Notes: generated from the letters alone by a model not told the origin. Positions 1 through 64,000 are shown, counted from the first letter of the stretch. The stretch: 64,000 nt of DNA from Bdellovibrionales bacterium (GCA_018266295.1 JAFEAQ010000011.1:186001-250000), one strand, 5' to 3'. Numbers and translations: made by a program.

Positions 1-795
1 ACGGATCACACGCTCTTGAATCGCGCGGAGGAGCTTTACCTGAATCGTGAGCGGCAATTCACCGACCTCATCCAGGAACAAAGTTCCAGAATCCGCCACC
101 TCAAAGAGACCCGCTTTATCAGTCACCGCCCCGGTGAAGGAACCTTTTTTATGACCGAACATCTCAGATTCCATCAAGTTCTCAGGAATCGCACCGCAGT
201 TGATTGTCACAAACGGCTTGTCTTTCAGTGGACCGTTGTAGTGAATCGCTTTCGCCACAACCTCTTTACCCGTACCAGATTCCCCAGTCACAAGAACGTT
301 GGTTGGCGTTTGCGACACGCGCTTTACCATATCGAAAATGGAATGCATGGCCTGAGAGTTACCGACCATGTTCTGAAAGCTGTATTCTTTAACGAGTTCC
401 TTTTTAAGAGATCTATTCTCAACTTCGAGATTGCGTGAGCGAAGAGCATTTTGAATGTTCAAACGAACTTCGTCGATCTTGAAAGGCTTCGTAATATAGT
501 CATACGCGCCCATCTTCATCGCTTCAACCGCAGTCTCTGTCGTACCGAAAGCAGTGATCATCATGAACACGATTTCTGGAGCCGTTTCTTTCACGTGCTT
601 CAAAAGCTCGATCCCTGTGACATGCGGCATTTGCAAGTCCGAGATAATCATATCAAAGCTTTTCTTCGCGAGAAGATCTTTCGCTTTCTGGCCATCCTCA
701 GCAAGAGTTACTTCATAACCCTCTTTTTTGAGCATGATCTCAAGAAACTCGCGGATTGATTCTTCATCGTCTACTACCAAGATACGGGATTTCAT
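1..795 (-). CDS. pilR: NtrC-family sigma-54 response regulator PilR (3' part cut by window edge)
   Basis: The frame is open from an ATG at 795 to base 1, giving 265 residues without a stop. It starts with a receiver domain (acidic DDE at residues 9-11, phosphoacceptor Asp53 in SDLQMP), followed by a sigma-54 AAA+ domain with Walker A GESGTGKE and the loop GSFTGA, a Ser variant of GAFTGA. The central domain is cut, so the Fis-type DNA-binding end lies outside the window. It follows pilS by 63 bp on the same strand and closes the pil operon. PilR activates pilin transcription with RpoN after phosphorylation by PilS. The PilR name rests on context; the family itself is certain. Confidence 0.9.
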   Translation of the reverse strand, partial: MKSRILVVDDEESIREFLEIMLKKEGYEVTLAEDGQKAKDLLAKKSFDMIISDLQMPHVTGIELLKHVKETAPEIVFMMITAFGTTETAVEAMKMGAYDYITKPFKIDEVRLNIQNALRSRNLEVENRSLKKELVKEYSFQNMVGNSQAMHSIFDMVKRVSQTPTNVLVTGESGTGKEVVAKAIHYNGPLKDKPFVTINCGAIPENLMESEMFGHKKGSFTGAVTDKAGLFEVADSGTLFLDEVGELPLTIQVKLLRAIQERVIR

Positions 796-858
796 GAATA
801 CTCCTAATAAAACTATTCTCACGTGTGATCGCAAGAATTTCAAAATCTTTTATTCGAT

Positions 859-2430
859 CTAAACACTTACTGCAGGAAAAAGCAGAGTGAAAGTCGTCCC
901 CACTCCCTGCTCGCTCTCGACGAAGATCTGTGCTCCGTGCCCCTCAAGAATCTTGTGAGTCACAGCCAGACCAAGGCCCGTGCCTTTGCTCTTCGTCGTA
1001 TGGAAAGGCTCAAACATGCGGCGACGAGTGGACTCACTCATACCGCAGCCGGAGTCTTTCAAAACCACTTTCCAGAATTTACCTTCGTACTTCACAGTGA
1101 CTTCAAAACGCGCCACCGGCACGCTGTCCATCGCTTGGTACGCATTGATGATGATATTTAAGAAAGCCTGTTTAAGTTTATCCCGGCGGCCAAGGATCAC
1201 GGCCTTCTCAGGAATCTCAATCTTCGTTACGACATCCTGGCGAATCGCCTTGTTTGTCTGCATATTATCCATGACTTCTTTCGTGAGGCTGACGAGATCC
1301 ACCGGGTCTGTCGGCGGCTCTTCTGGGCGAGAGTAATCAAGGAATTCCGTAATAAGATTATTTAAACGGTCAATCTCACGAAGGATGATCTTCATGAGCT
1401 TTTTATCGTCATCGTTTGACGTCGTCTGCGACAAGAGTTCGACACTGCCGCTGATCCCCGCCAGCGGATTACGGATCTCATGCGCGATGCCCGCGGCCAA
1501 GCCACCAATCGCCGCCATTTTTTCATTCTGGCGAACCGAGTATTCGAGTTGCTTTACCCGCGTCAAATCCTCGATCTGAGCGATATAAAGATCGCCTTCA
1601 ATCACCGGACTGAACACCGATGATACACTCACCTGAAGGATCTTGGTTTCTTCAGAGTTTTTCCAATAGATATCTTTCTTGTCAGTCACAGACGTCGGAA
1701 ACTCCGGCAGAAATTCAAAGATATTCGTATCTTTCAAAGTACGGCCCGCGAATATCTTTTGCGCAGACAAATTGTCCTGCAAAACCACACCCTGACGGTT
1801 AAATGTCAGCAAGCCCGACGGCATATGACCGACGATAGCTTTATTGAGTTCTTGGATCTCGCGCAAAGTAAGACCCGTCTTCGTGAGCTCAACCCCCATG
1901 AACTGCAACTGCTCACTCAAATAGCCCGAAAGACCCGCCACCGAGAAGAAGGCGATGTTATTAAGTGCTAGCAAGAACACGTAGTTCATGGCTTTCATTT
2001 CAGGGCCAAAAAGACTCGCGAGCGTAAAGAAGATACTGCTAAAGAGTGCCATTGCCAAAGCACCGCGAGATTGAAACACCAAACCGGCAAGCAGAATATT
2101 CACCAAGTGCAAAAACAGAAAGAGCGACTGATTCAGACCGCTAAATGTGATCAGCAAAGATAGAAACAACGAATCGAGAATAAAGCCGGTAAAATACAAC
2201 CAGCGACGCTCCGCCAGTTTGTCGAGGTAATGCACATAGAAAACATGGAGCCCAAGAGCCAAACAGATAATCGCATAAAATGGTGCAACCAAAGACCAAT
2301 TGATAAAGCTTTTCTGCAAAAGGAATGAAACCTGGCTGACCGCGAGAATCAACAGATAAAGACTGATCCGCGAAAACGCGACGATCAGCCTTTGATTGTA
2401 GTTTCTTTGCGAGCCAACGGCAGCAATCAT
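859..2430 (-). CDS. pilS: PilS-type membrane sensor histidine kinase
   Basis: The 523-residue protein has about six hydrophobic segments in its first 180 residues. A PAS-like segment follows (about 190-290), then a HisKA domain with His317 in AHEIRNPLAG. The catalytic ATPase domain carries NIIINAYQAM (N box), DSGCGM (G1) and GTGLGLAV (G2). This is the classic PilS layout. It lies between pilC and the pilR-like gene, so it most likely phosphorylates that regulator. In other bacteria PilS senses pilin in the inner membrane and adjusts pilA expression; no pilA gene is present in this window. Confidence 0.9.
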   Translation of the reverse strand: MIAAVGSQRNYNQRLIVAFSRISLYLLILAVSQVSFLLQKSFINWSLVAPFYAIICLALGLHVFYVHYLDKLAERRWLYFTGFILDSLFLSLLITFSGLNQSLFLFLHLVNILLAGLVFQSRGALAMALFSSIFFTLASLFGPEMKAMNYVFLLALNNIAFFSVAGLSGYLSEQLQFMGVELTKTGLTLREIQELNKAIVGHMPSGLLTFNRQGVVLQDNLSAQKIFAGRTLKDTNIFEFLPEFPTSVTDKKDIYWKNSEETKILQVSVSSVFSPVIEGDLYIAQIEDLTRVKQLEYSVRQNEKMAAIGGLAAGIAHEIRNPLAGISGSVELLSQTTSNDDDKKLMKIILREIDRLNNLITEFLDYSRPEEPPTDPVDLVSLTKEVMDNMQTNKAIRQDVVTKIEIPEKAVILGRRDKLKQAFLNIIINAYQAMDSVPVARFEVTVKYEGKFWKVVLKDSGCGMSESTRRRMFEPFHTTKSKGTGLGLAVTHKILEGHGAQIFVESEQGVGTTFTLLFPAVSV

Positions 2431-2436
2431 GAATTC

Positions 2437-3666
2437 CTATCCTGCTCCAACGATGTCGCCCATATTGAAGATTGGGAGATACATCGCAATAACGAGAACT
2501 GCGATAATGCCCCCGAGGAACACCATCATCAGCGGTTCAATCAATGAGGTCATAGCCTTCACAGATGTCTCAACTTCATCTTCATAGAAGTCCGCGATCT
2601 TACCGAGCATCACGTCCATGGTACCGGACTGCTCACCGATCGCGATCATTTGCACAACCATCTCAGGAATGACCTTCTCTTTTGCCAACGGCGCCGAGAA
2701 GCTGCGACCTTGAACAACAGAGTCTTTACTTTTAATCAAGATTCCTTCGATCACACCGTTACCCGAGGTCCGCGCGGCGATCTCAATCGCATCGATCAAA
2801 CCAACACCCGAAGACAAGAGCGTTGAAAGTGTGCGGCTCAAACGCGCAATCGCGGATTTCAAAGCCACTTCGCCGACCACCGGAACTTTCAAAACAAAAG
2901 CGTCAAAGTTCTGTTTTCCCTCTGGAGTGTCGAGGTAGTACATGATCGCATACGGAATTGCGATCGCAGAGCCAATATACATGTACCACTTCTGCACGAG
3001 TGAATTACTTAAGTTTACTACCATCTGAGTCAGCGCCGGCGGCGCCTTCCCTGCAGAGCTATAGAACTCATTAAACTTTGGAATAATGAAAACCAAGATA
3101 CCGGAGATCACGATACCGGCAACAACGAGGATCACGGCAGGATAAACCATCGCCCCCTTCACTTGGCCTTTAATTTTCTCGGACTTCTCCATGTAAATCG
3201 CCAAACGATTCAAAATGGAATCCAGAATACCGGCCTCTTCGCCGGCTTGGATCATATTCACATACAGCTTATCAAATACACCTTGAGTCCCCGCCATGGC
3301 ATCCGCAAGACGTTTCCCGTTTTCAATCGAAGACTTTACTTTACTCGAGGCATCCCGCAAAAGGCCCGGACGCAAACCTTCTGAAAGAATTTTCAATGCA
3401 TCCACAACCGGAATACCGGCATTAATCAATGTCGAAAACTGACGAGTAAAAATCTGCAGATCTTTGGTTTTTACTTTCGGCGCAAATAAACCGCCACCGC
3501 TCTTTTTCACACCAGGGCGAGCTCCGCCGCCATTGCGAGCAATGCGGAGTGGAATCAACTGCTGAGCGCGAAGGCGCACACGCGCCTCGTTCTCGTTGGC
3601 GGCTTCTAGCTCACCGTTGAGAGTCTGCCCGGCCATATTTTTGGCGGTATAAGAATAACGAGCCAT
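2437..3666 (-). CDS. pilC: Type IV pilus inner-membrane platform protein PilC
   Basis: The 409-residue protein has two GspF/PilC (T2SSF) domains, at about residues 70-195 and 275-400, with hydrophobic segments near 170-195, 220-240 and 375-400. The N-terminus (YSYTAKNMAGQTLNGELEA) and the segment FTRQFSTLINAGIPVVDAL are typical of the family. It forms the platform on which the PilB motor acts during pilus extension. It starts one base after the stop of the PilT-like gene and ends six bases before pilS, so it is clearly co-transcribed. Confidence 0.95.
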   Translation of the reverse strand: MARYSYTAKNMAGQTLNGELEAANENEARVRLRAQQLIPLRIARNGGGARPGVKKSGGGLFAPKVKTKDLQIFTRQFSTLINAGIPVVDALKILSEGLRPGLLRDASSKVKSSIENGKRLADAMAGTQGVFDKLYVNMIQAGEEAGILDSILNRLAIYMEKSEKIKGQVKGAMVYPAVILVVAGIVISGILVFIIPKFNEFYSSAGKAPPALTQMVVNLSNSLVQKWYMYIGSAIAIPYAIMYYLDTPEGKQNFDAFVLKVPVVGEVALKSAIARLSRTLSTLLSSGVGLIDAIEIAARTSGNGVIEGILIKSKDSVVQGRSFSAPLAKEKVIPEMVVQMIAIGEQSGTMDVMLGKIADFYEDEVETSVKAMTSLIEPLMMVFLGGIIAVLVIAMYLPIFNMGDIVGAG

Positions 3667-3667
3667 T

Positions 3668-4714
3668 CTAGATGCCTACCTTTTTTAAAAGTTGGTCGAG
3701 ACCATCCGGATCGTGAGTTACCAAAAAAGCCTGCTTCATGTCGATACGACGGCGTATTAATAATTGTAAAATGGATTGATTAAGACTGAGAACACCGCTG
3801 TTTTCCTGATGAGTGTGCAGAAGGTTTTCAACCGGCGAGAGCTTTCCTTGGCTCAGTGCGGATTTCACTTCAGGAGTATTCAGCATCATCTCGTAGCCGA
3901 GAATCGTTTCTTCAGCCAAAGAGGTCATAGGATGCTGAGATATTGCGAGTTTCAAATGATCGGCAAAACGCCAGAGAGAGTGAGGATTCGGAGTCTGAGA
4001 CAGGAGCTCAAGACATTTATGATAAGCACCCATGAGCGTGCTGGAAGCAATGGTCATCACAACCATTTTACCTTCATCACAAAGATCCATCGCTTGCGCG
4101 AGAATTTTTGCCGTCACTGTTTCATGAAGTACAACCACATCCGCACCTGAGAAAAAACCCGTCTCAGCAGCGTCGCTGACGGACGTGCTTTGATAAACGA
4201 ATGTGGCCTTCTCTTCAGGAATGCCGGGGAAGGCCTGCTTCGAGAAGATCGCACCATGGAATGCATGATCTTTATTCAAACGGAACAAAGTCTGCGCCAA
4301 AGTATTGGTTTTAAACGGATGCACCGGGCCCGCGAGTAAAATCAAACCTTGGCGGCGGCTGATAGTTTCCAAAAAAACCGCCGGCAGACTGAGTTCAGTT
4401 TCAAAAACATTAATAGGTTCAAAACAAAAGTGCGCTTTAAAACAGTCATGGCTCTGAAAAATACTGTAGGAAGTGCGCACACCATCTGACATCTGAGCAC
4501 AGCCCTCAAGCGCGCCTTCACGCTCTAAGCGTGCCATCTGCTCTGTTTTCAACAGCGCTTTAAGGACCTGATTCCACTCACTCAGCAAGACCGGAGAATC
4601 TCCGAGACTGACCCAGCTTTGCTGCACGCGGCACTTGGCCTCGCTGCCCAAAACCAACAGGAGCTCTTGCGATTTGCGTTTTCTTGCTTCCGCAAAGTAG
4701 TTCATAGCGGCCAT
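3668..4714 (-). CDS. pilT1: Degenerate PilT-like ATPase paralogue
   Basis: The 348-residue protein sits where pilT is expected, between pilB and pilC, and its start overlaps the pilB stop by one base (TAATG). Its length suits the PilT family. The nucleotide site is badly eroded. The Walker A region at residues 129-136 reads GPVHPFKT, keeping Lys135 but losing the two inner glycines. The Walker B region reads GADVVVLHET instead of an Asp/Gly-Glu form, and the usual TLHT histidine box reads TIAS. It is therefore likely an ATPase-dead structural or regulatory partner. Two pilT genes have been distinguished in B. bacteriovorus; calling this pilT1 is from memory and synteny. Confidence 0.65.
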   Translation of the reverse strand: MAAMNYFAEARKRKSQELLLVLGSEAKCRVQQSWVSLGDSPVLLSEWNQVLKALLKTEQMARLEREGALEGCAQMSDGVRTSYSIFQSHDCFKAHFCFEPINVFETELSLPAVFLETISRRQGLILLAGPVHPFKTNTLAQTLFRLNKDHAFHGAIFSKQAFPGIPEEKATFVYQSTSVSDAAETGFFSGADVVVLHETVTAKILAQAMDLCDEGKMVVMTIASSTLMGAYHKCLELLSQTPNPHSLWRFADHLKLAISQHPMTSLAEETILGYEMMLNTPEVKSALSQGKLSPVENLLHTHQENSGVLSLNQSILQLLIRRRIDMKQAFLVTHDPDGLDQLLKKVGI

Positions 4715-6414
4715 TAGACGTCCTTCACAGATGAATTTAAGACTTCTTCAATCGTGGTCACACCACGTTTAAGTTTTAGCAAAGCACTACGGCGAAGTGT
4801 GCGCATCCCCTGTTCACGCGCCAAGAAACGCAATTGACCGGCAGAAGCACCTTTCAAGATGGCTTCTTTTAATTTTTCGGTCATCGGCATAAGCTCGTAA
4901 ATCGCCGCACGGCCTTTGATTCCAGAGCCATTGCAAGTCGCACAACCGCGGCCTTTAAACAACTGATACTCTGGAACTTCATCTGGATGAATACCAAGGT
5001 TCACCAACGTCTGTGGCGGGACCTCGATCGGAGCTTTACAGTTCTCACAAATCTTACCGACAAGGCGCTGAGCTACGATCAAGTTCACCGTGGCGGTAAT
5101 AATGTACGGGGCCACACCCATCTCTGTCAGACGAACAATCGTCGCCGGCGCATCATTGGTATGCAGCGTACTCACAACTAAGTGACCTGTTGAAGCCGCT
5201 TTAAAACCGATCTCTGCGGTCTCAAGGTCACGCATCTCACCCACCATGACGATGTCCGGATCCTGACGAAGGAAGGACTTCAGCGCATTGGCAAAAGTCA
5301 GATCGATATCCGGATTCATCTGCACCTGATTAATTCCCTCCAAGTTAAACTCGACAGGATCCTCGGCAGTACTGATGTTTACATCCGGTTTATTTAATTC
5401 ATACAACGCAGAATAAATAGTCGTCGTCTTACCGGATCCCGTTGGACCGGTGATCAAAACCATCCCTTGCGGAAGATTGATCATATGCTTAAAGAGCTTC
5501 AGATCGTCTTCTTCGAAACCGAGCTTCGTCATATCAAGCTGCAAGTTTGATTTATCCAAAAGACGTAAAACGACTTTTTCACCAAAGAGAGTCGGCAGAA
5601 CGCTTACGCGGAAATCCATCTCTTTACCTTTATTGGTGCGGATTTTCAAACGACCATCCTGAGGACGGCGTTTCTCTGCAATATCAAGCTTCGACATAAT
5701 TTTTACACGCGAAGCAATAGCCGCCGCGGAACCAGAAGGAGGTGCCGTTGCTTCAATCAAACCACCATCGATACGGAAGCGCACACGATAGCGTTTTTCA
5801 TAAGGTTCAAAGTGAATATCAGATACACGACGTTTGATCGCATCGGCTAAGATCGCATTCACGAATTTGATAATCGGCGCATCAGTGTCACCGCCGCCGC
5901 TTTCGTCGATGATTTCCACATTCGCGGCACCAATGCCGGCGTCTTCTTCCTGACTCATCTGATTCAGCGCCTTGGAGCTGATCAAACCGCCATAGTTTTT
6001 ATCGATAGCTGCCGCGATGGCCACTTCAGTACCAACGACTGCTTGAATGCGGTGACGAGAGATGAAACGTAAATCTTCTTTAACAACAATATTCGACGGA
6101 TCGGCGAAGGCCACAACCAACGTGTTGCCGGCTTTCTGGATCGGGATCAAAGTATGTTTATCACAAATCTCACGCGGAACCAGACTCACAACACTTGCGT
6201 CGATTTCAAAAGTATTCACCTCAACACCCGGCACTTGATAATACTTTTCCAGCGCGCGAAGTATTTGATTATCTTTTAGAAAACCGAGACTGATAATGAT
6301 CTGACTCAGGCGGGCTCCGCCTGATTTCTTTTGTTCTTCGTGAGCCTGATTCAACTGATCCGGTCTTAAAAGGCCCTGCTTTACTAGAATCTCACCAATC
6401 TTAAGTGACGACAT
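4714..6414 (-). CDS. pilB: Type IV pilus extension ATPase PilB
   Basis: The 566-residue GspE/PilB-family ATPase has an N-terminal MshEN-like domain (residues 1-150). The ATPase core has Walker A GPTGSGKTT (Lys329), an Asp box, Walker B-type DPDIVMVGEMRD and a His box STLHTND. A zinc-binding tetracysteine pair (CENC and CATC) lies near residues 455-505. All catalytic elements are intact, unlike in the neighbouring PilT-like protein. It powers pilus polymerisation through PilC. No good ribosome-binding site is visible before the ATG. The 35-bp gap after the AroE-like gene suggests read-through from the ribF operon or a weak local promoter. Confidence 0.96.
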   Translation of the reverse strand: MSSLKIGEILVKQGLLRPDQLNQAHEEQKKSGGARLSQIIISLGFLKDNQILRALEKYYQVPGVEVNTFEIDASVVSLVPREICDKHTLIPIQKAGNTLVVAFADPSNIVVKEDLRFISRHRIQAVVGTEVAIAAAIDKNYGGLISSKALNQMSQEEDAGIGAANVEIIDESGGGDTDAPIIKFVNAILADAIKRRVSDIHFEPYEKRYRVRFRIDGGLIEATAPPSGSAAAIASRVKIMSKLDIAEKRRPQDGRLKIRTNKGKEMDFRVSVLPTLFGEKVVLRLLDKSNLQLDMTKLGFEEDDLKLFKHMINLPQGMVLITGPTGSGKTTTIYSALYELNKPDVNISTAEDPVEFNLEGINQVQMNPDIDLTFANALKSFLRQDPDIVMVGEMRDLETAEIGFKAASTGHLVVSTLHTNDAPATIVRLTEMGVAPYIITATVNLIVAQRLVGKICENCKAPIEVPPQTLVNLGIHPDEVPEYQLFKGRGCATCNGSGIKGRAAIYELMPMTEKLKEAILKGASAGQLRFLAREQGMRTLRRSALLKLKRGVTTIEEVLNSSVKDV

Positions 6415-6449
6415 GGAAACATTCTAGCGTGGGGTGACATTTTTTGTAA

Positions 6450-7325
6450 CTAGACGGAAGATGAGTTTTTTAACCCCTGCAAATTGTCACTGAAGCTCTC
6501 GAGATAATCTTCATGCGTGATATATTCGCTCGGAAACTGTTTCATCAGAATTTCCGCATCAATCCTAGCCTGGACCTCAAGCCCAGAGAGGATTTTAAGA
6601 TCGGCTCGCTCGGCCTCTTCCAACAAACGGTTATGGGATGTGCATTCCGAGATGTCGACGACGACTCCGCCGGTTTTCATAAAATTAAAATAAGAAAGAT
6701 CGCCGAGCACAGTACTATCGTCCTGAAGCACTAGCGTATTTAACATCAAAGACCCCGGCTCTTCCTGCACCGTCAGAGTGTGTGCCGGGACCGCATCGAT
6801 CTTCACACCAAACAAATAACGGCGTAAAAGCTCCACCTCTTGCTGAAGCTTATCTGAATCTTCGTCTACTAAACTGATATGCGAAAATCCCAAGTGAGCC
6901 ATCACCGCCGCTGCAACACGACCCATATGATTTGCCCCGATGACATAGGAATTCAAACTGATATCCAGGTCACGAAAGCGCGAGATTATAAAACCGCGCA
7001 AAGTTTCATAAGTATACAATCGCGGCCACCACTGCCCATTTTCAAGCACCAAAGAATCCGCGGTCTCAAGCCAGCGCACTGCCGTCGGCAAATGCGGAAA
7101 ATGTTCCAGCACCACCGGAGATTCCTCCGGCGCCACTCGAAGCATGAGCGCGCCTTCTTGTACGTACGGAAGCCAGGTTTTCAGATCCGTCAAAGAGCGA
7201 TCTTTCAACGCCACACACTCCGCATGCCAATGGCGGTTCTTGAAATACAAATTCATGTGCCGGCCCGACAGTGACAACTGATCACCGATCTCCAGGATCT
7301 TCCCCGTGGGCTTAGCGTCGGCCAT
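6450..7325 (-). CDS. Shikimate dehydrogenase-like Rossmann protein, divergent
   Basis: The 291-residue protein has a central nucleotide-binding-like motif around residues 127-150 (YVIGANHMGRVAAAVMAHLG, then ISLVDED), resembling the NADP domain of AroE. The glycine pattern is loose (GANHMG), and the N-terminal half lacks the shikimate-binding Ser and Lys signatures I would expect. It may be a paralogue that no longer makes shikimate. The start overlaps the 3' end of ribF by 14 bp, and pilB follows, so it belongs to the ribF-pil transcription unit. The function is unknown; the fold assignment is moderately supported. Confidence 0.5.
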   Translation of the reverse strand: MADAKPTGKILEIGDQLSLSGRHMNLYFKNRHWHAECVALKDRSLTDLKTWLPYVQEGALMLRVAPEESPVVLEHFPHLPTAVRWLETADSLVLENGQWWPRLYTYETLRGFIISRFRDLDISLNSYVIGANHMGRVAAAVMAHLGFSHISLVDEDSDKLQQEVELLRRYLFGVKIDAVPAHTLTVQEEPGSLMLNTLVLQDDSTVLGDLSYFNFMKTGGVVVDISECTSHNRLLEEAERADLKILSGLEVQARIDAEILMKQFPSEYITHEDYLESFSDNLQGLKNSSSV

Positions 7326-8268
7326 TGAAGAAATCCTTTGCCTCTTGGATGTCGCTACGGATTTGACCTAAGAGTTCTTGAATGCCCGAGAATTTCCTTT
7401 CATCGCGCAAGAACTGCAGCAGATCCACTTGAATCTCTTGGCCGTAAATATCTTCGTCAAAATCAAACAAGTGAGTTTCCGTCTTAATCGGCGGATCTTT
7501 TTCGCCGTGAAAGGTCGGATTAAAACCGATATTGGTAATCGATTGATAAGTTTTATTTCGGTAATGAGTCTGCGTAATATAAACGCCGCGACGAGGAACA
7601 AAATCCACCGTCGGAGTCACATTCGCCGTCGGTACACCGATCGTGCGACCACGGGCATCACCATGATGAACGATCCCCCGCACATAGTAATTGCGCCCCA
7701 GAAATGCATGCACCTTTTGCAAGTCGCCGAGTTTAAGCTCATCACGAATTTTTGATGAAGACACAATCAGTCCGTCTTCTTCGTGCGCGCTGACGACAAC
7801 GAGCTTAATCCCTTTTTCCTGGCAAATCTTTTCAAGGAACGCGATATCACCCTGGCGATTGGCACCGAAAGAAAAATCATAGCCCACAACCAGGGTTTTT
7901 ACTTTGAGCTTATCGATTAGATAAAATTGCACAAAATCCGAGGCCGAAAGTTTGGCAAAATTGCGAGTGAATTCCTGCTCAACCATATGGGTGATCCCCA
8001 GATGATCAAGCTGGTCGCGCTGATCGCGCTGGTCAAAAAGGCGCTGAATTTTGCGCTCAGGATAAAGAATCGTCACCGGATGCGGGTAAAAAGTAAAGAC
8101 CGTGATCGGAAGGCCTAAAGCCTTCCCCTCTTGGACCGCACGACGTAATAGCTTCTGATGGCCAAGATGAACCCCATCAAAGTTCCCAATGCTCACTACA
8201 GAGGCGCTCCAGTCTTGCGGAAGCTCCTCAACACCCTGAAAAATCTGCATAGGAGGATAATACCTCAT
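7312..8268 (-). CDS. ribF: Bifunctional riboflavin kinase / FAD synthetase
   Basis: The 318-residue protein has an N-terminal nucleotidyltransferase domain with SIGNFDGVHLGHQKLL (residues about 26-41) and a C-terminal flavokinase domain with GRTIGVPTANV and RRGVYIT. It converts riboflavin to FMN and then FAD. The start at 8268 is favoured because AAAGGAG lies five bases upstream; the next in-frame ATG (8250) has no such site. It is the first gene of the minus-strand group leading into the pil genes and is divergent from the histidine kinase gene, with only 38 bp between them. Confidence 0.95.
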   Translation of the reverse strand: MRYYPPMQIFQGVEELPQDWSASVVSIGNFDGVHLGHQKLLRRAVQEGKALGLPITVFTFYPHPVTILYPERKIQRLFDQRDQRDQLDHLGITHMVEQEFTRNFAKLSASDFVQFYLIDKLKVKTLVVGYDFSFGANRQGDIAFLEKICQEKGIKLVVVSAHEEDGLIVSSSKIRDELKLGDLQKVHAFLGRNYYVRGIVHHGDARGRTIGVPTANVTPTVDFVPRRGVYITQTHYRNKTYQSITNIGFNPTFHGEKDPPIKTETHLFDFDEDIYGQEIQVDLLQFLRDERKFSGIQELLGQIRSDIQEAKDFFNGRR

Positions 8269-8283
8269 AAGCTCCTTTAATTC

Positions 8284-8311
8284 TTGAATTTTTAGCAGAA
8301 TTTGCTATGTT
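8284..8311 (+). promoter_or_regulatory. Sigma-70-like promoter of the CHASE2 kinase operon
   Basis: A -35 hexamer TTGAAT (8284-8289) is followed by a 16-bp spacer and a -10 hexamer TATGTT (8306-8311). The first ATG of the kinase frame (8307) lies inside the -10 box, so the transcript probably begins near 8318. This would force use of the in-frame GTG at 8319. Confidence 0.45.
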
Positions 8312-10175
8312 GCATCGCGTGAAACCAAGCCCCTATTTCAGTCGCATTCAAACCCTTTCGAAGCTCGTTCTGCGTCGCCGAGGTTTTTGGCTCCGCACCC
8401 TGCTTTGCTGGGTGATCGGCATCATGGCTCTGTCGAGCGATGAGGGGAACTCCTATGACCAACGCTTCAATTTGCGGGGTGATCAACCGGCGTCTTCGCA
8501 AATCGTTCTGATCACCATCAAACAATCTGATTTTGCCTCAATCTACGAGAAGCGCACGAACTCCATTCAAAACGTCGCGGAACTCACCGACATCACCGAC
8601 AGCTTCTTCTGGAATAAAGAGATCTGGACCGGCTTGCTTAAAAAAATTCTAGAACAAGACCCACAATCCGTCGGTGTAACGCTGTATTTCGGTATCAACG
8701 TCGGCGGCGTCAGCCTCAATCGCGCCGAAGAAAAAATCTTTAAAGACCCTCGTATCGTCTGGTCAACAAGCACGAATAATTTTGAGCGCCTGTATGAGCC
8801 GCTCTTTACCAACGACAAACACGACAACATCGCGACCAATGATCTTCGCCGTGATGAAGACGGCGTTATTCGCCACATCTTCGCTCAGAGTGATGTGATT
8901 CCGCACTTGGTGGAAAAGATCACTCACAAAAAATTCCCGTCAACTCGCACCGGAGTCACTATCAACTACCGCGGGTCGTCCCGTGTGTTTACTCAGTACT
9001 CGCTCGCGGAAGTTCTCAACGAAGAAATCCCCGAGAATGCCTTCAAAAATAAAATCATCCTGATCGGTGCCGAAACCAACTCGGGACCTCAGTATCTGAC
9101 TCCGGTGGGTTCACTTTCACGGACAGAGACGCTGGCACATATTACCGATGACCTTCTTGGCAACAAGTGGATCATCCAATGGCATTTCGGGCTTTATGCG
9201 CTTTTGATGGCAGCGCTGACTCTCATCGCGGTTTTCTTGATCACGCAGTACCCGCAATCGGTGGCACTCGTATTCATGCTGTGGCTCGGCCTTTCGATTG
9301 CCGCCTTGTCGGCGTGGGTGTTTGATACATTCTATATTTGGCTTCCGGCCTACTCGCCGTCGATCTTGTTGCTGGCAACTTGGGTGATCTTTATCGGCTA
9401 CCAAGCCAACCGCATCGAGCGACTGAACTTCCGCCTGCAGCAAGAGCAAAAATACCTGCAAGAGCTTGAGCAACTAAAAAACAACTTCGTGAGTCTCATC
9501 AGCCATGACTTGAAAACGCCGATTGCAAAAATCCAAGCCATCGTCGATCGCTTGCTGACTCAGCATGAAAGCCCTGAACTGCAAGAGGACTTACGCTCTC
9601 TGCGGGCCAGTGGCGATGAGCTCAACCGCTACGTGCAATCGGTTTTGAAAGTCCTCCGTGTTGAATCACGCGACTTCAAAGTTCACAAAGAAGTGGCTGA
9701 CATCAATGAAGTCATCGAAGAGGCCATCCACCAGCTTCGTCCGCTCGCGGCTGAAAAGAACATCCGCATTCAAACCGAGCTTGAGCCGATGTTCTCGGCC
9801 GAGTTCGATACGACACTGATTAAAGAAGTGGTTGTGAACCTGATCGACAATGCGATCAAGTACACTCCGCGCAACGGCCAGATCGAGATCTTCTCGAATG
9901 AAACCGATGATTCCATTTTTGTGAAAGTAAAAGACAATGGCGAAGGGATCCGACCTGAGGATCTCGACAATGTGTGGGGTAAATTTACTCGCGGTAAAGA
10001 TCAAGATATGAAATCAAAAGGTTCCGGTCTTGGACTCTATCTCGTGAAGTACTTTATTGAACTGCACGGCGGTAAAGTGACCCTAGAGTCGAAAGTCGGC
10101 TCAGGCAGCACGGTGTCATTTACCCTGCCTTTAAGTGATGATACAAGCGATAGCTCGCAAGAGGTGATTACATGA
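8307..10175 (+). CDS. CHASE2-domain membrane sensor histidine kinase
   Basis: The protein has up to 622 residues. An N-terminal hydrophobic segment is followed by a periplasmic CHASE2 domain (about 40-275, with the DQRFNLRG and LIGAE-type motifs of that family). Three membrane helices (about 290-375), a short coiled coil and HisKA come next, with His400 in ISHDLKTP. The ATPase domain carries NLIDNAIKYTP, DNGEGI and GSGLGLYL. The first ATG has no ribosome-binding site and lies in the predicted -10 box; the in-frame GTG at 8319 may be the real start of a leaderless message. The stop overlaps the next start (ATGA), so it pairs with the regulator encoded there. Confidence 0.9.
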   Translation: MLHRVKPSPYFSRIQTLSKLVLRRRGFWLRTLLCWVIGIMALSSDEGNSYDQRFNLRGDQPASSQIVLITIKQSDFASIYEKRTNSIQNVAELTDITDSFFWNKEIWTGLLKKILEQDPQSVGVTLYFGINVGGVSLNRAEEKIFKDPRIVWSTSTNNFERLYEPLFTNDKHDNIATNDLRRDEDGVIRHIFAQSDVIPHLVEKITHKKFPSTRTGVTINYRGSSRVFTQYSLAEVLNEEIPENAFKNKIILIGAETNSGPQYLTPVGSLSRTETLAHITDDLLGNKWIIQWHFGLYALLMAALTLIAVFLITQYPQSVALVFMLWLGLSIAALSAWVFDTFYIWLPAYSPSILLLATWVIFIGYQANRIERLNFRLQQEQKYLQELEQLKNNFVSLISHDLKTPIAKIQAIVDRLLTQHESPELQEDLRSLRASGDELNRYVQSVLKVLRVESRDFKVHKEVADINEVIEEAIHQLRPLAAEKNIRIQTELEPMFSAEFDTTLIKEVVVNLIDNAIKYTPRNGQIEIFSNETDDSIFVKVKDNGEGIRPEDLDNVWGKFTRGKDQDMKSKGSGLGLYLVKYFIELHGGKVTLESKVGSGSTVSFTLPLSDDTSDSSQEVIT

Positions 10176-11584
10176 CAAATATCCTAAACACCCTGATCGT
10201 AGATGACGAAGCAGAACTGCGCCGTTCAGTGATCTCGATTCTTAAAACAGCGATTCCTGATGTGGAATTCGTAATTGATGAGGCCAGCACCGGTCGCGAA
10301 GCTTTGGATAAAGTCCGTGGTCACAATTTCGACCTCGTTCTGATGGACGTAAAAATGCCTGAGATGAACGGCCTTGAAGCCCTGGCTGCGATCAAAGAGC
10401 ATGATCCACGCACTTTCGTTGTATTGATGACTGCTCATAGCAACTTGCAAGATGCCGTGACGGCAATCAAAGACGGCGCTTACGACTACGTTGAAAAACC
10501 AGTGAATCCGCAACGTCTGACTGAAATCGTGCGCACCTGCCTTGAGGCCCGCGATCTCGTTTCAAGCCTGGCACTTTCGAATCCGATCTTTGATGACGAT
10601 ATCGAGAGCGAATTCGTCGGAAGTTCTCAAAAAATGAAAGAGGTTTTTAACCTCATCTATCGCCTTTGCAAAGTCGACACAACCGTCCTGATTCGTGGCG
10701 AGAATGGAACCGGCAAAGAGCTCGTCGCTCGCGCCATTCACTTTAACTCCCCTCGTAAGAGCGGCCCGTTCACGGCGATTAACTGCGGTGCGATTCCTGA
10801 AAACTTGATGGAGAGCGAACTCTTCGGTCACGAAAAAGGTGCTTTCACAGGTGCCGTAGAACGTAAGATCGGTAAATTCCAAATCGCTAACAACGGCACG
10901 CTGTTCTTAGATGAGATCGGTGAACTTCGCCCGGACATGCAGGTAAAATTACTCCGCGTTCTTCAAGAGAAGAAATTCACTCCGGTGGGTTCAAACCGTG
11001 AAGTTAAAACCAACACGCGTATCATCGCTGCAACAAATCGTAACTTGGAAAAAATGATGGAAGACGGTTCTTTCCGCGAAGACTTGTTCTATCGCTTAAA
11101 CGTGATGCCGATCTTCTTGCCACCTCTTCGTGATCGCACGGATGACATCCCGGCGCTGGTTCCGCATTTTATTAAAAAATTCGCCAAACAGCATTCAAGC
11201 CAAATCACTTCGATCAGCCCTGAGGCCTTAGAGATCCTAAAATCTTATCGCTGGCCGGGCAATATCCGTGAACTTGAAAACGTAATTGAACGCGCGTTCA
11301 TTGTTGAGAACTCAAACCAAATCACAGCGGCAAGTTTGCCTGAAAATGTTCGCGAAAGCGGCAAGGACCACGCCATGAAAACGGCCCCGCTGGGCTACTC
11401 TGGCCCTCTGGATTTTGACGCTTTCAAAGACCAGATGGAAAAAGACTTTATCATCAGCGCCTTGAAAGCAAACAATGGCCGCATCAATCAAACGGTGGCA
11501 CAGGCGAATATTCCTAAGAATACGCTTCTTAGAAAAATCCGTAAGTACGGCATCAACGTCAAAGAATACACGGTCGAGGACTAA
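10172..11584 (+). CDS. NtrC-family sigma-54-dependent response regulator
   Basis: This complete 470-residue regulator has a receiver domain (Asp59 in LMDVKMPEMNG), a AAA+ domain with GENGTGKE and the sigma-54 contact loop GAFTGA, then WPGNIRELENV. It ends in a Fis-type helix-turn-helix with the segment NGRINQTVAQANIPKNTLL. It overlaps the CHASE2 kinase gene by four bases, which makes the two a cognate pair. It should activate RpoN promoters elsewhere in the genome in response to a periplasmic signal. The next gene starts three bases after its stop. Confidence 0.95.
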   Translation: MTNILNTLIVDDEAELRRSVISILKTAIPDVEFVIDEASTGREALDKVRGHNFDLVLMDVKMPEMNGLEALAAIKEHDPRTFVVLMTAHSNLQDAVTAIKDGAYDYVEKPVNPQRLTEIVRTCLEARDLVSSLALSNPIFDDDIESEFVGSSQKMKEVFNLIYRLCKVDTTVLIRGENGTGKELVARAIHFNSPRKSGPFTAINCGAIPENLMESELFGHEKGAFTGAVERKIGKFQIANNGTLFLDEIGELRPDMQVKLLRVLQEKKFTPVGSNREVKTNTRIIAATNRNLEKMMEDGSFREDLFYRLNVMPIFLPPLRDRTDDIPALVPHFIKKFAKQHSSQITSISPEALEILKSYRWPGNIRELENVIERAFIVENSNQITAASLPENVRESGKDHAMKTAPLGYSGPLDFDAFKDQMEKDFIISALKANNGRINQTVAQANIPKNTLLRKIRKYGINVKEYTVED

Positions 11585-11587
11585 TCC

Positions 11588-12034
11588 GTGCTAAAGACCG
11601 TTGTTGCATCCCTATTGATTTCCTCTTCGGCCTGGGCACTTGATTTCAAAGTCCTTGGCCCTTGCTCTGAAACACCGATAGCACAAACGTCAGTGCCCGC
11701 CACTGAGACGACCCTTGGCGACTTCACAGTCAGCACTTTAACGTCATTGAAATTGCCGTTTACCGGTGACCGCAGTGGGATTTCTTCAATTGATAATTCT
11801 CCACGCGGCGATGAAGCCCTTGAAGTTTTATCAGACACTCAGATGCGTGCCTATGGCTGGTGTGTGGAAATTGACGGGACTCAGCCCGACGTGGTGCCCG
11901 ATGAAGTAAAAGTCACTCCGGCGACGAAATCAGTGACTTGGTTTTATGCCTACTCAGTCTATGATGCTGGCGTTTGGAAGGACTATTGCAGCCCTTCCTG
12001 GAAACTTCGTACACTCAACATCTGTAGAAATTAA
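11588..12034 (+). CDS. Small secreted protein, DUF4430-like
   Basis: The gene starts with GTG; the GAGGA of its ribosome-binding site lies inside the end of the upstream regulator gene. The 148-residue product has a short signal peptide (cleaved after about residue 18, SSAWA). It carries the pattern AYGWCVEIDG followed by VTWFYAYSVYDAGVW, which resembles the DUF4430 beta-grasp domain found in cobalamin-binding-like proteins. Four cysteines in the mature part could form disulfides. It is co-transcribed with the two-component system and could be a sensor accessory or an output protein. The domain call is tentative. Confidence 0.6.
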   Translation: MLKTVVASLLISSSAWALDFKVLGPCSETPIAQTSVPATETTLGDFTVSTLTSLKLPFTGDRSGISSIDNSPRGDEALEVLSDTQMRAYGWCVEIDGTQPDVVPDEVKVTPATKSVTWFYAYSVYDAGVWKDYCSPSWKLRTLNICRN

Positions 12035-12063
12035 CTTCCCGCAACAAGAAACAGGGCCTGGCA

Positions 12064-12519
12064 CTATTTCGTGCCGCAGTTTTCAAACTGGGCTGTCAGG
12101 CCCATGCCGCTCGTCATACCGGCGAACTTGCGCTCACCATCGCAGCCCTTGGTTGAAACTTCGATGGTGTAAGAGCCATCGGAAGCCACTGGGATTGCCG
12201 TGCGCTCGCCTTTAAAGGTCGTCTCTGTTGTCGACTTTGACATTTCATTTGTGAGCTTCACCGTGGTTAAACCACACTGAAAGGCCTTCCCCATTTTATC
12301 GATACGGCATTTTACTACCAAGTGACCAGGGATCGAGTCTTTTTTAGACTTGAGTGCAGCCGCCGTGGTGTTCGAACTCGGTTTTTCAGTTGTCGCCGGA
12401 TTTGATGTCACAGTGGCAACGTAGGGCTTTGCATCTTCCGGTGTGAGTGGTTTTGTCTCCGTCACACATGCGGCCAATGTCAAAGCTGAGAAAGCGGAAA
12501 TAATATAATTAAGCTTCAT
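12064..12519 (-). CDS. Small predicted lipoprotein, unknown function
   Basis: I place the start at 12519 rather than 12543 because AAGGAG lies six bases upstream of that ATG. The 151-residue product starts MKLNYIISAFSALTLAAC, a signal peptide with lipobox LAAC, so it should be lipidated at that Cys. The mature part has a Thr/Ser/Lys-rich linker and then a probable beta-rich domain with three further cysteines (VVKCRID, FQCGLTT, TKGCDGE). Its 5' end overlaps the 3' end of the heptosyltransferase gene by 11 bases, which suggests co-transcription with the LPS genes. I do not recognise the family. Confidence 0.7.
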   Translation of the reverse strand: MKLNYIISAFSALTLAACVTETKPLTPEDAKPYVATVTSNPATTEKPSSNTTAAALKSKKDSIPGHLVVKCRIDKMGKAFQCGLTTVKLTNEMSKSTTETTFKGERTAIPVASDGSYTIEVSTKGCDGERKFAGMTSGMGLTAQFENCGTK

Positions 12520-13630
12520 GAAGAACTCCTTGAAGTTTCTCAAGCACTTCGTCTTTTGAAATCTGTTTCATACAAATATGGGTGCCGATGGGACATTTCT
12601 TATGTCCATGCTTACCGCAGGGGCGGCACGCAAGGCCATGGGTTTCAACCACAAAAACTCGATCCTGCCACGGGCGAAAACCGAATTCGAGAATGGTCGG
12701 CCCAAAGATCACAACCGAGGCTGTTTCGCTGGTTGCCGCCAAATGCATCGAGGCACTGTCATTGCCAATCACTGCCGCCAGCTGCGACAACAACAGAGCG
12801 GATTCATAGATCGAAGTCTTCGCGCAAAGATCGCGCGCCCCGGGAATTTGCTGAGCCACACGAGCACAGAGTTCTTCTTCCCCAGGACCGCCCATCACCA
12901 GCACCGGCACGCCTTGAGCTGAAAGCTTTTGCCCCGCCTGCACGTAGCCTTCTTCTTTCCAACGCTTGGTCGCCCAAACACTTCCCGGAAACATCGCTAC
13001 AGCTTTATTTGCGACCGCCTTTTCTAAATGAACTTTAGAAAGAGCGGCATCAATATCCGCACTGTGCGTATCGTAAAAACCACGCAGGCTCATCGAAGCC
13101 CATGCGGGCGTCTTGGCAAGCTGTCCATTTGCGGCCACGGTGTAGGGTTTACCTTCCACCGCGAAGTGATCAATTTTAGATTTTAAATCAGCATCGTAGT
13201 TCTGCAAAATACTGAGCTGACGAATAGCATCCGGCAGATCGTAATTTTTTTTCACACGCAAACCATAGAACAAACCGTTCCAGGGCTTTGCAAAGGCGAT
13301 CTTTTCTTTAGCTCTAAGTTTCTGCACAAAAAACGCAGTTCGCAGAGACTCGTGCGGAGAAATGATTTTCTCAATTTGCATATGCTGGAGTGTCTTTAAA
13401 ACTCCGCGATAGGATTCGCTGTCGCCTTTTTTAATCTCGAGAACTTCGTCAACCATTCCGGTCTTCGCAAAGAACTCACCGACTCCACGGCGGCAGACCA
13501 GAACAAGTTTCTGTTCCGGCCACAGCGCTTTGATTTTTTTCATCAAGGGAATACTTAGGAGCAGATCTCCGAGAAAGGCGGTTTGGATGAGAACATTGGC
13601 AGATCGTTGACCTGCACCTGATAATGACAC
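12509..13630 (-). CDS. Glycosyltransferase family 9 heptosyltransferase (WaaF-like)
   Basis: The 373-residue protein shows the GT9 fold: N-terminal LIQTAFLGDLLLSIPLMKKI (acceptor side), PGSVWATKRW and the donor-side motif IGNDSASMHLAAT. A Cys-rich tail (ACRPCGKHGHKKCPIGTHIC) is common in such enzymes of deltaproteobacteria-like groups. It should add heptose to the LPS inner core on the cytoplasmic face. Translation appears to begin at GTG 13630, preceded by AGAGGA. The start overlaps the upstream heptosyltransferase gene by 76 bases, which is unusually long and implies coupled translation. The exact sugar transferred is not clear. Confidence 0.88.
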   Translation of the reverse strand: MSLSGAGQRSANVLIQTAFLGDLLLSIPLMKKIKALWPEQKLVLVCRRGVGEFFAKTGMVDEVLEIKKGDSESYRGVLKTLQHMQIEKIISPHESLRTAFFVQKLRAKEKIAFAKPWNGLFYGLRVKKNYDLPDAIRQLSILQNYDADLKSKIDHFAVEGKPYTVAANGQLAKTPAWASMSLRGFYDTHSADIDAALSKVHLEKAVANKAVAMFPGSVWATKRWKEEGYVQAGQKLSAQGVPVLVMGGPGEEELCARVAQQIPGARDLCAKTSIYESALLLSQLAAVIGNDSASMHLAATSETASVVIFGPTILEFGFRPWQDRVFVVETHGLACRPCGKHGHKKCPIGTHICMKQISKDEVLEKLQGVLHEA

Positions 13631-14727
13631 TGTACAAATCCTCTTTTAAGGGCTCCGATAATATCGCTTAAAGACACCTGATCGTAGCACAGAGTCTGTT
13701 TATCGCAAAGTCTCTTCCAGCACGGAGCGCAAGGCGCCGATGACAGGATTTTTTCGCCTCTTTCATATAAATCAATTTCTTGCGCACAAGTTGGGCCAAA
13801 CCAAGCCACCACATGTTTTTTAAGTGCAATGGCCATGTGCATGCCAAGGCTATCCCCTGTGAGCACCACATCGCAGGCCGCAACACTGACAAGGCCATCT
13901 CGAAGACCCGCTGTTGTCGAGCTTGAAATCACCGGCAAACCCGCCGCTATTTGAGCATTGCGTTCTGTGTCTTCGGGGCCGCCCAACAAAACAATACTGA
14001 CATTCAACTCTTTTTGAATTGTTTGAATAATCTCGCGCTGAAATTCAACCGTGAGCTTCTTATATGGAATCACTGTGCTACAGCCGGTGTTAATCCCCAG
14101 CACGAGTTCTTTATCTTCGCGCCACTCATTGTGACGGCGGCGCGCTTCAGCTTCTTCCGCCAGAGTCATCGCAAGGCTGTATTCATCGCGTTCAAAAGGC
14201 CCAAGCTCCAAAGCTTCCACCATTAGCTGGGTTTCAGGCTTTTGATTCACAAAGAATTTACGATGATTATCAAGCCCTAGTTGCCAAAGTTCTTCTGCCG
14301 CCGCAGTTGCCGGTAAAATCGCGCCACTTCGAGGATGAGCCCTAAAGCCAAAAACTTGATCCACCGTCGTGTGCTTTAAGACACCCGCGGCTTTGAGTGA
14401 CTTATCAATCACAAACGCCACATCAAACTCGAGAGCCGACAGACTCAGAATATCGTCGTTCTTCGTTGTGAGCACACGGTCGATCGAAGGGTGATGCTTT
14501 AAAAGCTGATCACTGGGGGCATCTGTCACCCAGGTGATGTGACTTCCCGGAAATTTACGTTTGATGGATTTCAGCAAACTCGTTGCACGAACAACCGCAC
14601 CGATGGCACCCAAATGGACCACTAATAGATGCGAAGTTGGAATGGATTTTTGCGGGCAAGATTCATTGCAAAAAGAGTTCTTGCCACAAGGCTTGTAACC
14701 GGAGAAATGTCGACAGGAGCTTACCAT
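13555..14727 (-). CDS. Second GT9 heptosyltransferase with N-terminal cysteine motif
   Basis: The 390-residue protein begins with a Cys-rich stretch (CRHFSGYKPC, then two more Cys within the next 12 residues). A GT9 start, LLVVHLGAIGAVVRATSLL, follows directly, with a donor-side motif LTGDSLGMHMA and the Cys cluster CAPCWKRLC. The N-terminal C-x-H-F-x-G-x-x-PC pattern is one I associate with GT9 enzymes of deltaproteobacterial type; its role, perhaps metal binding, is not established. It probably acts next to the other heptosyltransferase in making the LPS core. It lies 48 bp after the DUF3108 gene. Confidence 0.85.
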   Translation of the reverse strand: MVSSCRHFSGYKPCGKNSFCNESCPQKSIPTSHLLVVHLGAIGAVVRATSLLKSIKRKFPGSHITWVTDAPSDQLLKHHPSIDRVLTTKNDDILSLSALEFDVAFVIDKSLKAAGVLKHTTVDQVFGFRAHPRSGAILPATAAAEELWQLGLDNHRKFFVNQKPETQLMVEALELGPFERDEYSLAMTLAEEAEARRRHNEWREDKELVLGINTGCSTVIPYKKLTVEFQREIIQTIQKELNVSIVLLGGPEDTERNAQIAAGLPVISSSTTAGLRDGLVSVAACDVVLTGDSLGMHMAIALKKHVVAWFGPTCAQEIDLYERGEKILSSAPCAPCWKRLCDKQTLCYDQVSLSDIIGALKRGFVQCHYQVQVNDLPMFSSKPPFSEICS

Positions 14728-14775
14728 AAATCCATTGTAGACGGATTTAGGCCGGCTTGGGACTCGACCTAGAGC

Positions 14776-15876
14776 TTAATTATGTCCAGGAACGATCGAA
14801 GTGACCTCTGAAACGAGGCTGCCGATCTTGATTTTGGCCTCGATACGCAGCGGGTACTTGTACTCATCATCCGAGAGCCAAATATAGATGTCCCCGACCG
14901 GCTTGAACTTGCCTTTGAGGATGATCTCAGGCTTGATCACAAGAGCTTCTTTTTCGCCGATCTCAGTGTCAATTTTTTCACGGCGCAGGCACTTGCCTTT
15001 AAAGATTAAATTCTGTTCATCATCGGCGACACGGAAGGCGATTTCTTTCCCCGGTTCCCATTGAAAGTTGCGCATGTAGAAGATCGCACTGAAAACGTTT
15101 TGTGAGTAAGGAAGAATATCCCAATCTTGCTTCTTTTCTTCTTCGCCGTTTTTTTCGGTCACTTTCTTTTCCCAGAAAGTCGCGCGGCTGGTTTTGTCAT
15201 CAAAGAGCATACGTGCTTCACGGAGCTGGCCGGATTCTTTGACGTGCAAAGCATAGGTGCGTGGCACAAGGGTTTCATAATCCACGTAAGTCTCAACTCG
15301 GTCATTCACGCTATAAATACGGGAATAAACTGGGTACGTCGTAATCTCCGTCACAAAGTTATAAGCTTTGCGACCGTTCACATTCACCATCGGCTCTACT
15401 TTAAGTTTCAACGAACCCGCCGTGAAGGTCAGATAGCTCACATCATGAGTGATCACTTCGCCGACACGGAAAGGCTCCTTGATCGGACGGCGGCCTTGAA
15501 AACCGTTGTCGTCCTCGATGTCTGGCTGTCTACGAGTGGGGGCTGCGGGCTCTTCCATTTTTTTGCCTTTTTTGGATTTTGCCGGAGCTTTCTTGACCGG
15601 CTTTGCCACGACCTTCGGAGCTTCTTCTTTCTTTTCCGGAGCTATCGTGCGCTCAAGCTCTGACGGTGTCGCCTTAGGCACGACCACCGGAGTTTCTTCG
15701 TGCTTTGGGGGCTTTGCAGTCCCCGTAGCTGCGGCAGATGGCGCGACTTCTTCCACTTTCACCGCTTTGTCGAACTCGGCATTCACCTCAAGTTCTTTGG
15801 CTTTTTCATACTTCAGCGGTGCCGACGAGCAAGAAACGAGCAAAAAACATGCTACGAAATATCCAAAATGCTTCAC
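14776..15876 (-). CDS. DUF3108 lipoprotein
   Basis: I take GTG 15876 as the start: it overlaps the stop of lpxL by four bases (GTGA) and is preceded by AAGGA. The 366-residue product starts VKHFGYFVACFLLVSC, a lipoprotein signal. A Lys/Pro/Ala/Glu-rich linker of about 110 residues is followed by a DUF3108 domain (about residues 125-360) containing YSRIYSVNDRVETYVD and a C-terminal beta-rich half. DUF3108 proteins are periplasmic or envelope proteins of poorly known role. The position between lipid A and core genes suggests a role in LPS or outer-membrane biogenesis. Confidence 0.8.
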   Translation of the reverse strand: MKHFGYFVACFLLVSCSSAPLKYEKAKELEVNAEFDKAVKVEEVAPSAAATGTAKPPKHEETPVVVPKATPSELERTIAPEKKEEAPKVVAKPVKKAPAKSKKGKKMEEPAAPTRRQPDIEDDNGFQGRRPIKEPFRVGEVITHDVSYLTFTAGSLKLKVEPMVNVNGRKAYNFVTEITTYPVYSRIYSVNDRVETYVDYETLVPRTYALHVKESGQLREARMLFDDKTSRATFWEKKVTEKNGEEEKKQDWDILPYSQNVFSAIFYMRNFQWEPGKEIAFRVADDEQNLIFKGKCLRREKIDTEIGEKEALVIKPEIILKGKFKPVGDIYIWLSDDEYKYPLRIEAKIKIGSLVSEVTSIVPGHN

Positions 15877-16757
15877 TCGAAATCCTTCCAACGGCGGTGC
15901 ACCCACATCCACTGCTCGGGGTGCTTTTTCACGATTTCCTCAATCTTATCATTAAATCGTTGGGTCATGGCAAGAGTGCTTGCATCTTTGTCGTCTGTCA
16001 CCAGATCTTCGACAGGAATTTCAGGCTCAAAGACCACGTGCATCTTCTGATCTTCACCCTCGTAGGTATAAATCGGGACCACCGGCGCCTTTGTGCGCAT
16101 CGCGAACAACGAAAGACCATAGGCCGTTCCCGTTTTCTTACCAAAGAACTTTGTCGCAATCCCATAGGGCTTCCCCATAAACTGATCGAGAACAAAAACG
16201 ACGATTTCTTTGCGCTTCAATGCTTTCAAAATATCAAAACTGGTTTTATCACCGTGAGCATCGATGTAATGCACGCCCTGGGCTCCACGGAAAGAAAACC
16301 AAAGGTCATTAAAGAACTGATTTTTAAAAACTTTGGTGATGATCGTGACCGGCTGCCCCTTCATAACGATCGCAGAAGAACCCAAGTCACCATTTCCTAA
16401 ATGAAGGCTCAGGCCTAAAATACCCTTCCCTTTTTCGAGAGCTTTTTGCAGATTCTCTTCGCCCTCGAAAACCACGTGGTTTTGCAACCACTGCTGATTC
16501 AAATGCGGCACCGTAAAGAACTCAAAAAAGCCACGGCCCATATTGTAGACGCTCTCGCGCCCTACTTGGTGCTTCTTCTCTGTCGTCCAATCCGGGAAAG
16601 CAATATCGAGATTGCCAAAAATAACGTCACGACGAACACGGAAAAAATCCACCCATAGAAAACCAATGCTCCCACCGATCCAACGAACAAAAGAGCGCGG
16701 CAGCAAAAACAACAAATAGCTTAAAAATTTAATGAAGGACTTTATCAAGGATCTCAT
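15873..16757 (-). CDS. lpxL: Lipid A secondary acyltransferase (LpxL/HtrB family)
   Basis: The 294-residue protein begins with a membrane-anchoring helix and carries the acyltransferase signature H119-x4-D124 in LSLHLGNGDLG. FVLDQFMGKPYG and the C-terminal HPEQWMWVHRRWKD are also typical of LpxL. It adds a secondary acyl chain to lipid A at the inner membrane. GGAGG lies eight bases before the ATG. It overlaps lpxK by 29 bp and the DUF3108 gene by four. Which acyl chain is transferred cannot be read from the sequence. Confidence 0.92.
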   Translation of the reverse strand: MRSLIKSFIKFLSYLLFLLPRSFVRWIGGSIGFLWVDFFRVRRDVIFGNLDIAFPDWTTEKKHQVGRESVYNMGRGFFEFFTVPHLNQQWLQNHVVFEGEENLQKALEKGKGILGLSLHLGNGDLGSSAIVMKGQPVTIITKVFKNQFFNDLWFSFRGAQGVHYIDAHGDKTSFDILKALKRKEIVVFVLDQFMGKPYGIATKFFGKKTGTAYGLSLFAMRTKAPVVPIYTYEGEDQKMHVVFEPEIPVEDLVTDDKDASTLAMTQRFNDKIEEIVKKHPEQWMWVHRRWKDFE

Positions 16758-17748
16758 AAAATCCGTCCTCCTGGGATTGAATCTTTACCTCTAAAGGAGT
16801 GTACCACAGCGGCACTTCCTTCGGCCAAAGCGATTTCAATTTCACAAAATCCTTCTCAGTTGTTATCAAATCCGGCGAACCCAACTCGCGCCAGCGCTGA
16901 ACCATCCCATCGACGTCTTCAGACTTATATGGATAATGATCGCGGTACTTAAGGTGTTCGACAAATTGCAAAGAGAATTTCTCGAGGCTCTTTTCAAACG
17001 ATGCCGGTTGAGCAATCCCTGAAACCAGCATGACTTTTCGCCCTGGCAAATCTTTTAACTGCCTCTCTTCAGAGCCATGAACCGCCTTCAGGCGCATAAG
17101 TTCATAGGTCATCGGCACGATCAGTTTTCCGAAAGGTCGGAGCTTTTCAAGCAACGCTTCAACTTGGGCCTCTGGCACAAGGTTTACTTTCGTCACCACA
17201 AAAGCAGTGGCGCGGGACAAGGACTCCCAAGGTTCGCGGGCGCGCCCTTCCGGAACGCAGGAGTAATTTTCAAGTTTTTCTGTCGCATCTAAAATCACAA
17301 TATCGACATCACGATGAAGTTTGCGGTGCTGAAACCCATCATCCACTACGACCAGTGAAGGACTTAACTTCTCCATCGCGAACAGAGCCGTTTCATACTT
17401 CAAAGGGCCGACAAAAAAGTGCACATGCGGGTTTCTTTCAGCCAGCAACACGGGCTCGTCACCAAAGTAGGCAGCGGCCTGTTCGTGTTTCAAATCCACT
17501 TCGGCAGCTTCATTGACGAGCGCCTTATAGTTGCGGCTGATCACCGCCGTTTTAATCTTACGGCGTTGGTAGTATTTTAAACAGAAATCCGTCAGCGGAG
17601 TTTTTCCGGTGCCACCCATGGTCAGATTGCCAAGACTTAAAACCGGCACAGGCAACTCCAGCGACTGGAAGTAGTCTTTGTCGTAGAGATAGTTTTTAAA
17701 ACCGACAATTTTTTTATATAAATTGCTTAACGGTTTTAGGCCGCTCAT
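16729..17748 (-). CDS. lpxK: Tetraacyldisaccharide 4'-kinase LpxK
   Basis: The 339-residue protein has Walker A GGTGKTP with Lys49 in LSLGNLTMGGTGKTPL. The segment SLVVVDDGFQHRKLHRDVDIVILDA is the characteristic LpxK DDGFQH motif, and an EGRAREP segment follows. It phosphorylates the 4' position of the lipid A disaccharide. Its start overlaps the lpxB stop by four bases. An intact 4'-kinase is notable because the lipid A described for B. bacteriovorus lacks phosphate and carries mannose instead; a phosphate made here would have to be removed or replaced. Confidence 0.94.
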   Translation of the reverse strand: MSGLKPLSNLYKKIVGFKNYLYDKDYFQSLELPVPVLSLGNLTMGGTGKTPLTDFCLKYYQRRKIKTAVISRNYKALVNEAAEVDLKHEQAAAYFGDEPVLLAERNPHVHFFVGPLKYETALFAMEKLSPSLVVVDDGFQHRKLHRDVDIVILDATEKLENYSCVPEGRAREPWESLSRATAFVVTKVNLVPEAQVEALLEKLRPFGKLIVPMTYELMRLKAVHGSEERQLKDLPGRKVMLVSGIAQPASFEKSLEKFSLQFVEHLKYRDHYPYKSEDVDGMVQRWRELGSPDLITTEKDFVKLKSLWPKEVPLWYTPLEVKIQSQEDGFYEILDKVLH

Positions 17749-18893
17749 GACTGAAAGAACTCCTCAAGTGAAGCAGCCACACGCTGTGTAGCCCCTTTGT
17801 CACCAAGATATTGGCGAAGCTCCCCCAGTTCGTTACGAACTTTCTGCGTGTAAGCAGGATCCTGGAAATATCGATCCATCAACTCAAACAAAGTATCCGG
17901 ATTTGCACCACTCTGCCAGCGCTCAGGACACACTTCACGGCCCAAAATCAAATTCACAAGACCAAAGAACTTCACACCGCGAATGAAGAGCTTTGCAAAA
18001 ACCCCGGTCATGAATTTCATTTTGTACATGATCACCATCGGTCTTTGCAGCAAGCCCACCATCAAGGTCGCAGTTCCTGAAGCCACCAGCATGTAATCCA
18101 CGAGGTGAATCATGCGGGCTGGTTCGTCCTTCATCACAATGTATGGCAAACGGAAGTTTTCAAGATAAGGCTCGAGCTTTTCTTTATCAAAAGTCGGCGC
18201 AACTAGAATCAAAACTTTGACGTTTTGGTATTTCTTAGACAAACGACGTGCGACTTCTAGCTGAATATCAAAATGCTGTTTGAGTTCCAGATTGCGGCTG
18301 CCAGGCATCAGGCCCACGACGACCTCATCGTCACGTATGCCGCATTGGTTACGATGCGTTTTTCTATATTGCGGATCATAGAGACGGTCATCGAGTTCAT
18401 CCAAAATCGGATGGCCAACAAATTCACAAGGCACATCGTGCTCTTTGTAAAATGCCACTTCAAATGGGAAGAGAACGAAAACTTTCTTGCAGTATTTTTT
18501 AATGGTTTGAACCCGGCCCTTACGCCAAGCCCACACTTGCGGAGAAATGTAGTAAACCACCGGAATCCCCAACGCATGCATTTTTTTAGCCAGCATCAGA
18601 TTGAATTCCGGGTAATCCATGACGATAACGACTTTAGGTCTGCGAGCTGCTGCCGCAGCGACAAGGTCATCGAAAACTTTCTTAAGACGGCTATAGGCGC
18701 TAATAATTTCCGCCGCACCGACAACGGCCATTTCTTCGGCCTTACCGATGCGTTCAAAACCGAGAGCTTCCATCTCGCGGCTACCGACGCCAAAAGCTTT
18801 GACTTCTTTTCCTTGTTTTTGCCAATACTCAAGCAGTCGCTGAGCATAGGTCACGCTCGACGCTTCTGCGGCGACGATCATGACCTCATTCAT
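17745..18893 (-). CDS. lpxB: Lipid A disaccharide synthase LpxB
   Basis: The 382-residue protein of the GT19 family has YYISPQVWAWRKGR, FPFEVAFYKEHDVPCEFVGHP, MPGSRNLELKQH and the late VASGTATL motif. It joins UDP-diacyl-GlcN(3N) and lipid X. The N-terminal glycine-rich motif, usually GEASGD, reads AEASSV here, a noticeable change in an otherwise conserved enzyme. The gene overlaps the upstream oxidoreductase gene by four bases and lpxK by four. Function is confident; the effect of the altered motif is unknown. Confidence 0.93.
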   Translation of the reverse strand: MNEVMIVAAEASSVTYAQRLLEYWQKQGKEVKAFGVGSREMEALGFERIGKAEEMAVVGAAEIISAYSRLKKVFDDLVAAAAARRPKVVIVMDYPEFNLMLAKKMHALGIPVVYYISPQVWAWRKGRVQTIKKYCKKVFVLFPFEVAFYKEHDVPCEFVGHPILDELDDRLYDPQYRKTHRNQCGIRDDEVVVGLMPGSRNLELKQHFDIQLEVARRLSKKYQNVKVLILVAPTFDKEKLEPYLENFRLPYIVMKDEPARMIHLVDYMLVASGTATLMVGLLQRPMVIMYKMKFMTGVFAKLFIRGVKFFGLVNLILGREVCPERWQSGANPDTLFELMDRYFQDPAYTQKVRNELGELRQYLGDKGATQRVAASLEEFFQS

Positions 18894-19828
18894 AATTTGG
18901 CCTCAATAGCGGCTTTGATCTCTTCGATGGCTTTCAGCGACTTCAAACCATCAAGACCTGTGACTGCCGTTGGCTTGTTGTTCATCACAGCATCAATGAA
19001 AGCGTCCGTTTCCTTCTGAAGAGCGTCTTCTTTCGTCACAGTCCACTGAGTGATTTTCACGGGAGTGTCACCACTGCCCGCTTCGCATTTTTCCATTTCC
19101 ATGCTGCCGGTGTTGGCAAAAAGAATGCTGTTTTTCTGTGTTACGCGGATCCAGCGCTGCATGTTTGCAGAAACACGACTCACGTTGATATCAACGAGAA
19201 TGCCGTTTTTCATTTTCACCGCTACTTGAGCCGTATCGAGTTCTTTAGAAATCAATTTTGAACCTGAAGCGATGTAAGATTCAATTTCGCTTCCCGTAAG
19301 CCAGAATAAAAGATCCATGTCGTGGATCATCAAATCATGCAAAACACTCACGTCCGCGCCGCGCGCCTTGTAGGTCGCTAAACGCGTGAGTTCGATGGTT
19401 TTTGTATCTTGCAGATGCTTTTTAAGTTCAATGATTGCCGGGTTGAATCTTTCGATGTGACCGACAGCGAGTTTAAGGTTTTTCTGTTGAGCTAAACTCA
19501 CGAGCTCTTCTGCCTGAGGAATGGTCGCCGTGATTGGTTTTTCAACGTTCACGTGGATGCCATTTTGCAAGAAGAGCTTTGCAAGCTCATAGTGGGATTG
19601 CGTGCTTGCGGCAATCGTCACCAAGTCCACTTGACCAACAAGGTCTTGGGCCTTGTGAATCGCCGCCACGCCGAGTTCGGCTGCGACTTTATCGGCTTGG
19701 GCTGGAGAGAAATCACAAACGCCCACGAGCTGAACGTTTGAGTTTTTAGTATACTTTTGGGCGTGGAATGTACCGAGGTACCCAACACCTACGACGGCAG
19801 CACGAAGCTGACTCATCTTACTATTCAT
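18890..19828 (-). CDS. gnnA: Gfo/Idh/MocA oxidoreductase, candidate UDP-GlcNAc 3-oxidase (GnnA-like)
   Basis: I set the start at ATG 19828, which overlaps the lpxA stop (ATGAATAG) and has GAGG six bases upstream. The 312-residue protein has a Rossmann NAD site GVGYLGTFHAQKY, the catalytic EKP motif (NVEKPITATIPQAEELV) and the DLMIHDMDLLFWL segment of the C-terminal domain. It sits exactly between lpxA and lpxB. From memory, gnnA of Acidithiobacillus has the same placement and starts synthesis of UDP-GlcNAc3N, and B. bacteriovorus lipid A is reported to contain diaminoglucose. No partner aminotransferase (GnnB) is in the window, so the symbol is tentative. Confidence 0.7.
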   Translation of the reverse strand: MNSKMSQLRAAVVGVGYLGTFHAQKYTKNSNVQLVGVCDFSPAQADKVAAELGVAAIHKAQDLVGQVDLVTIAASTQSHYELAKLFLQNGIHVNVEKPITATIPQAEELVSLAQQKNLKLAVGHIERFNPAIIELKKHLQDTKTIELTRLATYKARGADVSVLHDLMIHDMDLLFWLTGSEIESYIASGSKLISKELDTAQVAVKMKNGILVDINVSRVSANMQRWIRVTQKNSILFANTGSMEMEKCEAGSGDTPVKITQWTVTKEDALQKETDAFIDAVMNNKPTAVTGLDGLKSLKAIEEIKAAIEAKL

Positions 19829-20639
19829 CGGCAACCTCTTTCGAACCTTGGCCGCGAGAAATGGCGATGCCTTTTTTCGAGCTCTTAATGAAGTGGATGA
19901 AATGCTCGAGGTTTTCGCTCATTTTACACTCGGTACGAATGCGCTCGATGTTCTCATCAATCGTTCCCGTGCCCATCACCATAATGCGAACCGCTTTATG
20001 GATATTGTTCACTTCTTCGCGGCTGGATCCACGACGGATCAAACCGATTTTATTTGTTGCACGCACCACGGCCCAATGGCCCTCGGCCCGGACAAACGGA
20101 GGAATGTCTTTGTTAATCACTGAACCGCCGCCGATGAAAGCGCCACGGCCGACACGGGTAAACTGACTGAGACCGCACATGGCACTAATCACAACGTTGT
20201 CTTCAATCTCGCAGTGGCCAGCAAGGCCCGTATTATTAGCCATGATCACATTATTACCGAGTTTGCAGTCGTGTCCGACGTGAGCATAAGCCATGATGTA
20301 GCAATTGTTGCCAATGATGGTTTTCTTCTCACCCTTAGATGTCGGCAGATTGACGGTCGAGAACTCACGGAAGGTGTTGTTGTTACCCACCACCAGCGTT
20401 GTTTGCTCACCTTTGTATGAAATATCCTGCGGAGGTCCGCCGATCACGGCGCCCGGAGAAAAGTGATTGTTCTCACCAATGAGAATCTCTCCGTGTTTGT
20501 AACCCAAGGTTACATGGCCTTCCACGAAAGTTCCTTTTCCGATTTTCCCTTTACCCTGGATCAGGCAGTAGGGACCAATTTCAACATCTGGACCAATTTC
20601 AATATCGGGTGAAACCACGCTCGTAGGATGGATCTTCAC
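19821..20639 (-). CDS. lpxA: UDP-N-acetylglucosamine (or GlcNAc3N) acyltransferase LpxA
   Basis: The 272-residue left-handed beta-helix protein has hexapeptide repeats from residue 1 to about 190. The catalytic His lies in AHVGHDC, the position of E. coli His125. GGGSVINKDIPPF and the helical tail IGLIRRGSSREEVNNIHKAVRI are typical of LpxA. It starts lipid A synthesis by transferring a 3-hydroxyacyl chain. With the adjacent oxidoreductase, its sugar acceptor may be the 3-amino analogue, giving an amide-linked chain. It is 50 bp after the Skp-like gene in the same operon. Confidence 0.94.
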   Translation of the reverse strand: MKIHPTSVVSPDIEIGPDVEIGPYCLIQGKGKIGKGTFVEGHVTLGYKHGEILIGENNHFSPGAVIGGPPQDISYKGEQTTLVVGNNNTFREFSTVNLPTSKGEKKTIIGNNCYIMAYAHVGHDCKLGNNVIMANNTGLAGHCEIEDNVVISAMCGLSQFTRVGRGAFIGGGSVINKDIPPFVRAEGHWAVVRATNKIGLIRRGSSREEVNNIHKAVRIMVMGTGTIDENIERIRTECKMSENLEHFIHFIKSSKKGIAISRGQGSKEVADE

Positions 20640-20689
20640 AATTCACTCCTTAAAAGTTAACCGGCGCCTTGTGAGCGCCGGCATTCAAA

Positions 20690-21199
20690 CTATTTTTCTT
20701 TTTCGTAAGCTTTGATCACTTCATCAGTCAAATCTGAGTCCGCTGTTGCGAACAACACCATTTGGCTGTTCTCGAGGATCATGGAGTAGCCTTTTTCTTT
20801 AGCCACTTTTTCGATTGTTTTCTTCATTTTTTCCAAGATAGGAGCTGTCAAATCACGCTCTTTCTTTTGGATTTCAAGCTGGCTCTTACCGACAACATCG
20901 CGGTACTTCATCATTTCTTCTTGGAATTCAGCTTGTTTCTTGCTCAAAACTTCTTCAGACAAAACTGATTTTTTTCTTTCAAGGTCTTCACCCATTTTTT
21001 TCAAATCAGCTTCTTTTTTCTCAAGTTCTTTTTTCTTTTTGTTGAACTCGCCTTCAAGCTCAGACTTCGCTTTTTTACCAGCTGCTGTGCTTTGAATAGC
21101 TTTTTGCATATCTACAAAACCGATTTTCGCTTCCGCTGCATGCACGAGGCTCGCTGCCATCACTAAACTTGCGATCAATGCGACCTGTTTCTTCATCAT
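20690..21199 (-). CDS. skp: OmpH/Skp-family periplasmic chaperone
   Basis: The 169-residue protein has a signal peptide (MKKQVALIASLVMAASLVHA), a conserved start of the mature chain IGFVDMQKAIQST, and a long Lys/Glu-rich coiled coil at about residues 45-120. It ends in a short globular part (YSMILENSQMVLFA, DLTDEVI). Skp trimers hold unfolded outer-membrane proteins on their way to BamA, whose gene is immediately upstream. Length and layout fit the family. Confidence 0.92.
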   Translation of the reverse strand: MMKKQVALIASLVMAASLVHAAEAKIGFVDMQKAIQSTAAGKKAKSELEGEFNKKKKELEKKEADLKKMGEDLERKKSVLSEEVLSKKQAEFQEEMMKYRDVVGKSQLEIQKKERDLTAPILEKMKKTIEKVAKEKGYSMILENSQMVLFATADSDLTDEVIKAYEKEK

Positions 21200-21279
21200 T
21201 CCTCCAAAATCCTTGTTGTTAAAAAACTTTTCCTTAAGCTTATAAAATTTTAAACCAGCTTCTCAGCCCCTGAACCATT

Positions 21280-23751
21280 CTAGAATGGCGTTCCGATCGA
21301 GAAGTCGAAAATCATCGTGTCTTTATGATATACAGGGTCGCGGTTCAATGGGAAGCCCCATTCGAAGCGCAGAGGTCCGATTGGCGAGAACCAACGAATC
21401 CCGAAACCGACGTCGGCAAAGAAACGATCGCTTGAGAGCGTGTCCTCAGCTTGACCGATATCGTAGAACACCACACCCATAATCTTGGCTTCGTTGATGA
21501 GTGGGAATTGCAACTCTGTTTGATACATCAATTGTTGTTGACCGCCGTAGAAAACCATCGCTTGTTCAGCGGCTTGCTCCGGCGTCAAACCCTTCGCAAT
21601 ATTATCGCTATAAGCTTTGTTTGAATAAACCTGTTTACCCACGGTGTACGGACGATAACCGCGCAAAGAGTAAGGACCACCCAAAAGATACAACTGATTG
21701 AATGGCGGCTTCTTCGAAGAGTCCAAGCTCTCGATCTTTCCATATGTCAGAGAGTTTCTCCAAACCACGTCCCAGAAAATATTCTGGAAGTAACGGAAGA
21801 TGCCCGTGCCTTTTTGGTATCTCAAATCGCCACCAAGACCCGCGTACTCATAAGAGAAGCTCGTCAAGATCCCTTTGCTCGTCATGAAACGGTCATTACG
21901 AGTATCGTATTGCAACGTCGTCGTCAGAGAGCTTGTGTAACCGTTTGCTGTCTCGAGTGGGAAGACATCAGGATCCGTTTGCGATACACCGTTGATTTCC
22001 ACTTCACGAAGCTTGGTTTTATCTAGTTTGTAACGAAGAATTCCACGCCACCACTCACCCAGCGGATGCCCCATGCTGACCGCGCCACCCGTTCTGAATT
22101 CGTCGTATGTGGTACGACCCGTGTCAGAACTTTGATAAAGCTCGCCACCCAGAGACCACAAACTGTCGCGGAAATAAGGCTCAGTAAATGTAAAGTTGTA
22201 GTAACTGCCGGTGTTGGAAATATTCAACGACGCCCCGAGGTTTTGACCTTTCCCGAGGAAGTTCGTCTGATTCACGGACCCCTGCAAAGTAAAGCCCGTC
22301 ACCGTTCCGTAACCCGCACCCAACTGGATCTGACCGGTGTTACGCTCTTTCACCATAATATCCATATTGAGGATATCCGGCTTATCCGGAGAGGTTGAAG
22401 TCTTGAAGTTCACTTCCTCAAAGAAGCCCAAACGCTGTACGTTCTCAAGCGACTGACGGCGACGAGTTTCGTTGTAAAGTTCGCCCTCGCGGATTTTCAA
22501 CTCACGACGAACCACTTTATCGCGGGTTTTCGTGTTACCGATCACGTTGATTTGGCCGAGATAAACTTTATTGCCCTTATCAAACTCAAAGAGCAAATCG
22601 ACTTTGAGTTCTTTGTCGTTGATACGCGTGCGTGGGATCACGTTGGCGAACGCATAACCCAAGTCACCGTACTTTGCCTGAAGGTCACTCAGATCTTTGT
22701 ACAAAACATCGTAAGCAAAGATTTTGCCCGGCGTGAGCTTAATCGTTTCAAAGAGCTCGTCTTTGGCAAAAAGAACGTCGCCACCAAAGTCGATTTCACC
22801 GACGGTGTACTGCTCGCCCTCTTCCACGCGCATGGTGATGTAGATGCTCTTCTTATCCGGAGTTACATACACTTGCGGACGGTCGATCTTTGCCTGGATA
22901 TAACCTTGATTGTAGTATACGTAACGAAGGGCTTGCGTATCACGATCGAAAGCCTCTTGCTTGTAGGCGCCCGAGCCGCTGATGAAAGAGAAATAGCCGC
23001 CCTCTTTCGTGATCATGTTTCCTTTGAGCGTGCTTTCAGAAAGCTTCTTCGCGCCCAGGATCGTGATCTTTTTTACTTTTACTTTTTCGTTTTCTTTGAT
23101 TTTGAAAACCACGCGGACGGTTTCGTCCTTTTTCACGTCTTCAACAACAGGATCGATTTTCGCGAGGAAGAAACCTTTGTCTTCGTAGAGCTTCTGGATT
23201 TTCTCCGTCGCCTCTTTGATCTTGCTCATGTTGAGAATTTCGTAAGCCTTAATCCCGGCACTTTCGGCAAGGTCATCGCTCTTGACTTCGGAATTGCCTT
23301 CGTAAACGATTTCAACGATCGAAGGCTTCTCGGTCACACGATAAGTCAGGTTGACATCGCTGCCAGTAATTTGACGGTCGACTTCGACATTGACGAAGTA
23401 GCCGCTCTTGAACAGGGCCTTCACGTCGTCGCGAAGTTTTTCATCGGAATAAGCTTCACCAGGCTTACTGACGATACGATTCAAGATCGCATCTTTCTCG
23501 AGCTTTCTCATGCCCGCAACGTCGATGTTTTTGATCATCAACTCGCGAGTTAATGGCGCCGGTGTTTTTGCAGTGCCATTGGTTTTTTTCGTAGTTTTTG
23601 TCGCCGCCGTCTTTGCCGGGGCTTTTTTAGTCGCAGCAGGTTTTGCCTGCGCCCACGCAAGTTGCGAGCTCAATAGAATCAACGGCAGAACGCGGAGTGT
23701 TTGTTGAAGCTGAAATCGAAGCTGACTTCTGTGCTGAGATTGTGATCGCAA
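21280..23751 (-). CDS. bamA: Outer-membrane assembly factor BamA
   Basis: The 823-residue protein has a signal peptide ending near AWAQA. A Lys/Ala/Thr-rich linker of about 30 residues follows, then five POTRA domains (about 70-430) and a 16-strand barrel. The barrel carries the lid-loop motif YSLRGY and the C-terminal FDFSIGTPF ending in Phe. It inserts beta-barrel proteins in the outer membrane. The reading frame starts at TTG 23751, with AAGGA upstream; no better in-frame start precedes the signal peptide. It opens the skp-lpx-LPS operon and has its own promoter. The basic linker is longer than in E. coli. Confidence 0.95.
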   Translation of the reverse strand: MRSQSQHRSQLRFQLQQTLRVLPLILLSSQLAWAQAKPAATKKAPAKTAATKTTKKTNGTAKTPAPLTRELMIKNIDVAGMRKLEKDAILNRIVSKPGEAYSDEKLRDDVKALFKSGYFVNVEVDRQITGSDVNLTYRVTEKPSIVEIVYEGNSEVKSDDLAESAGIKAYEILNMSKIKEATEKIQKLYEDKGFFLAKIDPVVEDVKKDETVRVVFKIKENEKVKVKKITILGAKKLSESTLKGNMITKEGGYFSFISGSGAYKQEAFDRDTQALRYVYYNQGYIQAKIDRPQVYVTPDKKSIYITMRVEEGEQYTVGEIDFGGDVLFAKDELFETIKLTPGKIFAYDVLYKDLSDLQAKYGDLGYAFANVIPRTRINDKELKVDLLFEFDKGNKVYLGQINVIGNTKTRDKVVRRELKIREGELYNETRRRQSLENVQRLGFFEEVNFKTSTSPDKPDILNMDIMVKERNTGQIQLGAGYGTVTGFTLQGSVNQTNFLGKGQNLGASLNISNTGSYYNFTFTEPYFRDSLWSLGGELYQSSDTGRTTYDEFRTGGAVSMGHPLGEWWRGILRYKLDKTKLREVEINGVSQTDPDVFPLETANGYTSSLTTTLQYDTRNDRFMTSKGILTSFSYEYAGLGGDLRYQKGTGIFRYFQNIFWDVVWRNSLTYGKIESLDSSKKPPFNQLYLLGGPYSLRGYRPYTVGKQVYSNKAYSDNIAKGLTPEQAAEQAMVFYGGQQQLMYQTELQFPLINEAKIMGVVFYDIGQAEDTLSSDRFFADVGFGIRWFSPIGPLRFEWGFPLNRDPVYHKDTMIFDFSIGTPF

Positions 23752-23777
23752 AGTTCTCTTCCTTCATCTTGAGCTTT

Positions 23778-23798
23778 CAAAATTCTTTAGAAATTTTG
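23778..23798. repeat. AT-rich inverted repeat in the bamA 5' untranslated region
   Basis: Arms CAAAATT and AATTTTG (7 bp each) flank a 7-base centre, between the promoter and the bamA start. It could form a weak hairpin in the bamA mRNA or bind a protein. No poly-T follows, so it is not a standard terminator. Confidence 0.4.
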
Positions 23799-23821
23799 AA
23801 TACTTACGAAAATAAAGGGAA

Positions 23822-23850
23822 AGCGTAGCCCAAGACCTAGGTCTTGTCAA
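23822..23850 (-). promoter_or_regulatory. bamA-operon promoter with palindromic operator in its spacer
   Basis: Read on the minus strand, a perfect -35 TTGACA (23845-23850) is followed by a 17-bp spacer and -10 TACGCT (23822-23827). The spacer is almost filled by a perfect 16-bp palindrome, CAAGACCTAGGTCTTG (23831-23846), which also covers the last bases of the -35 box. A repressor bound there would block polymerase. Confidence 0.6.
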
Positions 23851-23865
23851 ACATAACAAAACGCC

Positions 23866-24567
23866 TCAGATCCACTGACCATCTTTCATGCGAAGAATTT
23901 TGGGGAATTTTTGTGCAAAAGTCAGATCATGAGTCACCACAACAAGGGCCAGTCCCATGCGCTCTTTGAGTTCAAAAAACAGATCCTGAATTCGCTGACT
24001 GTTCTGCATGTCCAAGTTTCCCGTCGGCTCATCGGCGAACAGAACTTTCGGACGACGAACCAGCGCGCGCGCGATGGCAACCCGCTGCAATTCCCCGCCA
24101 GAGAGCTGCGACGGATAGTGCTCAATTCTTGAGCCAAGCCCCATTTGGTAAAGCAATTCAGTAGCTTTGTCTTTAGCGTCACGAATGGACTCACCGGCAA
24201 TACGGCATGGGATCATGACGTTCTCAAGGGCTGTGAACTCAGCAAGCAAATGGTGGAACTGAAATACAAAACCCATCTTTTCGTTGCGGAAAAGCGCCAG
24301 CTCCTCGTCCCCCATTTCAAGCAGATTGTGATCATGGAAATAAAGTTGCCCGCTTTGTGGGCGATCGAGCGTTCCTAAAATTTGCAAGAACGTGCTCTTC
24401 CCCGCCCCGGACGAGCCGAGGATACAAATCGCCTCTCCATCTTGAATGTCTAAAGACATACCTCGGAGGATTTGCAACTCTCCACCGTCCCCTTGCGGGT
24501 AAGACTTCACAATGGAATCCGCGCGAATCAATGCTGGTGCGGTTGTCGGAGAGCCAGGGTTAACCAT
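23866..24567 (-). CDS. lolD: Lipoprotein-releasing ABC transporter ATPase LolD
   Basis: The 233-residue ABC ATPase of the MacB/LolD family has Walker A GSSGAGKST, a Q-loop region FQFHHLLAEFTALENV (typical of LolD), signature LSGGE, Walker B VLFADEP and the switch His in VVTHD. With LolC it extracts lipoproteins from the inner membrane for delivery to the outer membrane. The start overlaps the lolC stop by eight bases. It ends the prfB-lolC-lolD unit. Confidence 0.93.
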   Translation of the reverse strand: MVNPGSPTTAPALIRADSIVKSYPQGDGGELQILRGMSLDIQDGEAICILGSSGAGKSTFLQILGTLDRPQSGQLYFHDHNLLEMGDEELALFRNEKMGFVFQFHHLLAEFTALENVMIPCRIAGESIRDAKDKATELLYQMGLGSRIEHYPSQLSGGELQRVAIARALVRRPKVLFADEPTGNLDMQNSQRIQDLFFELKERMGLALVVVTHDLTFAQKFPKILRMKDGQWI

Positions 24568-25789
24568 ATTTTAATCCTTCCACCGGGTTGAGCTTCGAAC
24601 CTCTCAATGCCGGGGCCAATGTTGCCACAAAACAAATAACCATCGTCGCAACGGCGATGAAAAGCCAATCAATGAAGCGCACTTCGACCTGAATCGAATC
24701 AATGCGATAAACAGAGCCGGAAAGCAGTCCGAGTGAGTTTTGAATCACAGTAAAACCAAGACATAAGATCAAACCAAACAAAGTCCCAAGTCCAAGCCCC
24801 ACACCGCCCATGAGAAGCCCCTGCACGCTGAACATTTTCAAAATACTTTTCTGCGGAAGCCCCAACGCTTTTAGGATCGCAATGTCAGCATAGCGCTGAA
24901 CCACATTCACAAACAGTGTGCTTGAAACGTTAAAGGCGGCGACCACAACAATGATCAACACCACAAAGAAAATCACCACACGTTCAATTTTAACGGCTTC
25001 AAAAAGATTCTCATTCAGATCACGCCAGTCACTGACCCAGTAATTCGGCCCCAGCGTTTGGCTGATATTAAAGGCCGCCGTGCGCGCATAGTTGATGTCT
25101 TGGAATTTCAAAAGCAAACCGCTGTAACGATCACCAATCTGTACCAGTTGCTGAGCCGCCGCCAGGGGCGAAATAATCATGCGCTCATTCCACTCGGTTT
25201 TTCCCATATCCAAAATGCCGCGCACTTGAAACTCGGCGATCCGGCGCTGAAAACGGCCGGGATCAATCGGATCCGGAATCGGCATCACCACACGGAAAAT
25301 ATCACCAACTTTCAAACCCACTCGCTGAGCAATGCGCTTACCAATAAGTACGGGAGTCTTCCCAGTACTGTCCGTTTTTAAATCCAGCTGTCCATCCACC
25401 AGACGCGAAGAAAAATTCAGCACACTCGGCGCACGCTCTTCGTCGATCCCTTGAATCATCACACCCTGGATTACTCCTTGATGGGCAAGCACCGCCTCCG
25501 TTCTTAAAAAGCGTACCGAGGAAACGAGTGTCGGTTCTTGTTTACGAATTTTAGCTTCAAGTTCTTGCCATGGTTCTTGAAAGGTCGCGCGCTTTACTAG
25601 CTGCACGTGACCCGTGACATCCGCCATTGCTGAACGCAAAGTGGATTCAAAGCCGCTCATCACCGCCATCGAAGCAACCAGCGCGCCGACACCCAGGACA
25701 AGTCCTACCAACGAAAGCACTGCTGATCCCCCGAACAAAGTTCGCTTTGAAAACAGCAAACGGTAGGCAATCCAGACAAGTTGTTTCAC
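24560..25789 (-). CDS. lolC: Lipoprotein-releasing system permease LolC/LolE
   Basis: The 409-residue protein has an N-terminal membrane helix (about 20-45) and a periplasmic domain (45-265) with MQGIDEERAP-like and GKRIAQRVGLKVGD segments. Three further helices lie at about 270-295, 320-350 and 375-395. The fold is that of MacB/LolCE (FtsX family). There is one permease gene only, so it may act as a homodimer (LolF type). The GTG start overlaps the prfB stop by one base (TAGTG), so translation is coupled to release factor 2. Confidence 0.9.
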   Translation of the reverse strand: MKQLVWIAYRLLFSKRTLFGGSAVLSLVGLVLGVGALVASMAVMSGFESTLRSAMADVTGHVQLVKRATFQEPWQELEAKIRKQEPTLVSSVRFLRTEAVLAHQGVIQGVMIQGIDEERAPSVLNFSSRLVDGQLDLKTDSTGKTPVLIGKRIAQRVGLKVGDIFRVVMPIPDPIDPGRFQRRIAEFQVRGILDMGKTEWNERMIISPLAAAQQLVQIGDRYSGLLLKFQDINYARTAAFNISQTLGPNYWVSDWRDLNENLFEAVKIERVVIFFVVLIIVVVAAFNVSSTLFVNVVQRYADIAILKALGLPQKSILKMFSVQGLLMGGVGLGLGTLFGLILCLGFTVIQNSLGLLSGSVYRIDSIQVEVRFIDWLFIAVATMVICFVATLAPALRGSKLNPVEGLKYG

Positions 25790-26929
25790 TAAGGCACCGC
25801 CGGCGCCGGAGTGGCATTTGCGAAGTTAGATTTTAGATAAGACATGATGAACTCATCGAGCTCGCCATCCATGATATCGTCGACTTGGTTTGTTTCAAAA
25901 TCCGTGCGGTGATCTTTGACGAGCTGATAAGGATGCATCACGTACGAACGAATTTGCGAGCCCCATTCGTTGGCTTTCTTTGTCGCGTTCATCGCGTCCT
26001 TTTCAGCGTTGCGTTTTTCGAGCTCTTTTTCATAGAGAGCCGCTTTCAACATTTTCAAAGCCTTTTCACGGTTCTGAATCTGACTGCGCTGAGTTTGACA
26101 GCTGACGATAATTCCCGTCGGCAAATGGTACATACGAACCGCTGAATCGGTTTTATTAACGTGCTGACCACCGGCACCGCTTGATCTGAAAGTTTCTACC
26201 TTCAAATCCTCAGGACGGATTTCGATGTTAATATCATCATCCACTTCCGGCCACACGAAGACCGAGGCAAACGACGTGTGTCTGCGGGCATTCGAATCAA
26301 ACGGCGAAATACGCACCAAGCGATGCACGCCGGATTCCGCTTTCAAGTAACCGTAAGCGTAAGGGCCTTCGATCAGCATTGTACAGGATTTAATTCCGGC
26401 ACCTTCGCCCTCGGTCATATCAAGAATTTCTACACGATAGCCGTGATGATCCGCATAGCGCGTGTACATCCGCATGAGCATCTCGGCCCAGTCACAGGAC
26501 TCAGTCCCACCGGCACCGGAGTTGATCGACAAGTAAGCGCTGTTGGAATCCGTTTCGCCATTTAATAAGCGACTGAGTTCTAATTCCTGCCCGATTTTTT
26601 CGATCGCGAGGATTTCGGTTTTGACTTCTTGAAAAGAGGCTTCGTCTTGACCTTCAACGGCCATTTCAAGCAAGACTTTGGCATCATCAAGGCGGCCACT
26701 ATAGGACTTCCACTCACCGACGGCTTTTTCTAAGATTGTTTTTTCTTTATTGATCTTCTGCATTTCTGCAGGCTTTTCCCAGATAGCAGGATTTTCTGCG
26801 GCCATAGCGAGCTCCGCCAAACGCTTCTGCTTTTTCTCTAGGTCAAAGATACCCCCGAAGCTCGTCGCCGAACTTCTCAAGGTCCGTGAGTTTTCTTTTA
26901 ATATCCGATAGTTCCGTAACAATTGACAT
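25789..26929 (-). CDS. prfB: Peptide chain release factor 2, with programmed +1 frameshift
   Basis: The correct start is ATG 26929, preceded by TAAGGA. The first 28 codons run to an in-frame TGA (26845-26843) in the slip sequence CTTTGAC. After a +1 shift, reading continues to the stop at 25789, giving about 379 residues. The main part holds the RF2 anticodon tripeptide SPF (VRISPFDSNARRH) and the catalytic GGQ (SSGAGGQHVNKTDSAVR). RF2 reads UGA and UAA. The shift site makes RF2 limit its own synthesis. The C-terminus has a short Ala/Pro-rich extension. Confidence 0.95.
26842..26856 (-). promoter_or_regulatory. RF2 programmed +1 frameshift site
   Basis: On the minus strand the sequence reads CGGGGGTATCTTTGAC. 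It has an internal Shine-Dalgarno-like G run, then CTT TGA C, with TGA as codon 29 of the zero frame. This is nearly identical to the E. coli prfB site (from memory). Both flanking frames encode RF2-like sequence (ELRGYL before, DLEKKQKRL after). Confidence 0.95.
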
Positions 26930-26951
26930 GGACGTTCCTTACAAGACCCCC

Positions 26952-26979
26952 AGTGTATAGGGAGCAGCCCCGGAGTCAA
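26952..26979 (-). promoter_or_regulatory. prfB: prfB promoter
   Basis: On the minus strand -35 TTGACT (26974-26979) is followed by a 16-bp spacer and -10 TACACT (26952-26957). The transcript should begin near 26945, about 16 bases before the prfB ATG. This supports 26929 as the start, because the out-of-frame ATG at 26979 would lie upstream of the transcript. Confidence 0.65.
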
Positions 26980-27022
26980 TATTTTGGCCCCGTTACGCGG
27001 GTTTGAGCGCTAAGATGACGGT

Positions 27023-27051
27023 TTGCGAAATCATGCGACTCGCGCTATACT
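27023..27051 (+). promoter_or_regulatory. trpS: trpS promoter
   Basis: -35 TTGCGA (27023-27028) and -10 TATACT (27046-27051) are separated by 17 bp. The predicted start of transcription (about 27057-27059) coincides with an ATG at 27059, 145 bases before trpS. The long leader is described separately. Confidence 0.65.
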
Positions 27052-27058
27052 CAGATCT

Positions 27059-27121
27059 ATGGAACTCACTTCGACTCTTCACACTCCATTTTTATCTGTA
27101 AATTGGCGCCTGCGCGCCTAA
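27059..27121 (+). CDS. Possible leaderless 20-codon leader peptide before trpS
   Basis: An ATG lies at the predicted transcription start and opens a 20-codon frame ending in TAA. Its 16th codon is TGG (Trp), in the context SVNWRLRA near the end of the peptide. The stop lies just after a GGCGC/GCGCC hairpin (27105-27118), and a GCTGC/GCAGC hairpin follows at 27130-27144. CTGCG (27111-27115 region) could pair instead with CGCAG in the second hairpin. The layout recalls attenuation control by Trp-tRNA charging of a Trp-tRNA synthetase gene. A single Trp codon and a weak second hairpin make this tentative. Confidence 0.35.
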   Translation: MELTSTLHTPFLSVNWRLRA

Positions 27122-27203
27122 CATCTCTGGCTGCTTCTCGCAGCAATTTACTTTGTATTTCACTTTGAATTTCGCATAACTTTAATTCCATAAAGGAAAT
27201 TTT

Positions 27204-28205
27204 ATGAAACCCGTTATTTTAACCGGCGACCGCCCAACAGGCCCGTTGCATATTGGCCACTACGTGGGTTCCCTCGCCAATCGCGTAAAACTTCAGCACG
27301 ATTACCAGCAATACTTACTCATCGCCGACACCCAGGCACTGACCGACAATTTCGATAATCCGCAAAAAGTCCGCGACAATATCTTAGAAGTCGCTTTGGA
27401 TTATTTAGCTGTGGGCTTGGACCCGGATAAGAACACCATCTTTATTCAGTCGCAGATCCCAGAGCTGTTTGAGCTCAGCATGCACTTCATGAACCTCGTC
27501 ACCGTGTCGCGCTTAATGCGCAATCCGACAGTGAAAGAGGAAATCAAGCAAAAGAACATGGAAGAAAGCCTGCCTGCGGGATTCTTCGTTTACCCGGTCA
27601 GCCAGGCCGCCGATATTTTGGCGTTCAAGGCGGACCTTGTTCCCGTGGGCGAAGATCAAAATCCGATGATTGAGCAAACCAACGAGATCGCCCGCCGATT
27701 TAATCACCTCTATAAAACTTCGTGCCTCAAAGAGGTCAAAAGCATGGTCGGTACCACCGGCCGCTTGATGGGTGTCGACGGCAAAGCCAAGATGAGTAAA
27801 TCTGCAGGCAATGCGATTTTACTTTCTGACACCGCCGACATGATCAAATCCAAGGTGCAGAAGATGTACACCGATTCGAATCACTTGAAAGTCTCGGATC
27901 CCGGTCAAGTGGAAGGCAACGTGGTCTTTAGCTTCCTTGATGTCTTTGACACGAATAAAATAGAACTTGAAGAGTTGAAATCCCACTACCGCCGTGGCGG
28001 TCTCGGCGACGGCGTGCTCAAGCAACGCCTCACGGGGATCCTCGAAGAATTCATTGGACCAATCCGCCGCCGTCGCGAAGAATATGCAAAGGACCCAAAA
28101 CACGTGATAGAAATTTGCATGAAAGGAAGCCACAAAGCTCGCGAACGCGCTTCGCAAACATTGAAAGAAGTGCGTGAAGTGATGGCGCTAATTCCCTATG
28201 AATAG
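27204..28205 (+). CDS. trpS: Tryptophanyl-tRNA synthetase
   Basis: The 333-residue class I synthetase has [17 protein letters not shown] at residues 5-21, containing the HIGH element. The signature loop [13 protein letters not shown] (KMSKS) lies near residue 195. [11 protein letters not shown]-type and [18 protein letters not shown] segments are typical of TrpS. AAGGAAATTTT precedes the ATG. It charges tRNA-Trp. A 145-base leader with a possible Trp-containing peptide lies upstream. The stop region overlaps the next gene (ATGAATAG). Confidence 0.96.
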
Positions 28206-28638
28206 AATGATTTTGATTTTGATTTTCACACTATTGCTGTCAGCCAAAACATTCGCCACTGATTGCGGCATTAAACCCAAGGGCATGGACTTCGGGCCGA
28301 ACTGCGAACTTGTGCGCGCGCCCGCTCCACCGCCGAAGAAGTCATCCCCACGCATTCCCGACGAAAACATGCCTCTTCCCCAGGCGCCAACAAAGAAACG
28401 TCTGTGGGAACCAATCTTGTTTGGAGCCTACTCCGGAAAACCTGGCTACTACGCCATGATCGGAGCGGCAAAAGACCTCAAAGTTGATACGCTTTTGATG
28501 AATGAAGATGTGATGGAGAAAGCCCAGAAAGCCACCGAAAAACTCAGCCTCGGCGGCGTTACTGCCTGCGAAGCCATCGGCACGCAGCAGTCCATAGGCT
28601 ATACCCTGTTTGATTTACGCAATTGCGGCGGGAAATAA
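28198..28638 (+). CDS. Small secreted protein of unknown function
   Basis: The 146-residue protein overlaps trpS by eight bases and has no ribosome-binding site of its own, so it is probably translated by coupling. It has a signal peptide (about residues 1-20, LLSAKTFA), a short Pro-rich stretch (APAPPPKK), and four cysteines in the mature chain (DCG, NCE, ACE, NCG). I do not recognise a domain. Partial similarity to small exported Bdellovibrio proteins is only an impression. Confidence 0.6.
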
Positions 28639-28710
28639 AGATCGCTAGCTCATCAGGGCTTCCGCCCCGAATCCGATTTATTTACTTAAAACATGTTCTC
28701 GGGGACGAAT

Positions 28711-28743
28711 CGTCTATGATACGACCGGGTCGTCTTATAGACG
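28711..28743. repeat. 33-base near-perfect hairpin
   Basis: Arms CGTCTATGATACGAC and GTCGTCTTATAGACG close on the loop CGG, with 13 Watson-Crick pairs, one G-T pair and one mismatch. It lies between the converging ends of the trpS unit and the DUF4336 gene. No T-run follows on either strand, so it is not a canonical intrinsic terminator. It could be a REP-like element, an RNA-stability hairpin or a protein site. Confidence 0.6.
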
Positions 28744-28815
28744 GATTGGCTTTAGGTACCTAGAAAATAATAACGACCATAACTGAAGGCTTGAAGACTC
28801 TTTCTAAACCAAACT

Positions 28816-29499
28816 TCATCTCATGCGCTCCGTCGCAGCTACTAGCTGGGGCGTTGCTCCGCCCTGAATGATGTCTCCGTGGGCGACGATCAGATTGTCA
28901 GGCTTCCAGTCAAGAATCTGACGGACGGCTGATTTCAGAGATTCCTTATTATTGAAATACATTTTCCCGATGCGGGTCATTGCCAGACGATTGTAGCCAC
29001 CGTTAATTTTTGCGATTAATTTCATCAGCCAATTATCGAAGTGATGGAAGTTAAACATCATATCCGTCACAATCAGCGTCTTTGTTTTCGGGTGAAAAAA
29101 CAGAAATTCTTCAAACATCGGTGCGCGAGCTTTGAGCGAATGCATTTCAACGTAATGATCCCACGGCATAACTTCTTGGGTATCAAGAACACCGCTGAAT
29201 TGAATGTCATTGCGTTTTGCGTGAAGATCCGCAGGGCCCCAGATTTCAGCCTCAGGAAAGTTCGCAGCAAATTTATTCACATAAAGGTGATGCATTCCAT
29301 TCGGCGCCACAATGTACTTTACCATGCCAATATCACTGATAGCCTCAACAAGCTTCGGAGTCGGTTCTATCGGAGAAATCACCATCAGATTGTTTGCATC
29401 GAGTGCTATGATGGTTGAACGAATCGCCATTTTCATTCCGGCCGGAGCTTTTAAAAAGTCCTCCGCCACCCACAATCCATCAGCCACGGCTTTTAGCAT
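28816..29499 (-). CDS. DUF4336 protein (metallo-beta-lactamase-like fold)
   Basis: The 227-residue protein starts LKAVADGLWVAEDFLKAP and contains MVISPIEPTPKL, YIVAPNGMHHLYV and a late IVAHGD segment. These match the DUF4336 pattern, a metallo-hydrolase-like family in which some of the zinc ligands are changed. The function of the family is not established. It lies 15 bp after ybeY on the same strand and may be co-transcribed with it. Confidence 0.7.
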   Translation of the reverse strand: MLKAVADGLWVAEDFLKAPAGMKMAIRSTIIALDANNLMVISPIEPTPKLVEAISDIGMVKYIVAPNGMHHLYVNKFAANFPEAEIWGPADLHAKRNDIQFSGVLDTQEVMPWDHYVEMHSLKARAPMFEEFLFFHPKTKTLIVTDMMFNFHHFDNWLMKLIAKINGGYNRLAMTRIGKMYFNNKESLKSAVRQILDWKPDNLIVAHGDIIQGGATPQLVAATERMR

Positions 29500-29514
29500 T
29501 TACAGATCCCCTTG

Positions 29515-29961
29515 CTAGATATTCTTAGCAAGAAGCTTAACAAAGACTGCATCCTGGATGCTAAACATTTTTTCAGCATCTTGGGAAGATGTCTCATGAT
29601 CGTAACCTAGAAGGTGTAAAATCCCGTGAAGCAACATATACCCGAGTTCTTCTCGGTTTTTAAGACCGTGCTCTTTGGCTTGTTTCACCAAAACCTGAGG
29701 GCACATCACAAGCTCCCCTAAGGAATCCGGCGCCATACTCTCGAAGCTGAGCACGTCCGTCGCGTAGTCTTTGCCACGGAATTGCTTGTTCATTGCTTTG
29801 GCTTCTTTAGGATCCAGGAAAACCACTGTGAGTTCTTTTTTCGCAGTGGCTTTATTGAAGATTTTTTTCTTAAGAAATTCTTTTTCGATTTGATCACACC
29901 AAGTTTGAATAAACTTGCGCGGAACTTTCAGAGCACTTTGGTTGACGACAAGAACCTTCAC
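29515..29961 (-). CDS. ybeY: Endoribonuclease YbeY
   Basis: The 148-residue protein carries the metal-binding signature HGILHLLGYDH near residues 114-124 and the N-terminal substrate segment LDPKEAKAMNKQFRGKDYATDVLSF. YbeY is a zinc endonuclease for 16S rRNA 3' maturation and ribosome quality control. Its start overlaps the stop of the 7TM-HD gene by four bases, the usual pgpH-ybeY arrangement; phoH, often next to these, is absent here. Confidence 0.95.
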   Translation of the reverse strand: MKVLVVNQSALKVPRKFIQTWCDQIEKEFLKKKIFNKATAKKELTVVFLDPKEAKAMNKQFRGKDYATDVLSFESMAPDSLGELVMCPQVLVKQAKEHGLKNREELGYMLLHGILHLLGYDHETSSQDAEKMFSIQDAVFVKLLAKNI

Positions 29962-32366
29962 GTCTTTTCACCCAATCCACCGCCAGCTGCGCGCGGATAA
30001 TCGATACGCTGGTGATAGATCCCCAGCAAAATGCGTGTAAAAGCGTTTTCAACTTTCGAAATATCTTTCAACGTCAGATTACACTCGTCCAGTTGCCCGT
30101 CCTGGAATTTTCTTTGCATCACGTTACGCACAATGTTTTGTAAACGTGTTGGCGTGGGTTCATCCAACGACCTCGCAGCAGCTTCAATACTGTCTGCGAG
30201 CATACAAAGGGCCGCTTCACGGAACTGAGGCTTCGGACCTGGATAACGGAAATCCTCTTCAGAGATCTCGCAGTCGTCCGGTTTTTTCAGATCGAGAGCT
30301 TTATTATAGAAGAATGAAATCAGCGTCGTGCCATGATGTTGAATGATGCCGTCAATGATCGGCTTTCCGAGCTTGAACTTCACGCCGAGCTCAACCCCGT
30401 CTTTTACGTGCGCCACGAGCAAAGTCTTACTCATGAACGGCGATATGTGATCGTGCGGGTTATGGCCGGGCTTCTGATTTTCAATAAAGTAATTCGCATG
30501 CTCGGTCTTACCGATATCGTGGTAATAGCACATGACTTTACCCAAAAGCGGATTCGCGTCGATCTCTTCAGCGGCGGCCTCCACCATCGAGCCCACCATC
30601 ATCGAGTGATGATAAGTCCCTGGAGCTTTCACGATCATTTCTTTGAGAAGCGGATGATTCAAGTTGCTGAGCTCAAGCAGCTTCACGTCCGTGGTGTAAT
30701 TGAACACGGATTCAAGCAGCGGAATAATCATCATCGTCACAAGAGCACTAAAGATCCCGCCAACAAACGCCGCAGGAATCGTGACATAAACTTCATTCAA
30801 TGCCCCTTCTTGCTCGATCTTGCTAACCGTCATCAAGAAGGCGACAAGCAAGGCATTCACGAGACCGGTACGAATCCCCGCCCAGTAAATATCATTGCGC
30901 GTTTTACACATGAACACGCCACGGGCTCCGGCGATACCGCCGACCATTGTGACGAGCATGAAGTTGAAACTGAAATCCGTCATGATGCCGGCACAGAATG
31001 CGGTGAAGGCCGTAAACAGCCACACGATCTCACCTGAAGTGACCAGCAGACCCATCATCATCGGAGCCGCCGCCATCGGAGCCGCGTACAAGAATACTTT
31101 TGGCGTTAAAATATGACCGAACTTCGCCGCAAATGCCGCATCTGTCACAAAGAGGTAAATCTTCGTGATGAGAATCACCGACAGAATAATCAGCATCATC
31201 ACCATCGAGTCTTTCGGAAAGACGCGGACCTTGTTCAGCGTAAAACGACGCATGTAAGAGGCAAAAACAATAATCAATAATGTCAGAAAGAGCGCCAACG
31301 AGAATGTCATTAAGTTGCCGCGGCGGTCGGCCTGAATCGCCTGGATCTGACGGATCATCGCCATCTGGAACGGCTGTACAACACTCCCCTGCGGTACGAT
31401 CACCTGGTTTTTCTTGATGGTGATGTTCACAGGAATAATCGCTTCCCGAGCGATCTGCTTGCGCGAGGCGGCCTCTTGCTTATTGAGGGTTAAATTCGGC
31501 ACGACCAGCGAGCGCGAGAAATACAAGATATTTGCACGATCGCTCTCGGTCATTTTCTCAGCGCCGCGCGAGAAGTCTCCTTCGAAGTGATCCGGGTTCT
31601 GCAGATCTAGGATCTCTGTCTTTGGCAGATTGAACTCACGGCCTAAATTGCTTTTATGAATCACACGCGCAACAACGGTGTTCTGATTGCTCGGAATGAA
31701 TCGATCCGGAGCCTCTGCGATTTTCTTTTCGTACCAGTTTTCAAGATTGCGAACAACCGCACTTTCAATGCGTGGATTGAAACGGTTTTCCACCAGCCAC
31801 TCGTACATGAAATCAGAAACACCGATACCGAGCTCTTTTTCAAACTGTGATTTGTGCTGAAAGAAGTCTCGCATGGCTTCTTCGCGGCCCTTGAGGCTCT
31901 TCGGCCATTGCACTTCCCGCAGGAAGGATCTTTGCGTCCGGAAAGATCTATAGACGCCACTGGAAACACGCTCAAAAACTGAGGTGTCGAAGTCATAAAC
32001 CACCGGGACTGTGAGTTCCGCACGCAGACGTTTTTCTTCGGTAGTAACCTCGTCGGTCATTTCGAAGCTGAACGGCGACACCACATCGTATTTTGCGACA
32101 TCGCCGACGCGGAAGTCATAAGGCAGCTCGAGCTGGAAAAAAATCAGATAGGACAAGACCAAACAAAAAGCGAAAATCGTTGCGATACGTTTAATGTAAA
32201 AACGACGTTCCAGTTCTTGGTAAACAGAGGAAAGCATTCGGCCAAAAAAAGTCTTCTCGATTCCCAAGTGGTCAGCCCACTCGCGGAACTTCAAGCTATG
32301 GTCTTCGTAGTTGACACGTTTATGAGGCGCGTCTGTTTTTTTAGGTCCGAACTTGTGCAACGGCAT
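29958..32366 (-). CDS. pgpH: 7TM-HD family phosphohydrolase (PgpH-like)
   Basis: The product is about 802 residues from ATG 32366. A membrane helix near residue 85 is followed by a large extracytoplasmic 7TMR-HDED region. About seven helices lie between residues 380 and 570, and the cytoplasmic HD domain has HHSMMVGSMVEAAAEEI, the metal pair in CYYHDIGKTEH and HGTTLISFF. In Firmicutes such proteins degrade c-di-AMP; the substrate here is not proven. The frame is open further upstream to 32522, overlapping the divergent mazG start, so the true start could lie between 32366 and about 32470. Confidence 0.85.
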   Translation of the reverse strand: MPLHKFGPKKTDAPHKRVNYEDHSLKFREWADHLGIEKTFFGRMLSSVYQELERRFYIKRIATIFAFCLVLSYLIFFQLELPYDFRVGDVAKYDVVSPFSFEMTDEVTTEEKRLRAELTVPVVYDFDTSVFERVSSGVYRSFRTQRSFLREVQWPKSLKGREEAMRDFFQHKSQFEKELGIGVSDFMYEWLVENRFNPRIESAVVRNLENWYEKKIAEAPDRFIPSNQNTVVARVIHKSNLGREFNLPKTEILDLQNPDHFEGDFSRGAEKMTESDRANILYFSRSLVVPNLTLNKQEAASRKQIAREAIIPVNITIKKNQVIVPQGSVVQPFQMAMIRQIQAIQADRRGNLMTFSLALFLTLLIIVFASYMRRFTLNKVRVFPKDSMVMMLIILSVILITKIYLFVTDAAFAAKFGHILTPKVFLYAAPMAAAPMMMGLLVTSGEIVWLFTAFTAFCAGIMTDFSFNFMLVTMVGGIAGARGVFMCKTRNDIYWAGIRTGLVNALLVAFLMTVSKIEQEGALNEVYVTIPAAFVGGIFSALVTMMIIPLLESVFNYTTDVKLLELSNLNHPLLKEMIVKAPGTYHHSMMVGSMVEAAAEEIDANPLLGKVMCYYHDIGKTEHANYFIENQKPGHNPHDHISPFMSKTLLVAHVKDGVELGVKFKLGKPIIDGIIQHHGTTLISFFYNKALDLKKPDDCEISEEDFRYPGPKPQFREAALCMLADSIEAAARSLDEPTPTRLQNIVRNVMQRKFQDGQLDECNLTLKDISKVENAFTRILLGIYHQRIDYPRAAGGGLGEKT

Positions 32367-32478
32367 CAGCTTTTTGGCCCCCGAATCATCATACTGCTTT
32401 TCGGATTTTTTGTCGAAATCCGCAGGCTTATGTGCTACTTCTTGGGGTAATCTCTTTCTTTGTCGAGGTGGTTTTAAT

Positions 32479-33360
32479 ATGCCAAAAGGTCCAGGAAATC
32501 TCAAAGATAATCGTGAGTCCATTCAAGCTTTGGTCGATATCGTGGCAGACCTTCGTGGCCCCAACGGGTGCCCCTGGGACAAGGAACAAAATCATCGCAC
32601 TTTAGCGCGTTATGCCATCGAAGAAACCCACGAGATGGTCGAGGCCCTAGAGGAAAGGGAAGTTTCCCGAGAGAAATCGGGCCCCAACTCTGATTCGTTT
32701 ATTTCTTCAAGCGCCAAGTTCAAAGACGAGCTCGGCGATGTGCTTTTCCAAGTGGTTTTGCATGCACAATTGGCTGCAGAAGAGGGTTCTTTCAACTTCA
32801 ATGATGTGGTCGCAAATATCTCTGAAAAACTCGTGCGCCGTCACCCGCATGTTTTTAGCGGTGTGAATGTCAGCGGTATCGATGAAGTTTGGAAAAATTG
32901 GGAAGCGATCAAGAAGGCCGAAAAAGCCGCCCGCGGAGAAAAGGCGGCGTTGATCAATGTTCCGTCCGCACTCCCCGCTCTTCAGCGCGCGATGACGATT
33001 GGTGAGAAAACGCGCAAGCTGAAATTCGACTGGGATGGCCCGCAGGATGTGTGGCTCAAGGTCGAAGAAGAAATCGCCGAGCTGCAAGAAGCGATGGACA
33101 ACGACGTGATGAGCGAGATTGAACACGAACTCGGCGATGTGCTGTTCTCGGTGGCGCAACTGGCACGTCACTACGAGCTCGATCCGGAGCAAGTCTTACG
33201 AACAGCAAACGCGCGTTTCTTGGGCCGCTTTGAAAAGATGATTCAGGGTTATCGCGCGAGCGAGGCGCCGACGGCGGAAGTCGATGATGTGCTGAAAAAG
33301 TTTGGCGCTTTGTCGAATGAAGACAAAGAAAAGTTCTGGCAGCTTGCGAAGAAGTCCTAG
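32479..33360 (+). CDS. mazG: Nucleoside triphosphate pyrophosphohydrolase MazG
   Basis: The start is ATG 32479, with GAGGTGG seven bases upstream; the open frame to its left is not used. The 293-residue protein has the two-domain MazG layout. The first domain has CPWDKEQNHRTLARYAIEET and DELGDVLFQVVLHAQLA, and the second has KLKFDWDGPQDVWLKVEEEIAEL and HELGDVLFSVAQLARH, with the EExxE and ExxD metal motifs. It hydrolyses abnormal or excess NTPs. It is divergent from the 7TM-HD gene and ends at a bidirectional terminator. Confidence 0.94.
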   Translation: MPKGPGNLKDNRESIQALVDIVADLRGPNGCPWDKEQNHRTLARYAIEETHEMVEALEEREVSREKSGPNSDSFISSSAKFKDELGDVLFQVVLHAQLAAEEGSFNFNDVVANISEKLVRRHPHVFSGVNVSGIDEVWKNWEAIKKAEKAARGEKAALINVPSALPALQRAMTIGEKTRKLKFDWDGPQDVWLKVEEEIAELQEAMDNDVMSEIEHELGDVLFSVAQLARHYELDPEQVLRTANARFLGRFEKMIQGYRASEAPTAEVDDVLKKFGALSNEDKEKFWQLAKKS

Positions 33361-33363
33361 AAT

Positions 33364-33397
33364 AAAAAAAGAGCGGTTTTTCAACCGCTCTTTTTAT
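33364..33397. terminator. Bidirectional intrinsic terminator between mazG and infA
   Basis: A-run (33364-33370), stem GAGCGGT/ACCGCTC, loop TTTTCA-like, T-run (33391-33395). It serves mazG on the plus strand and infA on the minus strand; the infA stop lies directly next to it. Confidence 0.92.
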
Positions 33398-33619
33398 TTA
33401 GAACTTATGTCTGTGAGTGATGAGACCGTGTGTTGGATCGTACGGAGAAACTCCGACGGTCACTCGATCTCCTACGACGACTTTGATATTGAAGCGTTTC
33501 ATCTTGCCGCAGAGGCGGGCTTTGATAGGAACGCCATTTTCTAGGTCGATGAAGTAGACACCACCGGCAGAGAGGTCAGTTACTTTCCCCTCGACCGATA
33601 CGAGATCATCCTTAGCCAC
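33398..33619 (-). CDS. infA: Translation initiation factor IF-1
   Basis: The 73-residue single OB-fold protein shows the IF-1 pattern: MAKDDLVSVEGKV at the start, LENGVPIKARLCGKMKRFNIKVVVGDRV in the middle and SPYDPTHGLITHR at the end. It binds the ribosomal A site during initiation. It starts with GTG, sharing one base with the stop of the RRM gene (TAGTG), so its translation is coupled to that gene. It ends at the bidirectional terminator. Confidence 0.95.
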   Translation of the reverse strand: MAKDDLVSVEGKVTDLSAGGVYFIDLENGVPIKARLCGKMKRFNIKVVVGDRVTVGVSPYDPTHGLITHRHKF

Positions 33620-33930
33620 TAGTAACGACCACCGCGGCCGCCACCGCCGAAGCCACCACGTCCGCCGCCACCTGGGCGCTTCTCTTGTGGTTTTGCTTCA
33701 GAAACGTTCATCGCGCGACCACCAAGGTCTGAACCGTGCAATTTTGTGATTGCAGCTTGCGCTTGTTCATCAGCAGCCATTTCTACGAAACCGAAACCTT
33801 TGCTACGGCCTGTTTCACGGTCAGTGATAACGTTCGCAGATTCAACAGTGCCGAATTCTGCAAAAACGTCAGCCAATTGATCTGAATCGATTGAAAATGA
33901 AAGGTTACCTACGTAAAGTTTTTTTCCCAT
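33619..33930 (-). CDS. RRM RNA-binding protein with glycine/arginine-rich tail
   Basis: The start at 33930 has AAGGAGG five bases upstream; the longer frame to 33981 has none. The 103-residue product has one RRM with RNP2 (KLYVGNL) and RNP1 (RSKGFGFVEM) followed by an RGG-type tail (RGGFGGGGRGGRY). Such small proteins resemble the cold-regulated Rbp proteins of cyanobacteria and act as RNA chaperones. Translational coupling to infA suggests a role in translation, perhaps at low temperature. The long 5' region (33931-34140) may carry regulation. Confidence 0.92.
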   Translation of the reverse strand: MGKKLYVGNLSFSIDSDQLADVFAEFGTVESANVITDRETGRSKGFGFVEMAADEQAQAAITKLHGSDLGGRAMNVSEAKPQEKRPGGGGRGGFGGGGRGGRY

Positions 33931-34140
33931 ATATGCCTCCTTAAAAAGCTGTGGGGCCATTCTCGAAGGACAAAAGGACATCTAATGAACGATCTGAACG
34001 GACTAATTGAGTAACCAGTAAACCACAGAATGGCTCTGAAGGGTACTTCGAAATGTGTCAGTGTGTATTACGGTTAATTTGGAGCCTTAGAAGCAATGAG
34101 AGCGACTTGGCACCCGAAACAAACGCATCTCACCATGGTT
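33931..34140. other. Intergenic region upstream of the RRM gene
   Basis: About 210 bp separate the RRM gene from the 3' end of the transposase-like gene. The Shine-Dalgarno sequence of the RRM gene is at its left end. No gene with support was seen. A promoter for rbp-infA must lie here or inside the neighbour, but I could not pick out one clear -35/-10 pair. Confidence 0.5.
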
Positions 34141-34674
34141 TCAAGCCGGGGCCCGGCGTCGGCGCGGCTGATAAGGAACAGCCCCAATAGCCTCAAGATG
34201 GTTCTGAACGACATAATCTTTGACGACAGAATAAGCTTTTCGCCACTGAACAACACGGCTCCAAGGGCGATAATCCCAGAATTTCTGTTTGAGCTCCTTG
34301 GCCTTGCGAGCCCCCGTCACTTTGAGCGCAATAATGCCTGAAATCGCGCGCATAAACGGCGCAAAGGTGTGTCTATTGCCGACTTTGATAAGGAGATGCA
34401 GATGATTCCCGACGTTAGCAAACTCATAGATCTTAATCCCATACTTCTGAGCCTGCGTGCGAACAGTTTTCTCCACCATTCTCAGATTTTTAGCGGAGCG
34501 AAGCGACCACTCCCCACGCGCAAGACTCGATCGAAGCACCACATGCATCGCATGCTTGGTACTGATGGGCCGCTTCGTCTTCGCATTGCTATTTTTAAGC
34601 AATGACCCACCAAACTGATGCATTTGCTTGATACTTTGATCCTGAAATTTCATCTGCGGACCGCGCGATTTCAT
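34141..34674 (-). CDS. Y1 (HUH) transposase-like protein, REP-associated/IS200 type
   Basis: The 177-residue protein has the Y1_Tnp layout: an N-terminal strand RPISTKHAMHVVLRSS, the metal-binding HUH motif in VGNHLHLLIKV and a downstream candidate nucleophile Tyr in KAYSVVKDYVVQNHLEA. Single-copy relatives of this type (RAYTs) often serve chromosomal REP sequences and are not mobile themselves. No IS ends are obvious. It borders an AT-rich gene and several inverted repeats, so it marks a variable site between housekeeping blocks. The start is uncertain because no good ribosome-binding site is seen. Confidence 0.7.
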   Translation of the reverse strand: MKSRGPQMKFQDQSIKQMHQFGGSLLKNSNAKTKRPISTKHAMHVVLRSSLARGEWSLRSAKNLRMVEKTVRTQAQKYGIKIYEFANVGNHLHLLIKVGNRHTFAPFMRAISGIIALKVTGARKAKELKQKFWDYRPWSRVVQWRKAYSVVKDYVVQNHLEAIGAVPYQPRRRRAPA

Positions 34675-34772
34675 ATTTTGTTTCTACCAAAGTAGCGATG
34701 GTATTTCCACTTACAAAAAGTGACATTTTATTGAGTGACTATTGAGATAAAACTCGGTACTTGATATGAGAA

Positions 34773-35762
34773 ATGAAATTACTAAACTCAACAAAATCAT
34801 TAGTCGCTGACACTGCCATTTTAGAGGCTATCAAGACGATTCAAGAAAGATTTCCTAAAAAGATTTTGGGCGTTTATGTGACTGGAAGCTACGCAAATGG
34901 TTATGCTGTTTCAACTTCTGACCTCGATTTATATTTTGTTTTCGATGAAAACCTCTCAAAAGAAAATGAGAAACTTGGCGAAGAAATTAACCGGCAACTA
35001 GAAAATATCACACCCGCATTAGATATCGCATTCCGAGGTCTCCCAAGTCTTTTGGAGATGGGAGAGGTTGGAATGCGCGAAAACTACCTCCATGTTTTTG
35101 GAGAACCAGTTCATCTGCAAATCCCATCGCCGTCTATGGAAGACTATATCTATCGCAGAATGCACTCTGGTTATTTAAGAATGCAACTAACTCGTAAAAC
35201 AAAGCCATACACTTGGCCTATGGATTTTCCAGACGATAGCGGTTCCCTTAAGGGCTACGATTGGCGCGAGAAAATTAGTCACAACGGCAAGCAATTTAAT
35301 TCCATTAAAGAAATCGTGGTTCTCACAGGTTGGATGGCAACCGGACTCATTGCCTGGAAGGGAAATACCTACGTTCCAACTAAAAACCACGTGGTAAATC
35401 TCTTTAAATCATTTTTTGACGGGCCGATTGCTACTGATTTTGAGACTACTACGGAGTTTTGCCGAACAAAACTTGCGTACATGGCTCCAGACAATAAAGA
35501 AGATCGACAAAAGCTTGAAGCCCTACTTCCACAAGTTTTGAAATTTGAAAATTTCTTTCTCGAAAACTATCAGCATTTTCTTATAGAAAATCTTGAAAAT
35601 ACTAATCCTATTCGCGTTCGAACTAGTATCATTCGCCTTGGAGAAATCCTCTATCCAAACGATCTCTCTTTAAAAGCACTCAATAACTTTGCTACTAATA
35701 ACAGTTCGAATAAAGATGTTATTGAAAAATCTATTTCTCAACTCGTAGTAGAAAGAAACTAA
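34773..35762 (+). CDS. Nucleotidyltransferase-fold protein, probably acquired
   Basis: The 329-residue protein has the Pol-beta superfamily signature near residue 40: TGSYANGYAVSTSDLDLYF, that is GS followed by DxD. The rest contains an alpha-helical C-terminal region with no motif I know. The layout recalls aminoglycoside or other small-molecule nucleotidyltransferases, or a stand-alone MNT-type protein, but the substrate cannot be told. Base composition is clearly more AT-rich than its neighbours, with AAA, GAA and ATT codons dominating. It stands alone next to a transposase-like gene, which suggests horizontal transfer. Confidence 0.65.
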   Translation: MKLLNSTKSLVADTAILEAIKTIQERFPKKILGVYVTGSYANGYAVSTSDLDLYFVFDENLSKENEKLGEEINRQLENITPALDIAFRGLPSLLEMGEVGMRENYLHVFGEPVHLQIPSPSMEDYIYRRMHSGYLRMQLTRKTKPYTWPMDFPDDSGSLKGYDWREKISHNGKQFNSIKEIVVLTGWMATGLIAWKGNTYVPTKNHVVNLFKSFFDGPIATDFETTTEFCRTKLAYMAPDNKEDRQKLEALLPQVLKFENFFLENYQHFLIENLENTNPIRVRTSIIRLGEILYPNDLSLKALNNFATNNSSNKDVIEKSISQLVVERN

Positions 35763-35877
35763 CACCCGACCAACGTAAGCCTTGAGCAAAACTCGCGCGC
35801 ATGCGATCTCTGCGCCAATGTTCGAAGCTCGACCAAAATGAACAACTTCTAACTTTCTCAATCCGCTCCGCTAAAAA

Positions 35878-35920
35878 GTGGACACTAATAACTCATTGCT
35901 ACGACATGAGAAAAGTCCAC
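35878..35920. repeat. Imperfect inverted repeat, possible mobile-element end
   Basis: Outer arms GTGGAC (35878-35883) and GTCCAC (35915-35920) and inner arms CTCAT (35892-35896) and ATGAG (35906-35910) are nested around a 9-base loop. It lies downstream of the AT-rich nucleotidyltransferase gene. It may be a REP-like hairpin or a remnant of an insertion. Confidence 0.45.
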
Positions 35921-36118
35921 AACGAGACCCCGGTGTCAGAAGTTTTGGCGCTTTATTAAACATTCTTTCCACACCCGCGTGGATCGACTTTGGAAGATCT
36001 GAAATACCGTCAAACAGTTCGCCACCAGAAAAATTTTTTGAAAATTATATTTTTCGAGATTCACCAGCAAACTCCATCACTTAACAAATCCCAGAGTGAG
36101 ATTTCTGGACCAAACTCC

Positions 36119-36136
36119 AAGTGCTTTCAAGCACTT
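36119..36136. promoter_or_regulatory. 18-bp palindrome upstream of the gliding-operon promoter
   Basis: AAGTGCTTTCAAGCACTT has perfect 8-bp arms (AAGTGCTT/AAGCACTT) around TC. It ends 33 bp before the sigma-28-like -35 element, a position suited to an activator or an upstream-bound regulator. No T-run follows directly, so a terminator is less likely. Confidence 0.5.
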
Positions 36137-36169
36137 CCTGGCCTTTTCGATTTTGTCCTCAGAGCCTAT

Positions 36170-36196
36170 TAAACTGTCCGAAGATCTAGACGATAG
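36170..36196 (+). promoter_or_regulatory. Sigma-28 (FliA)-type promoter of the gliding operon
   Basis: TAAACTGT (36170-36177), exactly 11 bases, then GACGATAG (36189-36196). The enterobacterial FliA consensus is TAAAGTTT-N11-GCCGATAA; both blocks match at six of eight positions. The transcript would start near 36201, about 19 bases before the first gene. No sigma-70 pair of similar quality was seen. Confidence 0.6.
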
Positions 36197-36219
36197 GTCT
36201 TTTGAACTGGAGGTTCACT

Positions 36220-37305
36220 ATGAATTCTCGCTTAACTAAACTCTCAATCGCCGCTGCAGCTTTGGCTTTCACTGCTTGTAGCAAATCTGCAGACTCTTTC
36301 TCTTTGTTGGCGGATTCATCCAGCTACAAGCAAAACGCAGTCTACACTCCACGCAAGGTAGATATCTTGTGGGTGATCGATAACTCCGGTTCAATGGAAA
36401 CTTCGCAAACAAACTTGGCGAACAACTTCCCAGCGTTTATCAATAAGTTCGTAGCAACAGGCTCAGACTTCCGTATGGCTGTAACTACGACTGATGCATA
36501 TTTGGCTCCTTACCATAAAGCCAACCAACCAACAGTGTTCGACTACAAAGACTATTCTTTGATCCGTGATGGTGCCGGCTCAACTCACTCAGGTGTGTTT
36601 GTGATCGACCCTAGCACTCCAAACATTTCTGATGTTTTCTTGAAAAATATTAAGCAAGGTATCAACGGCTCTGGTGACGAGCGTGCGTTCTCTAGCTTCG
36701 AAGCGACTTTGTCAGATGCTCGCAACTCTGCATTCCGTCGTCCAGATGCTTTCTTGGCGGTGATCGTTGTTTCTGACGAAGATGACTTTTCTCACAACGA
36801 TAATACAAACGGTATGAATACATACAACTTCATGGAGAACTACAACGATCCTACAATGTATTCAATCCAACACTATATGGATTTCCTCACAAACTTCACA
36901 GCCGCAGCTGGCGCAAGCAAAAACTTCTCTGTGAACTCTATCAGCATCGTCGACAGCACTTGCTTGAACAAGTTGCAAAACGGTGCGCAGAAGATCGGTC
37001 AGCGCTATATGGCTTTGGCTAGCGCAAGTGGCGGTAAAGCAACAAGCCTTTGCAATGACTTCTCTGACAGTTTGAAAGTTTTGGCTGATGCGATCGTCGA
37101 TCTTTCAAGTGAATTTAAGCTCACACGTGAACCAATCGAATCAACAATCGTAGTCACAGTGAACGGCGTAACCGTTCCTAATGATGCGACGAACGGTTGG
37201 ACTTACAATGCTTCTGCGATCTCTATTTCCTTCCATGGAAGTGCAGTTCCAGCAGCAGGTGCAGATGTTCGCATTAACTTTGATCCAAAAGGTGTAAAAA
37301 ACTAA
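36220..37305 (+). CDS. Lipoprotein with von Willebrand factor A domain
   Basis: The start is ATG 36220, with GGAGG six bases upstream. The 361-residue product has a lipoprotein-type signal ending AFTAC, with Phe at -3 instead of Leu. The VWA domain (about residues 45-280) has a MIDAS motif in WVIDNSGSM, a Thr in VTTTDAY and VVSDEDDF as third metal site. A small beta-domain ends the protein. VWA domains mediate metal-dependent protein contacts. As first gene of the operon with a TolQR motor, it could be an envelope adhesion or assembly component. M. xanthus gliding genes do not, to my memory, begin with such a gene. Confidence 0.82.
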   Translation: MNSRLTKLSIAAAALAFTACSKSADSFSLLADSSSYKQNAVYTPRKVDILWVIDNSGSMETSQTNLANNFPAFINKFVATGSDFRMAVTTTDAYLAPYHKANQPTVFDYKDYSLIRDGAGSTHSGVFVIDPSTPNISDVFLKNIKQGINGSGDERAFSSFEATLSDARNSAFRRPDAFLAVIVVSDEDDFSHNDNTNGMNTYNFMENYNDPTMYSIQHYMDFLTNFTAAAGASKNFSVNSISIVDSTCLNKLQNGAQKIGQRYMALASASGGKATSLCNDFSDSLKVLADAIVDLSSEFKLTREPIESTIVVTVNGVTVPNDATNGWTYNASAISISFHGSAVPAAGADVRINFDPKGVKN

Positions 37306-37315
37306 GGGGAATTAA

Positions 37316-37897
37316 ATGAGCACACAGCAGGCAGCAAATTTTAGTCATCATGAATGGTACATCCTTCGCGGTGAAATGAAGTACGGTCCTTACGAGTACA
37401 GTGCGCTCATTCACATGATTCAAACAGGCGAGCTCTACGATTATAACTACGTATGGGCTCCGCACATGGAAAGCTGGATGTTACTGGGCGACATCAACGA
37501 GTTTTCTAAAGACAGACTAGCCCGTCTCATCCAGACACAGGACCATTTGTCAGGTGCTTTCATCAAGCGTGGTTCTCCACGTATTGATGTTGATATCGAC
37601 ATCTACGCTCACAATAATGCCAATTTCTTCGACGGAAAATGTACATCTATCAGCGATAACGGTGCGTTGTTGCTTTTAAACGATCCCTTGCTGCTACCAG
37701 GCCAGGAAATCGTGATTCATTTCCGCGGAAATGGCTCTAATAACCCTACAGGTTTTAATGTAAAAGCCGAAGTTATTAGAAAGAACTTCACTAAGCAAAG
37801 AATTAACGTCAAATCCGGTTTGCATTACGCTGTTCGTTTCCTCCAAGTGCAAAAGTCCGGACAAGACCAGATTAAGAATATGTTATTAAAAAAGTAA
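37316..37897 (+). CDS. GYF-PilZ fusion protein
   Basis: The 193-residue cytoplasmic protein has an N-terminal GYF_2-like domain (residues about 14-62: WYILRGEMKYGPYEYSAL, then YVWAPHMESWMLLGDI). A PilZ domain follows (about 80-190) with an RxxxR element in KRGSPRIDVD and SISDNG in place of the usual D/N-x-S-x-x-G. PilZ domains bind c-di-GMP, though the changed first position may weaken binding. GYF domains bind proline-rich peptides, which also occur in the AgmX-tail protein of this operon. It may connect c-di-GMP levels to the gliding motor. Confidence 0.8.
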   Translation: MSTQQAANFSHHEWYILRGEMKYGPYEYSALIHMIQTGELYDYNYVWAPHMESWMLLGDINEFSKDRLARLIQTQDHLSGAFIKRGSPRIDVDIDIYAHNNANFFDGKCTSISDNGALLLLNDPLLLPGQEIVIHFRGNGSNNPTGFNVKAEVIRKNFTKQRINVKSGLHYAVRFLQVQKSGQDQIKNMLLKK

Positions 37898-37912
37898 TCG
37901 GAGGAAACGTAT

Positions 37913-38629
37913 ATGCAGGGCTTTTTAAACTTTATCAATGATGCAGGTGTCGTAGGTTGGATTATCCTTCTTACGGGTGTGGGTTCTATGGTGCTCGTAT
38001 TCGAGCGCGCTAAAACTCTTTATTTCTCTTACGGCATGAACGTTGATGACTTCATGGCGAAAACACAAAATCTCGTTTTGGCTAAAAAACTCGACGAAGC
38101 TCTTTTGATGTGCGCGCAAATGGAATCAAAACCAATGGCTCGCGCTTTCAAAACAATCCTCGAGAAAGCGGACCGCGACGATGAAACGATCTTCCAAGCT
38201 CATGACATCGCGATGTCTGAGAACGTTCCTTTGTACACTAAACGCCTTCACTACCTTTCAATGTTAGCCAACGTTGCTACATTGCTCGGTCTTTTGGGTA
38301 CTATCCACGGTTTGATCTTGTCGTTCCAAGCGGTTGCACAAGCTGACCCAGCGATGAAACAACAATTGTTGGCACATGGTATCTCTGTATCTATGTATAC
38401 AACAGCTTTGGGTCTCGCAGTTGCGATCCCAGCAATGGTGTTCTTCTCATTCTTGACTTCTCGTCAAAATCAATTGATCGAGCAAATCTCTGAGAAGTGC
38501 TCTAAGTTGACAGAGTTGCTGACTAGCTCGCACATTCCTACTTTGAACCGTCAAACTGTATTCCCAGACCAAGTTGCAGCGCCAAAAGCCGGCACAACTC
38601 CGCCATCTTCTGGTGTGAAAGCTTCTTAG
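37913..38629 (+). CDS. TolQ/ExbB/MotA-family proton channel (AglR-like)
   Basis: The 238-residue protein has three membrane helices (about 13-32, 115-140, 160-182). The conserved channel segments are ANVATLLGLLGTIHGLILSF and HGISVSMYTTALGLAVAIPAMVFF. In M. xanthus the related AglR forms the stator of the gliding motor with two TolR-like proteins. Here two TolR-like genes follow as well. GGAGG precedes the ATG. A strong hairpin separates it from the next gene and may raise its level relative to the TolR subunits. Confidence 0.92.
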   Translation: MQGFLNFINDAGVVGWIILLTGVGSMVLVFERAKTLYFSYGMNVDDFMAKTQNLVLAKKLDEALLMCAQMESKPMARAFKTILEKADRDDETIFQAHDIAMSENVPLYTKRLHYLSMLANVATLLGLLGTIHGLILSFQAVAQADPAMKQQLLAHGISVSMYTTALGLAVAIPAMVFFSFLTSRQNQLIEQISEKCSKLTELLTSSHIPTLNRQTVFPDQVAAPKAGTTPPSSGVKAS

Positions 38630-38648
38630 TTAAAGCTTTGGTAAATCT

Positions 38649-38691
38649 CGACAGGCAGGACTCCTTGGGCTGGAGTCCTTAGCCTGAGTCG
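38649..38691 (+). repeat. Hairpin between the TolQ- and TolR-like genes
   Basis: Three stacked arms: CGAC/GTCG, AGGC/GCCT and GGACTCC/GGAGTCC, with loop TTGGGCT. No T-run follows, so it is probably a processing or stability hairpin that protects the upstream message. Confidence 0.6.
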
Positions 38692-38716
38692 ACAGTTCTA
38701 GAAGTGGAGAATATTT

Positions 38717-39268
38717 ATGAGACGCGGTAAGAAAATTAGAATTAATCATGAATACGAATTCGAATTGGACTTAGCGCCATTGCTTGCCGTGATGGTAAAA
38801 CTTGTTCCGGTTCTTCTCGTATCTTCTGCTTTCGTTCAAATGATGACAATTGAAACTCAATTGCCACAGGTCGTTCAACAAGCGATTGAAAAGAATGAAA
38901 AAGATGAAAAAGCCACTCATATCTCGATCGAAGTGAAAGAGAAAGAGGGCGTAAAAATCGTCGTTAAACACAATGACGGCAAAGAGAGCAGCGAAGTGGT
39001 ACCTAAGAAATCTGACGGTACTTATGATTTCGCTTTGCTTCACACAAGACTTGTGGCTGTAAAGCAACAGAACCCAGAAGTTTTTAAAGTGGACCTCTCT
39101 CCGGATGGCAACGTTCCTTATAACGACATCGTTCGTGTAATGGATGAAGCTCGCCGTAGCCGTGACAACAATATTCGCTTCCCTATCACGGACAAGCAAA
39201 CCAACAAGGAAACTCAGACAGACTATATGTTTCCTGAGGTTACTTTCGCGAATACAATGGAGGGCTAA
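38717..39268 (+). CDS. TolR/ExbD-like protein lacking the proton-carrying Asp
   Basis: The 183-residue protein has a single membrane helix (about residues 20-42) and a periplasmic domain, the ExbD/TolR layout. It aligns without gaps to E. coli ExbD around the helix: TPFIDVMLVLL corresponds to APLLAVMVKLV here. The essential Asp (ExbD Asp25, TolR Asp23) is Ala, and a Lys appears four residues later in the helix. It probably cannot carry protons itself and may be a structural partner of the next protein. TGGAG precedes the start. Confidence 0.85.
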   Translation: MRRGKKIRINHEYEFELDLAPLLAVMVKLVPVLLVSSAFVQMMTIETQLPQVVQQAIEKNEKDEKATHISIEVKEKEGVKIVVKHNDGKESSEVVPKKSDGTYDFALLHTRLVAVKQQNPEVFKVDLSPDGNVPYNDIVRVMDEARRSRDNNIRFPITDKQTNKETQTDYMFPEVTFANTMEG

Positions 39269-39271
39269 GCC

Positions 39272-39769
39272 ATGGCAAGACGTAAATACGAACTGCCAAA
39301 ACAAAAGAACTCGTTTGGTCTGAACATCACGTCTATGACGGATATGTTCACGATCCTCCTCGTGTTCCTCCTGCAATCTTATTCGACTTCAGATGTGGAG
39401 CTAATCCCAGAAGCCGGCTTAAGACTGCCGTCCTCGAATACAATGACCAACCCGGTTGAATCCATTAAACTGACGGTTTCTAAAGAGTTGGTAAAACTTG
39501 ATAAAACAAAAATCGCTGACATGAAAGATGCTAACTTCGAGTCAAAAGACATCGACCCGAATGACAGCAACTTCGTTAAGCCGATTTTTGATGAACTCGA
39601 TAAAATCGCTAAAGATGAAAAATTGAAAGATAACCCAGCCGTTAAAGAAGGACGTATTTTGTTGCAAGCGGATGCTGCTCTTCCTTACTCAGTATTGAGA
39701 AAGGTTATGTATACCGCTTCGATGGCCGGTTTTCCGCAGATGAAATTAGTGACTGTTGTCGGAAACTAG
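39272..39769 (+). CDS. TolR/ExbD-like protein with intact channel Asp
   Basis: The 165-residue protein has one membrane helix (residues about 17-37) in NITSMTDMFTILLVFLLQS, which keeps the Asp needed for proton flow. A periplasmic domain follows with the typical PEAGLRLP segment after the helix and RILLQADAALPYSVL near the C-terminus. It lies three bases after the Asp-less paralogue. The pair matches M. xanthus AglQ and AglS, two TolR-like proteins that work with AglR in gliding. Confidence 0.9.
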   Translation: MARRKYELPKQKNSFGLNITSMTDMFTILLVFLLQSYSTSDVELIPEAGLRLPSSNTMTNPVESIKLTVSKELVKLDKTKIADMKDANFESKDIDPNDSNFVKPIFDELDKIAKDEKLKDNPAVKEGRILLQADAALPYSVLRKVMYTASMAGFPQMKLVTVVGN

Positions 39770-39781
39770 TCGGAGATTTTT

Positions 39782-42700
39782 ATGAGCTCACGTATGTTCT
39801 GGATCCTTCTTGCTTCATTGGTAGTTGCTCAACCATCATTCGCGAAAAAGGACGAAGGCAAAGGCCTTCTTCCTGAAGTTCGCATTGGTGAAGGTGGCAG
39901 CGAAACTGAAAATGACAAAAAAGCTTTGACTTCAGAGATTCTCATCACTCGTTCAGAAAACAAAGCGATCGAATCCCTGCAAAAGCTTATTAAAAGCAAA
40001 AAGCCAGGCAGCCCTGAGAATGCGGACCTATTGTACCGCCTTGCTGAGCTCTATATGCGCAGATCTAAATCGGGCCGCTTCTTCGACATGAACGCGAACA
40101 ACCCTGTTCTGCAAAAAAGTTCATTCCCAATTCCAAATGAACACGGCTCAGACGCCGTGAAACGTGCTATTGCTATTTATACTCGCTTGGAAAAAGAGCA
40201 TCCGAACTTCCGCGATATGGATGCTGTTCTCTTCAACAATGCGTTTGCACACCAGCAAATTGGTAAGGGTACAGAGGCTTCTGTGCTCTTTAACCGTTTG
40301 GTGGATAAGTTCCCTAAATCTCCTCTGATCGCCGATGGTACGTTGGCACTCGGGGAACTTTTGTATGATCAAGGTAAATTCCAGCCAGCGTTGGAACAAT
40401 TCCTTAAAATTGAAAAAATGCCTAAATCCCGCGTTTACTCTTACGGTTTGTATAAAGCTGCTTGGGCTTACTACAACCTCAAAGATTCAGACAACGGTAT
40501 TAAACGTCTTTTGATGGTGGTAAAAACAAATCCGCCACTTCAAGAAGGTGAAGTTCCAACAAACCGTCACAACCTCCGCAAAGAAGCTTTACGTGATTTG
40601 ACGATCTTCGTTGGTGACTCCTACCCTGCTGACAAACTCTATGCTTTCTTCGAAAAAATCACTCAGAATAACGAGCTCGGTCCTGCAATGATCGATCTTG
40701 CAAAACTCTATGAATCTCATAGCCGTCAAAAGGAAATGGGAATCTTCTTGGGTGAGTTTATCGATAAAAATCCTTCAAATCCTTACTTGGTGAAAGCGAA
40801 CCTTTACCTTGTAGATGCCTATGAAGACCTCAAACAACGTGATAAAGTGATCTCTCACCTTCAAGCAGCTAGCGAGCTTTGCAAATCGAACTCTGCTTGG
40901 AGATCTACTCAAAAGCCAGAAGACGCGGCTGAGTATTGCGATAAGGACTTCCGCCATAATTCTCTCGACATCGCTAAAAAGTGGTGGGAAATCTGGATGA
41001 AGAACAAGCAAAACGTTGCGTTCTCAGATCTCACACAAAAGTCTTTCCGTTTGATCCTCGATAACGAAGATCAATCTAAACCAGATGTGAAAACTCACTT
41101 TGCCCTTGCGGAGCTTCTCTTCCAATTGGGCAAATACGATGAAGCAAGCCAAGAATACAAATTCGTTGGTGACCGCGCTCAAGAGCCAACTCTTCAGCAC
41201 GACGCTAACTATGGCGCTTTGTATGCGATCGAAAAGTCTATGGAGAAATCCAAAGAAAAAGATCCAGCTAAGGAAGCTCTTCGTAAAGAACTCGCTACCA
41301 ACTACTTAACGAAACATCCAAACGGTAAATACGCTTTGAATGTTCGCTTTAAGATGGGCCATATCGCTTACGAGGAAAACAACTTCCCAGAAGCAGAAAA
41401 ATGGTTGAGCCAAATTGCTGGTTCGAACAAAGACCCAGAATTGAAGAAAAAAGCCGAAGACTTGATGCTTGATATGCTCAACATGAAGAAAGACTATGCT
41501 GGTTTGCAAAAGCTTTCTAAAAAAATCATCGCTTCAGGTGCTAACGATGACCGCAAAAAATCTATGAATAAAATCATGGAAGAGTCTAGCTTTGCAGAGA
41601 TTCAAGAAGTCGCTAAAGGTGCAGACCCAATTATGGCTGCCCGTAAGTTGATTGACTTCTCTAAAGAGCATGAGACCTCTCCAATGGCTAAAGATGCTTT
41701 GTGGCAGGCTCTCAGCTTGCTCTATGCTAACGGCCGTCAATTTGAGGCTGCAGAATTGAGCCTTCAGTACGCTAAGAAATATCCTACAGACAAAAAGACT
41801 GTGGATGGCTTAAAGGATGCTGCTCGTTCTTATGCTGAAATCGGTCAGCTGACAAAAGCCGCTGAGACTTTGAAAATGATTGCTGAGATGGACAAGAAAA
41901 CTGCTAAAACCAATATTGAATTGGCTGCAGACTTCCTCCGTCTTGAAGGCCGCATCAAAGAATCACGCGACATCTATGTTACGTTGATGAAAGATGCAGA
42001 TAAAAAGAACCAAGCTCGTTTGATCTTAAAAATCATGGCGACTTACGGTGGTAAAACAAACAATCCAGAATACCAAAATCTTCAAGAGAAGATCTTGGCT
42101 ATCAATATGGAGCCCTATGCAACGCAAATCCTTATGGAGCGTGCAGAGAAACTCTATAGTACTGGTAAGAAAACGGCTGCTTTCGACGCTGCTAAAAAGA
42201 TCATGGGCCGCGGTATTACTGCGGAAGAAAAAGCCCCTGCTCGTTTGATCCAAGCTCAGGTTTTGGAATCTGAATTGGTTCAACAAAGCGTGAAAGCTAA
42301 AATGGATAAGTTTGCAATGGTTCTCGGTCTTAAAACTGAGAAGCTCGATAAAGCACAACAAGCTTACTTGAACGTCCTTTCTATGTCTAAAGACGAAAAG
42401 GTTGTTCGTAAAGCTTTGGCGGGCCTTGATCGTTGTTATGCAAACTACATTGATAGCTTGCAAAATATCCCTATGCCTGGCGGTTTGACTCCTGCTGAAA
42501 AAGACACTTTGAAAGGTGAACTCGCTAAGATCGTAACGCCTATTCAAGGCAAAAAAGCCGAGAACGAAACACGCTTGAAAACATTGGTTGTTGTTCGCGC
42601 AACAACTGACAGTAAAGACCGCGACTACTCAGAGATGAATCCAGAAGGAACGATTGCGCCTTCGGCTTCCTACCCTCCAGCAAGTCAGTTTGAAGCGTAC

Positions 42701-43498
42701 TTGACTGCGAAGACTGATTTGAGTCCGTCACGCGTACAGAAAAACCAGACTAAAGTTTGCTCTCGCTCTTTCACTACGAAAGATGCGAAGATCCAATCTA
42801 TCTTGGATATGGCGAATAACTGCTATGTCTCAAAACAGTACGATATGACCGAGAAGTTGGCTTTAGAACTAGCTAAATTCAAAGATACGCGTGCATTAGG
42901 TCTGTATTACTTGAGCTTGGCTTCAGATGTTCGTGAACAGCGCGAAAAAGCAATGTGGCTCATTGATGAACTCATGAAGACTCAAAGTGAGAACGCACTG
43001 GTACTGTATCAGAAGGGCCGTCTCATGTATGAGCTCGAAGATATCAATGCGGCGATTCCGTTTTTTGCCAAAGTTGTAGACATGAATATAGGTTCGGCAG
43101 AAATTTCAACTTTCGCTGCCGTAAAAGCATACACTGAAAAAGATTACATCACTTCTACGGAGAATTTCTCGCGGCTGACTCAGGACCAGGTGTATACTTA
43201 CAACATGGGACCTTTGTTCAGTGAAGCGTGGGCACAGCGCGGAGAAGCGGAGAAAGGTATTCAGTTAATCACCGAATTATCCGTTAAGAAAAAGGACAAT
43301 GTAGACATAATGTTACAACAGGCCCACTTGATTGAGGTCTATAAGTCATCTGATATCGGTACGGCTAAGCAAGTGTACGAAAGAGTTGCTAAAGTCACAT
43401 CGAAACCAGATTTAAAAGAATGGGTTGGTAAGAAATTAACAATCCTGAAGGGACAGATTCCGAACCAAGGTAAGGTAACGTCCCTGGAGAAAGAATAA
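39782..43498 (+). CDS. Large periplasmic TPR protein of the gliding cluster
   Basis: The 1238-residue protein has a signal peptide (residues 1-20, ending PSFA) and is filled with TPR-like helical repeats, for example ADLLYRLAELYMRRSK, AVLFNNAFAHQQIGKG and FALAELLFQLGKYDEASQEY. Large TPR proteins of this kind (AgmK/GltI type) belong to the M. xanthus gliding machinery and are thought to span the periplasm. Codon use strongly favours GCT, CGT, TCT and AAA, suggesting high expression. The role is inferred from layout and neighbours. Confidence 0.85.
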   Translation: MSSRMFWILLASLVVAQPSFAKKDEGKGLLPEVRIGEGGSETENDKKALTSEILITRSENKAIESLQKLIKSKKPGSPENADLLYRLAELYMRRSKSGRFFDMNANNPVLQKSSFPIPNEHGSDAVKRAIAIYTRLEKEHPNFRDMDAVLFNNAFAHQQIGKGTEASVLFNRLVDKFPKSPLIADGTLALGELLYDQGKFQPALEQFLKIEKMPKSRVYSYGLYKAAWAYYNLKDSDNGIKRLLMVVKTNPPLQEGEVPTNRHNLRKEALRDLTIFVGDSYPADKLYAFFEKITQNNELGPAMIDLAKLYESHSRQKEMGIFLGEFIDKNPSNPYLVKANLYLVDAYEDLKQRDKVISHLQAASELCKSNSAWRSTQKPEDAAEYCDKDFRHNSLDIAKKWWEIWMKNKQNVAFSDLTQKSFRLILDNEDQSKPDVKTHFALAELLFQLGKYDEASQEYKFVGDRAQEPTLQHDANYGALYAIEKSMEKSKEKDPAKEALRKELATNYLTKHPNGKYALNVRFKMGHIAYEENNFPEAEKWLSQIAGSNKDPELKKKAEDLMLDMLNMKKDYAGLQKLSKKIIASGANDDRKKSMNKIMEESSFAEIQEVAKGADPIMAARKLIDFSKEHETSPMAKDALWQALSLLYANGRQFEAAELSLQYAKKYPTDKKTVDGLKDAARSYAEIGQLTKAAETLKMIAEMDKKTAKTNIELAADFLRLEGRIKESRDIYVTLMKDADKKNQARLILKIMATYGGKTNNPEYQNLQEKILAINMEPYATQILMERAEKLYSTGKKTAAFDAAKKIMGRGITAEEKAPARLIQAQVLESELVQQSVKAKMDKFAMVLGLKTEKLDKAQQAYLNVLSMSKDEKVVRKALAGLDRCYANYIDSLQNIPMPGGLTPAEKDTLKGELAKIVTPIQGKKAENETRLKTLVVVRATTDSKDRDYSEMNPEGTIAPSASYPPASQFEAYLTAKTDLSPSRVQKNQTKVCSRSFTTKDAKIQSILDMANNCYVSKQYDMTEKLALELAKFKDTRALGLYYLSLASDVREQREKAMWLIDELMKTQSENALVLYQKGRLMYELEDINAAIPFFAKVVDMNIGSAEISTFAAVKAYTEKDYITSTENFSRLTQDQVYTYNMGPLFSEAWAQRGEAEKGIQLITELSVKKKDNVDIMLQQAHLIEVYKSSDIGTAKQVYERVAKVTSKPDLKEWVGKKLTILKGQIPNQGKVTSLEKE

Positions 43499-43586
43499 GT
43501 TTTTAGTTCGAAAATTATAATAGTACGTTGATCTAATAATTGAGTCGCTCTGCTAGTAATTCCGAAGACTTGTTATGGAGGAACAG

Positions 43587-43829
43587 TTGAAAACATTAAT
43601 CGTAGGATTAATTGTTGTCTTAGGAATGGTTACTACGGCAGAGGCGAAACAAAAGGTTACTCGTAAAGTCCAAGAGGTTAATTTCGGTGAAATGAACCTC
43701 AAAGGGACGATTCGTAATCCTGATGGCGCCTACCTTGTACAGAAGAAAGGGATTAAATTCCTTCCGCTGTACGATATCCAAAAAGATATGGATAGCCGCA
43801 TCCGCGAATCGAGCCTTTACCTGAGATAG
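43587..43829 (+). CDS. Small exported protein of the gliding cluster
   Basis: I place the start at TTG 43587, because GGAGG lies five bases upstream of it; the earlier ATG at 43575 has no ribosome-binding site. The 80-residue product has a signal peptide (about 1-20, ending TAEA) and a basic mature part of 60 residues with VNFGEMNLKGTIRNPDGAYL. I do not recognise a family. Short exported proteins are common in such operons, and it may be an accessory of the TPR or TonB-like proteins around it. Confidence 0.75.
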   Translation: MKTLIVGLIVVLGMVTTAEAKQKVTRKVQEVNFGEMNLKGTIRNPDGAYLVQKKGIKFLPLYDIQKDMDSRIRESSLYLR

Positions 43830-43878
43830 TTTAGTCAACCACACATTGACTAGAGATTTAAGACTTTACGGGGTACGT

Positions 43879-45330
43879 ATGAACAACACTTTAATCGTTA
43901 AACAACGTCTTAAGAACGGAACTACCAAGACATGGAAGCTTCGTTCGTCACAGTCAGTCTACACGTTTGGTGGATCAAGACTCGCTGACGTCATCTCCAT
44001 CTCCCCTACTTCACAGGGCATGCAAGGTACTTTCGAGTGCCGTGATGGTAAATGGTGGTATATCGACATGAACATGGATGCAGTCGCATCTATGAACTCG
44101 TGTGAAGTCGCTATTGATGGAGAAAAGACTCTCGAGATCGCTGACTCTACTCTTCACTTAACCCCCGTGTTGAGAGAAGCCGATCTCTATCAACGCCTTG
44201 AAAGAGCTTCGCATGAAAATGACGGCACTAAAAAACCTTATCAGCTTTTCCTCGTGAAATTGCATGACAAGGTTATTGAGACCCGCGTAGTTCCTATGGG
44301 TCAAAGCTTTATTCCTGAAATGGCTGTCACTAAAAAGGTTATCCCTGCGAAGGATTCAAGCTCTTGGGTTCAATACACTTTGGATCAATACATCGTTCGT
44401 CAAAAAACCGTTTTCTTGACTGCAGAAGAAGCAATGAATCGCATTACTGCAAGTCAAATGGTTGATGGCGACAGCAAAAAGGGTCTCTTGATCGTCGGCC
44501 TTGCGGCTTTGATGATCGGCGGCCTCACTTTGATGTCTCCTAAGAAGGAAGAAGTTGCTCAGGTAGTGATTCCTCCTCCTGCGCAAAAAGTGATTGTTAA
44601 AACAGATAAAAAGAAAAAAGTTGCTCAGGCAAAACCTGCACAACCTCAGCAAGCCCCTTCTGCTCCGAAAGAGCAAAAGGTTGCTAGCGCTCCAGCTGGT
44701 AATGGCAAAATCGCCAACATGTTGAAAGCGGTTTCTGACCCCCGCCTGTCTCGTTTGATCGGTAAAGTATCCGCTCAAGCTGCAAAAAGCGGTAACGTGA
44801 TTGTTTCTAACGGTGTGAAAGCCGGCGCTGGTGCCAGTGGTCGTGCCTTGGCTGCTGTTGGTAACATCGACCGCTCTGGCCGTGACTACGGTACAGACTC
44901 TACAGCTCAAGGTGTGATGATCTCCACTGCGGGCCGTGGTGGCGGTAAGAACACTTCTGGTATCGGTGGCCTCGGCGCAGGTAACACTGGTAACGGGGGC
45001 GTTGGTTTGATCGAGGAAGAAAGTGAAATTGTCGGCGGTCTCGACCGCGAAGTGATCGCTCAGTACATCAAGTCCCAATTGGGTCAGATCTTGTACTGCT
45101 ATGAGCGCCAACTCAGTGCTCACCCAGATTTGTTTGGTAAGGTAGCTGTTAAATTTACTATTGCTGGAACTGGATCGGTAGAAACACAGGCCATTGGTGA
45201 TACCACACTTAAAAATGCGACCGTCGAAGGATGTATCTTGAATAAGGTTGCTAAATGGAAGTTCCCTGCCCCAGCCGGAGGGACGAAAGTGCTCGTCACT
45301 TATCCATTCTTATTCAAGAGTACTAACTAA
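43879..45330 (+). CDS. AgmX/PglI-tail (TonB-like) gliding protein
   Basis: I use ATG 43879 rather than the in-frame TTG 43846. The 483-residue protein has an FHA-like N-terminal region (about 1-110), one membrane helix (LLIVGLAALMIGGLTLMS, about 205-222) and a Pro/Lys/Ala/Gln linker. A Gly-rich stretch follows, then a C-terminal domain of the AgmX/PglI type: ILYCYERQLSAHPDLFGKV, VEGCILNKVAKWKFPAPAGG and VTYPFLF. Such tails act like TonB, moving force from the inner-membrane motor to outer components. Known relatives are GltG and GltJ of M. xanthus. Confidence 0.88.
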   Translation: MNNTLIVKQRLKNGTTKTWKLRSSQSVYTFGGSRLADVISISPTSQGMQGTFECRDGKWWYIDMNMDAVASMNSCEVAIDGEKTLEIADSTLHLTPVLREADLYQRLERASHENDGTKKPYQLFLVKLHDKVIETRVVPMGQSFIPEMAVTKKVIPAKDSSSWVQYTLDQYIVRQKTVFLTAEEAMNRITASQMVDGDSKKGLLIVGLAALMIGGLTLMSPKKEEVAQVVIPPPAQKVIVKTDKKKKVAQAKPAQPQQAPSAPKEQKVASAPAGNGKIANMLKAVSDPRLSRLIGKVSAQAAKSGNVIVSNGVKAGAGASGRALAAVGNIDRSGRDYGTDSTAQGVMISTAGRGGGKNTSGIGGLGAGNTGNGGVGLIEEESEIVGGLDREVIAQYIKSQLGQILYCYERQLSAHPDLFGKVAVKFTIAGTGSVETQAIGDTTLKNATVEGCILNKVAKWKFPAPAGGTKVLVTYPFLFKSTN

Positions 45331-45348
45331 GACGGAGGAACTAAAATC

Positions 45349-46122
45349 ATGAAAACTCTCACGCTCACGTTGATGCTATTAGGGAGTTCCTTAGCATACG
45401 CACAAACAACCGCCCCTGCTGCTCCTAAAGCGGCCGCTCCTGCTAACTCAGGCAGCGACAAGCTTGATATTAAAAAGCTTGAGCAAAAATATTGGTCTGC
45501 AAAAGACGACGACTTCGCAGTCGTACAGAACCGCCGCTATACAAAAGCCGGCCGTTTCTTCTTGAGCGCCAACGGTGGTGTTCCATTCAATGACCCATTC
45601 TCTTCAGGTAATATCTATGGTGGTACTTTCGGTTACTTCTTCAACGAACGTTGGGGTATCGATGTAGACTATAAATCTGGCAGCTTGCATGATAATGATG
45701 CAACTTCGCAGTTCATCAATCAATATGGTACTTACCCAGACCATAACGTATTTAAATCTTCAATGATCGCTTCTGTGACGCTGGTTCCGTTCTACGCAAA
45801 AATGAGCTTCATGGATAATTCAATCATTTACTTCGACATGGGCTTCTCACTTGGCGCCGGTACTTTGGCTTACGTTGTTAAGCAAAAAGAAGGCGATTTG
45901 AACGAGAACGCAGCCGTTGCAAAACTCTCTGTATTCCAGCAGATCTTCTTCACAGAGCACTTCGCTTTGAGAGCAGATCTTTCAAATACATGGGCCAATG
46001 AAAAACGCATGAAATACTACACACCTGGTGACGCGCAACATGGTTACTCTGGTGACCGTGATCTCGGCACTAAAATGACCAACGATACTTCACTTTTGTT
46101 AGGTGTGACTTACTGGTTCTAA
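45349..46122 (+). CDS. Outer-membrane beta-barrel protein of the gliding cluster
   Basis: The 257-residue protein has a signal peptide (ending AYAQT), an Ala/Pro-rich start of the mature chain and then alternating strands of an eight-to-ten-strand barrel, ending LLLGVTYWF with terminal Phe, as in outer-membrane proteins. It resembles the myxobacterial outer-membrane beta-barrel domain group. In M. xanthus, GltA and GltB barrels form the outer part of the gliding complex. GGAGG precedes the ATG. Confidence 0.85.
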   Translation: MKTLTLTLMLLGSSLAYAQTTAPAAPKAAAPANSGSDKLDIKKLEQKYWSAKDDDFAVVQNRRYTKAGRFFLSANGGVPFNDPFSSGNIYGGTFGYFFNERWGIDVDYKSGSLHDNDATSQFINQYGTYPDHNVFKSSMIASVTLVPFYAKMSFMDNSIIYFDMGFSLGAGTLAYVVKQKEGDLNENAAVAKLSVFQQIFFTEHFALRADLSNTWANEKRMKYYTPGDAQHGYSGDRDLGTKMTNDTSLLLGVTYWF

Positions 46123-46178
46123 GGATTCTAGGTAGCTGTAAACGTTATTTCTAATTCTGAGCTACTTTAGGGGGACGT

Positions 46179-48254
46179 ATGAAGACAAATAAAATGGTAC
46201 TAGCTTTATTGGCCGCGAGCGTGTCTGCAGGGACTACGGCTCATGCGCAAAAAGCAAAAACGTACATGAAAAGTAGTAACGTCCCTGCTTACAATCTCGT
46301 TAAAGCAAAAAAAACAAACGAAGTTCCTCGTTTGACCATTGGCGCTGAAAGAGAAGTCACGGCGAACATTAAGCCTTTGAACCTCCCGGAAGCAGGTCAA
46401 GTGAACCTCACTCCTGTTTCTAGAAAAGCTTCAGCTCCCGTTTTGCAATTTCCAATGGACTACGGCAAAATCCTTCCGGCAGAAGCTGCAAAGGCTGTGA
46501 CTGGTAAAAATGCTATTGCCAACGTTCCAGAGCTCAAGGTTCTGAACGAAGTTGGCGAACCTAATCTTGAAACAGTGGAAGCAAAACCTGCATTGCAACC
46601 AATGATCGAGATGCAACCTAACGATTACAAAATGCTTCAAGCTTTGATCTTCCTTGAATACCAAAAAAACTACGAATTGGCTCTAGGCCTTTTCTCTGAG
46701 TTGATGGAAGACCCTGAATATCGCACAGAAGCTTGGTACAACTATGCTTTGACTGCAAAGGGCCTCGGTATCAACTCTGAGTTCCGTATGGGGATGATCA
46801 AAGTTGCGACGGATGCAAAATCTAAAGAATGGCAGGAAAAAGCTGTTCACAACCTGATTGATAATATCGGTATCCTCAAAGTATCTGACGTAAAATACAT
46901 TGATCCATTGATTACTAAATATGACATCGACACTACTCAGAACGAAACATACCAAATGTACCGCGCTAAATACTATCTTGAAGCCGGTCAGTTGGGCCAA
47001 GTTGAAGATGCTTTGATCTTCATTGGTGAAAAATCTAAAAACTATCCTGAAGCGACAATGATCAGCGCTCTTTCTCTTTACCGCCAAGGTAAAGTAGATG
47101 ATGCAATCATGACTTTGAACCGCTTGATGGAAATCACTGATGGCGACAGAAAAGGCACTATCCGTAACGTAGGCGCTTTGACTCTCGGCCGCATGTACTT
47201 CCAAAAAGGTGCTTACAAAGACTCGTTCCAGGCATACTTGAAAGTCGACAAGACAAACCCTATGTGGTTACAAGCAATGACTGAGCAAGCTTGGACACAG
47301 ATCATGGCTGAAGACTATGAAGGTGCTTCTGGTAACATGTTCTCATTGCACACAGACTTCTTTAAAAACGCCTTTGCTCCAGAGTCTTACACAGTTCGCA
47401 CTGTGGGTTACTTGAACCTTTGCCAATACGGTGACGGTATCCAGGTATTGACTGAAATGAAAAAGAAGTTTGGTCCTTTAAAGACAAAACTCTCTGCTTA
47501 CCAGGCGGCAAACGACAAGGCTCCTCTCCACTACTATGACACAATCAAAACGTGGATGAAGAACAGTGATCGTAAGGAAGTTGATGGCATCCCACGCGCC
47601 TTCATCGTCGAAATGGCCCGCCATCCTTCATTCACAGTTCCACAAACTGAGATCAACACAACTGAAGACGAAATTGCTCGCTTCAACAAAGTCACTTTGA
47701 CATTGCTTGAGCGTGAAAAATCAACAATGAAAAAAGCCAACGAAGCCGGCAAAGAAATCAGCGAGATCCGTAAAAAGTTGATTGATAACAAGAAATCAAC
47801 ATCTTTGACGGAAGCTTTGGCTAAAGCTGAGAAACGCCAAATGAGCTTCAAGATCCAGCAATTCATCGCTCAAAAAGCTCGTACATCTATCAAAAAACTC
47901 CGTGAAATGGGTATCGCCCGCATGGAGAAAGAAAAAGCTGATCTTCGCATGGAAGCCGGCAATGCATTGAAAAACCGTATGACTCAATTGGCAGGCGGTT
48001 TGAATCGCGTGCTTGAGCAAAATGAAGTGCTTGCTTACGAACTTTACTCTGGCGCCGGTGAACACATCCGCTATCAAATGGCTGGTGGTGAAATCACCGA
48101 GAAGGAACGTCCGGAATTGAAAGTTGAAGCTAAAAAGAGCCTCAACTGGAAATTCCAGGGTGAAATCTGGGAGGACGAAGTGGGTCACTACCGCTCTTCT
48201 CTCAAGAACGTATGCCCTCAGGACGACAAAGTAACTAGCTTGGATCAAAACTAA
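46179..48254 (+). CDS. Periplasmic TPR protein of the gliding cluster (AglT/GltE-like)
   Basis: The 691-residue protein has a signal peptide (ending THAQ), a region without clear fold (25-150) and TPR repeats (about 155-420: FLEYQKNYELALGLFSELM, LSLYRQGKVDDAIMTLNRLM, RMYFQKGAYKDSFQAYLKV). A helical, Lys/Glu-rich C-terminal part has NVCPQDD near the end. AglT/GltE of M. xanthus is a TPR protein of the gliding complex, and this is the best candidate here; that name is inferred from context only. GGGGG precedes the ATG. Confidence 0.83.
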   Translation: MKTNKMVLALLAASVSAGTTAHAQKAKTYMKSSNVPAYNLVKAKKTNEVPRLTIGAEREVTANIKPLNLPEAGQVNLTPVSRKASAPVLQFPMDYGKILPAEAAKAVTGKNAIANVPELKVLNEVGEPNLETVEAKPALQPMIEMQPNDYKMLQALIFLEYQKNYELALGLFSELMEDPEYRTEAWYNYALTAKGLGINSEFRMGMIKVATDAKSKEWQEKAVHNLIDNIGILKVSDVKYIDPLITKYDIDTTQNETYQMYRAKYYLEAGQLGQVEDALIFIGEKSKNYPEATMISALSLYRQGKVDDAIMTLNRLMEITDGDRKGTIRNVGALTLGRMYFQKGAYKDSFQAYLKVDKTNPMWLQAMTEQAWTQIMAEDYEGASGNMFSLHTDFFKNAFAPESYTVRTVGYLNLCQYGDGIQVLTEMKKKFGPLKTKLSAYQAANDKAPLHYYDTIKTWMKNSDRKEVDGIPRAFIVEMARHPSFTVPQTEINTTEDEIARFNKVTLTLLEREKSTMKKANEAGKEISEIRKKLIDNKKSTSLTEALAKAEKRQMSFKIQQFIAQKARTSIKKLREMGIARMEKEKADLRMEAGNALKNRMTQLAGGLNRVLEQNEVLAYELYSGAGEHIRYQMAGGEITEKERPELKVEAKKSLNWKFQGEIWEDEVGHYRSSLKNVCPQDDKVTSLDQN

Positions 48255-48266
48255 AAGGAGACGACC

Positions 48267-48935
48267 ATGAAGAACGTAATGAAATCCAACAAATTAATCG
48301 TGAGCTTCCTGATTGGCGGCTCTTTGGTAATGGGCCTCACTGCTTCTGCTGAAACAACAGCAAAAGAAGGTTTGGCTAAGATTAAGTCTAACGTAGACAA
48401 CTCAAAGGCCAATTTGGGCGAATATAAGCGCAATTTGGGCACCGTTGATAAAAACATCGGTGAAATTCAAAAGGCAAAATCTCAAGTCGATGAACAACGT
48501 AAAGCTGTTCAAGCTTCTTATGAAGAAAATAAAAAGTCGATGATCAAAGTTGACGCTCAAGAGAAGGAAATCCAAGGCTTGATCGCTGATGAGAAAAACA
48601 AAAAAGCTCAGGAAGAAAAGAAACTTCAAGAGCTTCAAGCGATGGCTCAGAAGCTTCAAGAAAATATCGCAAAACGTGATGCAAATATCACGGATTACGA
48701 GACTCAATTGAGCTCAGTCCAGGAAGAAAAGAAAATCTGGGCGTCTCGTGGCGACCAAATCAAGCAACAAGGCGCGCTTGTAGACCAGCGCACTCGTTCT
48801 TTGGCAACATCTGAGAACGATTGGAAGAACAAGAAAAAAGGCTACGAAGCTGAAGTGAACCGTTGGACTAAAGAAGTTGACCGCCAGCAGAAACTCCAAG
48901 ACAATTATACTTCATTAACAGAAGTGAGAGACTAA
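48267..48935 (+). CDS. Periplasmic coiled-coil protein, last gene of the gliding operon
   Basis: The 222-residue protein has a signal peptide (residues about 1-28, ending ASAE), followed by an almost continuous coiled coil rich in Lys, Gln and Glu (residues 35-215). It resembles other periplasmic rod-like proteins. It starts 12 bases after the TPR gene, with AAGGAG upstream, and ends at a strong terminator. A rod of about 190 residues could bridge a large part of the periplasm. No known family is recognised. Confidence 0.8.
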   Translation: MKNVMKSNKLIVSFLIGGSLVMGLTASAETTAKEGLAKIKSNVDNSKANLGEYKRNLGTVDKNIGEIQKAKSQVDEQRKAVQASYEENKKSMIKVDAQEKEIQGLIADEKNKKAQEEKKLQELQAMAQKLQENIAKRDANITDYETQLSSVQEEKKIWASRGDQIKQQGALVDQRTRSLATSENDWKNKKKGYEAEVNRWTKEVDRQQKLQDNYTSLTEVRD

Positions 48936-48964
48936 TTCTTGGTTTCATAGAACTTTCTAAGAAA

Positions 48965-48989
48965 GCTCTCCTTCGGGAGGGCTTTTTTT
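48965..48989 (+). terminator. Intrinsic terminator of the gliding operon
   Basis: A seven-pair stem closes on a UUCG tetraloop (CTCC TTCG GGAG core) and seven Ts follow. The 3' arm (GGGAGGGC) is also the only candidate ribosome-binding site of the next gene, whose ATG starts at 48990. Confidence 0.9.
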
Positions 48990-49490
48990 ATGTCCGAAAC
49001 GCGCGCACCTATCAGCAGTCTTAAAGCGAATCTCTTCTTGAAAGCCTACGGCCTGTTTAAAATCCCTCTGCTCGCCTATGTCGGCCCGAAGTGCCTCGAG
49101 CTTTCCCCTACTCGCAGCGTGATTCGAATCAAACTCCGCCGTCGCACCAAGAATCATCTGAATGTGATGTACTTTGGCGCCCTCGGCATCGGTGCGGAGC
49201 TTTCCATTGCGATCACGGCTGTGGCCTCCATCTACGAAAGTGGCCAGCGCATTGATTTCATCTTTAAAGACTTTAAAGCGAACTTCCTCAAACGCTGCGA
49301 CGGCGACGTGCACTTTATCTGCGATGAAGCCGACAAAGTCCGTGCACTGATTGAAAAAGCCACAAAAACCGGCGAGCGCCTCGAAGGAACTTTCAAAGCT
49401 TATTCGACTGTGCCATCGACAAGTGAAACTGACAAAGTGGCGACGTATGAGCTGACATTGTCAGTGAAGAATCGCTCAATGAAGTCTTAA
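48990..49490 (+). CDS. DUF4442 hotdog-fold thioesterase-like protein
   Basis: The 166-residue protein has the DUF4442/PaaI-like pattern: VRIKLRRRTKNHLNVMYFGALGIGAELSIAI, where an Asn-His pair sits before the central helix, and a second strand region DFIFKDFKANFLKRCDGDVHF. DUF4442 proteins are presumed acyl-CoA thioesterases. The ATG directly follows the T-run of the gliding-operon terminator, so it is expressed either by read-through or from a promoter inside that operon. Confidence 0.8.
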   Translation: MSETRAPISSLKANLFLKAYGLFKIPLLAYVGPKCLELSPTRSVIRIKLRRRTKNHLNVMYFGALGIGAELSIAITAVASIYESGQRIDFIFKDFKANFLKRCDGDVHFICDEADKVRALIEKATKTGERLEGTFKAYSTVPSTSETDKVATYELTLSVKNRSMKS

Positions 49491-49494
49491 GTTT

Positions 49495-49845
49495 CTAAAG
49501 ATGTTCTAAAATATTTACTAAACGGCCAAAGGGATCGCGGACAAAAAATCTTCGCACACCCCAAGGCTCTTCCGTTAACGGATACTCGATTTTAAAGCGG
49601 CCTTTTTTCATTCGCCGAAAAGCTTCATCGACGTCGTCGACTTCGATGGACAAATCAGGAACCGGAGTTTTAGATCCGCCCTGAGAAGCAAAGCTCATTT
49701 GCACCTGCATTTTGGCTGAAGATCCATAGGTCACAAGCCATCCATGATCCATCAGAATTTCCATCTCGAGAATGGAGCCATAGAATCGTTTGGCAGCTGA
49801 TATCTTCTTGGTCTCGATATTGGCGATGATGCGTTTTACTTTCAT
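49495..49845 (-). CDS. VOC (glyoxalase-type) family protein
   Basis: The 116-residue protein has one vicinal-oxygen-chelate domain: IIANIETKKISAAKRFYGSILEM at the start, DLSIEVDDVDEAFRRMKK in the middle and WGVRRFFVRDPFGRLVNILEH at the end. The final Glu is a typical metal ligand. The substrate cannot be predicted; relatives include dioxygenases and antibiotic-binding proteins. It lies 14 bp after the nitronate monooxygenase gene and is likely co-transcribed with it. Confidence 0.85.
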   Translation of the reverse strand: MKVKRIIANIETKKISAAKRFYGSILEMEILMDHGWLVTYGSSAKMQVQMSFASQGGSKTPVPDLSIEVDDVDEAFRRMKKGRFKIEYPLTEEPWGVRRFFVRDPFGRLVNILEHL

Positions 49846-49858
49846 AGATTCTCAAAAC

Positions 49859-50848
49859 CTAAGGCAGACTCGCCTTAGCCGTCTGGTACTCACTGATCAG
49901 TTTTTGATAAATCTCAGCCGTCGTCAGGATATCATCTACAAGCCCCACAGACTGCCCCGCACTCCAGACGGTTTTCCAAGAAGGTTTATTCGCAGACTCT
50001 TCGAGCGATTTCATTCCCATCAAGTGAATCAAAGGAACGACGTATTTTTTGGTTGCAGGATTGTCTTTCAATGTTTTCAAAATCCACGGCAAATCTGTGC
50101 CGAGCTTTTTAACATAGTCTGTGTTAATAACTGCTGCAGGAGTGCCCGACACCCGCGTTGTCATCACAATGTCTTCTGGAGTTGAGTTCACAACCGCATT
50201 CTTATAAGACGCATCGACACTAGCTTCTTTTGAAGCGATAAAGCGCGTCCCCACACTGACACCCGCCGCTCCGAGAGCAAGACATGCAGCGATTTGCGAA
50301 CCATGCGAAATACCACCAGCTGCAATGATGGGGATTTGCAACTGAGTTTTCAGCCACGGTACCAGCACCAGCGGCGAAATCGGTCCTGCATGGCCACCGG
50401 CTCCTGCCCCCACGGCAATGACACCATCCGCGCCGAGATCTTGAACCTTTTTAGCGAATTCCAAATTCGTCACGTCACAAAGAACCTTCGCACCATTTTT
50501 GTGCGCCTCTTCAATCACATGCTTTGGACTTCCCAAAGAAGTAATGAATAGGTCCACTCCGGCATCCAGTGCAATCTTGAGATCGCCTTCAGCACGGTTG
50601 TTACTTTTGTTGACGATGATATTTACGCCAACAGGTTTCTTTGTGCGTTTTTTGATATTTTCGATGGCTTCTTTGAATTTCTCTGGCGGACGGTAATTGA
50701 GTGACGGAACCGTCCCGATACCGCCGGCTTCGCTAGCGGCGACGACAAGGTCTTCATTGCTCACCAAAAACATAGGCGCGGCAATGATCGGATTCTGAAT
50801 CCCCATCAAACGAGTAAATGATGTTTCAATGGATTTGTTATCAGCCAT
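49859..50848 (-). CDS. Nitronate monooxygenase family flavoprotein
   Basis: The 329-residue TIM-barrel FMN protein has the family motifs IIAAPMFLVSNEDLVVAASEAGGIGTV, GADGVIAVGAGAGGHAG (with the catalytic-region His), IIAAGGISHG and LALGAAGVSVGTRFIAS. Members oxidise alkyl nitronates; some reduce enoyl substrates (FabK type). Class I active-site details cannot be judged by eye. It pairs with the VOC gene. Confidence 0.9.
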   Translation of the reverse strand: MADNKSIETSFTRLMGIQNPIIAAPMFLVSNEDLVVAASEAGGIGTVPSLNYRPPEKFKEAIENIKKRTKKPVGVNIIVNKSNNRAEGDLKIALDAGVDLFITSLGSPKHVIEEAHKNGAKVLCDVTNLEFAKKVQDLGADGVIAVGAGAGGHAGPISPLVLVPWLKTQLQIPIIAAGGISHGSQIAACLALGAAGVSVGTRFIASKEASVDASYKNAVVNSTPEDIVMTTRVSGTPAAVINTDYVKKLGTDLPWILKTLKDNPATKKYVVPLIHLMGMKSLEESANKPSWKTVWSAGQSVGLVDDILTTAEIYQKLISEYQTAKASLP

Positions 50849-50890
50849 AAATCCTCCGGATGTTCTCTAACTCTAGAGGATTTTTTATGC

Positions 50891-51808
50891 TTATTGAAGC
50901 TTTTTGCACTGACGCGCATAACTGCGGTCACATTCAAGAGTGTCATCGCTTTGGCAGGACTCCGCCTGGTCGGTCTTCCACAGAATCGCATTTTGGCATT
51001 CACCGGCGATTTTTCCAACCTCTGCACTTTGCACATAAGAACTGAATCTTTGATTTTCAAATGAATCTGCGATCGGAGTCGGTGTCGGCGCAATCACCTC
51101 TGCCGGAGCCGAAACTGGAGTCGCAACCACTGCAACTTGTGGAGCCGGTGTTGGTGAAGGAGTGGCCACCACGGCCTCCGTCGTTGCCGCGGGCTCCTCC
51201 TCCGCCGTGACCATTTCAACCCCTGAGGTCGACTCATCCCCAGAAAGCACCTGCTGAGCGTCGACTCTTTGCTCTACTGGAGCAATCACTGGCGAATTGA
51301 GAAGCTTTTGAGTTTCAGTAAAGGTCTCAACAAGGTCTGCTGTAAACTTCGCAATATCGGTCACGCCCAAGGACTTCCACTCATCCAAAAGAACCTGCGG
51401 ATCTTCGCCGTACTGAAAGCGATCCATTTCATCTTTGGTCGCCTGAAGAACGCGCATCACGATTTCTTTCTTGTTCTGATAATCAAGTGGAGCTCTTTGC
51501 ACTTGTTCAAAGTAGCGGGCGCCATCCAAAAGCAAAACCATGCGCTCCACAGAACCCTTCACAGAGATCCCGAGTTGCTTGTTCACTTGTGTTTCCGGAA
51601 GAGAGCTTTGATAGAGGTTGTAAACTTCTGCTTGGCTCATCTGCTGAGCCTCGGTGATTTTACCGAACCAACGGAGGCTGCGCGGGAGATCCTTCTGTAA
51701 CACCTGTGAGGCATACTGGTCTGGCGTGTAAGCCAAAGCCACCGCCATAGTCCCCAAAGAAATCATCCAAGCTGCAAGGAAAAGTACCACCCGTTTCATA
51801 GCGCTCAT
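50891..51808 (-). CDS. Exported protein with Pro/Thr/Ala-rich linker, unknown function
   Basis: The product is about 305 residues from ATG 51808; ATG 51799 is also possible, and neither has a good ribosome-binding site. A signal peptide (VVLFLAAWMISLGTMAVALA) is followed by a helical domain (about 30-190). A low-complexity linker of Ala, Pro, Thr and Val comes next (about 190-255), and a short C-terminal part has four Cys (ECQ, SCQ, ECD, QCK). I recognise no family. It stands alone between divergent genes. Confidence 0.7.
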   Translation of the reverse strand: MSAMKRVVLFLAAWMISLGTMAVALAYTPDQYASQVLQKDLPRSLRWFGKITEAQQMSQAEVYNLYQSSLPETQVNKQLGISVKGSVERMVLLLDGARYFEQVQRAPLDYQNKKEIVMRVLQATKDEMDRFQYGEDPQVLLDEWKSLGVTDIAKFTADLVETFTETQKLLNSPVIAPVEQRVDAQQVLSGDESTSGVEMVTAEEEPAATTEAVVATPSPTPAPQVAVVATPVSAPAEVIAPTPTPIADSFENQRFSSYVQSAEVGKIAGECQNAILWKTDQAESCQSDDTLECDRSYARQCKKLQ

Positions 51809-51952
51809 GTATATCACAGAAGCACCGCAATCTCTGTCACTCGAGAGCGCGAATGAAACCTCTTCCCGACTGTCAAAACTATTGACGCCATACAGGCCGC
51901 TTCAAACGCCTAACTATTGTTTTCAGAGCTAAAAACATGCTATCTAGAGGCT

Positions 51953-52606
51953 ATGAAAGTGCTCCGCTGGGTCCTTATTAACTTTGGCGTTCTAATTCTA
52001 TTCCAGGCAACCAAGTATTTCTTGGGCCTGCAATGGGCAATAGGGGTCTCTATGGCTTATGCCATTGGCGAGATCCTTTGGCTGAAAATTCGCAGAAGAA
52101 CCATCTCACCGTTTATGCTCTTTTCCCTTGCCGTAGTTTTACTATTTGGAGTTCTCGATCTGTGGCTCACCAATGACTTCTTTATGAAGCTCGAATCTGC
52201 AGTGATGAATCTCATGATGGCTGGATTATTTGGTTTATCGTTATTCCGCGAGAAAACCATCGTCGAAGAGCTTGCAGAAAATCAGGGCCGTATTACGAAA
52301 GAAAAGACGCCTGACAAAACTTTCTTTTTCCACTTCGTCACTGCTATCTGGTTTTTGTATTACATTCTTCGCGCCTTTGCCTTTACCTGGATGAACTTCG
52401 CAATGGCAGATGGCGAGTCCTTTATTCTCAAGACCTTCCTTGGCACAGCCAGTTTTTATATCTTACTAGCTGCTTCCATAGGACTGAGCCAACAGCTTTG
52501 GAACTTGCTTCTTAAGCTCCGCCTTATGCCATCTACGCGCAAAAATCCAATGACGGAAACTTCCATGCAACGGCCTTGCATCGGAACTCAGAATTTGGAA
52601 TCCTAA
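51953..52606 (+). CDS. Membrane protein, septation protein A-like
   Basis: The start at ATG 51953 follows TAGAGG closely. The 217-residue product has about five to six hydrophobic helices, with IGVSMAYAIGEILWLKIRRR, FFMKLESAVMNLMMAGLFGLSLF and a late LWNLLLKLRLMP. The pattern recalls intracellular septation protein A (YciB) or the related VC0807-like group. The function in this organism is unknown. Confidence 0.6.
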   Translation: MKVLRWVLINFGVLILFQATKYFLGLQWAIGVSMAYAIGEILWLKIRRRTISPFMLFSLAVVLLFGVLDLWLTNDFFMKLESAVMNLMMAGLFGLSLFREKTIVEELAENQGRITKEKTPDKTFFFHFVTAIWFLYYILRAFAFTWMNFAMADGESFILKTFLGTASFYILLAASIGLSQQLWNLLLKLRLMPSTRKNPMTETSMQRPCIGTQNLES

Positions 52607-52726
52607 GTAGGAGCAGACGGGCTCATACGGATACTTTTGAGCCTACGGAGGGGGGAAGGCCGCGCTTGGTTGCTATGAGCACCAGGAGCGAGCGCCCCGC
52701 TGCTATAAATCAGTTTCGCCAAATAA

Positions 52727-52757
52727 AAAAAGCCAAGGTTTCCCTTGGCTTTTCATT
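52727..52757 (-). terminator. Intrinsic terminator of the small secreted-protein gene
   Basis: Stem AGCCAAGG/CCTTGGCT (52731-52750) with a four-base loop. On the minus strand it is followed by seven Ts, so it terminates the gene at 52777-53049. Toward the plus strand the T-run is weaker but may also work for the membrane-protein gene. Confidence 0.9.
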
Positions 52758-52776
52758 TCTATTTTCAAAATTTATC

Positions 52777-53049
52777 TTAGTGCGTGTTGTTTTCGATCAC
52801 AGAAGCTGGAGCACGTGAATTTGGGTTTTCCATTGAACCACTGCGCACAGAATTTGGTGCTGCCACTGTCGTGGAAACATTGGCTTTCACTTTAGCACCC
52901 TTCACACCGCACTTGCCGTCTTTACCTTTTGTGTAACCATCGGCACATTCCTTTGTCGCTTCAGACTTAGCCTTCTTTGAATAGCCAGCCAAAGCAGATC
53001 CAGAGATTGCACAAACAAACGTGAGTAATGCTGTTGCCAATAGTTTCAC
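52777..53049 (-). CDS. Small secreted protein
   Basis: The start is GTG 53049 with AGGAGG five bases upstream. The 90-residue product has a signal peptide (about 1-21, ending ALA) and a Lys/Gly-rich mature part with two Cys (KECADGY and GKCGV), ending in a disordered Ser/Asn/Pro-rich tail. The motif ADGYTKGKDGKCG recalls short calcium-like or EGF-like loops, but no family can be named. It has its own terminator. Confidence 0.7.
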   Translation of the reverse strand: MKLLATALLTFVCAISGSALAGYSKKAKSEATKECADGYTKGKDGKCGVKGAKVKANVSTTVAAPNSVRSGSMENPNSRAPASVIENNTH

Positions 53050-53145
53050 AAATGCCTCCTGAGGTCACATGTCAGTGATTTCAGAATATCATCGAGTTTT
53101 TGAAGGACCTAGGGAAAATCTCAAAATGGGATCTCAGGAACCGAT

Positions 53146-53757
53146 CTAAGGTCTAGCCAGGCGCTTAGCAAAGGCTTTAAGAGCCTCTCCGTACTCGCCG
53201 AGGTCCTTGATAATCGTCTGAGCATGCCATTTAGAGGGCTCAACGAACTGGTTATGCATGGGGCGTACCTGAAGCTCAAACTGCTTCTTTACGCCGTCAG
53301 CCGTGCGTCCGCGCTCATGCACATCGCGCTCAAGGCGGCGGCTAAAACGGAGCTCTTCCGGAGTGTCAAAGAAGACAGCCTCATCCAGCACTGCACGCAC
53401 TTCAAGGGAGTGAAGGATCAAGATGCCGTCCACCAGAATCACTGGTTTTGGCGGGCTCACGAGAACTTCTTTTTTGCGGGAATGGGTCACGAAGTCATAG
53501 ATCGGAACATCGATGGTTGCGCCGGTTTTTAATTGGCGCAGACCTTTTGCCATTAACGGAAAGTCCAAAGAATCCGGGTGATCGAAGTTCACCGAGCCCC
53601 CATCACCATCAAACTTTGCCGATTGATCAATGTAGTAGTTGTCTTGATAGAGGATCATACAATGCTCATCGCCGAGAGTCTTTTGCAGCTCTTTTGCGAA
53701 GTGGGTCTTACCCGAACCACTTCCTCCAGCGACACCAATAATATGAGGCCTCATCAT
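53146..53757 (-). CDS. udk: Uridine kinase
   Basis: The 203-residue P-loop kinase has Walker A GGSGSGKTHFA near residue 10, the nucleoside-binding segment YQDNYYIDQS, DHPDSLDFPLM and the LID-like RRLERDVHERGRTADGV. It phosphorylates uridine and cytidine. It is the last gene of the mmsA-urc1-urc4-upp-udk operon, eight bases after upp. Its role there is probably to feed salvaged nucleosides into the UMP pool shared with uracil breakdown. Confidence 0.94.
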   Translation of the reverse strand: MMRPHIIGVAGGSGSGKTHFAKELQKTLGDEHCMILYQDNYYIDQSAKFDGDGGSVNFDHPDSLDFPLMAKGLRQLKTGATIDVPIYDFVTHSRKKEVLVSPPKPVILVDGILILHSLEVRAVLDEAVFFDTPEELRFSRRLERDVHERGRTADGVKKQFELQVRPMHNQFVEPSKWHAQTIIKDLGEYGEALKAFAKRLARP

Positions 53758-53765
53758 GCAGTCAC

Positions 53766-54398
53766 CTACTTGGTTTGGAATAAACGATCCCCGGCATCGC
53801 CGAGGCCTGGTACTAGATAGCCACTCTCGTTTATCTCATTTTCGATATTTACAGTATAAACTTCGACGTCCGGATGGAAGTATTGAACTTTTTCCAGACC
53901 GGTTTTGCTCGCCAAAATGCTGATCACTTTTACTTTGCCCGCACCATAGTTTTTAAGGCGGTCGATGGCAGCGATGATCGTGTCCGCCGTCGCAATCAAA
54001 GGATCGCAGAGCAGAACCTCACGGCCGGCGATATCCTTAGGCATTTTGAAATAGTACTCCACCGTGTTGTGGATAAACTTATCGCGATAGATACCGATAA
54101 AGCCCGTGCTTGCAAACGGAATCATCGATAGAGCCGCATCGAGCATCCCATTCCCCGCGCGCATGATCGACACCACCACCGGCGGATGAACGATTCTCTC
54201 TACTGTTGTCTTCGCAATCGGTGTCTCGACAGAGATTTGCTCCAGCTGTGTCCAATCCTTCATCGCTTCATACACGAGGATTTTTGAAATCTCTTTCACG
54301 ATCTCGCGGAAATCCTGAGAGTACGTGTTTTTATCACGGAGGTATCCGAGTTTATGTTTCAAAAGCGGGTTTGTAATAACTTTGATATTTTTATTCAT
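53766..54398 (-). CDS. upp: Uracil phosphoribosyltransferase
   Basis: The 210-residue type I PRTase has VVSIMRAGNGMLDAAL and the uracil-binding C-terminus GYLVPGLGDAGDRLF. The PRPP loop reads DPLIATADTI, where the usual two glycines (ATGGT) are Ala-Asp, a change worth noting. It makes UMP from uracil and PRPP. In the yeast URC pathway a uracil phosphoribosyltransferase (Urc6) carries out the first step of uracil breakdown, which matches this operon. Confidence 0.92.
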   Translation of the reverse strand: MNKNIKVITNPLLKHKLGYLRDKNTYSQDFREIVKEISKILVYEAMKDWTQLEQISVETPIAKTTVERIVHPPVVVSIMRAGNGMLDAALSMIPFASTGFIGIYRDKFIHNTVEYYFKMPKDIAGREVLLCDPLIATADTIIAAIDRLKNYGAGKVKVISILASKTGLEKVQYFHPDVEVYTVNIENEINESGYLVPGLGDAGDRLFQTK

Positions 54399-54425
54399 AA
54401 GTAATTCTCTTTTTCTACTTCAGTT

Positions 54426-55637
54426 CTAGAAAACCGTTCCATCGCTATCAATTTTCAAAGGCGGCGACGAGTCCGCGCGCAAAGCCTTCGCCGCTTTACG
54501 GCCGGCCCACCAAGTGCCACCTTCCAAAACTTTCGCGAGAGGAAATTCCGACGCTGACTTGCCTAATTTCTTCTGAACTTCCGCACCGATGCGGTCGAGC
54601 AATGAAATTGTCAACCCCCGCCATTCAATAATGAGTTCCGAATCAGGGCGATGGCTCAACGCCGCCATTCCTGGGTCTCGCAAAGTGATCAAACCACGAT
54701 CCAGTAACAATCCGCCATTACGGTACTCTGCAAGTCCTGTCAGTTTTTCAACATCGGCGATCTCAAAACCAGCCTCAGCAATCGGTTCCATCAGAGAATA
54801 AGTCATCCACTGCGAAAGCTTGTGGAAAGCTGCAAGGCCCCCTGGTACTTTCGAGTAATTCCAAATATCGCCCAAGTTCACACCAGCCACGCGCACGCGC
54901 CCTGGCCAGATTTCACCAAGGCCATCGAGCACCGCACGCAAAACCTGCGGCCCTGTCAGTTTTTTGCCGTGACGTTTTTGCAAGTAATCAATGATGCTGC
55001 CAGGTCGACCTCCCGGGAAAATATCTTTCTTCGCTTCAATGGTTTTTCCCAAATTGCGCAGCAAAGACAAACGTCCCTCCACACCGATCAGCGGATTTTC
55101 TGCTGTGACTTGGAACGCACTAGAAAGCTTTTCAGCTGTGAGGTTTTGCAAACCCTTCGCCGTTGCACGCAGTGGATGAGCGTTGTCATCCGAAAGCGCT
55201 CCCTCCATGAAAAGATAAAAACTCGCAACGCCTAAGCCCTCAGAACGGCCAAAGCTTTTGCCGGTGCTCTTTTCTTTATAAGACCAAACATTGCCAGCAC
55301 CCGCATCCAACAAAACCGAAGTGATCACAAGATCCAGTTTCGTGCGTGCTTTTTCCATCGCATCCATACCGGACATTTTAGCTTCTAAAGCCTGTACACG
55401 GTCCACGCCGCCGACACGGAAGTGCCCCCAGCGGGAGTGAAACGGAATATTCAATGTTGGATAATTTTCGCGAATCACTTCCACAACGTAATCTACCACC
55501 GGAGTTAATTTCTCGGGGTGGTAATTGAAGTGTGTCTCGCCTTTTTGCGTGAGTTCTAAAATCTTCTCGGCACTTTGGCGAATCGCCACAGGTGACAAAA
55601 GAAAATCCAGATCTTTTTCAGTATAAGAATTATTCAT
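54426..55637 (-). CDS. URC4/urg3 (DUF1688) uracil catabolism protein
   Basis: The 403-residue protein matches the DUF1688 family: LSPVAIRQSAEKILEL at the start, IPFHSRWGHFRVGGVDRV, LDAGAGNVWSYKE, GRPGSIIDYL and GGLLLDRGLITLRDP. URC4 is required for growth on uracil as nitrogen source in yeast Lachancea kluyveri; its chemistry is not settled. The start overlaps the urc1 stop (ATGAATAA). Confidence 0.88.
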   Translation of the reverse strand: MNNSYTEKDLDFLLSPVAIRQSAEKILELTQKGETHFNYHPEKLTPVVDYVVEVIRENYPTLNIPFHSRWGHFRVGGVDRVQALEAKMSGMDAMEKARTKLDLVITSVLLDAGAGNVWSYKEKSTGKSFGRSEGLGVASFYLFMEGALSDDNAHPLRATAKGLQNLTAEKLSSAFQVTAENPLIGVEGRLSLLRNLGKTIEAKKDIFPGGRPGSIIDYLQKRHGKKLTGPQVLRAVLDGLGEIWPGRVRVAGVNLGDIWNYSKVPGGLAAFHKLSQWMTYSLMEPIAEAGFEIADVEKLTGLAEYRNGGLLLDRGLITLRDPGMAALSHRPDSELIIEWRGLTISLLDRIGAEVQKKLGKSASEFPLAKVLEGGTWWAGRKAAKALRADSSPPLKIDSDGTVF

Positions 55638-56886
55638 CGATCGGTCTTCCTTTCACTTTATCGAGCTGCTCGGCACTTTTCTTTTCGCCAGGATTGAAAT
55701 AACCCGCGGCTTTCTTCGCTTCGATTTCAACTTGTGCGTCGGCCGGGATCAGTTCCGCTGGAATTGAAATACGGTTCACGACTTCAATACCGCTCTTCAC
55801 GATGGCATCGTATTTCATATTCGACATCGAATGCAGGTTATGGATCTTCGTAATACCGAAGAAATGGAGGATATCCGGCATAAGCTCTTGGAAACGAGCA
55901 TCTTCAACCCCCGCCACACACTCCGTGCGGTGGAAATAAGTTGCGGCAGAGTCCCCGCCTTTTTGGCGCTTACGAGCGTTGTAAACCAAGAACTTCGTTA
56001 CTTCGCCAAGCGCGCGGCCCTCTTTACGGTAGTAAGCGATAAAACCAACGCCCCCACGCTGAGCCGTTCTAGCCGCATCTTCAATACCGTAAATCAAGTA
56101 AGGACGGCATGTGCAGATGTCAGAACCAAACACGTCAGAACCATTACACTCATCATGCACGCGGCAAGTAAGTTCAACATCTGGCTTTGATAGATCGTGC
56201 AAGTCACCAAAAATATAAACCGTCGTGCTGCCAATAGGTGGAAGCATCACTTTGATATCCGGACGAGTCACAAGCTCAGGGAACATCCCTCCGGTTTCTT
56301 GGAATAAGATCTTACGAAGCTCCCCTTCATCAACACCGAGACGTTTCGCAATCCCCGGCAAGTACCATACAGGCTCCAGCGCCACTTTCGTAACACGGAT
56401 ATCGCGGTTTTCTTTGATGATCTTCCCATCAATGTGCAGACGGCCGGCATCGATCGCATCGTGAATTTCAGGAATCTGCAAATGCGCCTGAGTCACTGCG
56501 ATCGTCGGACGAACATCGTAGCCTTCGTCGTAGAATTTTTTAAAGTGAATTGGAACGTCCAAGCCCCATGGATCGATCGAAACCATTTTATCTGGATCAG
56601 ACCATGATGGGAATGGACCGACTTTCACCGGGCTTTCCGTATTATTCAAATCCGGCTTATGACGAGTGGAGTACTTACCTTGAGCAATCGAAAGTGCGCG
56701 ATAAACCGCGTAGCTTCCACTGTGCGTGCCGATGGCGTTGCGTTTTTTCGTGTCCGTCAAAGAACCGATGATCGGTCCACGCTCTGTAGGATTTTTTGCG
56801 CCCCAATGAATTGGCAAACTGTCTTTGAAAACATGTTGCGAATGCGACGTCAGAATAACATGTGCTGATCTTTTCATCTCGCTCAT
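55630..56886 (-). CDS. GTP cyclohydrolase II-like uracil catabolism protein URC1
   Basis: I place the start at ATG 56886, with AAGAGG eight bases before it. The 418-residue product has the cyclohydrolase II domain with the zinc site CRVHDECNGSDVFGSDICTC and the segment GVGFIAYYRKEGRALGEV. An extra N-terminal region of about 200 residues is what separates URC1 from RibA. URC1 acts on the UMP- or uridine-derived ring in the URC pathway. Context (urc4, upp, mmsA) supports this role against riboflavin synthesis. Confidence 0.88.
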   Translation of the reverse strand: MSEMKRSAHVILTSHSQHVFKDSLPIHWGAKNPTERGPIIGSLTDTKKRNAIGTHSGSYAVYRALSIAQGKYSTRHKPDLNNTESPVKVGPFPSWSDPDKMVSIDPWGLDVPIHFKKFYDEGYDVRPTIAVTQAHLQIPEIHDAIDAGRLHIDGKIIKENRDIRVTKVALEPVWYLPGIAKRLGVDEGELRKILFQETGGMFPELVTRPDIKVMLPPIGSTTVYIFGDLHDLSKPDVELTCRVHDECNGSDVFGSDICTCRPYLIYGIEDAARTAQRGGVGFIAYYRKEGRALGEVTKFLVYNARKRQKGGDSAATYFHRTECVAGVEDARFQELMPDILHFFGITKIHNLHSMSNMKYDAIVKSGIEVVNRISIPAELIPADAQVEIEAKKAAGYFNPGEKKSAEQLDKVKGRPIDE

Positions 56887-56897
56887 AAGTGAACCTC

Positions 56898-58373
56898 TTA
56901 CGACATCCAGTTGTTGTCGTCTTGTTTTTCCCATTTAACTGTGACTTTTTTAATATTGCTCCAGAAATCCAAAGAGTGGTGGCCGGTGATATCACCGTGA
57001 CCAAACTTGGAGGCGTTCACGCCGCCGAACGAGAACGGCTCGCGCGGCACTGGAACGCCGACGTTCACGCCGACCATTCCTGTGGATGCCATACGAATGA
57101 CCTTCTCAGCGAGATTTCCGCTGGAAGTAAATACCGAGCAGGCATTGCCGTACTCGACACTGTTTTCGATTTCCATGGCGTGTGAAATGTCTTTGCAACG
57201 AACGATGCTGAGAACCGGACCAAAAAGTTCCAGCGTCGCAGCCTCACTGCCCGGAGTGACATTGTCGATCACTGTGGGACCGATCCAGTTCCCGCCTTCG
57301 AGTCCCGCCGGCGCTTTCGCCTTGCGGCCGTCCACCAGAATTTTAGCGCCGTTCTTCTCGGCATTGCCGATGGCTTTAGTTAAGAACTCCACTTGAGACT
57401 TGGTGATGATGGCACCCATGTCTTCGCCCAAAACCAAAGACTGCGCCCGTTCAACGATTTTTGCGATGTGTTTATCAACGTCACCGACAGCGAGCAAAAC
57501 GGCTGCGGCCATACAACGCTGACCCGCGCAGCCCGTGAAGGAGTCGCTGATCCCCATACCAGAAAGTTCCGGATTCGCATCCGGCAAAAGAACGATGTGA
57601 TTTTTTGCGCCTCCCAAAGCCAGCACGCGCTTGCCTTGGCGAGTCCCCCGTTCATAAACAGCCTTTGCCACCGGAGTCGAGCCGACGAAGCCGATCGCCT
57701 TGACGTCTTTGTGATCAATGATGGCTTCCACAGTTTCGCGGCCGCCTTGCAGAACTTGGAACAAACCATCCGGCAAACCAGCTTCTTTCAAAGCCGCCGC
57801 AATTCGCATAGACGTGAGAGGAGTTTTTTCAGACGGCTTCCAGATGTAAGCATTTCCCAAAGTCAACGCGATCGGAATCGTCCACATCGGCACCATCGCC
57901 GGGAAGTTGAACGGCGTGATATTCGCAATCACACCAAGAGGCTCACGGCGGTATTCACAGGAAACCCCGCGAGAGACTTCGACTTTGCCACCGAGATCCA
58001 TGTTCTGAAGTGCAATCGCAAACTCCAAAACTTCGATCCCCTTCATCAGGCCGGCTTTGCCTTCAGCAAAACTTTTTCCAGACTCAGAACTTTTTAAGTG
58101 AGAGATTTCATCAAGATCGCGCAGCAAAATTTGGCGGAAGTTGAACATCACTTTCGTGCGTTCTTTGAGTGGCACGTTCGCCCACTCTGCTTGGGCTTTT
58201 TTGGCGGCTTTTGCGGCCGTATCAACTTCAGCTGCTGTGGTTGCATTCATCTCGCCAATGACTTTGCCGTTGTAGGGGCTCAGAACCGTCATCGCGGTGC
58301 CCGATGCTTTTTGGAATTTCCCATTCACGAAGTTTTCAACTTGAATTGGTGTCCCTGGAATCTTCACGCTCAT
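56898..58373 (-). CDS. mmsA: (Methyl)malonate-semialdehyde dehydrogenase, CoA-acylating
   Basis: The 491-residue aldehyde dehydrogenase has FVNGKFQKASGTAMTVLSPYNGKVIGEM, the NAD-site GFVGSTPVAKAVYERG and the catalytic Cys in FTGCAGQRCMA, all typical of MmsA. The enzyme turns malonate or methylmalonate semialdehyde into acetyl- or propionyl-CoA. As first gene of the uracil operon it would dispose of the malonate semialdehyde left from the pyrimidine ring. It can also act in valine or inositol breakdown. Confidence 0.92.
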   Translation of the reverse strand: MSVKIPGTPIQVENFVNGKFQKASGTAMTVLSPYNGKVIGEMNATTAAEVDTAAKAAKKAQAEWANVPLKERTKVMFNFRQILLRDLDEISHLKSSESGKSFAEGKAGLMKGIEVLEFAIALQNMDLGGKVEVSRGVSCEYRREPLGVIANITPFNFPAMVPMWTIPIALTLGNAYIWKPSEKTPLTSMRIAAALKEAGLPDGLFQVLQGGRETVEAIIDHKDVKAIGFVGSTPVAKAVYERGTRQGKRVLALGGAKNHIVLLPDANPELSGMGISDSFTGCAGQRCMAAAVLLAVGDVDKHIAKIVERAQSLVLGEDMGAIITKSQVEFLTKAIGNAEKNGAKILVDGRKAKAPAGLEGGNWIGPTVIDNVTPGSEAATLELFGPVLSIVRCKDISHAMEIENSVEYGNACSVFTSSGNLAEKVIRMASTGMVGVNVGVPVPREPFSFGGVNASKFGHGDITGHHSLDFWSNIKKVTVKWEKQDDNNWMS

Positions 58374-58696
58374 ACGAACCTCTTTGCTTTCACGAAGGAA
58401 AACAAAAAGTGTATTTATACTGCTTCATATTTGCCAACGAAAAAGAGCAATTATACTATTACGTAACACTCCCTGACGTGACGCCACAAAATAACTAAAT
58501 GTTCGTTACTTCTCCCATAGTTTTTTCAAGCAGTTCAAGGCCCTTGTAGTCGTTCTTAACGATGGTGTTAGCATGGATAACGACCGCATTCATGAGCTCG
58601 CTTTCTCTTGCTCCTCAATCCAGGCGTTATAGGACGCGCGACTGATCTTGCAAGACTGAACGCCAAACTTGGCAGAGGCCTTTTCCTTCGTTTCAT
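58374..58696. other. Region between mmsA and the trypsin-like gene, with possible gene remnants
   Basis: The left part holds the mmsA promoter. At 58495-58690 on the minus strand, two short frames overlap by four bases (ATGA at 58590-58593). The first has no start codon and encodes about 40 residues of protein-like sequence (KFGVQSCKISRASYNAW). The second runs 32 codons to 58495. They look like the eroded end of a two-gene cassette, possibly an insertion sequence. Neither is supported as a working gene. Confidence 0.4.
58408..58437 (-). promoter_or_regulatory. Promoter of the uracil catabolism operon
   Basis: On the minus strand -35 TTGGCA (58432-58437) and -10 TACACT (58408-58413) are separated by 18 bp. 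A second TATAAT lies at about 58452-58457, preceded by an 8-bp palindrome TTACGTAA (58459-58466) that could be a regulator half-site pair. Confidence 0.5.
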
Positions 58697-59506
58697 CTAC
58701 TTGCTGAACTCTTGAACCGTGGCTTTAATCCAATCAGTGTAAGCATTCACCTTGGTGTAAATGCCGTACTCTTCGCAATTATCACTCCCGCGGCTAGTAA
58801 CACCGGCGACGACGTACTTTTCACCCAAGCGCAAGAACACGGGTCCGCCGGAGTCCCCTTCGCATGTACCGGTATTCACCTCATTGGTAGCAAACTCGGA
58901 GCGACCATAGTAAGGCTCATCGATCACCACATGGGTTTTACGAAGTGGCCCAAGGCCCGATTTTTTCTTCATATTGGTAAAGCCATAGCCATAGGGAATA
59001 ACCACCGTGCCCTTATCAAGCTCTGGCGGGTGAATGCTCGGCGCTTCGAACAACTCAGCCGGTACGTACCCTTCCGGAGTGCCGCCATCAAACTTCACGA
59101 TCATGAGATCCAAAGCGTCGGTTTCCACTGTGAAGTTATTATCTTTATCAACCTTAAAACCATCGGGTCTCTTTGTCGCGGTAATCAAATGGCGACGTAA
59201 CTTAGGAACATTCTTATCGGTGCCATCAATACTGAAGCCAACATAGAGCTTGCCATCGCCAGCTTGCATACAGTGCCCCGCCGTTAAAACGATGTCCTTC
59301 GCAATCAGAGTTCCCGTGCAAAAAGCAACCTTGCCGTCAGTAAGCATCACGATACTTTTCGCGAGAGGGTCGTCTTGCTTCACGTCGATGCCATTGACAA
59401 TCCCCTGCCCTTCGCTCGTTGACAGAACGTTCGAGGTGTTTTTAGGGCTGCATTGAACTAATAGGAATGAACAAAGGATCGCAAAAGATGCTAGGAATGA
59501 TTTCAT
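58697..59506 (-). CDS. Secreted trypsin-like serine protease (S1)
   Basis: The start at ATG 59506 is better than the in-frame TTG upstream. The 269-residue product has a signal ending LLVQC, probably a lipoprotein signal with an unusual Gln before the Cys. The S1 domain has His in LTAGHC, Asp in ALDLMIVKF and Ser in CEGDSGGPV. IVNGIDVKQDD is a classic chain start after activation. Such proteases are numerous in predatory bacteria and probably degrade prey protein. Confidence 0.92.
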   Translation of the reverse strand: MKSFLASFAILCSFLLVQCSPKNTSNVLSTSEGQGIVNGIDVKQDDPLAKSIVMLTDGKVAFCTGTLIAKDIVLTAGHCMQAGDGKLYVGFSIDGTDKNVPKLRRHLITATKRPDGFKVDKDNNFTVETDALDLMIVKFDGGTPEGYVPAELFEAPSIHPPELDKGTVVIPYGYGFTNMKKKSGLGPLRKTHVVIDEPYYGRSEFATNEVNTGTCEGDSGGPVFLRLGEKYVVAGVTSRGSDNCEEYGIYTKVNAYTDWIKATVQEFSK

Positions 59507-59520
59507 CGGCTCTCTCAAAG

Positions 59521-59555
59521 GGTTTAGAATTTCGTTAGGAACGAGGTTCTAAACC
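59521..59555. repeat. 35-base hairpin just upstream of the trypsin-like gene
   Basis: Outer arms GGTTTAGAA/TTCTAAACC (9 bp, perfect) and inner arms TCGTT/AACGA (5 bp) close on AGG. It lies 15 bases before the protease start on the transcribed strand, with no T-run. It may control translation or mRNA stability, or bind a regulator. Confidence 0.6.
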
Positions 59556-59599
59556 ACCTTGAGCGAGAGGACCACGGGATTTTGTAAACTCGGTAAACT

Positions 59600-60991
59600 T
59601 TACTTCTTGTCAATCTCAACTTGGTCTTCTTTGAACACGAACTGACCGAAGTTATTGTCTGTGCTCATGATTCTGCGGACATCTTTAATATACTTGGCTG
59701 GATTTTCGTTGTAGCTCGAAGCTAAAGCTTCTAGTAAGACATCGCTATTTAAAGCTTTTCTCTCCGCACGCATTTTTGCACGAGCGTCACGGAACTTCTG
59801 ATAAGGGCCGCGATTCAAGAGCTCAATATAGGCAGCAACGTTATCGCTGATGGTATCAAACTTCCTCATGCAGGCATGGTCGTAACCGTATTCGCACGGC
59901 TGAGTCTTTGGGTTCCCGTGCATGCCAAAAAGATTCTTAAGCTTGCGAGCCACGGTGCTGCGGCCCCAGCCACTTTCCAGTGCAGCCATCGTCAAAAGCA
60001 ATGGCAATGGGACGATATCAACGCGGGCCAAGATGTCGGCATAGCTGCCCTTCTCATCGACGTAGTAGTCTTCCTTGATTTTCTTCAGCCAAGCCTGATC
60101 TTCGGCTGTCAACTGAACATTATCCGCCTGCTTTTTTTGAAGACGGAGGACTTCTCGGCGTTGTTTGTAAACGGCTTCTTCCATGCGGATCGCGATCGGG
60201 AGCAAAACGCAAACGAAGCGGTTCTTCTTTTCTTCAGAGCGTAAATTCTCAAGCTCTGCTGTTGGCATGGACTTCGCCAACGCTGAGTCATCATTGTAAA
60301 GCTCTTTCAAATCCATTTCGCCTTTACCAGTAACGACTTTCAAGCGACGGCAGAAATCACCCGCCGCGGGCGCCTGTTCAGCCGGAGCTGGCGGCTGAGC
60401 CGGTTGCTGGGGCTTCTTGGCTGGTGCCGCCGGAGCGCCGCCCTCTTTTGGAGTGGTCGGCGTCACCGGAGCTTCCGGTTTTTGCGGAGTCTTCGGCTTC
60501 GGCTTTGCTGGAGTTACAGGCTGAGACGGTTTCTCAGGCTGGTAACCAGTGCCATGACCATTTTTACCAGATTTTGCAGGTTCAGGTTGCTCATCGGGCT
60601 CTTGCTGCTCACTCGGCTGACCGCTCTGCTTCTGGTGCTCATGCTTTTTCTTTTCTTCACGCTGTTTTTCGAGCTGTTTTTGATATTGATCTTCGGCATC
60701 TTGGGCAATCTCCTCATCACTGTAAGTTGGGTTTTGTTCTGTTAAGTCATTCATGAAGCTGTCACGCTCAACCGGCGTTTCAAGCTGAGAGTATTGCGAA
60801 GACTGGGGGTTTTGCAGCTTTTGCAGGTCGTTTGCGACCTTCGGATTCGCAGATGTCGGCGGGCGAAGAATCTCCGCCCCGTTCGTGTTAAAGCCGCCGC
60901 CTTGGCAGGCTGAAAGCACGAGGCTTCCGGTGACAAGAGCCGTTGTTAAGAGACTCAAAGATTTGTTATTACGTGCCGCCAGTCTTTTCAT
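59600..60991 (-). CDS. Glucosaminidase-domain lipoprotein (Bax/FlgJ-like)
   Basis: The start is ATG 60991. The 463-residue product has a lipoprotein signal (VTGSLVLSAC), an acidic and Lys/Gln/Glu-rich segment, a Pro/Lys/Ala-rich linker (about 125-220) and a C-terminal glucosaminidase domain. That domain has PLPLLLTMAALESGWGRS (catalytic Glu), NLFGMHG and ASSYNENPAKYIKDV. It should cleave peptidoglycan glycan strands and be held at a membrane. The predator lifestyle suggests a role in remodelling its own or prey wall. Confidence 0.9.
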   Translation of the reverse strand: MKRLAARNNKSLSLLTTALVTGSLVLSACQGGGFNTNGAEILRPPTSANPKVANDLQKLQNPQSSQYSQLETPVERDSFMNDLTEQNPTYSDEEIAQDAEDQYQKQLEKQREEKKKHEHQKQSGQPSEQQEPDEQPEPAKSGKNGHGTGYQPEKPSQPVTPAKPKPKTPQKPEAPVTPTTPKEGGAPAAPAKKPQQPAQPPAPAEQAPAAGDFCRRLKVVTGKGEMDLKELYNDDSALAKSMPTAELENLRSEEKKNRFVCVLLPIAIRMEEAVYKQRREVLRLQKKQADNVQLTAEDQAWLKKIKEDYYVDEKGSYADILARVDIVPLPLLLTMAALESGWGRSTVARKLKNLFGMHGNPKTQPCEYGYDHACMRKFDTISDNVAAYIELLNRGPYQKFRDARAKMRAERKALNSDVLLEALASSYNENPAKYIKDVRRIMSTDNNFGQFVFKEDQVEIDKK

Positions 60992-61206
60992 AGTGGCTTC
61001 CACAGTTGCAACGCTTATGCCGCAATCGGCACTGTCAAACTATCAGACAGCCCCGCGAAAAAGCCCTCACTAACAACCTGAAACCCTTGCAGCTTTTGCT
61101 TTGTGAAAATTCTTTCCGGTGAGCAATTCCCCTCTGAAAATGCCGAAATCCCCGCCCATTCTCGGCGCTCGAGTAACGTTTCTGGGCGACTCTCTCGAGG
61201 TAGATT

Positions 61207-62766
61207 TTATTTTTTAATTTTCTTCAGGGCTTGCAACTCTTCAAGTTTGAGCACAAAGCTCATCCCACCATAGGTTGCAGCGCCCAACGCGATGGTCACC
61301 GCAAGAATCACGATCTTTGCCATCACAGCTTCTCCGACCTGCGCCTGTAGCAAAGGGTGAAGTTGTAGCACCACAGCCATCACAACAGCCGCGAGAGTAA
61401 ATTTAAATACTTGCTGAATGAACTTACTAAAATCAAAAACTCCGATGTACTTGCCATAAGCACCGAGCAAGGCCGCCATATTCACAGCCGCACTGACAAA
61501 CGAAGAGATCACAAGACCCTCAAGACCCCAGCTTTTCATTAAGACCGGCGCCAGCACAATATGCAACAAGAGCGCGGTCCCTGCTGCGATGGCCGGGAAC
61601 CAGGTATTTTGAATCGCATAGTAAGCCGGCACTAGCACACGCACACCGCTCGTCGCGACTAAAAGCCACGCATAGACGCGCAAAACAGTGGCCGTCGCCT
61701 CCGCATCAGCGGTATTAAACTGCCCACGCATAAAAAGAACTTCAACAATCGGACGCGCGAGAAAGAAAAGCCCCAGCGCCGCTGGAATCGCAATAAAAAG
61801 ATTCAGTCTTAAATAGTAATTCACCGTCTCGGACATCTGCTCGCGCTGACCTTTGCTCCACAACGCTGCGAGTGTCGGCAACAGCGCCGTCCCCAGGCTC
61901 ACCGAAACCAGCGACAACGGCAGCTCCAGCAATCGGTCCGCCCAATAGATGTAAGAAATCGCCCCATCCCCCAGGCCGCTTGCGTACTTCAGATTCACAA
62001 TCGTCACAAATTGCAGAAGCCCCATTCCTAAAAGCCCCGGCACCATATTGCGCAAGACCTTGCGGATATCAGCACTCATCCCGGTCCACTGAAACCGCGG
62101 CAGAGCCCCCAGCCGTCGCAATGCCGGGATCAAGATCCCCATCTGCAAAGCCCCGCCGATTAAAACACCCCAAGCAAGGCCATCGCCTTCAAAGGCAAAC
62201 GCCGAACCCGGAATCAGTGTCGATAGGATCATGGAAATATTAAAAAGCGTCGGCGCCATCGCCGGCAGAGCAAACTTTCCGAGGGCGTTCAAAATCCCCA
62301 TAAAGTAGGCATAAGTAGTGATGAAGAAGACGAAGCTAAACATGATCCGCGCCATGCGGACCGTGATCACGAGCTTTTCGGGCCCATAATCTGCGTCTAA
62401 AAGCAGCCGCATGATGGGATCCGCGAGCAAAATCCCCAAAGCCGTTAAAATCGCCAAGAAAACCAGCAAAAGCGTGTAAAAGCCATTGGCCAGGTTATGC
62501 GCCCGCGCGGGGGACTCCATACGGGCCTCTACAAAGACCGGAATGAAGCTGACGGACAGCGAGCCCTCCCCGAAAAGGCGTCTAAAGAGATTTGGCAGGC
62601 GAAAAGCCGCCGTCCACGCGTCTGTAATCCCCCTGGAAAACAGGGCCGCCAGCGCCATATCCCTAATAAGACCGAGGATTCGGCTCGAAAAAGTCCCCAA
62701 AGACATGGATAAAGCCTGTCGAATGATACTTTTAGGAACTTCTTTGCTTGAAACGCCGGGGGCCAT
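61207..62766 (-). CDS. murJ: Lipid II flippase MurJ (MviN family)
   Basis: The 519-residue protein has about 13-14 membrane helices, with the MurJ signatures FSRILGLIRDMALAALFSRG at the start, FRLPNLFRRLFGEGSLSVSFIPVF and the Arg-rich cavity residues. MurJ moves lipid II across the inner membrane for peptidoglycan synthesis. Its start region overlaps the divergent rpsT promoter. The 203 bp between it and the glucosaminidase gene show no gene. Confidence 0.95.
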   Translation of the reverse strand: MAPGVSSKEVPKSIIRQALSMSLGTFSSRILGLIRDMALAALFSRGITDAWTAAFRLPNLFRRLFGEGSLSVSFIPVFVEARMESPARAHNLANGFYTLLLVFLAILTALGILLADPIMRLLLDADYGPEKLVITVRMARIMFSFVFFITTYAYFMGILNALGKFALPAMAPTLFNISMILSTLIPGSAFAFEGDGLAWGVLIGGALQMGILIPALRRLGALPRFQWTGMSADIRKVLRNMVPGLLGMGLLQFVTIVNLKYASGLGDGAISYIYWADRLLELPLSLVSVSLGTALLPTLAALWSKGQREQMSETVNYYLRLNLFIAIPAALGLFFLARPIVEVLFMRGQFNTADAEATATVLRVYAWLLVATSGVRVLVPAYYAIQNTWFPAIAAGTALLLHIVLAPVLMKSWGLEGLVISSFVSAAVNMAALLGAYGKYIGVFDFSKFIQQVFKFTLAAVVMAVVLQLHPLLQAQVGEAVMAKIVILAVTIALGAATYGGMSFVLKLEELQALKKIKK

Positions 62767-62776
62767 GTGTTATCAC
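62748..62776 (+). promoter_or_regulatory. rpsT: rpsT promoter
   Basis: -35 TTGAAA (62748-62753), 17-bp spacer, -10 TATCAC (62771-62776). Transcription should start near 62783, about 33 bases before the UUG start of rpsT. The promoter overlaps the murJ start on the other strand. Confidence 0.6.
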
Positions 62777-62815
62777 CTGTGTTCGTTTAAAAAAGCTTAG
62801 TGTGGAGGTTATCCC

Positions 62816-63088
62816 TTGGCAAATCATAAGTCTGCAGCAAAAAGAGCTCGTCAAGCTACTCGTAGAACAGCAGTTAACAGCAAACGTAAAGGTGCAGTTC
62901 GCACTGAAGAAAAAAAGCTTGTTAAAGCTTTGGAAGCTAAAAATGTAAAAGAACTTCCAGCATTATTGAGCGCTTTGACTAGCAAATTGACTCGCGCAGC
63001 TCAAAAAGGCGTCTTCGGCAAGAACACAGCTTCTCGCAAAATCGGTCGTCTTTCTGCACGCGTTCACGCTTTGATCGGTACTAAGTAA
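62816..63088 (+). CDS. rpsT: 30S ribosomal protein S20
   Basis: The 90-residue basic protein has the S20 pattern MANHKSAAKRARQATRRT at the start and GVFGKNTASRKIGRLSARVHAL at the end. It binds 16S rRNA early in assembly. It starts with TTG, with GGAGG seven bases upstream. The E. coli rpsT gene also starts with UUG, where the weak start is part of feedback control of S20. The same may hold here. Confidence 0.96.
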   Translation: MANHKSAAKRARQATRRTAVNSKRKGAVRTEEKKLVKALEAKNVKELPALLSALTSKLTRAAQKGVFGKNTASRKIGRLSARVHALIGTK

Positions 63089-63168
63089 TTAGCCGACGGC
63101 CGCAGAGCATAGCCCGGTTCCGGTTAATACCCGCCGACGCTAAAGCAGCACCGTTCTAATTATTAAAT

Positions 63169-63522
63169 TTACGATTGAAATCTCGACGTCATCCGAGCTG
63201 ATACAAAGGCTCGGATTTGTCGTTTAAAGGCCAATGGAATTTGATCAAATGCAATTCCATGGGTGACCAACCCGTCTTTGGCTACAACAGATTTAATCTG
63301 CCCCCGCAAAGTCACAAATGTTCCATCAGGAATTTGAAAGCTGAGAACCAGGTCGCGGCCTTCCGTGAGTGCATACTCACTCAGGATCGACATTCCACCC
63401 TCGCCGATTTCTCCGGAATTACAAATAAAGTATTGGCCGTCGAATAATACGCCGACCTTCTTCGCCAATGCCCGGCGAGGAAACTTTCGTCTGTAAAAAC
63501 CTTTGTCTTCGTGAGCGTTCAT
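63169..63522 (-). CDS. PilZ-domain protein
   Basis: The 117-residue single-domain protein begins with RRKFPRRALAKKVGVLFDG, which supplies the Arg-rich switch (RxxxR) of PilZ domains. GEIGEGGMSIL takes the place of the D/N-x-S-x-x-G motif, and GQIKSVVAKDGLVTHGIAF follows. It likely binds c-di-GMP or a related ligand, though the second motif is not canonical. It lies alone near the HD gene, with a 73-bp gap. Confidence 0.82.
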   Translation of the reverse strand: MNAHEDKGFYRRKFPRRALAKKVGVLFDGQYFICNSGEIGEGGMSILSEYALTEGRDLVLSFQIPDGTFVTLRGQIKSVVAKDGLVTHGIAFDQIPLAFKRQIRAFVSARMTSRFQS

Positions 63523-63595
63523 ATTGAAGGTATCGGAATTTTGACGCTTTTCTTGATGGCCCGGCCCTTCGCCCGGCGCAAAACCCGCCCTAGGC

Positions 63596-64000
63596 CTAAG
63601 AAAGCTCGACCTTCAGCGATTCCAAGAAGCCTTCCATGACTTGGAGGCGTCTCTGCCCCTCCGCCTTTGCTGACTTCGTGTTCAGGGCCTCATGCAAGCG
63701 CAGGAGCTTTACATAGAAGTGATCCAGAGTGTTCGTACTGTCATCCGGAGTGCGTGTTTCACAGAAGGGATCTTCAGGCCAATAAAGCGCCCGGCGCGAA
63801 AGACCACTGAAAGCAAAAACACGGAAAATACCAACGGCCCCCATGGCATCGAGGCGATCCGCATCTTGTACAACTTTGGCTTCGATGGTTTCCACAGGAA
63901 TCTTCGCCGAAAAACTATGAGCGGCAATCGCATGGTGAATCGCCGGTAAAAACTCCGCCGGATAATTCCAGCCTTTTAGTAACTCCATCGCATGATCCGC
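63596..64000 (-). CDS. HD-domain phosphohydrolase (5' part beyond window edge)
   Basis: The frame is open to the window end at 64000, so the ATG at 63988 is internal and the N-terminus lies outside. The visible 134 residues begin ADHAMELLKGWNYP and contain PAIHHAIAAHSF and VVQDADRLDAMGAVGIFRVF. The last is the second Asp of an HD domain (YedJ type). Such proteins hydrolyse nucleotides or phosphate esters; the substrate is not known. Confidence 0.85.
   Translation of the reverse strand, partial: ADHAMELLKGWNYPAEFLPAIHHAIAAHSFSAKIPVETIEAKVVQDADRLDAMGAVGIFRVFAFSGLSRRALYWPEDPFCETRTPDDSTNTLDHFYVKLLRLHEALNTKSAKAEGQRRLQVMEGFLESLKVELS

Follow-up and report, generated by a model that had tools for sequence, protein, structure and literature searches.

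PilZ proteins that act on MotA-type stators are known, YcgR and MotI being cases in point. Gliding in Myxococcus xanthus uses the VWA lipoproteins CglB and CglD (PMC4488436, PMC13104615), and the axle subunits AglQ and AglS of its motor have each been described with a conserved mid-membrane Asp, rotation models needing two alternating sites (PMC9389320). For Bdellovibrio bacteriovorus HD100, four gliding-type operons have been published, Bd1473–Bd1483 among them, and these sister clusters are unlike in expression: Bd0412–0420 in early predation, with Bd0828–0838, Bd1473–1483 and Bd2368–2377 upregulated in host-independent growth (PMC2797640). GltH, GltI, GltJ and GltK have been reported absent from Bdellovibrio, and Luciano et al. 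favour Bd0828–0838 as the gliding motor (PMC3169522); proteomics points to Bd2368–2377 at prey exit (PMC12546842), and according to a 2026 review it is still a major challenge to identify the motor, the adhesin and the route of force on which Bdellovibrio gliding relies (PMC13104615). MglA is dispensable for Bdellovibrio gliding (PMC3983030) and Bd0367 (DgcA) is needed for gliding exit; in 2012 Bd1482, a PilZ gene placed first in one of the gliding operons (at its 5′ end), was proposed as a c-di-GMP target for gliding and as a candidate receiver of DgcA signals (PMC3271064).

We analysed a window of 64,000 nt from the 4.22-Mb genome of a Bdellovibrionales bacterium, in which an operon of this type occupies positions 36220–48935. 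A preliminary description of this DNA had listed ten genes running in one direction, and all ten co-directional ORFs (+ strand) were confirmed at the coordinates it gave, tightly packed with spacings of mostly a few to ∼90 bases; an eleventh gene, encoding a GltF-like secreted protein at 43587–43829, had been overlooked, and the start of the GltG-like gene, placed at 43846, was corrected to 43879. The kinds of protein that it named were borne out by Pfam (GYF_2 and PilZ in gene 2, MotA_ExbB in gene 3, ExbD in genes 4 and 5, and TPR in genes 6 and 9 of the original ten) and by NCBIfam, where the AgmX/PglI C-terminal domain of the TonB-like protein and the OMP_myx_plus match of the barrel both exceeded their cut-offs. 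The last gene (48267–48935, +) specifies a secreted coiled-coil protein, recognized by eye from its signal sequence and coiled coil, and is syntenic in relatives. Just 3′ of it lies a terminator-like hairpin with a T run (48966–48988, +), the product of a pattern scan that was at chance level overall, albeit in a fitting position. As for a riboswitch 5′ of the operon, no Rfam match was found anywhere in the 64,000-nt window. Upstream, at 34141–34674 (− strand), there is a gene that by eye resembles that of a REP-associated tyrosine transposase (RAYT).

The operon is the full-length syntenic orthologue of HD100 Bd1473–Bd1483. In the relative genome that we take to be B. bacteriovorus HD100, all ten main genes are found in identical order, on the minus strand at 1.39–1.41 Mb. 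Published locus tags agree with this (Bd1483, MIDAS gliding-cluster protein; Bd1482, 5′-end PilZ; Bd1481, aglR; Bd1480, aglQ), and the eleven tags of Bd1473–1483 agree with the GltF-like gene as the eleventh member. Within the genus-level group, VWA orthologues are ∼50–56 % identical and GYF-PilZ orthologues ∼65 %. Because synteny extends to HD100 and to many more family genomes, the operon is real and lies well past chance.

The preliminary description had likened the core to Myxococcus gliding genes, and this held, as an Agl/Glt-type machine was found whose family profiles match the M. xanthus glt and agl clusters. The GltG profile matched GltG homologues of M. xanthus (1.5e-46 at best), and matches were also obtained for TolQ (3.9e-44), the GltC-like protein (1.2e-33) and TolR2 (4.7e-27); the profile of the periplasmic, GltD-like TPR protein (39782–43498, +) matched a 1286-aa TPR protein of M. 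xanthus (1.8e-76) and a second cluster in its own genome (2.8e-84). An AglR-like TolQ gene lies together with two TolR-like AglQ/AglS genes, and of the core transducers GltD-, GltG- and GltC-like proteins were found, whilst a separate GltE could not be told apart from the TPR proteins. The GltG-like protein (43879–45330, +) consists of a cytoplasmic N-terminus, one transmembrane segment, a Pro/Lys-rich linker and an AgmX/PglI C-terminal domain (105 bits, cut-off 40); it scores below the cut-off for GltG (NF033760; 7.9e-40, 137 bits against 650) and above that of NF033768. The GltC-like TPR protein (46179–48254, +) is likewise below its cut-off (NF033756; 5.2e-29, 101 bits against 450), and the outer-membrane β-barrel (45349–46122, +) passes that of OMP_myx_plus (TIGR04565; 74 bits, cut-off 60). 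Judged by these scores, the GltG- and GltC-like proteins are homologues and not equivalogs. Moreover, the layout of GltJ, in which a zinc finger and a GYF domain are fused to a transmembrane segment and an AgmX tail, does not recur, the GYF domain here being fused to PilZ with no transmembrane segment; the C-terminus of the GltG-like protein is weakly like GltJ. Nor is the conserved transmembrane Asp present in both axle subunits, as TolR1 has Ala24. This is thus a machine homologous to the Myxococcus apparatus in which several defining details fail.

The only large gap in the operon (43499–43878) contains the additional gene (43587–43829, +), which has a TTG start and specifies a secreted protein of 80 aa. 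A counterpart is present at the same place in 11 of 11 relatives checked, with the conserved motif VQEVNFxEMxLKGTIRNPDGAYLVQKxGIKFxPL. Its profile matches the ORF beside M. xanthus gltG (6e-6), as well as a further cluster of M. xanthus (4e-8) and one of the sister clusters of its own genome (2e-6), and the protein is therefore GltF-like, so that a GltF-type component also belongs to the set found here.

At the front of the operon, the VWA lipoprotein (36220–37305, +; Bd1483 orthologue) is a candidate surface adhesin in which the MIDAS motif DNSGS (DxSxS) and the lipobox Cys20 are intact and invariant across 17 family members. NCBIfam places it near the MIDAS adhesin (68 bits, cut-off 700) and CglD (31 bits, cut-off 400), with no match to CglB; from these scores it is related to the VWA region of CglD, and is not an equivalog. 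We also considered the protein as a CglB orthologue and rejected this, given the lack of a CglB match and the weakness of that to CglD. When the PDB was searched by sequence with the profile of the VWA protein, only designed α-repeat proteins matched, over short stretches, and these were disregarded. For Bd1483, structure and surface secretome have been reported, and a clean deletion showed normal predation in liquid (PMC11003981); a transposon mutant was reduced in biofilm predation (PMC2277423). The claim that a VWA lipoprotein falls outside the Myxococcus set is wrong as regards kind, since CglB and CglD have VWA domains and are encoded elsewhere (PMC4488436); relatives of the VWA protein do occur in myxobacteria, although none was seen in a motor operon in 16 genomes. 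In the window's own genome, a VWA lipoprotein gene is the last gene of two of the three other Glt-type clusters (L012 and L014), which makes genes of the adhesin type recurrent companions of these motors; no VWA gene was present in the stretch examined of the third, L013.

The second gene (37316–37897, +; Bd1482 orthologue) encodes a protein with a GYF domain at residues 14–63 (GYF_2, 1.1e-9, 38.3 bits, cut-off 25.8) and a PilZ domain at 84–190 (1.7e-10). Its only PDB match was the GYF domain of GltJ/AgmX (7z3c; E-value 2.6e-4 with a profile), which suggests that the GltJ regulatory domain persists in Bdellovibrio in fusion with PilZ. A partner for this domain may be encoded by the next gene (37913–38629, +; Bd1481 orthologue), specifying the TolQ/AglR-like motor subunit (MotA_ExbB 1.4e-26; Foldseek to E. 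coli TolAQR 4.6e-6), as this TolQ carries ∼33 extra C-terminal residues (38528–38626, +), a proline-rich tail ending in TTPPSSGVKAS; in HD100 the tail reads SVTPPSPGQKVS. The TolQ model folds like E. coli TolQ, with residues 208–238 disordered (pLDDT <50). Across the order, PP occurs within the last 30 residues in 64 of the 83 TolQs that have an adjacent GYF-PilZ gene (counting as linked L018, whose TolQ ORF is over-extended), the 19 without it belonging mostly to one clade. No tail of the PPxx..KxS form was found in 17 paralogous TolQs, three from the window's own genome, or ∼20 myxobacterial TolQs. In one relative (G007) the GYF-PilZ gene is lost and TolQ ends in TELLTSHH with no tail, and the PP motif is also missing from a clade (G156, G289, G073, G218) whose GYF-PilZ gene has diverged or is lacking. 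The TolQ tree implies ∼8 losses of PP: one accompanied loss of the gene (G007), one fell in the clade just named, three affected lineages whose GYF residues have changed, two left other prolines in place and one (G201) is unexplained. In one family (f9, L178–L195), TolQ tails without PP are encoded next to a GYF-PilZ gene and have IKTV or KAV conserved at their end.

Since the tail is gone where the GYF-PilZ gene was lost, the GYF domain probably docks on the TolQ tail. Four GYF positions (17, 34, 36 and 47), picked post hoc, separate PP from non-PP genomes (61/2 versus 2/17), but PilZ columns differ between these genomes as well and clade effects account for much of the correlation with the GYF pocket, which therefore counted for little. 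A linked AlphaFold2 model of GYF-PilZ and TolQ (same frame with the stop read as Gly) showed no docking and left the tail disordered, with pLDDT not above that of TolQ alone; built from only six sequences and with a short linker, it is weak evidence. It is unlikely, whilst far from negligible, that GYF-PilZ is instead a localization adaptor for another partner, such as the cytoplasmic part of GltG or a polar hub (e.g. RomR/CdgA), with the tail serving an unrelated role. The nearest GYF domain is that of GltJ, which in M. xanthus acts as an effector of MglA (PMC12288465); this is in keeping with such a partner, as are eight TolQs that keep PP with no GYF-PilZ gene beside them (several in genomes with the gene elsewhere) and the terminal residues KxS, KTV or KAV, which are retained even where PP is lost. 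The joint loss of tail and gene in G007, together with the tailless paralogues that have no cluster GYF-PilZ, argues instead for the tail as the docking site.

The axle subunits TolR1 (38717–39268, +; AglQ-like, Bd1480 orthologue; ExbD 5.4e-20) and TolR2 (39272–39769, +; AglS-like; ExbD 2.8e-12) differ at the position of the conserved transmembrane Asp. TolR2 has the canonical transmembrane Asp. TolR1 reads FE-L-D18-L-A-P-L-L-A24, the family pattern being E-x-N-x-x-P-x-L-D, such that Asp (codon 38768–38770) stands where Asn is canonical, six residues before the usual Asp site, and Ala (codon 38786–38788) stands at the conserved transmembrane Asp. The swap is reciprocal across the order: in 103 window-type motors TolR1 has exactly one of the two Asp sites, never both and never neither (one further sequence was mis-parsed): 76 have Asp at −6 with Ala, Ser or Gly at the Asp site, 26 have Asn with Asp, and one has Ser with Asp. 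The TolR2 Asp is kept in all parsed window-type motors, five of them read by eye. HD100 Bd1480, annotated aglQ, is of the D....A form, and the other motors of the window's own genome as well as both M. xanthus motors examined have Asp in both TolR subunits. By the TolQ tree, the swap happened one to about three times; TolQ residues also differ between the two TolR1 classes, inseparably from clade effects. No report of the swap was found in the literature searched, which does not by itself prove novelty. We tentatively propose, as a possibility that we rate below even, an asymmetric 5 : 2 motor in which TolR2 keeps the proton Asp and that of TolR1 sits ∼1.7 turns nearer the cytoplasm, with a cyclic-dinucleotide adaptor, held on the TolQ tail by its GYF domain, as the gate. 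The displaced carboxylate bears on all TolQR, ExbBD and MotAB motors, for which alternation between two equivalent Asp sites is assumed (PMC9389320), and such an asymmetric motor, if real, would put models of that kind to a natural test.

Taking the operon as a whole, we lean slightly towards an Agl/Glt machine with nucleotide-switched engagement. A TolQ pentamer around a heteromeric TolR1/TolR2 axle would turn proton flow into movement, and the GltG-like TonB-type arm with the GltD-, GltF- and GltC-like periplasmic parts would pass force to the outer-membrane barrel, the MIDAS/VWA lipoprotein acting as the putative surface or outer-membrane adhesin. GYF-PilZ would be the cytoplasmic adaptor, its GYF domain resting on the proline-rich TolQ tail and its PilZ domain sensing a cyclic dinucleotide, either c-di-GMP or cGAMP, the latter a product of Bd0367/DgcA; the bound nucleotide would then switch motor engagement, as for YcgR and MotI at MotA stators, and the protein would stand in for the MglA/GltJ input of M. 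xanthus. Several observations speak against this explanation: the case made by others for different clusters (Bd0828–0838 as gliding motor, PMC3169522; Bd2368–2377 at prey exit, PMC12546842), the PilZ motif SxSxxG, the 19 linked TolQs without PP, the eight unlinked ones with it, the disordered tail of the linked model, normal liquid predation without bd1483 (PMC11003981), and the lack of a VWA gene in the operon of two relatives (G003 and G008). No gliding assay of this operon, including deletion of bd1482 or bd1483, was found in the literature searched. The operon unites a motor and a transducer with candidates for the adhesin and the second-messenger receptor in one transcription unit, and it yields a specific residue-level prediction of the route from signal to motor.

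The published data fit a surface-motility machine under cyclic-dinucleotide rather than MglA control, and are also compatible with a role in transport. The operon might accordingly encode a related trans-envelope transporter or a mover of surface polymer (like Nfs in Myxococcus sporulation) for host-independent or biofilm life, with a sister cluster driving gliding; we find this doubtful, with a real chance of being correct. The authors who recorded the differing expression of the four sister clusters call a TonB-like transport role possible (PMC2797640), the preference of Luciano et al. for Bd0828–0838 (PMC3169522) points the same way, and in the tree it is the TolQ of L013, not that of the window, which pairs with a myxobacterial TolQ. 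What weighs against transport is that bd1480, like bd3099, is surface-induced in dependence on the gliding regulator Bd0367 (PMC9140294), that transposon insertions in Bd1481 (aglR) and in the VWA gene Bd1483 impair biofilm predation (PMC2277423), and that a MIDAS adhesin gene lies within the operon.

Rather improbable is the view that PilZ no longer senses nucleotide and that GYF-PilZ serves the motor as a constitutive structural subunit. In most family members the second PilZ motif is SxSxxG in place of the usual (D/N)xSxxG, as this view would have it; however, RxxxR is intact and invariant across the family, the second motif keeps its Ser and Gly, and several genomes again have N where the motif varies. 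The predicted PilZ model resembles c-di-GMP-bound PilZ, MotI and YcgR folds, and c-di-GMP/cGAMP control of Bdellovibrio gliding has been published (PMC9140294, PMC3271064). As the preliminary description had suggested, the GYF-PilZ gene is best read in terms of second-messenger control.

Of 61 family genomes, 55 have the VWA gene next to the GYF-PilZ gene; those that do not are G002, G003, G007, G008, G009 and G025. Other families within the order have a double-GYF-PilZ gene directly 5′ of TolQ, with a VWA gene between them in several. One complete 2.7-Mb family genome (G002; C1:880000–895000) has kept a GYF-PilZ, 36 % identical, as an orphan adaptor, with no TolQ of the window type and no front-type VWA gene. 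The GYF-PilZ profile found nothing in 16 myxobacterial genomes, in all of which the TolQ profile was positive (16/16), so that the refuting condition named in the preliminary description, both front genes in myxobacterial gliding clusters, turned out in its favour as regards GYF-PilZ; because of this absence the gene marks a Bdellovibrionales variant. The suggestion of a variant machine stands to that extent, the front end itself being family-wide in Bdellovibrionaceae and already published. That the front end is new to science, for which the myxobacterial absence might be cited, is almost certainly wrong, with the genes present in nearly all Bdellovibrionaceae and Bd1482 and Bd1483 discussed in print (PMC3271064, PMC2277423, PMC11003981). 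The operon is a known one for which messenger control has been proposed; what appears to be unreported is the TolQ tail as a likely docking site, the link to a GltJ-type GYF domain and the displaced TolR1 carboxylate, and the overlooked GltF-like gene also looks new.

Compared with HD100 Bd1473–Bd1483, nothing essential differs in the window, apart from sequence divergence. HD100 has a second pair at 3.008 Mb that fits Bd3100 (PilZ) and Bd3099 (VWA), where a double-GYF-PilZ gene is followed by a VWA lipoprotein gene, a pairing of the kinds present in the window; unlike in the window, no such motor genes were found alongside it in Bdellovibrionaceae, whilst in sister families the Bd3100-type double-GYF-PilZ gene adjoins TolQ. 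A stand-alone pair of this type is present in nearly every family genome, and in the window's own at 9611–11448 of contig C19 (L077). The Bdellovibrio MIDAS adhesin Bd0875 (NF052240) shares with the VWA protein a lipobox, a MIDAS VWA and a split β domain (PMC11003981); in contrast to Bd0875, the window-type protein has no cap region and falls far short of the cut-off of that family, and Bd1483 is dispensable for prey invasion (PMC11003981). As with YcgR and MotI, a PilZ protein with a matching fold is proposed to work on a stator of the MotA family; those proteins make direct PilZ–MotA contacts, whereas here the GYF domain is predicted to dock on a C-terminal peptide. Finally, the M. xanthus Agl/Glt machinery resembles the window in its motor of TolQ and two TolRs, its GltD-, GltF-, GltG- and GltC-like and barrel parts and its VWA type of lipoprotein, but is encoded at three loci rather than in one operon, has its GYF domain in the TonB-type arm rather than fused to PilZ, and retains the transmembrane Asp that TolR1 of the window does not have.
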